Shown here piece by piece: positions 1 to 21,159 of a DNA stretch of 21,159 nt. Position 1 is the stretch's first letter, and the number at the start of each line of letters is the position of its first letter. The notes under the pieces are model-generated. The model was not told where the DNA came from, ran no database searches, and saw only the letters and a program-made list of their open reading frames with translations. Source of the DNA: a virus; IMG/VR virus record IMGVR_UViG_3300005617_000266, positions 1-21,159 of that record. The stretch is one strand, 5' to 3'. The translations under genes were made by a program, and so were the position numbers.

Positions 1-178
1 CGGCGATGAGGTGGCCCAACTCCAGGACGAGCGCCATCATCGCCTGTCCGCGCTCCTGGAGGGGCGTGCGCACGTTTGTGAGCCCGGCCCGGCCGTGGGT
101 GATGACCCGGCCGTCCGGCCAGGCGAGCGCGGTAGCGGTCAGCGAGGGGTCCCCGCCGACCACGAGCGGGGCGCTCAC
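1..178 (-). CDS. RuvC-like Holliday junction resolvase, N-terminal part (cut by window edge)
   Basis: GTG 178 overlaps the preceding TGA (GTGA), and 59 residues are visible before the left edge. The opening 'LVVGGDPSLTATALAWPDGRV' matches the first strand of RuvC/RNase-H-fold resolvases ('vlGiDpSLt.tG.a'), with Asp10 as the expected first catalytic metal ligand. 'RTPLQERGQAMMALVLELGHLI' fits the following helix, where the family has '...eRl..i...l..li'. It would cut branched DNA from replication or recombination before packaging. The remaining catalytic residues lie outside the window, so activity cannot be judged. Confidence 0.6.
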   Translation of the reverse strand, partial: MSAPLVVGGDPSLTATALAWPDGRVITHGRAGLTNVRTPLQERGQAMMALVLELGHLIA

Positions 179-330
179 CGCCGGTCCCAGTGGGCCGCGA
201 TCGCCACGCCGCACACCCCGCAGAGCCCGGCCAGCACCAGCCACGGCAGGTCGAGCCCGGCCAGGGCGAGCACGATGCAGGCGAGCAGGACGACGAGGAG
301 CGCGCCGACCACGGCGGGGCGGCGGCTCAC
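175..330 (-). CDS. Small two-TM membrane protein (51 aa)
   Basis: GTG 330 overlaps the previous TGA (GTGA) and the gene ends with TGA overlapping the next GTG. The product starts with the basic MSRRP, has two hydrophobic helices (about 6-24 and 30-48, AVVGALLVVLLACIVLALA and PWLVLAGLCGVCGVAIAAH) and ends WDRR. It is almost entirely membrane-embedded. Small hairpin membrane proteins of this kind in phage early operons can act in superinfection exclusion or as toxins, but nothing here decides its role. Confidence 0.6.
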   Translation of the reverse strand: MSRRPAVVGALLVVLLACIVLALAGLDLPWLVLAGLCGVCGVAIAAHWDRR

Positions 331-740
331 TTGCCCTCCAGCAGGTTCGCGAACCGTTCGAACGCCTGAGTGATTCCCAGAGCGATCGGCGCATTGATTA
401 TGGCGTAGGAGTTGGCCACCTCGCGGGCCGCCTGAGCCACGGTGGGCGGCTCCGCCGTCCGCTGGGCAGCCTCGACCTCGGCGCGCAGCCGGGCAAGAGT
501 CCCGTACGCCTCCAGGCGGGCCGTGACGTGCTGAGGGGCGGCGGCCACCGGCGCGGCCACGACCGCGCGGAGCTGCTCGGCGGCGCCCTCGGGGGTGAGT
601 CTCATCAGGGGACGCCGCGCCCACTCGTCGGCGAGGTTGAGCACGGCGGCGAGCGCCCCGGCGAGCACGTCGCGCTCCTGCGCGTGCTGGTCGCGGGCGC
701 GGCGGACATCCTCGAACGGCTCCGGGGGGATCATGGTCAT
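327..740 (-). CDS. Hypothetical helical protein (137 aa)
   Basis: ATG 740 overlaps the double-HTH stop (ATGA). The product is almost entirely alpha-helical: 'FEDVRRARDQHAQERDVLAGALAAVLNLADEWAR' and 'HVTARLEAYGTLARLRAEVEAAQRT' are amphipathic with some heptad character, so oligomerisation is possible. It ends 'AIINAPIALGITQAFERFANLLEGK'. I recognise no domain. It lies between regulatory and resolvase-like genes, in one fully coupled operon. Confidence 0.55.
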   Translation of the reverse strand: MTMIPPEPFEDVRRARDQHAQERDVLAGALAAVLNLADEWARRPLMRLTPEGAAEQLRAVVAAPVAAAPQHVTARLEAYGTLARLRAEVEAAQRTAEPPTVAQAAREVANSYAIINAPIALGITQAFERFANLLEGK

Positions 741-1177
741 GACTGGCTTCCTTCCTGGACGCTGGCGCCGCGACGGTCCTTGTTGTTGACGATGCGGGAG
801 ACGGTCGCCACGCCGAGGCCGGTCCGGCGGGAGATCTCGTGCTGGCTGTCCCCGTCGGCGTGCAGGCGCCGCACCCGCAGGATGTCGTCGGCGGTGAGGG
901 TGCGCCGGCCGCCGCCGAGCTTCCACGCGTCCCGGTAGGCCTCGATGGTGACCGTCCACCAGTACCGGATCGGCTGGCCCTCGGCGTTGCGGGCCGGACC
1001 GTCCGGCTCGGGGAAGGGCACGCGGGCGGTGCCAGCGCGGGTCCGGTGCAGCCGCACGTCAAGGGTGCTGCGGCTGATGCCGAGCAGCGCGGCGGCACCG
1101 TCGGTGTCGAGGGCTTCCCCGTGCTCGGGGTGCGGCTCCGGCCACTCCCCGAGTGTGGTCATCTTGTCGAGGCTCAT
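737..1177 (-). CDS. DNA-binding protein with two helix-turn-helix motifs (146 aa)
   Basis: ATG 1177 is fixed by the ATGA overlap with the zinc-ribbon gene. Residues about 24-85 (DTDGAAALLGISRSTLDVRLHR...PIRYWWTVTIEAYRDAW) look like the MerR/excisionase-type HTH used by recombination directionality factors, although the sequence between helix and wing is long. Residues 94-135 (LTADDILRVRRLHADGDSQHEISRRTGLGVATVSRIVNNK) match the HTH_Hin/recombinase-tail type ('l....v..ir.l...G.s..eIA...gvs..tV.rI...'). Two different HTH units in one small protein suggest an early regulator or a recombination accessory protein. It is coupled to the next gene by ATGA. Confidence 0.7.
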   Translation of the reverse strand: MSLDKMTTLGEWPEPHPEHGEALDTDGAAALLGISRSTLDVRLHRTRAGTARVPFPEPDGPARNAEGQPIRYWWTVTIEAYRDAWKLGGGRRTLTADDILRVRRLHADGDSQHEISRRTGLGVATVSRIVNNKDRRGASVQEGSQS

Positions 1178-1557
1178 CGAACTTCTTCCCTTTCGAGCTG
1201 CTGTCGTGACCATTCATCACCGCAGCGAAGGCATGTCCAATCGTCTTCGCAGAAAGTCATCTCTTCACTTCCGCACCCCGGACAGCGCGGCGCACGCTCG
1301 GGCTGGCGGTGACCACATTCGCGCGCCGGAACGTTGCACGTGTCGCAGATGTCATTCCAGCCGTACCGCTCGCGGCATGCATCGCGAAGAGCTTGCGGCG
1401 TCTCGCATTCCAGTCGATTGGGCAGCGCATGCGCTTCGTGGTGCGACATGCCGGCGGGGGCGGGAACTGCCTGCCAGCGTCGGCCGGGGCTACTCACCCA
1501 CACGTGCCAGCCGGGGAGCTGTGCGGTCAGCCGGTCAAGCCATGCTTGAGCCTTCAT
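1174..1557 (-). CDS. Zinc-ribbon protein (127 aa)
   Basis: ATG 1557 overlaps the previous TGA (ATGA). The first 65 residues are helical with Trp-rich 'LPGWHVWVSSPGRRWQAVPAP'. Two metal-binding clusters follow: C71-x2-C74 with C81-x-H83, and C92-x2-C95 with C109-x2-C112, the last pair in 'CPGCGSEEMTFCEDDWTCLRCGDEW', a standard zinc ribbon. Such proteins usually bind DNA, RNA or partner proteins in phage early operons. The specific role is unknown. By eye the DNA of this gene is less GC-rich than its neighbours. It is coupled to the double-HTH gene by ATGA. Confidence 0.65.
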   Translation of the reverse strand: MKAQAWLDRLTAQLPGWHVWVSSPGRRWQAVPAPAGMSHHEAHALPNRLECETPQALRDACRERYGWNDICDTCNVPARECGHRQPERAPRCPGCGSEEMTFCEDDWTCLRCGDEWSRQQLEREEVR

Positions 1558-1784
1558 CGGATTTCTTCCCTGATCAGGTGGTAGGCGTCGAGGATGCCGG
1601 CGGCTCTCTCGGCGCGGGCGTGGTCGGTGAGGTCCGGCCATTCCCGCACGGTGATGTCGAGCGTGGTCAGGACGTATGAGGCTGCGAAGCGCTCCGGGTT
1701 GACCGCGCCGATGTGCGCGTACCGGGCCAGGGCGGCGCGGAGGTCCCGCGCCACTCTGGCGGCCGTGTTGGTGCGGATGCTCAT
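1554..1784 (-). CDS. Hypothetical small helical protein (76 aa)
   Basis: ATG 1784 overlaps the preceding stop by 4 bp (ATGA) and its own TGA overlaps the next gene the same way. The product is all-helical, 'NTAARVARDLRAALARYAHIGAVNPERFAASYVLTTLDITVREWPDLTDHARAERAAGILDAYHLIREEIR', with no membrane segment, cysteine or known motif that I can name. The tight coupling on both sides shows that it is a real gene of the early-type operon. No function can be given. Confidence 0.6.
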   Translation of the reverse strand: MSIRTNTAARVARDLRAALARYAHIGAVNPERFAASYVLTTLDITVREWPDLTDHARAERAAGILDAYHLIREEIR

Positions 1785-2869
1785 GCTCGACCGTCCAGGA
1801 TCTGGCGGACCTCGACCGGCATGAACGCAACGGCCAGGTTGAGCCGGCGCTCAATCTCGGCGGTCAGCTCGTAGTGTCGCGCCCAGCGAACCTTGTCGAC
1901 CCGGCCGGCGGTGTCCTGGGCGGCGTCGACCGCCTCGTTGATCGCGTCATTGATCAATTGGCGGAAAGGCCGGGTCGGCGGCACGATCGGCAACGCCTTG
2001 CGGTCAGCGCGACCGGTGAACAGGTCGGCGGCGAGCCGGGCGTCATCGCGGGCGGTGTACTCGTAGGGCGCTTCACCCTTGGCGAACTTCTCCAGCTCCG
2101 CGTGCAGCTCCGTCACGTACGCCTCGTATTCGGGGGTGCCCTTGGGGAACTTCGGTTCGGCCACCTCGACGCCACGGGCATAGGCGTGGATCTGCGTATC
2201 GTCCGCCAGCTCATCGAGGCCGTGCACGATGTTGGCCGGGTTGTGGCCGCGCTCGACGTGCTCGATCAGCGCGGCGTTGCGCGCCTCGCAGATCACGGTG
2301 TCGAGGTCGATGCCGGCGGCCTTGAAGCCCTCGCGGGTCAGCCACTGCCGACCGAAACCGTCGATGTAGACGATAGGGGTGATGATGCCCTTGCCGACGA
2401 GCGCGGCAGACGTGATGGTCGGAATCGCGTAACTACTGAAGTACCCCCGGCAATCCAGGCCGCTCACGCGATTGATCGCCGACCACTGGGCGTCGGTGAG
2501 CTTGACCGGCTTCGCGACGGGCGTGGCCTCGGGCTCCTCGACGTACGAGGGCCGATCCAGCGACGTGATCCAGTCCACCGCAAGGGGACCGCACCAGCCC
2601 ATCTCGCCGGTGCTCACGTGGTTGGCGTCGGTCAGCGGGTAGTTGTTCATGACCTTGTTCGGCTGGTCGGTCTTCGTGACCATGACGCCCTGCACGACGC
2701 GGACCGTCTCGGCGGACGTGTCCCGACGCTGCTCGACGACGCGGACGAGCAGCCGGCGCGGGCGCTCGGTGGGTCGGCCCAGCTTGCGCGACCACTTCGT
2801 GTCGCTCCAGGTGATGACGTCGCCGGGCTGGACGTCGTCCCAGCTTTGCGGCTTCGGCTTGAGGCTCAT
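1781..2869 (-). CDS. Hypothetical protein with possible winged-helix segment (362 aa), first gene of left operon
   Basis: I chose ATG 2869 because GGGAG lies 6 nt upstream and because the promoter start falls after the longer in-frame extension. Residues 1-110 are beta-rich with a 'WDDVQPGDVITWSDTKWSRK' opening of the kind seen in small barrel domains. Residues about 124-186 (LTDAQWSAINRVSG...ALVGKGIITPIVYIDGFGRQWLTREGFKAAGID) look like a winged-helix-type unit with the usual 'L...G.i.......yylT..G' ending. The C-terminal 150 residues are charged and helical. I do not recognise the family. Position behind its own promoter suggests an early or regulatory gene. It overlaps the next gene by ATGA. 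Confidence 0.6.
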   Translation of the reverse strand: MSLKPKPQSWDDVQPGDVITWSDTKWSRKLGRPTERPRRLLVRVVEQRRDTSAETVRVVQGVMVTKTDQPNKVMNNYPLTDANHVSTGEMGWCGPLAVDWITSLDRPSYVEEPEATPVAKPVKLTDAQWSAINRVSGLDCRGYFSSYAIPTITSAALVGKGIITPIVYIDGFGRQWLTREGFKAAGIDLDTVICEARNAALIEHVERGHNPANIVHGLDELADDTQIHAYARGVEVAEPKFPKGTPEYEAYVTELHAELEKFAKGEAPYEYTARDDARLAADLFTGRADRKALPIVPPTRPFRQLINDAINEAVDAAQDTAGRVDKVRWARHYELTAEIERRLNLAVAFMPVEVRQILDGRA

Positions 2870-2907
2870 GTGGTGCTCCCTGGGGTGTGGGCTCAACTGA
2901 CAGGGCG

Positions 2908-2937
2908 AGCTTACATTGGGAACACGCCGAATGTCAA
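2908..2937 (-). promoter_or_regulatory. Sigma-A-type promoter for the left operon
   Basis: On the minus strand, TTGACA (2937-2932), an 18-bp spacer and TAAGCT (2913-2908) form a good vegetative promoter (-35 perfect, -10 fits TAnnnT). Transcription should start near 2901, giving a leader of about 32 nt that contains the GGGAG site before ATG 2869. This is the clearest promoter in the window. Confidence 0.7.
2913..2934 (-). promoter_or_regulatory. Inverted repeat in promoter spacer, candidate operator
   Basis: ACATT (2934-2930) and AATGT (2917-2913) are inverted copies 12 bp apart and overlap both promoter boxes. A dimeric repressor bound here would block RNA polymerase. The half-sites are only 5 bp, so chance is possible. 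A natural candidate binder is the double-HTH protein encoded four genes downstream. Confidence 0.35.
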
Positions 2938-2980
2938 GCCGCCCCGGCCACCGCCCCCGCCGGGCGACGACCGGGGCGGC
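2938..2980 (-). terminator. Terminator hairpin at end of late operon
   Basis: Arms 2971-2980 (GCCGCCCCGG on the minus strand) and 2938-2947 are exact reverse complements, 10 bp, with a 23-nt GC-rich loop. The hairpin follows the holin stop by 22 nt and has no U-tract. Its distal arm touches the -35 box of the next promoter, so it separates late from early-type transcription. Confidence 0.65.
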
Positions 2981-3002
2981 CTGCATCCCCGGGTGAAAAG
3001 CC

Positions 3003-3266
3003 TTACTTCCGCGAGCCTCCGTCACCGACCGGCGGCACCGGGGCGAGCGGGTAGCCCTCGGCGCTCTTCGGGTCGGCGACCGGGGTGGCCGCCTGCCACG
3101 CCTTCACGGCCGTCCACAGCAGCGCGACGAACGCGGCGACGGCCGCGACCCAGTGCGCCACCCCCGCCGGCAGGACGTGGAACGTCGAATCGACCTGGAG
3201 CAGTGCGCCCAGCACGGTGGCGATCACCGTCAACCAGACCACCGGCTGGAACTTGAAACCCTTCAT
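3003..3266 (-). CDS. Predicted holin, 2-TM (87 aa)
   Basis: ATG 3266 overlaps the preceding TGA by 4 bp and has AGGAAGGGGAA upstream. Longer versions of this frame would run through the 3-TM gene. The product has two membrane helices, about 8-27 (VVWLTVIATVLGALLQVDST) and 33-55 (PAGVAHWVAAVAAFVALLWTAVK). They are separated by a short turn, and a hydrophilic Pro/Asp tail follows (ATPVADPKSAEGYPLAPVPP...). The size, hairpin topology and place at the end of the lysis cassette are those of small class II-like actinophage holins, which let the endolysin out. It is the last gene before the late terminator. Confidence 0.6.
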   Translation of the reverse strand: MKGFKFQPVVWLTVIATVLGALLQVDSTFHVLPAGVAHWVAAVAAFVALLWTAVKAWQAATPVADPKSAEGYPLAPVPPVGDGGSRK

Positions 3267-3577
3267 GACCGTTCCCCTTCCTCGACGTTCGACGCCTCGC
3301 GCCGCCACCGCACACGATCCCGCGCCACCAGCCACAGACGCCAACCAAATGCGAGATCCTGCACGGTCAGGGCGAGCAGTAGCACCCACGGCGCCACCTG
3401 GGCGCCCAGGATCGCGACGAACAACACCCCGTCCACCGCGATCGCCGCCCACCCGGTCGAGGCGAGGAACCAGGCCATCGCCTGGTCGCGGTGACGCCAC
3501 GGCGGTCCCAGGATCAGCACGAACAGTAGCGACAACGCCACCGACGCCCCGAGGAGCAGCTCAAAGGCCAGTCTCAC
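3263..3577 (-). CDS. Predicted 3-TM membrane protein of lysis module (104 aa)
   Basis: GTG 3577 overlaps the stop of the 63-aa gene (GTGA). Three hydrophobic segments are visible: about 5-26 (FELLLGASVALSLLFVLILGPP), 33-56 (AMAWFLASTGWAAIAVDGVLFVAI) and 62-84 (PWVLLLALTVQDLAFGWRLWLVA). A charged tail follows (RDRVRWRREASNVEEGERS). A small, positively tailed, three-helix protein next to an endolysin is holin-like, but several actinophage families of small membrane proteins look alike, so holin or antiholin cannot be decided. It is coupled to the next gene by ATGA. Confidence 0.55.
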   Translation of the reverse strand: MRLAFELLLGASVALSLLFVLILGPPWRHRDQAMAWFLASTGWAAIAVDGVLFVAILGAQVAPWVLLLALTVQDLAFGWRLWLVARDRVRWRREASNVEEGERS

Positions 3578-3765
3578 AACGCCCCCGGTCGAAACGCCCT
3601 TGACACCCGATCGACGAACTCGTCACGTGGTAGCGGCTTCGCCGCCTCCCGACGGACCTGCCCGGCCTGCCGCTGCGCGGTCCGGAGTTGTTCCTCTGCC
3701 CGCTCGCGGACCTCTTTCGCGTCGCCGTTGGGCCGGTGTCGACGCAGCCACCGGGGCCACCTCAC
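3574..3765 (-). CDS. Small basic helical phage protein (63 aa)
   Basis: GTG at 3765 overlaps the preceding TGA in GTGA, which fixes the start. The product begins MRWPRWLRRHRPNGDAKEVR and continues with 'AEEQLRTAQRQAGQVRREAAKPLPRDEFVDRVSRAF'. It has an arginine/tryptophan-rich basic start and a long helix. I recall similar 60-70 aa proteins ('...arerAeeqL.a.raq...v..l...l....n.fae.i..al') next to holin genes in actinophages and prophages, but their function is not known to me. The Trp/Arg patch could lie on the membrane surface. It ends in another GTGA overlap with the 3-TM gene. Confidence 0.6.
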   Translation of the reverse strand: MRWPRWLRRHRPNGDAKEVRERAEEQLRTAQRQAGQVRREAAKPLPRDEFVDRVSRAFRPGAL

Positions 3766-3989
3766 GATGGCCTCTGTTGCCGGCCCATGAGTTCGCTGAT
3801 CTGCCGCTCGCGCTCTTTCACCGTCGCCTCCAATGCGGCGATCGCCGCTTTGAGGTCGCTCACCCTGTCGAGGTGGACGGTACGCGAAATGAGGCGCCCA
3901 GTCATGACGAGCGTGACGATCCAGACGAAGAGGCTTACGAGCAACGTCCACGGGGCGACCTGACCAATCAACGCGTCTCGCAGGCCCAC
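3762..3989 (-). CDS. Small lysis-module membrane protein, one TM plus coiled coil (75 aa)
   Basis: Starts at GTG 3989, immediately after the endolysin TAG and in the same frame, with no spacer and no clear ribosome binding site. Residues about 12-31 (APWTLLVSLFVWIVTLVMTG) form one transmembrane helix. Residues 40-70 (LDRVSDLKAAIAALEATVKERERQISELM) form a clear heptad coiled coil. The plan, N-terminal TM plus cytoplasmic or outward coiled coil, is found in holin-like and spanin-like phage lysis proteins. A holin or accessory lysis role is inferred from position beside the endolysin. It overlaps the next gene by GTGA. Confidence 0.6.
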   Translation of the reverse strand: MGLRDALIGQVAPWTLLVSLFVWIVTLVMTGRLISRTVHLDRVSDLKAAIAALEATVKERERQISELMGRQQRPS

Positions 3990-4307
3990 CTAGGATTTCT
4001 CGGCGTCCTGCGCGGCCTGGAATGAGGCGGGGTAGGTTGCCGCGCGGATCGCGGCCTGACCCTCGTCGGACTTGAGCGCGGCGACCACGGTGGCGATGTC
4101 GACGGGCGCCCCGGAACTGGCCGGTGGCTGGCCGGCGCCGAGCTGGCCCAGAATCTTGATGACCTGGTCGAGCTTGCCACTCAGGATGTTCAGGTTCATC
4201 TTCGCCGCCGCGTCGTTGAGCGGGTCGTTGTCCTGGTCGGCGTAACCGGCCGTCGAGAACCCGCCGATCAGCAGGTTGACGATGTCGTTGACTTCCTTCG
4301 ATGACAT
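3990..4307 (-). other. Candidate internal translation start giving a 105-aa C-terminal endolysin fragment
   Basis: Within the endolysin gene, Met170 (ATG 4307-4305, 'MSSKEVNDIVN') is preceded by GGAGAGGA about 8 nt upstream. It falls exactly at the boundary between the M15 domain and the C-terminal helical domain. Several Gram-positive phage endolysins make a second, shorter product from such internal starts that assembles with the full-length enzyme. Here it is inferred from the site and its placement only. Confidence 0.4.
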
Positions 4308-4814
4308 TTCGCTGTCCTCTCCGCGCAGCCGCGCGACCGGGTCGTAATTGTCGCCCACCGTCGACTGGGTGACGTCGGAGCGGCTCGACAGGTGGATGTG
4401 GCCGACGTCGGTTGATGAGCTGCGGACGTGGTTGGGCTGCCACTGGTCGTGCACCGCGTGCCGGTCGTCGACCGGGCCCCAGTTCATGTACTTCAGCCAG
4501 GACACCTCGTCGAGGTTGGCTTCCCGGTCGCCGAAGATCTGCCCGCCGAGCGCCTGCAACGACGGCAGCGAGTTGTTGGGTGGCGGCATGATGTCGATCG
4601 CGGTCACCCAGCCGTACGGCGTGGTGCCGGGCCAGCCGGTCTCGCTGTACGGGGTGTGGTCCTCCGGCGGGATGTGGTCCAGGTGTCGGGTGTCGCCCAG
4701 GTCATACACCGTGTAGCCATAGGTGCGGAGCCGGTCGCGCAGGGCGACCAGCGGCCGGGCCAGGTGCCATTGCATGCCCGAACGGATCCACTTCACGTGC
4801 TGTGGTGATGTCAT
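3990..4814 (-). CDS. Endolysin, M15-type D-Ala-D-Ala carboxypeptidase/endopeptidase
   Basis: Predicted to cut peptide bonds in host peptidoglycan and release progeny. The N-terminal domain (about 1-160) has the zinc-site pattern of M15-like lysins: His47/His53 in 'HLDHIPPEDHTPYSETGWPG', Asp74 in 'VTAIDIMPPP', and 'GHIHLSSR' with His139 and His141. 'VHDQWQPNHVRSSSTD' is characteristic of the actinophage members. Residues 170-274 form a separate helical region ('EVNDIVNLLIGGFSTAG', 'LNILSGKLDQVIKILGQLGAGQ') of unknown role, possibly wall binding or multimerising. AAAGGAGG, nearly the full anti-Shine-Dalgarno match, lies 10 nt before ATG 4814. There is no signal peptide, so export needs a holin. 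An internal ATG at 4307 has its own AGAGGA site. Confidence 0.75.
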   Translation of the reverse strand: MTSPQHVKWIRSGMQWHLARPLVALRDRLRTYGYTVYDLGDTRHLDHIPPEDHTPYSETGWPGTTPYGWVTAIDIMPPPNNSLPSLQALGGQIFGDREANLDEVSWLKYMNWGPVDDRHAVHDQWQPNHVRSSSTDVGHIHLSSRSDVTQSTVGDNYDPVARLRGEDSEMSSKEVNDIVNLLIGGFSTAGYADQDNDPLNDAAAKMNLNILSGKLDQVIKILGQLGAGQPPASSGAPVDIATVVAALKSDEGQAAIRAATYPASFQAAQDAEKS

Positions 4815-4844
4815 CGACTCGAAACCTCCTTTCCCTTATCCCGG

Positions 4845-4850
4845 ATATTA
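4845..4850 (-). promoter_or_regulatory. Possible -10 element (TAATAT) before lysis genes
   Basis: The 64-bp gap before the endolysin gene contains the AT-rich hexamer TAATAT, unusual in this GC-rich DNA. It is placed to start a message about 24 nt ahead of the endolysin ATG. I see no convincing -35 box at 17-18 bp, so this is only a candidate. The rest of the gap holds the strong AAAGGAGG ribosome binding site (4832-4825). Confidence 0.25.
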
Positions 4851-4878
4851 CCCTCCGTCCCTACCGCTTAGGCCTCGG

Positions 4879-5481
4879 CTAAACGATCGAGACGGCGATC
4901 GCGGCGAAGTTGGTCAACTGGGAGATCAGTCCGATGGGTCGCATGCTCACCATCAGCGGGATGTTGGCGTCGCCGTAGATGAGCGCGTTGCCGCCCTGCT
5001 GGCGGTCGACGGTGAGACCGAGCTGCGTGGAGATGTCGGCCGCCGTGGCGTTCTTGACATAGCGGATGCTCGTGGTCGAAATGACTTTGCTCGCGCCGAC
5101 GGTGGAAATCGTGGTGTATCCGAGCTGCTGGCCGGAGGTGGTGTTGAGACCCTTGCGGATGCGCACCGCGACCTGCCCGGCGGACCCGGCCGTGCCGGCG
5201 TCGGCGGCGGCGCCGTGCAGGATCAGCTCATGCACCCAGCCGGCCTTGAAGACGAACGTCGGGCTGGCGCCACCGGTCCAGGCGGACATCGCGACCTCGG
5301 TACCGATGACCGTCGAGGTGGCCATGGTGCCGTTGGTGGTGTAGGCGAGCTGTGCGACCGTGCCGGTTTCCAGGCTCGTGATCCGGGTCTGGTGGTCGTT
5401 GGCCGCTGCGGTCACATCGGCGATCCAGTCCGGATCGAGGACCACGCCTTCGCCGAGCGGGACAATCGGATATGTGGTCAT
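4879..5481 (-). CDS. Minor tail protein (200 aa)
   Basis: ATG 5481 lies just after the tail-tip stop, whose TAG is part of the AGTAGGG ribosome binding site. Residues 1-40 form a helical attachment region ('VLDPDWIADVTAAANDHQTRITSLETGT', coiled-coil-like). The remainder is a beta-sandwich ('AMSAWTGGASPTFVFKAGWVHELILHGAAADA.....QVAVRIRKGLNTTSGQQLGY') ending 'FAAIAVSIV'. This plan, short coiled coil then jelly-roll head, is common for short tail fibre or receptor-binding subunits encoded last in actinophage tail modules. The function is inferred from position and fold impression. The ligand is unknown. Confidence 0.6.
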   Translation of the reverse strand: MTTYPIVPLGEGVVLDPDWIADVTAAANDHQTRITSLETGTVAQLAYTTNGTMATSTVIGTEVAMSAWTGGASPTFVFKAGWVHELILHGAAADAGTAGSAGQVAVRIRKGLNTTSGQQLGYTTISTVGASKVISTTSIRYVKNATAADISTQLGLTVDRQQGGNALIYGDANIPLMVSMRPIGLISQLTNFAAIAVSIV

Positions 5482-5487
5482 TTGGCC

Positions 5488-8400
5488 CTACTCTTCGGGT
5501 CCGACGAGACTTTGACCGATGATGCCCTCACCGACCACGCAGATCGGCAGGGTCGGTCGGATGCGTACCTGCTGGGTGTAGCTGCCACCGCTGAACTTGT
5601 GCGTGACGCTCTGCAGCCGCCACTGGCCACTGATCCGGGTCAGCGACGGATCCGCCACCTCGACGAGATCCCCCGGCTGGCGGCGGGCCTCCCCGAACAC
5701 CTGGAACGCCTCGACGATCGGCGTCGGCTGACGCAGCCCCATCTTCAGGTCCCGGGCCAGCCGGCGCGCGTCCACGTCCGTCTGCACGGCCTCAGTGCCC
5801 TGCACTGGCAGCGACCGCTCCCCGCGCTGCGACACGCTCAAATCGTTGCTGTCGGAGACCGCGACGCGGGTACTGACCACCGGATACCCGGACACCTGCA
5901 GCGTCGGCAGGTTCGAGGCGTTGGCGGTGTACCAGGTGGTGGCTGAGGCGTTGTAGAACGTCCAAATGGTCGATCCCGCACTCCATTCGCCCTTGGTGAT
6001 GGTCACGGTGCTCGAATCGGCGTAGGTGCCGGTGCCGTCGGTGGACGAGTTGAGCGAGACGAAGTCGAACGCGTTGAACTGCTCGACCCCGCCGGCAAGG
6101 TCGGTGTCGTCGAGGAACAGGATCGCCGCGTCCGACAGCGCGACCACCGGGCTCTGAAAGGGGAATTCCACGATCGTGGTCCCCGGCGAGATGGTCAACT
6201 GCTGGGTGAGCCGGTAGGCGGGCATCCGCGTGGCCGGCACCTCCAGGGTCGAGTAGGTGACCTGCACCGTGTTGCGAATCTTCGTCGGGTCGATGTTGAC
6301 ATCGGGCGACTCAGCATTGATCTCTGTAGATATCAGGTCGGTCACCTGCTGTTGCGCGTCCTGCACCCACCACGCCGCATTGAGATAGGTGATCCGGTCA
6401 AGCTCGTCGGTGCGCAGCGCGGCCAGCTCACCTTGCGCGAAGCGGGACACGAACTCCCACGCCTCGACCGGCTCCTTCTCGATCAACGCGGTGAGTTCGA
6501 GCTGCGACTTGGTCATGATGACGTCCGGGTCGAACGTGATGGCGTTGACCCACGTCGGGTTGCTGTCGACGTTGGCCTCGGAGCCGGTACAGAACTGGAT
6601 TTCGGCCGCTGGTAACCAGTTCTCCCAGGATGGAAAGTTGTTGCTGAAGGTGTCGACGGCCGGCAGCGACGCGGTTGTCAGCGTGCCCGCCGTGGTCGAC
6701 TTGGTGGTGCCGGCGAAGTTGGTCACCCACAGCCGCTGGGCGGCGATGTCGTAGGCCGCGCCGACGAAGTACCAGGCGCCGTCGGTGGGCAGCGTGTCGT
6801 CAGAGGTGAGGGTGGCGGAGTGGCCGGCGCCGTCATTGACGGAAACGAATACCTGGCGCGACGTGTTGACGCCCATGAAAAAGCCGGGGTCGGTGGCGAG
6901 GCTCGCGGGCATGCGCAGCCCGGCGAACCGGGTGGGGGTGCCCGACCCGGCCGGCGTGACGTTCGAGGTGGTGTCGCCCCGGATCCAGAACTCCAGCCGA
7001 CCACGGTTGCCGGCGGTGGAGAACATGTCGTCCCCGTCGCCGAACTCCACGGCCCGTTGTGCCACGTACCGGGTTTCGTCGGCGGCCAGCGCGCAGTTCG
7101 GTGCGGTCAGGTACGGCCCGTCGATCCATTCGGGACGCCAGCGGGCGTTGCTGAGCGCGTTGATGCCGGTCGTCCAGCGGCGGGCGAGCCAGAACGTGGC
7201 GTCGCTGTCGAGCTGGACGTTACGGGACGGGATGAACGGCCTCGTCGACCCGTGCATCGGCGTCCACCAGCGGCAACTGTCCCGGGGTGGCGGCGACACG
7301 TACAGACCGCACTGCGCGAGCGCCCACGACACCGGCCATGACCCGTTGAGCCCAACCTCGAACCAGGCGAACGCGGGCGGCTGGACGAGCGCGCGCATCG
7401 CCAGCCGAGCTGCCGAGGTGGCGGAAAGCTTCGCGCTGCCACCCTTGACGGGGATGTCGAGCATCTGCCCGGTGAACACCCGGATCCGTTCCGGCCCGCT
7501 GGCTGTGATCAGGCCGTGATCGAGGGCCACCGGCGCCACGTCGCGGTCACGGCCGTACAGGGGTGAGTCGGTGTTGTACGGGCTGTAGTACTCGGCCACC
7601 CGCATCGGGGTGTCGGTCAGGTGGGCGGGTGGCGCTCCAAGGTCGGCGTCGAGGTCGGCGATAGCGGTACCGGAAATGAACGTGACGCTGTCCGGGTAGC
7701 CGTCGTCAATGTGGTGCTCGGCTGTCCACCCGCCGAGCTGCGTGGAGATGTCGTCGGGTAGCCCGTTGATCACCTCGTACCGGTGGTACTTGACCACGAT
7801 GGGGCGGGTGTTGGTGGTGCCCGGGTAGACGACAGTGCGCAGGCCGGCCACGCCCGAAGTGGTGATCTGGTCCGGGTCGGTGACCTCGACCTGCCACGTG
7901 GTCGGCGGGGTGGTGCCGTCGATCCAGGCCTTGAGCTGGATGGTCCCGTCCGCGAGCATGCGGCCACGCACTACGAGGACCTGCGAGCCGCCCGCGTAGG
8001 TGACACCGACGCCGGTGGAGGTGTCGACGAGCACCGATTCGCCATCGGCGGTGGTGGCCCGGACCACGGCGAGGCGCACCGTGCCGCCCGCGCCGACCAC
8101 GGCGCCCGCGCGGTAGTGGTTGGACGCGTCGGTGTAGCGCATGAACATCATGCCGGCTTCGATGGCGTCGCCCTGCGGGACGGGCAGGCTCAGCCATACC
8201 GTCTGGGTGGTGACGTAGACCAGCGGCCCGGACAGCACCGCGTGGTGGGTGTAGTAGGACCCTGAGGCGCCCGTGGTGGCGTTGGAGCCGTAGGCGCCGG
8301 TCAGGGTGTCGGTGCCGTCGTAGCTGACGTCGAAGTCGGCAGCGGCTCCCACGGGAAGGGTCCAGGTCTGGCCGGTGTCCGTGGTCCCCCACTGGTCGGT

Positions 8401-8541
8401 GAGGTTGCGCCGGAACATGTCGAGCATGTTGGGGGTGGTGTCGTAGCCGTCACGCATCCAGTCGACCCGCAGGCGCGGCTCTGCCCACGTGCCGCCGGCC
8501 CCCGAGGAGGCCTGTACGTAGTTGACGCTGGCGGACTGCAT
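5488..8541 (-). CDS. Tail-tip / tail-associated protein with two concanavalin-like domains (1017 aa)
   Basis: Starts at ATG 8541, three nucleotides after the previous TAG. Residues about 43-255 form one concanavalin/LamG-like beta-sandwich ('QWGTTDTGQTWTLPVG', 'MMFMRYTDASNHYRAGAVV', 'IQLKAWIDGTTPPTTWQVEV'). About 260-480 is a hub-like part ('DDGYPDSVTFISG', 'RIRVFTGQMLDIPV'). About 495-670 is a second LamG-like domain ('GRLEFWIRGD', 'DGAWYFVGAAYDIAAQRLWVTNFAG'). Residues 690-1017 resemble the Tal-like ending of actinophage tail proteins ('LDRITYLNAAWW', 'IRNTVQVTYS', 'RRQPGDLVEVADPSLTRISGQWRLQSVTHKFSGGSYTQQVRIRP'). It probably forms the tail tip and binds host sugars. No peptidoglycan hydrolase motif is seen. 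Confidence 0.75.
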   Translation of the reverse strand: MQSASVNYVQASSGAGGTWAEPRLRVDWMRDGYDTTPNMLDMFRRNLTDQWGTTDTGQTWTLPVGAAADFDVSYDGTDTLTGAYGSNATTGASGSYYTHHAVLSGPLVYVTTQTVWLSLPVPQGDAIEAGMMFMRYTDASNHYRAGAVVGAGGTVRLAVVRATTADGESVLVDTSTGVGVTYAGGSQVLVVRGRMLADGTIQLKAWIDGTTPPTTWQVEVTDPDQITTSGVAGLRTVVYPGTTNTRPIVVKYHRYEVINGLPDDISTQLGGWTAEHHIDDGYPDSVTFISGTAIADLDADLGAPPAHLTDTPMRVAEYYSPYNTDSPLYGRDRDVAPVALDHGLITASGPERIRVFTGQMLDIPVKGGSAKLSATSAARLAMRALVQPPAFAWFEVGLNGSWPVSWALAQCGLYVSPPPRDSCRWWTPMHGSTRPFIPSRNVQLDSDATFWLARRWTTGINALSNARWRPEWIDGPYLTAPNCALAADETRYVAQRAVEFGDGDDMFSTAGNRGRLEFWIRGDTTSNVTPAGSGTPTRFAGLRMPASLATDPGFFMGVNTSRQVFVSVNDGAGHSATLTSDDTLPTDGAWYFVGAAYDIAAQRLWVTNFAGTTKSTTAGTLTTASLPAVDTFSNNFPSWENWLPAAEIQFCTGSEANVDSNPTWVNAITFDPDVIMTKSQLELTALIEKEPVEAWEFVSRFAQGELAALRTDELDRITYLNAAWWVQDAQQQVTDLISTEINAESPDVNIDPTKIRNTVQVTYSTLEVPATRMPAYRLTQQLTISPGTTIVEFPFQSPVVALSDAAILFLDDTDLAGGVEQFNAFDFVSLNSSTDGTGTYADSSTVTITKGEWSAGSTIWTFYNASATTWYTANASNLPTLQVSGYPVVSTRVAVSDSNDLSVSQRGERSLPVQGTEAVQTDVDARRLARDLKMGLRQPTPIVEAFQVFGEARRQPGDLVEVADPSLTRISGQWRLQSVTHKFSGGSYTQQVRIRPTLPICVVGEGIIGQSLVGPEE

Positions 8542-8544
8542 CGC

Positions 8545-9453
8545 CTACCGCCCGTCCTGGCGCAGGGTCAGGGTGGGGCTGTCGCGGACCTCGGTGGGGT
8601 ACAGCCACGGCCAGGCCTCTTCCTGGCCGAGCACGACCACCGGATGTACGCCGGTGCCGGGCCTCCATGTGCCGCGCGTGGCGCCCTCCTCAAGCTGGAA
8701 GCTGGACAGGTAGACGATGGAGCCGGCTGAAGCTCCGGACCGGTAGTGCACCCGGGGCAGCACGTAGGCATAGTTGGCCGGCGGGGAGGCGGTGACCAGC
8801 CCGGTGCCCCACGCACCGGTCGAGGTGGTCAGCGCGGAGCCCTGCGACGTGGACAGCAGGACGCCGGCCGTGTCGTACCACTGCAGTTCCGGAATGAGGT
8901 CGAGCACGCCGTCAGTGCCGCCACCCCGGGCCAGGAACGAGAAGGCCAGCGCGCGGTTGACGACGGGGATGCCGGGCCATCCCGGGTAGGGCGAGTCGAG
9001 GGTGAGGATCGAGGCGCCCGACGCGGCTGACGCGTAGTTGAACGTCCATGCGAGGGAGCGCGGCACGCCGGTGGTCAGGGTGGTCGAGCTGGCGATGCTC
9101 TGGCCGGATCCGGCAATGGTGAAGTTCGTCGTGTCGTTGGTGAGGCTGGTCGAACTGGACTGGTTGACCATGAGCATGTTGCGCTGGCCGGAGTCGAGGA
9201 ACGCGAACGGTCCAGGACCCATGTGTCCCTGGTCGTAGGCCTGCAGCGTGGAGAACGTGTCGAAGTCCAGACGTTCCCAGTTCATGCTGTAGACCCGGCT
9301 GCCCTGGAGGCTCTTCCGTGCCCGGTATTCACCGTTGCCGATGGCGAATTCCTGCACGGGGCGTCCCCGGGTCGATTTCACCCCGCCCCGGGGGTGGGGG
9401 AGGCTGAACATCGAGCCCGGCTGTCCAAAGTAGACATTCTGGTCGAAGGTCAT
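8545..9453 (-). CDS. Distal tail-like (Dit-type) minor tail protein (302 aa)
   Basis: Placed directly after the tape measure, where siphoviruses encode the distal tail protein that forms the baseplate hub. ATG 9453 has AAAGGGGGA upstream, overlapping the tape-measure TAA. Residues 1-95 (MTFDQNVYFGQPGSMFSLPHPRGG..., 'SMNWERLDFDTFSTLQAYDQGHMGPGPFAFLDSGQRNMLMVN') are beta-rich and hub-like. From about 100 to 275 a jelly-roll-like carbohydrate-binding domain follows ('RSLAWTFNYASAASGASILTL', 'ALAFSFLARGGG', 'VYLSSFQLEEG'). That domain ends in the 'lssfQLEeGa..t.w.pG' signature usual for CBM-like tail modules. This combination suggests an evolved Dit with a sugar-binding insertion. Confidence 0.7.
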   Translation of the reverse strand: MTFDQNVYFGQPGSMFSLPHPRGGVKSTRGRPVQEFAIGNGEYRARKSLQGSRVYSMNWERLDFDTFSTLQAYDQGHMGPGPFAFLDSGQRNMLMVNQSSSTSLTNDTTNFTIAGSGQSIASSTTLTTGVPRSLAWTFNYASAASGASILTLDSPYPGWPGIPVVNRALAFSFLARGGGTDGVLDLIPELQWYDTAGVLLSTSQGSALTTSTGAWGTGLVTASPPANYAYVLPRVHYRSGASAGSIVYLSSFQLEEGATRGTWRPGTGVHPVVVLGQEEAWPWLYPTEVRDSPTLTLRQDGR

Positions 9454-9463
9454 CGATCCCCCT

Positions 9464-12310
9464 TTAGGCGGCGGCCGTGCGGCCGGTGTCGAGGAAGGCG
9501 CGACGCCGGGCGCCCTCGGTGCCGGCCTGGTTGACCCGCTTCGGGGTGACGACCTTCGCCGAGATCTCCTCGCCGTCGAGCAGCACCATCACGGTGGGAC
9601 CGCCGACGGACACGTTGGGGGCGGCCACGTTGACGCTGGTGGCGGCGGTCCGGCTGGGCATGGCGGCCACCTGGGCGTTGATGACCCGCTGCACGTCCGG
9701 CATGGCCTTGGCGAAGCCGGCGCCGATACCCTGCGCGCTCGGAGCGCCGACCTCGGCCGCCCACAACTTTGACGGGCTGCTGATGTGCAACGCCGCTTTG
9801 GCGCCGTCGACGAGCTTTTTCATCGCCCGATCGATCATGCCCTTGGCCCAGTCGAGCGCCCCGGTGAAGCCGTTGATCAGGCCGTGCAGCACGTCGGATC
9901 CGGCACCCTCCAGCCAGTGGATCGCGTCGGAGAGCGCGCCCTTGATCGTGCCCGGCAGGCTCTTGATCCAGTAGATGACGGCGCTGACACCGTTGACGGT
10001 GGCGTTCTTGGCGCGGGTCCAGGCATCGGAGAACCAGTTGCCGATGGCCGGGCCGACCCCGGAAAGCCACTGCACGATCGAGTGGTAGGTGTTGGCCACC
10101 CACGTGGAGATCGTGTTGTACATCTGGGAGAACCACAGCAACGCCCGGGTGGGCAGCTCGGAGAACCACTGGCCGATCGACGTGATCATGTTGCCGATCT
10201 GGTTGGGCAGGTTGGTGGCGAACTGGATCACCGACGCGGTGATGTAGCCGAGCCAGTAGAAGAACGCGTCGAAGGCCGCCGACAAGGCATTCGAGATCAT
10301 CGTTGGGATCTGCTGGATGAACCCGGCGATCTGACCCGGCAGCGCGGCGAACCACTGTCCGATCTGGAGGAAGAAATTCCCGACCGCCGGACCGATCGAT
10401 TTGATCCAGTTCCAGAAGGCGAGCCCGACCTCGGCCAGCTTCCGGGGCAACTCGATGATCGACAGGACGAAGCCGGCCACCCATCCACCGGCCTTGATGA
10501 ACCAGGACGCGAACGTAGCGACGTAGGGCAGCACCTTGGCCAGCACCACGACGATTTCGGCGAAGGTGAGGATGAGCGCGCCAAGCAGGCGAACCAGGGT
10601 CGGTAGGTGCGGCTGCAGATCCTTCAGCACCGAGATCCAGGTGTCGGCGAAGATCTTGGCCACTTCGGTGATCACCGGAATGAGTTCCATCATCACCTGT
10701 GTGATCTGCGGCAAGATCGGCATCAAGGCGTCGGCGAGCGTCTTGTAGACGTCCAGCAGCACCGGGATCACCGGCGCGAACGCCTCATACAGGGCCTGGC
10801 CGGCGGCGGCTGCGAGAGGTAGGCCGGTGTTGGCCATCTGGTCGATCAGCGGCATCAGGATTGGCAGGATGCCGGTGGCCAGCTCGCTGAACAGCTTGAT
10901 CACCGGGCCGAGTTCCGCCGCCAGGGCCTGCAGCACGGCGGCGGCCAGGTTCAGCAGCGGGGCGAGCGCGCTGGCGATGAGCGGCAGTAGCGGCGCCAGC
11001 GCCTTCAAGGCGTCGCCGATGGCCCCACCGACGGTGCCGGCCACCGGGGCGAGGATCTGGAACGCCGTCAGCGTGGCGTCGGACAGCGCCAGCAGGCCGG
11101 GGAGGGCGTTTTTGACCAGGCCCATGATGAGGCCGGCGAGCGCCTGCAGCCGGGCGAAGAATCCGGTGAGCGCCTGCTGTCCCTCGGTGGTCTCCAGGAA
11201 CCGGTTCAGCCCGTCGGTGAGCTGGCCCAGCGCGACGAACAGGCCCCCGCCGCCGGGTACGGCCGCGAACACCTTCCGCACGATGCCGACCACATCGGCG
11301 AGGGCGTCTTTCAGTTGCCCGATCATGCTGAGGCCGTGCGAGACGAACGCGTCGAACCGGCCCGAGTCGACAAACTCGGCGGACCAGGCCGAAAACTTAT
11401 TGGCCAGGTCGGACAGTCCCCCGCTGAGCCGGCTCAGCCACTTCGACCCGGCCCCGGCGAGGTTGAAGAACCCGGACACCAACCCGGGGATCGCGGAGGC
11501 GATATTGCTGAACGTCTTTGCGAAGTCGTGCAGCATTGCCTGGAACGCCTGCGCCGCGTCCGGCGGGGTGAACAACGCCGCGACCTGGTGCACCGCCACG
11601 CCGGCACTTCCCGCCAGGTACGCCATTTCGGCGCGCAGGATCGGCAGGTACGTCGTGGCGAGGGGCTTGATGTCGTCCAGCCACGGCGCGAAGAAACTGT
11701 TCTGTACAACCCGTTTCAGCTCCCGCGCGGCCGGGGCGAGCGCCACGAACTGCTTGACCGCTTCCTGCGCGGCCGGGGCCAGTTTCTTCAACGCCTGGGC
11801 GAACTTCTCGGTATCGCCGGACAGTCCGGCCTTGAGGGCGTCACCGAATCCGGACAGGGCCAGCTTCAGGGAGACCAGGCTGAAGATCGCACCGCCGATG
11901 GCGGCCGGCGCGAGCGCGGCGATCGCCCCGCCCATCTGGAACAGCCCCTGCGCGATCGCGCCCGTGGCGGAAATCGCGGTGGGCAGCGCGGCCAGACCGG
12001 CCACGGCCTTGAGGACGAAGCCGTTGGCGAACAGCTTGCCGGCCATGCCGCCGATCGCGAGGAACCGCTTGCCGAACCGGGCGGCCAGGCCGCCGAAGCT
12101 CTGCCGTTCCTTGCGTTCTGCCGCGTGGTCAAGCTCCTCGGCGTAGCGCTCCCCGGCGATCTGGCCCTCTTTGGCGAAGCGGCCCTGTTGGTCGTGGAGA
12201 CGGCCGTTGACGTCCCGGAAGAACCCGTCCATCTCCCGGTCCGCCTTGGAGTGGTCGGCCGTGACCTCCAGATATCCCTCCGCGATGCGGAATCCGCGCC
12301 CTACCGCCAT
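9464..12310 (-). CDS. Tape measure protein (948 aa)
   Basis: This is the longest late gene after the tail-tip gene and sits right after the chaperones. ATG 12310 follows GAGAGGGGGG. A charged N-terminal helical part (about 1-90, 'ADHSKADREMDGFFRDVNGRLHDQQGRFAKEG') leads into long Ala/Leu/Gly-rich hydrophobic stretches with membrane-segment character (about 95-165 and several up to 640). Then comes a Trp-rich repeat region ('WFAALPGQIAGFIQQIPTMIS', 'WFSELPTRALLWFSQMYNTISTWV', 'WLSGVGPAIGNWFSDAWTRAKN') and the common closing 'GLINGFTGALDWAKGMIDRAMKKLVDGAKAALHISSPSK'. Repeats of this kind and length are characteristic. By the usual 1.5 angstrom per residue it predicts a tail of roughly 140 nm. 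No lytic transglycosylase or peptidase motif is evident. Confidence 0.9.
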   Translation of the reverse strand: MAVGRGFRIAEGYLEVTADHSKADREMDGFFRDVNGRLHDQQGRFAKEGQIAGERYAEELDHAAERKERQSFGGLAARFGKRFLAIGGMAGKLFANGFVLKAVAGLAALPTAISATGAIAQGLFQMGGAIAALAPAAIGGAIFSLVSLKLALSGFGDALKAGLSGDTEKFAQALKKLAPAAQEAVKQFVALAPAARELKRVVQNSFFAPWLDDIKPLATTYLPILRAEMAYLAGSAGVAVHQVAALFTPPDAAQAFQAMLHDFAKTFSNIASAIPGLVSGFFNLAGAGSKWLSRLSGGLSDLANKFSAWSAEFVDSGRFDAFVSHGLSMIGQLKDALADVVGIVRKVFAAVPGGGGLFVALGQLTDGLNRFLETTEGQQALTGFFARLQALAGLIMGLVKNALPGLLALSDATLTAFQILAPVAGTVGGAIGDALKALAPLLPLIASALAPLLNLAAAVLQALAAELGPVIKLFSELATGILPILMPLIDQMANTGLPLAAAAGQALYEAFAPVIPVLLDVYKTLADALMPILPQITQVMMELIPVITEVAKIFADTWISVLKDLQPHLPTLVRLLGALILTFAEIVVVLAKVLPYVATFASWFIKAGGWVAGFVLSIIELPRKLAEVGLAFWNWIKSIGPAVGNFFLQIGQWFAALPGQIAGFIQQIPTMISNALSAAFDAFFYWLGYITASVIQFATNLPNQIGNMITSIGQWFSELPTRALLWFSQMYNTISTWVANTYHSIVQWLSGVGPAIGNWFSDAWTRAKNATVNGVSAVIYWIKSLPGTIKGALSDAIHWLEGAGSDVLHGLINGFTGALDWAKGMIDRAMKKLVDGAKAALHISSPSKLWAAEVGAPSAQGIGAGFAKAMPDVQRVINAQVAAMPSRTAATSVNVAAPNVSVGGPTVMVLLDGEEISAKVVTPKRVNQAGTEGARRRAFLDTGRTAAA

Positions 12311-12337
12311 GCCGACCCCCCTCTCTTCAGCCTCACC

Positions 12338-12703
12338 TCACGCCGAGGTGGCGTAGTCGACCACCCCGCCGAGCCCAAGCGCGTCCATGCCGTGCGCGGC
12401 CATCTCCGGCGTCAACGGGATGACTTTGACGCCCTGCCAGGTGTCCGCTGGTGCACCCCCGTTCGTGGTCGGCATGGTGACCGGTGTGCCCTGCTCGCGT
12501 TCCTGACGTCGCTGCTCCTCGGCCATCACGTGCGCCTGCATGACGCCCTGGTAGGCGGGGAGCCGTTCCGCCGTTTGGAAGAATCTCCGCGAGGAGAGCC
12601 CGGCGAACTGGCCCGCCTCGACGTCGATCCATATGCCGTGGATGGCCGAGAAGTCCGACTCAAGATCGGGCAGGTAGTCGAGCACCCACCCGACCTCAGC
12701 CAC
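12338..12703 (-). CDS. Tail assembly chaperone T region, made as G-T fusion by -1 frameshift
   Basis: This frame could start alone at GTG 12703, but it has no clear ribosome binding site and is exactly in the -1 frame of chaperone G. The intended product is most likely the fusion read as 13077-12715 then 12715-12338, about 246 aa in total. The T part contains 'VGWVLDYLPDLESDFSAIHGIWIDVEAGQFAGLSSRRFFQTAERLPAYQGVMQAHVMAEEQRRQEREQ', the 'L...p.d.esDl...yg.d.....l..rrl..l...Lp' pattern usual for the T extension. It is followed by a low-complexity tail ending 'GGVVDYATSA'. In other siphoviruses T binds tail tube subunits and brings them to the tape measure. Confidence 0.75.
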   Translation of the reverse strand: MAEVGWVLDYLPDLESDFSAIHGIWIDVEAGQFAGLSSRRFFQTAERLPAYQGVMQAHVMAEEQRRQEREQGTPVTMPTTNGGAPADTWQGVKVIPLTPEMAAHGMDALGLGGVVDYATSA

Positions 12704-12711
12704 TCGGCCAG

Positions 12712-13077
12712 TTAGTTTCCCGAGATCTTGCTCGCCACCGCCATGAGCTTGTCGCCGACCACGCCGATCAGCGCGGACACCTCGCCTTCCGTGATGCCGT
12801 CCAGCTTCGACAGGGCCCGCAGGCTGCCGGGCCGTTCGGGGTAGTCGGCCCGGCCGACGAGCATGTCGAACACCTCGGCCTGCGCGACCGCCTCGCCCCG
12901 GGTACGGACCAGTTCGAGGAACCGCAGGCCCATCGCGGGACTGGGGTTCTTGATGATCACGTACTCCTGGTCGTCGATGAAAAAGAACGACTCGCGCTCG
13001 ACGGCGGGCGCCGCCGCCTTGCTGCTCAGCCGGACGGGACCGTGCTTGCCGGGCCGGTAGGTTTCGGTTTCGGACAT
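12712..13077 (-). CDS. Tail assembly chaperone G
   Basis: The 121-aa protein follows the tail tube gene and precedes the tape measure, the position held by chaperone G in siphoviruses. ATG 13077 has AGAGGCTGAG upstream. It contains 'ESFFFIDDQEYVIIKNPSPAMGLRFLELVRTRGEAVAQAEVFDMLVGRADYPE' and 'LSKLDGITEGEVSALIGVVGDKLMAVASK', an acidic helical protein as expected for the family (a beta-strand 'f.idg..y' start, helical rest). The family coats the tape measure during tail assembly. The final codons before the TAA form the slippery heptamer GGGAAAC, so a fraction of ribosomes should continue as G-T. Confidence 0.8.
   Translation of the reverse strand: MSETETYRPGKHGPVRLSSKAAAPAVERESFFFIDDQEYVIIKNPSPAMGLRFLELVRTRGEAVAQAEVFDMLVGRADYPERPGSLRALSKLDGITEGEVSALIGVVGDKLMAVASKISGN
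12715..12721 (-). promoter_or_regulatory. Programmed -1 ribosomal frameshift site GGGAAAC
   Basis: In the G frame the last two sense codons are GGA AAC, read as G-GGA-AAC, immediately before TAA (12714-12712). A -1 slip re-pairs the tRNAs on GGG and AAA and continues CTA ACT GGC CGA GTG into the downstream frame without a stop. This matches the canonical X-XXY-YYZ heptamer at the place known for tail chaperones. A 6-bp stem (CTGGCC with GGTCGG) may form 3 nt downstream, though that spacing is short. Confidence 0.85.
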
Positions 13078-13104
13078 CTCAGCCTCTTCTCATGCGTGGT
13101 TCAT

Positions 13105-13151
13105 TCCACTGTGGACAGGAGCCCTGCGCTGTCGCCACCGTCCACAGTGGA
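13105..13151 (-). terminator. Perfect 12-bp inverted repeat after tail tube gene (terminator/attenuator)
   Basis: Arms 13140-13151 and 13105-13116 are exact reverse complements (TCCACTGTGGAC / GTCCACAGTGGA) separated by 23 nt. The first arm begins 3 nt after the tail tube stop codon. Each arm is itself an odd palindrome, TCCAC-W-GTGGA. As RNA it could reduce readthrough into the chaperone and tape-measure genes. As DNA each arm could be an operator-like site. Confidence 0.6.
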
Positions 13152-13154
13152 CGC

Positions 13155-13730
13155 TTACACCTCGTCGGTGATCTTGAATGGGGCGGTGACGGTGTCGATG
13201 TAGTGGCAGCCGAACGTCACCGGCACGAGCGTCATGTCGCCCTTCTTGTATGCCGTCTCCACGTTGTCGATGCTCAGGCACCGGCGCAGTGTGAAGCGCC
13301 GCCGCTTGCTGACCCCGGCCGCCGAGGCCGGCGCGAGACCGTCGAGGATGACGGCGAAATAGGTGGGCTGCAGCTCGTTGCCGTTGAACACCGGCGTGTA
13401 TTCCTTGTAGCCGGAGCCGGTGCTGATCGTGCCGGAGTTCAGGCCGATCGTCAGGTTCTCCAAGGTGGACTCGGCCAGGTTGGTCTTGACCTGCACGTCC
13501 CGCTGGGTCATCTTGCGGCCGATGATGTCGGAGATCTGGTCCACCGCCATCGTCGCGAACTCCTGGTTGAGCATGATCGTCGAGCCGTCGTCGGTGAATC
13601 CGGCGTCCGTCCACGCGGAGGCCTGCGGCGCCTGGTTGACGGCGGCGCTGGTGGGCTCGGTCGCCTGGTACAGACCCGTGTAGAGCGAGGCCGCACCCAT
13701 GATCACCTGGTAGGCCAGCTTATTGGCCAT
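13155..13730 (-). CDS. Major tail (tail tube) protein
   Basis: This is predicted to polymerise into the tail tube through which DNA leaves the phage. The 191-aa product starts at ATG 13730 with AAGGGAAGGGAAA upstream. It is beta-rich with 'WTDAGFTDDGSTIMLNQEFATMAVDQISDIIGRKMTQRDVQVKTNLAESTLENLTIGLN', the typical tube-protein passage where a strand-rich domain meets 'q..v.v.t.laE.tlenl..al'. The later 'PTYFAVILDGLAP' and 'RRFTLRRCLSIDNVETAYKKGDMTLVPVTFGCHYID' fit the closing strands of the family. The gene sits between terminator and chaperone genes, the normal order, and is followed by a perfect 12-bp inverted repeat. Confidence 0.85.
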   Translation of the reverse strand: MANKLAYQVIMGAASLYTGLYQATEPTSAAVNQAPQASAWTDAGFTDDGSTIMLNQEFATMAVDQISDIIGRKMTQRDVQVKTNLAESTLENLTIGLNSGTISTGSGYKEYTPVFNGNELQPTYFAVILDGLAPASAAGVSKRRRFTLRRCLSIDNVETAYKKGDMTLVPVTFGCHYIDTVTAPFKITDEV

Positions 13731-13760
13731 TGTCTGTTTCCCTTCCCTTGGCTGGCATGA

Positions 13761-14237
13761 TCACAGGGCCGTCCAGCTCACGGACAGCGTGAAACCGTAA
13801 CGCGCGTAGTTCGCCTCATCGCCCGGCCGCCGTTCCGGCTCGGTCAGTGCGGACCCGTCGGCGACCCGCGCGGTGCCGTACCCCGTCGGCAGTGTCACCG
13901 GCCTCTGGGTGTCCTTCAGGTCCACGTGCTGCGCGGCCCGGATGATGGTCGAGGCGATCGAGGCGGCCCGCCCCCACGGGGGTCGCGACTTGCCCACGTT
14001 GGTGGCGTAACAGTCGATCGACAGGACCGGCTGGCGCATCGGCACCGTGGGGTTGATGGAGCCGCCGACCACGAGGGCCGTGACGAAGCCGGTGTCGCCC
14101 CACGACAGTTCGAGGGTCTCCGGGTCGGGCCCCTGCAATGTGGTGCCGGCAGCCACCCCGTAGGCGGTGACGATGTCGCGGATCCAGGCGAGGGTGACCA
14201 ACTCCGAGTTCGCCAGCAACGGCAGCGCGAGCGCCAT
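13761..14237 (-). CDS. Tail terminator protein (158 aa)
   Basis: ATG 14237 overlaps the acetyltransferase stop in TGATG (GTG 14240 is the in-frame alternative). The protein begins 'MALALPLLANSELVTLAWIRDIVTAYGVAAGTTL', then 'TGFVTALVVGGSINPTVPMRQPVLSIDCYATNVGKSRPPWGRAASIASTIIRAA', and ends in 'YARYGFTLSVSWTAL'. This is the usual plan of siphovirus tail terminators: a mixed alpha/beta start, a 'P.i.i...g......a..la..v..a' core and a closing beta strand. The family caps the tail tube when the tape-measure length is reached and joins the head. Its position directly before the tail tube gene supports the call. Confidence 0.75.
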   Translation of the reverse strand: MALALPLLANSELVTLAWIRDIVTAYGVAAGTTLQGPDPETLELSWGDTGFVTALVVGGSINPTVPMRQPVLSIDCYATNVGKSRPPWGRAASIASTIIRAAQHVDLKDTQRPVTLPTGYGTARVADGSALTEPERRPGDEANYARYGFTLSVSWTAL

Positions 14238-14703
14238 CACGCACCTACCGGGCGGTACATGGTTTCGCTGATCTCGTAGTCCCGATTACGACCCTTGTTC
14301 TCGATGAAGCCGAACCGCTTATAGAACTTGATCAATCGTGGCTTGCTGCCACCGAAATCGGACGACGGGGTAAGCGCCACCACATCACCCTGGCGGTCGG
14401 CCAGTTCGACAAGTTGGCGCATGACGGCTGTCCCGGTGCCGGCCGACCGCACGGGCGCCACGATCGAAGACAGCACAATCACTCCGCTGGAAGTGCGAGC
14501 AACTGCGAGCTTCAGCCCAGGGTGCTCACTCCGCATGCGAGCGGCAAACGCCTCGACAGCACCCCGCTTTGCCTCGGGGGTGCGGGCCATGGCGTCGGCG
14601 ACATGTTCCAGGCCGCGCACACCTGGCGCGTCAGTAAACTCGCCCGTAGCGGGGTTGCGTGGATGCTGTCGCTCCTGCTCCGGCCCCCAGTCCATCACGC
14701 ACC
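14234..14703 (-). repeat. 12-bp direct repeat bracketing the GNAT gene
   Basis: The minus-strand sequence GGTGCGTGATGG occurs at 14703-14692 and again at 14245-14234. In each copy it encodes the last Gly-Ala, the TGA stop and the overlapping ATG of the next gene. Removing one copy plus the intervening DNA would join the gp10-like gene to the tail terminator with a perfect TGATG coupling, so the repeat probably marks the insertion or excision joint of a moron-like gene. Confidence 0.7.
14237..14695 (-). CDS. GNAT-family N-acetyltransferase inserted in the neck module
   Basis: The 152-aa protein starts at ATG 14695 in a TGATG overlap (an in-frame GTG at 14698 is the alternative). Residues 83-88 (RSAGTG) fit the acetyl-CoA-binding R/Q-x-x-G-x-G/A signature after the strand 'VIVLSSIVAP'. 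Residues 121-130 (LIKFYKRFGF) fit the family's 'FYxxxGF' motif. It should transfer an acetyl group from acetyl-CoA; the acceptor is unknown. The N-terminal 'HPRNPATGEFTD' recalls the '(R)d..GrFt' motif of phage morphogenesis proteins. The gene separates two genes normally adjacent, is flanked by a 12-bp direct repeat (14234-14245 and 14692-14703), and its 3' part is GC-poor: 51 of 100 bases at 14261-14360 against 76 of 100 at 13801-13900, counted by hand. This looks like a late acquisition. Confidence 0.7.
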   Translation of the reverse strand: MDWGPEQERQHPRNPATGEFTDAPGVRGLEHVADAMARTPEAKRGAVEAFAARMRSEHPGLKLAVARTSSGVIVLSSIVAPVRSAGTGTAVMRQLVELADRQGDVVALTPSSDFGGSKPRLIKFYKRFGFIENKGRNRDYEISETMYRPVGA

Positions 14704-15090
14704 GGCCAGGGAGCGGCGCTGATAGAGCGCAGGACGCATAAAAGGCTGCTCGGGGGTGCCCGGGTGGTGCACGACCGGGCCGAAGTACTCGCCCGTCTCA
14801 GGGTTGTGCAGCGAGTAGTCACCGCGCGCGCGGATGATGTGCGGCGGCGAGCCGTACTCGGTTTCTTGCCAGTGGTCGGTGCCGACCTCGACCACGCCGA
14901 TCAGGTCACCCGGGTAGCGTTCCTTGATCGACTCGAACAGCTCGCCCGAGTCGTACGGGCAGCCGGCCCGCGCGTCGTCGGCGACCGCCTCGGTGACCCG
15001 CTTGACGTTGGCGCCCTGGTGGACCTTGAACCACGCCGGGTAGCCGGCGCTGACCCGGAGGTTCGAGTAGCGTGCGCTGGCGCGCGCCAT
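14695..15090 (-). CDS. Neck / tail-completion protein, HK97 gp10-like (131 aa)
   Basis: I chose ATG 15090 over GTG 15099 because GAGGAGG lies 8 nt upstream of the ATG but would touch the GTG. The sequence matches the gp10-like pattern. A helical start leads into 'AVADDARAGCPYDSGELFESIKERY' (usual 'A...aP.dTG.L..Si'). This is followed by 'VEVGTDHWQETEYGSPPHII' (usual 'vg....YA.yvEfGt....') and 'PFMRPAL' near the C-terminus (usual 'PFmrPAl'). The family connects head and tail in siphoviruses. The stop overlaps the start of the acetyltransferase gene in TGATG, so the two are translationally coupled. Confidence 0.75.
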   Translation of the reverse strand: MARASARYSNLRVSAGYPAWFKVHQGANVKRVTEAVADDARAGCPYDSGELFESIKERYPGDLIGVVEVGTDHWQETEYGSPPHIIRARGDYSLHNPETGEYFGPVVHHPGTPEQPFMRPALYQRRSLAGA

Positions 15091-15134
15091 GGGGGCCACC
15101 TCCTCTGCGTCGGCGGTCGTCGTGGTCGGTGCCC

Positions 15135-15170
15135 GGCCGGTCTGCCCGGCCTGGTGGACTGCCCACCTGG
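15135..15170 (-). promoter_or_regulatory. Two adjacent, overlapping hairpins between head-closure and gp10-like genes
   Basis: The first hairpin has arms 15163-15170 and 15150-15157 (8 bp with one A-A mismatch, loop GCAGT). The second has arms 15146-15151 and 15135-15140 (GGCCGG/CCGGCC, loop GCAGA). They share two bases (15150-15151), so both cannot form fully at once. They occupy the only sizeable gap of the neck module, before the strong GAGGAGG site of the next gene. An attenuator or RNA processing site is possible, but the role is not shown by sequence. Confidence 0.4.
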
Positions 15171-15174
15171 TTTG

Positions 15175-15516
15175 TCAGGTTACCTTACGAACGGTCACGC
15201 GCCGAGAGGTGTGGCCGGCCGGATTGCTCGGCGTGGTCGGATCGTCCACGGTGTCGAAGACGTAGACGGCGCCGGTGCGCTCGTCGCGGATCCGGTCGTA
15301 TTTGCGCAATTCGTAGGTGGGCGCCATCCGCAGCGTGTACGAACGCACCTGGTCGGTGCGCCCGTTGACCGGCCGTGAGCGGGAGTTGAACGGCCCTTCC
15401 ATGATCGAAGCCGGCACCCGGTCGTAGACCACGATGTCGACATCCACGGGGTCGTCGAACCGGTCGGTGCCGGCGCCGCGCAGCACCGTCACCGTGGTCC
15501 CGGCCCGCCATGTCAT
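15175..15516 (-). CDS. Head closure / head-tail stopper protein (113 aa)
   Basis: ATG at 15516 overlaps the adaptor's TGA by 4 bp, which fixes the start; longer versions of the frame would run inside the adaptor gene. The product 'MTWRAGTTVTVLRGAGTDRFDDPVDV...' is a small beta-barrel-like protein, with 'YELRKYDRIRD.RTGAVYVFDTV' resembling the SPP1 gp16-like head-closure family ('...dri...dG..y.V.g.p...'). It should close the head after DNA packaging and bind the tail terminator. Family identification rests on length, gene order and this pattern, not on a search. The 84-nt gap after it contains two hairpins. Confidence 0.65.
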   Translation of the reverse strand: MTWRAGTTVTVLRGAGTDRFDDPVDVDIVVYDRVPASIMEGPFNSRSRPVNGRTDQVRSYTLRMAPTYELRKYDRIRDERTGAVYVFDTVDDPTTPSNPAGHTSRRVTVRKVT

Positions 15517-16016
15517 GACCACACCTGCCCGAATCGCTGCGACATCGGGTCGGCGCCCCCGGCCCGCAGGGAGGTGCCGTCGCCGCCCATCGGCGCCCAG
15601 ACGAACGAGTCGTCGCGCACCGCGTCGTCCCGGTTGCCGGTGTCGACGACGACCCGCCGGCCACCCCGGACCCGGATCGGCGCGTGCTTCCAGCTCACCT
15701 TCATGAGGCAGGAACGGGCCATCGGCGCCATGTACGCGGCGGTCGCGCTGGCGTGCTGCGCGCTCACCCCGTCGGCGGACACGCCGGTGACGTCCATCGC
15801 GTCGATGGCGTCCGGGTGCCGCTCCAGCCAGGCGGCCTGCCAGATCACCGCGCGCTTCAGGAACCGGGCGTTGCGGGTGGACACGGCCGTGTCGTCGAGT
15901 TCGCCGTCGAAGCCGGCCGCGTCCTCCATGATGGCCTGTGCGACGGCGAGGTTCTCTTCGGAAACCTCGCGTCGGGTGACGGCGAAGACGTCGTCGAGCG
16001 TCGCCCAGGTGGCCAT
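15513..16016 (-). CDS. Head-tail adaptor (connector), HK97 gp6/SPP1 gp15-like
   Basis: This is predicted to form the ring that docks under the portal and starts the neck. The 167-aa protein begins 'MATWATLDDVFAVTRREVSEENLAVAQAIMEDAAG', the typical first helices of the adaptor family (a helical bundle with the early 'ATlddv...tg..v.e..l..A...ie..' pattern). Next comes 'FLKRAVIWQAAWLERHPDA', where the family usually has 'lk.Av..qA.wl'. The C-terminal half is less conserved. At 167 aa it is longer than the usual ~100-130 aa. The gene ends in a 4-bp ATGA overlap with the next gene. Order adaptor, closure, gp10-like, terminator supports the call. Confidence 0.7.
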   Translation of the reverse strand: MATWATLDDVFAVTRREVSEENLAVAQAIMEDAAGFDGELDDTAVSTRNARFLKRAVIWQAAWLERHPDAIDAMDVTGVSADGVSAQHASATAAYMAPMARSCLMKVSWKHAPIRVRGGRRVVVDTGNRDDAVRDDSFVWAPMGGDGTSLRAGGADPMSQRFGQVWS

Positions 16017-16024
16017 GGTCGCTC

Positions 16025-16729
16025 CTACTCCGTGGTGCGGTTGATGGAGACCTCATAGACGACGGTGCGCCGGTCGCCGTCGCCGTGGAAGCCGATGCGC
16101 AGGCCCGCGTACGGGGCGCCCTTGGTCCGGTAGCCGTCCTCCCACGCCTTGTGGTGGGTCTCTTCGAGCAGCGTGCGGTGCAGGTTGTCGTCGATGCCCC
16201 GGAAGCCGACGAGGAATTCGGCCCGGTAGCCGCCGGGGAACTCGCCGGTGCGCCGCTTCGGGGTGGCGCGGACCTGACCGGCCGCCGGGCCGGAGGCTGA
16301 TTTCGGTCCGGCGGCCGGCGGCTTCGGTGCGGCCTCGCGGGCCGCGATGGCGTCGATCGACATGGGCGCCGGGTCGCGGTCGGCGTGCGGCACGTGAATG
16401 GGGGCGTCGACCGACTGCCTGGTGGCCTCGCGCAGCTCGTCCACGGCCTGCGCCACCTCGTCGTCGAGATCGAGACCGTCCTCGTCGCCGTCCTCGTCGT
16501 CGGGCTCGACCACCGCCGGCAGGTAGTCGTTCTGCCACGCGGTCAGCTTCTCGATCAACTGGATGTTGGTGTCGGAGACGGTGATCTCCAGACCCGGGCG
16601 GACGTTGCACGCCTTGAGGAGCTGCCCCCGGTTCAGCGTGCTCGGCACGACGCGCGGGAACTGCTGGGCGAGCAGCTCCGGGTCGATCGTGGCCGGGTCG
16701 GTGCGGGGGTCGATCTGCGTAACGGTCAT
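16025..16729 (-). CDS. Hypothetical phage protein with acidic linker (234 aa)
   Basis: ATG 16729 follows a duplicated GAGGCTGAG ribosome-binding sequence. Three parts can be seen. An N-terminal helical region (about 15-72, 'TLNRGQLLKACNVRPGLEITVSDTNIQLIEKLTAWQ') loosely recalls Rho_N/SAP-like modules found near phage capsid genes. A strongly acidic stretch at 76-94 (EPDDEDGDEDGLDLDDE) and an Ala/Pro-rich linker to about 155 follow. The C-terminal domain (about 160-234) contains 'GGYRAEFLVGFRGIDDNLHRTLLEETHHKAWEDGYRTKG' and ends in 'RTVVYEVSINRTTE'. It sits directly before the head-tail adaptor. I do not recognise the C-terminal domain and assign no function. Confidence 0.55.
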   Translation of the reverse strand: MTVTQIDPRTDPATIDPELLAQQFPRVVPSTLNRGQLLKACNVRPGLEITVSDTNIQLIEKLTAWQNDYLPAVVEPDDEDGDEDGLDLDDEVAQAVDELREATRQSVDAPIHVPHADRDPAPMSIDAIAAREAAPKPPAAGPKSASGPAAGQVRATPKRRTGEFPGGYRAEFLVGFRGIDDNLHRTLLEETHHKAWEDGYRTKGAPYAGLRIGFHGDGDRRTVVYEVSINRTTE

Positions 16730-16794
16730 CTCAGCCTCAGCCTCTTCGTAAGTTTTCCGAACGAACCGTGTTCCGAGGGTACCGCCCCGGCCGG

Positions 16795-17607
16795 TCAGCC
16801 GTCACTGATCACCACGGCACGCTGGGGCGCGACCACCACGGACAGGTCGGGCACCACCGGCCGCACCGGCGTGATCGTGCCGGCCGCGTCGACCTCGGTG
16901 GCGGTGACCAGCAGCCGCTGCTTCTTCGGGGTGAGGATGCCCGCCGCGTCCGTCTCGGTGACGGTGGCCAGCGGGATGGTGAGACCGCCGGAAAGGGTGG
17001 TGAAGGTCAGCGTGAGCATGTACCGGTCGCTGGCTGACGCGTTTGTCCAGGTCACCGACGGCGACTCGGCTGCCGTACCGGCGTCGAGCCGGTACGCTAC
17101 GTAGCCGATCACGCCCGCGCTCCCTGAACCCTGGAGGGTCTCCGCGAGGGGGGTGTAGCCGGCCGACCACACCGGGGCGGTGGGCAGCGGCGCCCCGAGG
17201 CTGTGCAGCGCCGCGAACGCGATACACAGCTCGTTCGTCTCGGCGAGCGCGTCGGTCGAGTGTGGAGGGCTGCTCGACCCGGCACCGGTGGCGATGGTGG
17301 CCTTGGCGTTGTCGGCTGCGTTGATGTTGCCCCACCGCGACCAGATGACGGAAGTGTTGTGGTTGCCGGCGGTGGTGATAGTGACGAGCTGCGCCCCGGA
17401 GTCCTTGCGCCGGAAGATGTAGGCGCCCTGGCCGTCCACCGCCGTCGGTCCGGCCGTGAAGCCGGCCGGGGTCGACACAACCGTGTTCGAGTTGACGCAC
17501 AGTACGTCTTCCTCGTTGGCGGCCAGCGCCGAGCCGAGGTCAATCACGTGGCCGGCGTTGCCATCCGCGAACACGAACGTGTTGAAGTCGATCAACGAGG
17601 CCGGCAT
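16795..17607 (-). CDS. Predicted virion surface protein with internal repeat (270 aa)
   Basis: Translation starts at ATG 17607, 7 nt after the previous stop, with only a weak ribosome binding site, so it is probably coupled. Residues about 1-205 look like a beta-sandwich of the 'vvSTPAGFTAGPTAVDGQGAYIFRRKDSG' type seen in phage and exported surface proteins ('TPAGwt' motif, 'SVIWSRW' strand). Residues 214-227 (ATVTETDAAGILTP) and 234-247 (VTATEVDAAGTITP) are tandem copies of one unit at 20-residue spacing, a linker-like arrangement. No enzyme motif is visible. Its location among capsid-proximal genes suggests a decoration or adhesion role. That is inference, and an unrelated structural function is possible. 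Confidence 0.55.
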   Translation of the reverse strand: MPASLIDFNTFVFADGNAGHVIDLGSALAANEEDVLCVNSNTVVSTPAGFTAGPTAVDGQGAYIFRRKDSGAQLVTITTAGNHNTSVIWSRWGNINAADNAKATIATGAGSSSPPHSTDALAETNELCIAFAALHSLGAPLPTAPVWSAGYTPLAETLQGSGSAGVIGYVAYRLDAGTAAESPSVTWTNASASDRYMLTLTFTTLSGGLTIPLATVTETDAAGILTPKKQRLLVTATEVDAAGTITPVRPVVPDLSVVVAPQRAVVISDG

Positions 17608-17614
17608 GGTGGGA

Positions 17615-18052
17615 TCAGCTCGCGGTGAACAGGTCGACGATGGCCGCGACCAGATCGGTGCCGTCGGGGGTGGCCACGAAGTCGTGCCAGGTCAGCGGGA
17701 TGAGCGTGGTGTCATCGCCGGTGGTGGTGTCCGGGTCGTAGGCGATCAGCACATCCGAGACGGCGCTACCGGTCGCGCTCGACCACGTGACATCGTCGGC
17801 ATCAACGACCGCCTGATTGGCCGTATCGTCCACTGTGGATGACACGGCGGCGAGGGTCTTGCGCCCCATGGTGGCCTGTTCGTTGGTGGAGCCGGCGAGG
17901 ATGGCGGCCACCGTGTCGAGGTCGATCAGGGTGGCGTCCGCCTGCACGCCGGTCGCCTCGATGGGGATGGCGATCAGCGCGTCGTTGGTGCCGGGGAGCG
18001 AGGCGTAGTAGGCAACTTTGCCTTTGGACACGTTGAAAACGAAGCTACCCAT
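17615..18052 (-). CDS. Conserved phage protein, likely virion structural (145 aa)
   Basis: ATG 18052 has GAGGA upstream (CGAGGATTCTCC then ATG). The protein starts 'MGSFVFNVSKGKVAYYA', has a central 'DATLIDLDTVAAILAGSTNEQAT' segment and ends 'YDPDTTTGDDTTLIPLTWHDFVATPDGTDLVAAI'. I recall this pattern (FVFN-kGkva at the start, LDT-aa-La-at-NEat in the middle, PLTwHDF-TPDG at the end) as a conserved protein in actinobacteriophage head/neck regions. It is soluble-looking, acidic and beta-rich, with no signal or membrane segment. A decoration or accessory structural role is inferred from position between capsid and neck genes. One copy of the odd palindrome TCCACTGTGGA (17829-17839) lies inside it. 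Confidence 0.6.
   Translation of the reverse strand: MGSFVFNVSKGKVAYYASLPGTNDALIAIPIEATGVQADATLIDLDTVAAILAGSTNEQATMGRKTLAAVSSTVDDTANQAVVDADDVTWSSATGSAVSDVLIAYDPDTTTGDDTTLIPLTWHDFVATPDGTDLVAAIVDLFTAS
17829..17839. repeat. Third copy of odd palindrome TCCAC-W-GTGGA
   Basis: TCCACTGTGGA is found here inside the 145-aa gene and also at 13105-13115, with its complement-type copy TCCACAGTGGA at 13141-13151. Here it also encodes Ser-Thr-Val-Asp, so it may be coincidence. The spread over a transcribed late region recalls dispersed repressor sites (stoperators) of some actinophages. Confidence 0.3.
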
Positions 18053-18067
18053 GGAGAATCCTCGCCG

Positions 18068-18193
18068 CTAGCACTTGCGGGCAGCGCGGGAAGCCATCTT
18101 CGCCGCCGCCCCCTTGGACATGCCCCGCCGCCGCATCGCGGCCATCGTCTTGGACTTCACTGCCGTCTTACGCTTTGCCGCTTTCTTCGCCAT
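18068..18193 (-). CDS. 41-aa very basic protein (Lys/Arg/Ala-rich)
   Basis: ATG at 18193 is preceded by GAGGTGG at good spacing, and the frame runs to TAG at 18070-18068. The product begins MAKKAAKRKTAVKSKTMAAM and ends MASRAARKC. Lys and Arg make up about a third of the residues and there are essentially no acidic ones. The gene fits cleanly between the fibre gene and the 145-aa gene. The composition resembles histone H1-like tails and other small nucleic-acid-binding proteins, so packaging-related DNA binding or binding to the acidic inner capsid surface is possible. No domain is recognised and the function is not established. Confidence 0.6.
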   Translation of the reverse strand: MAKKAAKRKTAVKSKTMAAMRRRGMSKGAAAKMASRAARKC

Positions 18194-18211
18194 GGCGTCC
18201 ACCTCTTTCGG

Positions 18212-20176
18212 TTACAGCGCGAGCCACGTCCAGGTGGGCGCGGACGAGTAGGTAAGAGTGATGGTCTTCCCGGCGGGCACGATGACGGTGTGGCCGGTGG
18301 AGGTGTAGCCGGTCGCGGTGCCGGCCACCGCGATCGCGGAGACGGTGCCGCCGTTGACAATGACGACGCAGTCACGCGCGAACGGGTTGGTCAAAGGCGT
18401 GGTGCTGGCCGGCACCGATGGTGCGGCTTTCGGTCCGGGTTCGCCGCGCTGGCTGACGCACAGTACCTTCAGGTTGGCGCCACCGTTGAACACCGGCGCC
18501 GCGTCGAGCGTCTCCGTGTAGTAGACGACGCCGTGCAATGCGTTGTTGGCGTCGTCGACCCAGGAGCTACCGATCGACTCCATGGCGAGCTGACCGACGA
18601 ACAGCGGCCACGAGGAGCCCGGAGTGGCCGAGGTCTGGAAGACGTGCTGGGCGGCCTCGACGGACATGTTGAGGATGGTGCAGCCGTGGAAGCTCCCGCC
18701 GCCGATGGCAATGAACACCGCCACGTTGGTATAGATGGCGGCAAATCTGCTCGCGGTGAAGTGCTCGCCGACCGACGTGGAGTAGTAGAACCCTTCGATT
18801 GCCACGTCGTCGAAGAACGCGCAGTCGTTGTTGCCGTTCTGCGGCGCGCGCAGGCCGATGCCGAGGTCGTTGGTGGGGGTGGTCGTGATGCTGGGCGAAC
18901 CGACCGCCGGGGCGTTGGCCAGGCAGGCGAGGGAGCCGCCGGCCTGCGCGCAGTAGCGCAGGTCGACCGCGATGATGCCAGGGTTGACCGGTGCCATCAC
19001 GGTGAGGCCCCGGAAGACCACCTTGAGGTTGCTGAAGATGCCGGAGCCCTGCGCGATGGTGGGCCCGCCAATGATGCTCGGCGCGAGCCACGTCGGGTCG
19101 GACGCCAGCCCGGTCAGCGTGGAGCGCACCACCGCGCCGGAGCGCTGGGCCACGGTTTGCTGCCAGTGCACGAAACCGGTGGCGTCCTCGGTCTCCCCCC
19201 GAAAGACGATGATGAATTTCTCATCGGTTGTCGCGACGACCGGTAGGGGGATCTGCGCGTTGCCCTGGGTGGCACCACCCTTGGTGGTCGCCGCCGAAAC
19301 GATGTACTCCCCGACCGGAAAGAAGATCTCCGCGTACGAGGTGCCGCTCGCCGTCTCGGCCGTGAACGCCGCGCTGACCGCCGCGTTGATCGAGGCGGTG
19401 TCGTCGGTCGAGCCGTCACCCTTGGCGCCGTACAACTTGACGTTGTAGCGGCCGGGCTTGGCCGTGAGGTTCGTCCAGTTGGTCAAGGCGAACGTCGAGC
19501 CGGACGTGTGAGCGGTCGTGCAGTAGAGCAGCTCCCCGCCGAGGGTGGCGAGGTCACCGACGGCGTACGCGGTCGCGGCAGCCCACGCGCCACGCACATT
19601 GATGGTGCTGGCCGGCGGCTGCCAGCTCACGCCCTCGGGTGCCGTGTCGTCGGCGGTGAGCACCCGGCCGTTGACAGCGGCGGCCAGGCGGGTGATAAGG
19701 CCGGCGCCGGTGCCGACGATGAGGTCACCCTTGGTGGTGACCACCGTCTTGGCGATGGCGCCCACGTCGTCGGCGTCAAAGCCGGTGATGATGCCGGACT
19801 GGCCGTTGATGCTGTTGACGACGGTCACGGGCGTTGCCTCCCGGGTGGTGGACGACCGGAGGCGGGCCACGCCGTACAGCAGTCGTTCGGTGCGGTCGCC
19901 GTCAGTGATGATCAGGTCGTAGACACCGCTGCGCCACGCCATGGCCGAGGTCAGGTAGTCGGGCACGCTCGCGGTGACCTGGGCGGTGGCGCCGTCCACC
20001 GCGACGTCGGCGGTGGCGAGCACCGTGGCGGAGTCGGCGGTGGGCCGGATCTGCATGGCGCCAGTCCACCCGGCCAGGTCAGTGCGCGGGTCGACCCCCC
20101 CGGCGTCGAGGACCTCGGCGACGATCTCAAGGGTGGCACCCTGCTCGACGAGGATGTCCAGGCGGGTCGCGACCAT
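18212..20176 (-). CDS. Beta-helix fibre / tailspike-like protein (pectate-lyase-type fold), possible head fibre
   Basis: The 654-aa protein starts at ATG 20176, chosen because AGGAAAGGGG lies just upstream; a longer in-frame extension to 20212 has no such site. Residues 1-110 form a BppU-like N-terminal virion-attachment type domain ('LDILVEQGATLEIVAEV', 'GVYDLIITDGDRTERLLYGVARL'). Residues 147-188 carry the phage-fibre motif 'TTKGDLIVGTGAG...NGRVLTADDT'. Residues 192-240 look like a small carbohydrate-binding module ('AYAVGDLATLGGELLYCTTAHTS'). From about 246, 'KLYGAKGDGSTDDTASINAAV' is the classic opening of the pectate-lyase-3 right-handed beta-helix. The last 45 residues (VNGGTVSAIAV...TITLTYSSAPTWTWLAL) resemble a C-terminal cap common in actinophage minor tail proteins. 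It probably binds or cleaves a surface polysaccharide. Its place directly after the capsid gene, far from the tail-tip genes, is odd and allows a capsid-anchored role. Confidence 0.7.
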   Translation of the reverse strand: MVATRLDILVEQGATLEIVAEVLDAGGVDPRTDLAGWTGAMQIRPTADSATVLATADVAVDGATAQVTASVPDYLTSAMAWRSGVYDLIITDGDRTERLLYGVARLRSSTTREATPVTVVNSINGQSGIITGFDADDVGAIAKTVVTTKGDLIVGTGAGLITRLAAAVNGRVLTADDTAPEGVSWQPPASTINVRGAWAAATAYAVGDLATLGGELLYCTTAHTSGSTFALTNWTNLTAKPGRYNVKLYGAKGDGSTDDTASINAAVSAAFTAETASGTSYAEIFFPVGEYIVSAATTKGGATQGNAQIPLPVVATTDEKFIIVFRGETEDATGFVHWQQTVAQRSGAVVRSTLTGLASDPTWLAPSIIGGPTIAQGSGIFSNLKVVFRGLTVMAPVNPGIIAVDLRYCAQAGGSLACLANAPAVGSPSITTTPTNDLGIGLRAPQNGNNDCAFFDDVAIEGFYYSTSVGEHFTASRFAAIYTNVAVFIAIGGGSFHGCTILNMSVEAAQHVFQTSATPGSSWPLFVGQLAMESIGSSWVDDANNALHGVVYYTETLDAAPVFNGGANLKVLCVSQRGEPGPKAAPSVPASTTPLTNPFARDCVVIVNGGTVSAIAVAGTATGYTSTGHTVIVPAGKTITLTYSSAPTWTWLAL

Positions 20177-20209
20177 CCGGGCCCCTTTCCTCGCCGCTGG
20201 ATGTGGATA

Positions 20210-20239
20210 CACCCGGCGGCGGTGGCTCGCCGCCGGGTG
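20210..20239 (-). terminator. Perfect 12-bp hairpin after capsid gene (second of two)
   Basis: Arms 20210-20221 (CACCCGGCGGCG) and 20228-20239 are exact reverse complements around a 6-nt loop. It lies between the capsid stop and the ribosome binding site of the fibre gene, with no U-tract. Actinobacterial terminators often lack one. It could terminate or attenuate transcription, or stabilise the 3' end of the capsid message. Confidence 0.6.
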
Positions 20240-20248
20240 CGTCCGGGT

Positions 20249-20276
20249 GGGCCGCGCGCACTTCCACGCGCGGCCC
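20249..20276 (-). terminator. Perfect 10-bp hairpin after capsid gene (first of two)
   Basis: Arms 20249-20258 (GGGCCGCGCG) and 20267-20276 pair perfectly around an 8-nt loop. The hairpin starts 17 nt past the second of the tandem capsid stop codons. With the hairpin at 20210-20239 it fills most of the 119-bp gap. A strong stem directly behind the most abundantly made protein fits partial termination that keeps downstream fibre expression low; this role is inferred. Confidence 0.6.
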
Positions 20277-20295
20277 GTCTGCCCCGTGGGGGCTA

Positions 20296-21159
20296 CTAGT
20301 CGGTGAGGCGCTCCAGGACGGCCGCCGCGTTCGGGTGGGTGAGCTGGAAGGCACGCCGCGCCCGGAACTTGATCGCGTAGTTGTCGCTGTCGTCCTGAGC
20401 GCGCGCGTCGTCGGCCAGGGTCTCAGGACCGCTGCGGTCGCCGCGCGCGAGGTAGCGCTGGTTGACGAAGTACAGCAGGTCGTTGCCGGTCGGGGAGCCC
20501 GACAGGGTCGGCGTGGACTTGCAGCCGCGCGACCACATGATCGGCGTCTGGAACAGGGTGTCCGGGGTGCCGTTGCCGGGCAGGCCGCCGCCGCTGGTGA
20601 AGATCGGGCGGCCCTGCGCGTCGACACACAGGCGCAGCGCGTCACGCCAGCCCGGGTGGGCGATGACCACCATGTCGGGCTGCGACCAGTACTTGCCGGT
20701 TTCCACCTTCTTGAAGATGAAAGACAGCTTCTCGTACAGGCTGGTCCCGAGTGGGGTGGCCGGCAGCGAGATGAGGTCGTCGTCCCACGTCGTGTAGTTG
20801 TCGTCGGCGGTGTACCCGATGTCGCTTTCGGTGGTCCGCAGCCGGCGGTACGCCGAGGTGAAGGGGATCGTGGTCCCGTTCTCCGCGCCGGTCGTGCCAA
20901 GGCAGGCGTTGTCGAACACGTCGGCGTAGGAGATCGCCCAGTCGAGCGCCTTCGTGCCGAGCACGTCCATGCGGCTGGAGGCGTCGGCGAGGTCGTCCTC
21001 GTCGATCTGGACGCGGGCGATGAACCGGCGCGCGGTCAGCGTGGTCTCGTCGTTGGTCGAGGCGTCGTCGGTGTAGGTGGTGTTGACCGTGACCGTGACG
21101 CCGGCCGAACGCGGGATCGACTTGGTCTTCGAGCCCATCCGGACCCGGCGGCCGACCCG
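20296..21159 (-). CDS. Major capsid protein, HK97-like (5' truncated by window edge)
   Basis: This is the main shell subunit of the phage head. The visible 287 residues look like the middle and C-terminal part of an HK97-fold capsid protein. There is a region of the type 'ARVQIDEDDLADASSRMD', a 'DVFDNACLG' segment, the typical 'PDMVVIAHPGWRDALRLCVDAQGRPIF' core, and a C-terminal 'FRARRAFQLTHPNAAAVLERL' matching the usual closing 'R..f.v.np.Af..L'. A Met lies at 21138, but the frame stays open to the edge and no ribosome binding site precedes that Met. HK97 capsid proteins also normally carry about 100 more N-terminal residues, so I infer that the true start lies outside. The gene ends with two consecutive TAG stops (20298-20293) and is followed by strong hairpins. 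Family assignment is by pattern memory only. Confidence 0.85.
   Translation of the reverse strand, partial: RVGRRVRMGSKTKSIPRSAGVTVTVNTTYTDDASTNDETTLTARRFIARVQIDEDDLADASSRMDVLGTKALDWAISYADVFDNACLGTTGAENGTTIPFTSAYRRLRTTESDIGYTADDNYTTWDDDLISLPATPLGTSLYEKLSFIFKKVETGKYWSQPDMVVIAHPGWRDALRLCVDAQGRPIFTSGGGLPGNGTPDTLFQTPIMWSRGCKSTPTLSGSPTGNDLLYFVNQRYLARGDRSGPETLADDARAQDDSDNYAIKFRARRAFQLTHPNAAAVLERLTD

Follow-up and report, generated by a model that had tools for sequence, protein, structure and literature searches.

The stretch of viral DNA analysed here (the window; 21,159 nucleotides, positions 1 to 21,159 of IMG/VR record IMGVR_UViG_3300005617_000266) belongs to an uncultured phage, probably of actinobacteria, and carries on its minus strand a gp10-like (Neck1) gene, a GNAT acetyltransferase gene and a tail terminator gene, in that order. 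The 12-mer GGTGCGTGATGG (minus strand) is present in two exact copies, one at each border of the 152-aa acetyltransferase gene; its plus-strand form, CCATCACGCACC, lies at 14234-14245 and 14692-14703, with no other exact copy in the window. In both copies GGT GCG TGA closes the upstream gene and ATG G opens the downstream one, and the Gly-Ala-stop-ATG arrangement pointed out in a preliminary description, made from the letters alone, proved exact at both borders. The features of the locus are the following.

14695 to 15099, minus strand: gp10-like or tail completion (Neck1) gene, the upstream neighbour (phrog_5, E 1.3e-9; HK97-gp10 family match sub-threshold).
14692 to 14703, minus strand: repeat copy 1, GGTGCGTGATGG, the last two codons and stop of the gp10-like gene (GGT GCG TGA), overlapping the GNAT ATG; identical to the single copy in the relative L011.
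14237 to 14695, minus strand: GNAT acetyltransferase gene, 152 aa, its ATG in copy 1 and its TGA in copy 2 (Acetyltransf_7 family, AF2 model, PDB fold matches).
14246 to 14691, minus strand: unique part of the insert, 446 nt, absent from L011 and in frame from copy 1 to copy 2.
14636 to 14665, minus strand: HPRNPATGEF, an N-terminal linker motif of the GNAT protein that conforms to HPRxxxGxF; the relatives L024, L030 and L048 have a motif of this type.
14252 to 14563, minus strand: residues 45-148, the conserved GNAT domain, with homology reaching as far as Arg148, 6 nt short of copy 2.
14234 to 14245, minus strand: repeat copy 2, GGTGCGTGATGG, which closes the GNAT gene (its final two codons and stop) and overlaps the ATG of the tail terminator gene.
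13761 to 14237, minus strand: tail terminator gene, the downstream neighbour (phrog_123, E 5.7e-5; tblastn matches to annotated tail terminators).

Elsewhere in the window, positions 18212-20212 (minus strand), between the capsid and neck genes, encode a pectate-lyase/tailspike-like protein of 666 aa that weakly matches a carbohydrate-binding module; this is an unusual place for a tailspike, and the protein is possibly a head fibre or decoration protein. Both strands of the left end (1-3256) bear long ORFs, which have about 70-75% G+C and match no family.

A 12-nt repeat is not rare in itself, since the window contains 15 exact direct repeats of at least 12 nt within 1 kb where a first-order Markov model predicts 4.65, and taken alone it is weak evidence; what is rare is its position and its presence as a single copy in L011. 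Given TGATG at both junctions, the chance that seven extra bases match is about 4e-4.

The preliminary description had suggested looking for a relative whose two neck genes are joined directly by a single 12-mer, and such a genome came to light. In L011 (IMGVR_UViG_3300028831_000013) one GGTGCGTGATGG both ends the gp10-like gene and starts the terminator gene, the GNAT gene is absent, and the gp10-like protein is 87% identical to that of the window. L011 aligns with the window in two blocks, 1-1091 (84% DNA identity) and 1080-4083 (80%), whose overlap is exactly the 12-mer, and a single recombination between the two repeats gives exactly the L011 sequence. Not all relatives, then, carry the gene between divergent borders. 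Two scans of 2.9 million viral contigs, which used degenerate patterns, one for either side of the junction, returned only one empty relative (L139, the L011 contig) and one occupied relative (L140). The occupied contig IMGVR_UViG_3300044709_000182 has two 12-mer sites and the GNAT gene and is 98.1% identical to the window, with three differences within the GNAT gene, all of them synonymous. As the occupied state recurs in this separate contig, the insertion is real and no assembly artefact.

The codon usage of the GNAT gene is foreign to the genome in which it lies. Its GC3 is 0.719, against 0.868-0.957 in 15 other genes of the window, and encoding its amino acids in the phage's own codon usage would be expected to give 0.894 (minimum of 5000 draws, 0.797). 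The difference in G+C noted previously, 51 of 100 at 14261-14360 against 76 of 100 at 13801-13900, was reproduced to the base, and the 100-nt stretch with the lowest GC anywhere in the window begins at 14259, inside the gene. By its atypical composition and its place between genes that are adjacent in relatives, the gene resembles a moron, as first proposed, although it is not one in the strict sense of a unit with its own promoter and terminator: a scan of 13700-15250 for the sigma-70 consensus only found no promoter-like site, no terminator-like site was found within the insert, the insert is entirely coding and the GNAT gene overlaps both neighbours. Since no promoter was found in the insert, the GNAT gene is expected to rely on its operon and on coupling in order to be expressed.

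The GNAT fold proposed for the product is weakly indicated by the single protein, which scores E 0.011 against Pfam, below the cut-off, and strongly by its family, in which 60 of the 62 aligned members match the Pfam GNAT model Acetyltransf_7, and by its predicted structure. The AF2 (AlphaFold) model has a pLDDT of 81.8, with about 95 in most blocks and a disordered N-terminal stretch of 25 residues, and its Foldseek matches in the PDB are GNATs, with E only about 2e-3 and a probability of about 1.0. The residues of the acetyl-CoA loop (RxxGxG/A), R83, G86 and G88, are conserved in 57, 62 and 61 of 62 members respectively, Tyr125 and a family-specific C-terminal stretch (FYKRFGF..NKG......MYR) are also conserved, and Arg148 is invariant. 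By loop and fold together, the protein belongs to the GNAT superfamily. The anti-CRISPR protein AcrVA5 (PDB 6iuf), also a small GNAT, reaches a target-normalised TM-score of 0.71, unsurpassed among the fold matches listed; the similarity is one of fold only, with a profile E of 0.59 that amounts to no significant sequence match, nothing points to a Cas target, and kinship was rejected. An assignment as an anti-phage defence gene was likewise dropped, as there was no PADLOC match, as was one as a toxin-antitoxin system, as there was no partner gene.

The family to which the protein belongs consists mostly of internal domains of large phage proteins. Its PHROG match, phrog_10691 (E 4.6e-30), falls at positions 2685-2794 of 3925 in a family of giant phage proteins, and members of the family turned up at 304 viral and 17 genome loci in an alignment-based scan. 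The domain lies in open frames of at least 200 aa in 90 of 98 related loci examined, in DarB-like or PLxRFG proteins, in polyvalent proteins with InPase and ART domains, in DUF2213 head maturation proteases and in portals. GNATs of polyvalent proteins were described by Iyer et al. (2017), who grouped them with the RimI-like enzymes, mentioned solo versions and predicted that the polyvalent GNATs are packaged and injected (PMC5512222); the family found here is taken to be one of those. At 152 aa, with one domain and a short linker, the window protein is a solo relative and not a polyvalent protein itself, which would unite at least two domains of different activity. Other solo relatives lie beside a T4-type major capsid gene (L080:1634-4019, with the GNAT gene directly downstream) and beside a head-tail adaptor gene (L083).

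The insert looks like a linker joined to a complete domain and cut at the domain end. The alignment ends at residue 148 in 73 of 98 relatives, and in the window Arg148 is followed by Pro, Val and then the Gly-Ala-stop of the repeat. At the other end, the HPRxxxGxF motif also precedes the GNAT domain in a DUF2213 head-protease fusion (L024), where it stands at the protein N-terminus, and in two portal fusions (L030 and L048); 4 occurrences were counted in 143,406 residues, where shuffled sequences gave 0.015. Linker and domain lie further apart in the window (29 residues) than in these three relatives (11-13). The resemblance of NPETGEY, in a neck protein, to the NPATGEF of the linker is probably due to chance. 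Both portals (L030:2147-4930 and L048:2384-5737) carry a C-terminal HPRxxxGKF linker and GNAT, and in L030 a second linker follows the GNAT, leading to a further C-terminal part that is ART-like by eye and has no Pfam match. The polyvalent protein L064:3203-8278 has modules (GNAT, ART and others) split by five linkers of the GPRGGKWxDxxHTIPW type, with a 16-nt linker stretch identical on both sides of its GNAT module, a possible basis for short-homology module shuffling.

The last 129 nt of the domain have 82% DNA identity to a DarB-like gene of Serratia phage Parlo, in a match that ends at the Arg148 codon. This had prompted the idea of a gammaproteobacterial origin, which was abandoned because this conserved stretch is 75-88% identical in many phages. 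Polyvalent-protein genes of Serratia, Halomonas and other phages match the 3' 130 nt of the GNAT gene (14246-14380, minus strand) at 75-88% DNA identity, a similarity far higher than that of the 5' half, and this part could provide homology for domain exchange. Searches for the donor found no relative above about 61% aa identity over the domain outside the same lineage, one weak match in plasmids and, among 395 genomes from the Rhodococcus class, no more than the solo copy already known plus two matches due to chance; a tree of 80 domains left the window GNAT (P0001) unplaced. In a Neptunomonas prophage (L096), MYR-P-V-G-A with GGTGC stands at the place that matches the end of the window GNAT, so the Gly-Ala codons may stem from the donor. 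From this ending and from the N-terminal linker of L024, the donor fragment may have carried a start or a stop of its own.

Whether the gene was gained or lost is answered by more distant relatives. The preliminary description had held that the gp10-like and tail terminator genes are normally adjacent, and in about 25 further neck loci identified by a profile survey (some of them near-duplicates) the two genes overlap or lie within 45 nt of each other in all but one, with a GNAT gene between them in none. Streptomyces phage Zuko and Microbacterium phage OscarSo are among these GNAT-free loci. A gain in the window lineage is therefore favoured as much the simplest reading; of the two alternatives left by the preliminary description, a moron gained or one still able to leave, the first is upheld by the outgroups, while leaving, or any continued mobility, found no support. 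The single exception among the neck loci (L129:2850-3235) has another insert at the same junction, of ~385 nt with two small coupled, overlapping ORFs; repeats of at least 10 nt are absent from its flanks. The gp10/tail-terminator junction may be a recurrent docking site.

These observations are best accommodated by the capture of a 446-nt fragment into the TGA/ATG overlap of the gp10-like and terminator genes, with duplication of that overlap and with an enzyme that would be made late, travel with the virion and acetylate a host protein early in infection, a reading to which we assign a probability of about 0.72. A coding fragment comprising the linker motif and the complete GNAT domain would have entered the overlap, leaving GGTGCGTGATGG on both sides. 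Because one gene stops and the next begins within the 12-mer, both neighbours are intact after its duplication. As the sequence shows, the captured part, 149 codons made up of the 446 nt and the final base of copy 1, has its ATG from copy 1 and GGT GCG TGA from copy 2, and the TGATG stop/start overlap is preserved at both junctions. The duplication could have arisen by fill-in of a 12-nt staggered break, or by two short-homology joins at the same acceptor site, for which a donor like L096 (GGTGC) could have offered homology at that place.

Three other histories were weighed against this one. The exactness with which one recombination between the repeats yields the L011 sequence is also what would be seen if the GNAT gene were ancestral and L011 had lost it by deletion between the 12-mers; as about 25 neck loci, distant Streptomyces and Microbacterium phages among them, lack the gene, this would require repeated independent losses, and the codon usage of the gene is foreign, which makes ancestry very unlikely. 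A small transposable element or cassette, inserted by a transposase that duplicated a 12-bp target, would account for the 446-nt size and for the direct duplication of the empty site, the mycobacteriophage mobile elements (MPMEs) being about 440 bp long (PMC4351075). MPMEs carry inverted repeats and a 123-aa ORF, whereas the sole gene of the insert is an acetyltransferase, with no transposase-type ORF, the outer 40 nt of its two ends share no inverted repeat of 5 nt or more, and the pattern scans gave no second exact copy; the lack of terminal inverted repeats in particular makes a transposase unlikely, and this origin is very unlikely indeed. An ordinary mosaic replacement, in which a related phage that already had the gene in its neck module passed it on together with the upstream junction, the repeat being only the conserved coupling sequence of such junctions, draws on the frequency of TGATG or ATGA junctions in the neck module and of 12-nt repeats in the window. 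It has to contend with the seven bases that match beyond TGATG, with a junction sequence that otherwise varies freely among relatives and with the restriction of neck-borne GNATs to the same lineage, and it merely shifts the original capture one step back; we consider it quite unlikely.

A fourth alternative accepts the same insertion and concerns the job of the enzyme. Under the capture reading, the enzyme would be made late with the virion genes, packaged via its linker tail or riding with the particle, and would acetylate a host protein early in the next infection, by analogy with the proposal for its polyvalent relatives. The preliminary description had allowed for virion or host proteins as targets; as the relatives are domains of polyvalent, portal-fused and protease-fused proteins, a host-delivered effector is suggested rather than a modifier of neck proteins. 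Delivery by the virion, judged from the structural operon, from the linker shared with the portal and protease fusions and from the solo relatives beside capsid and adaptor genes, is put at about even odds. Alternatively, the enzyme might work late in the infected cell on virion or host proteins with no delivery by the particle, or be an inactive passenger, which would suit a protein encoded on its own among late genes, for which no sufficient secretion or capsid signal is known. The occurrence of relatives in portal and head-protease fusions and in giant polyvalent proteins argues for delivery, and an inactive passenger fits poorly with the retained RxxGxG and Tyr125 and with the purely synonymous changes between the occupied contigs, so that this alternative is judged somewhat unlikely.

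Duplication of a short stop/start overlap might also allow phages in general to convert, in a single step, an effector domain from within a large virion protein into a new coupled gene, a generalisation that we regard as doubtful on the present evidence. If it held, any in-frame fragment could become a gene without damage to its neighbours, with stop, start and coupling supplied by the duplicated overlap, and virion operons, in which TGATG and ATGA overlaps are frequent, would be natural docking sites for injected effectors. The locus itself offers a clean before-and-after view of gene capture in a phage structural operon, with empty site, polarity and frame all visible; it connects predicted injected enzymes (polyvalent GNATs and portal or protease fusions) to a solo gene of the neck module, and suggests a simple way for overlapping genes to accept newcomers without loss.

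Several known systems resemble parts of this arrangement. The enzyme family is already documented, and so are genes enclosed by direct repeats of which relatives have a single copy; the GNAT gene belongs to the latter class, one repeat copy joining its neighbours in L011; what is new is the combination, the decided polarity and a repeat that holds both a stop and a start and is able to turn a domain into a gene. The polyvalent GNATs of PMC5512222 are similarly RimI-like, form part of large proteins of (pro)phages, frequently next to an ART domain, and have solo versions elsewhere, whereas the window GNAT is a solo 152-aa gene with a linker only, placed at a stop/start overlap of a neck operon in a probable actinobacterial phage. 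Classical phage morons are likewise single genes of foreign composition between genes that are adjacent in relatives; the window gene differs from them in that it has no promoter or terminator of its own and that its translation overlaps both neighbours.

A close parallel in form is gene 14 of Corndog, a Cluster O mycobacteriophage: direct repeats of 17 bp lie on either side of this gene, and four relatives have just one copy, at the gene junction (PMC4351075). By the paper's description, that gene too is found in one genome, stop and start codons are marked in the figure legend and the same question of gain or loss arises. Corndog gene 14 encodes a putative Xis-like DNA-binding protein, whereas the cargo here is an enzyme module in a neck operon, and the shorter repeat (12 bp against 17 bp) holds a stop and a start codon, with outgroups that decide for gain. 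Inserts between direct repeats that are single-copy in relatives are also represented by YungJamal gene 60, which has imperfect direct repeats of 24 bp and lies among virion structural genes (PMC4351075), and by LRRHood genes 43-46, which lie between 29 bp direct repeats (PMC3029335). The former is antisense and has no function assigned, the latter is a 1.35 kb insert with a repressor gene, and neither is described as a captured enzyme domain, as the GNAT gene of the window appears to be.
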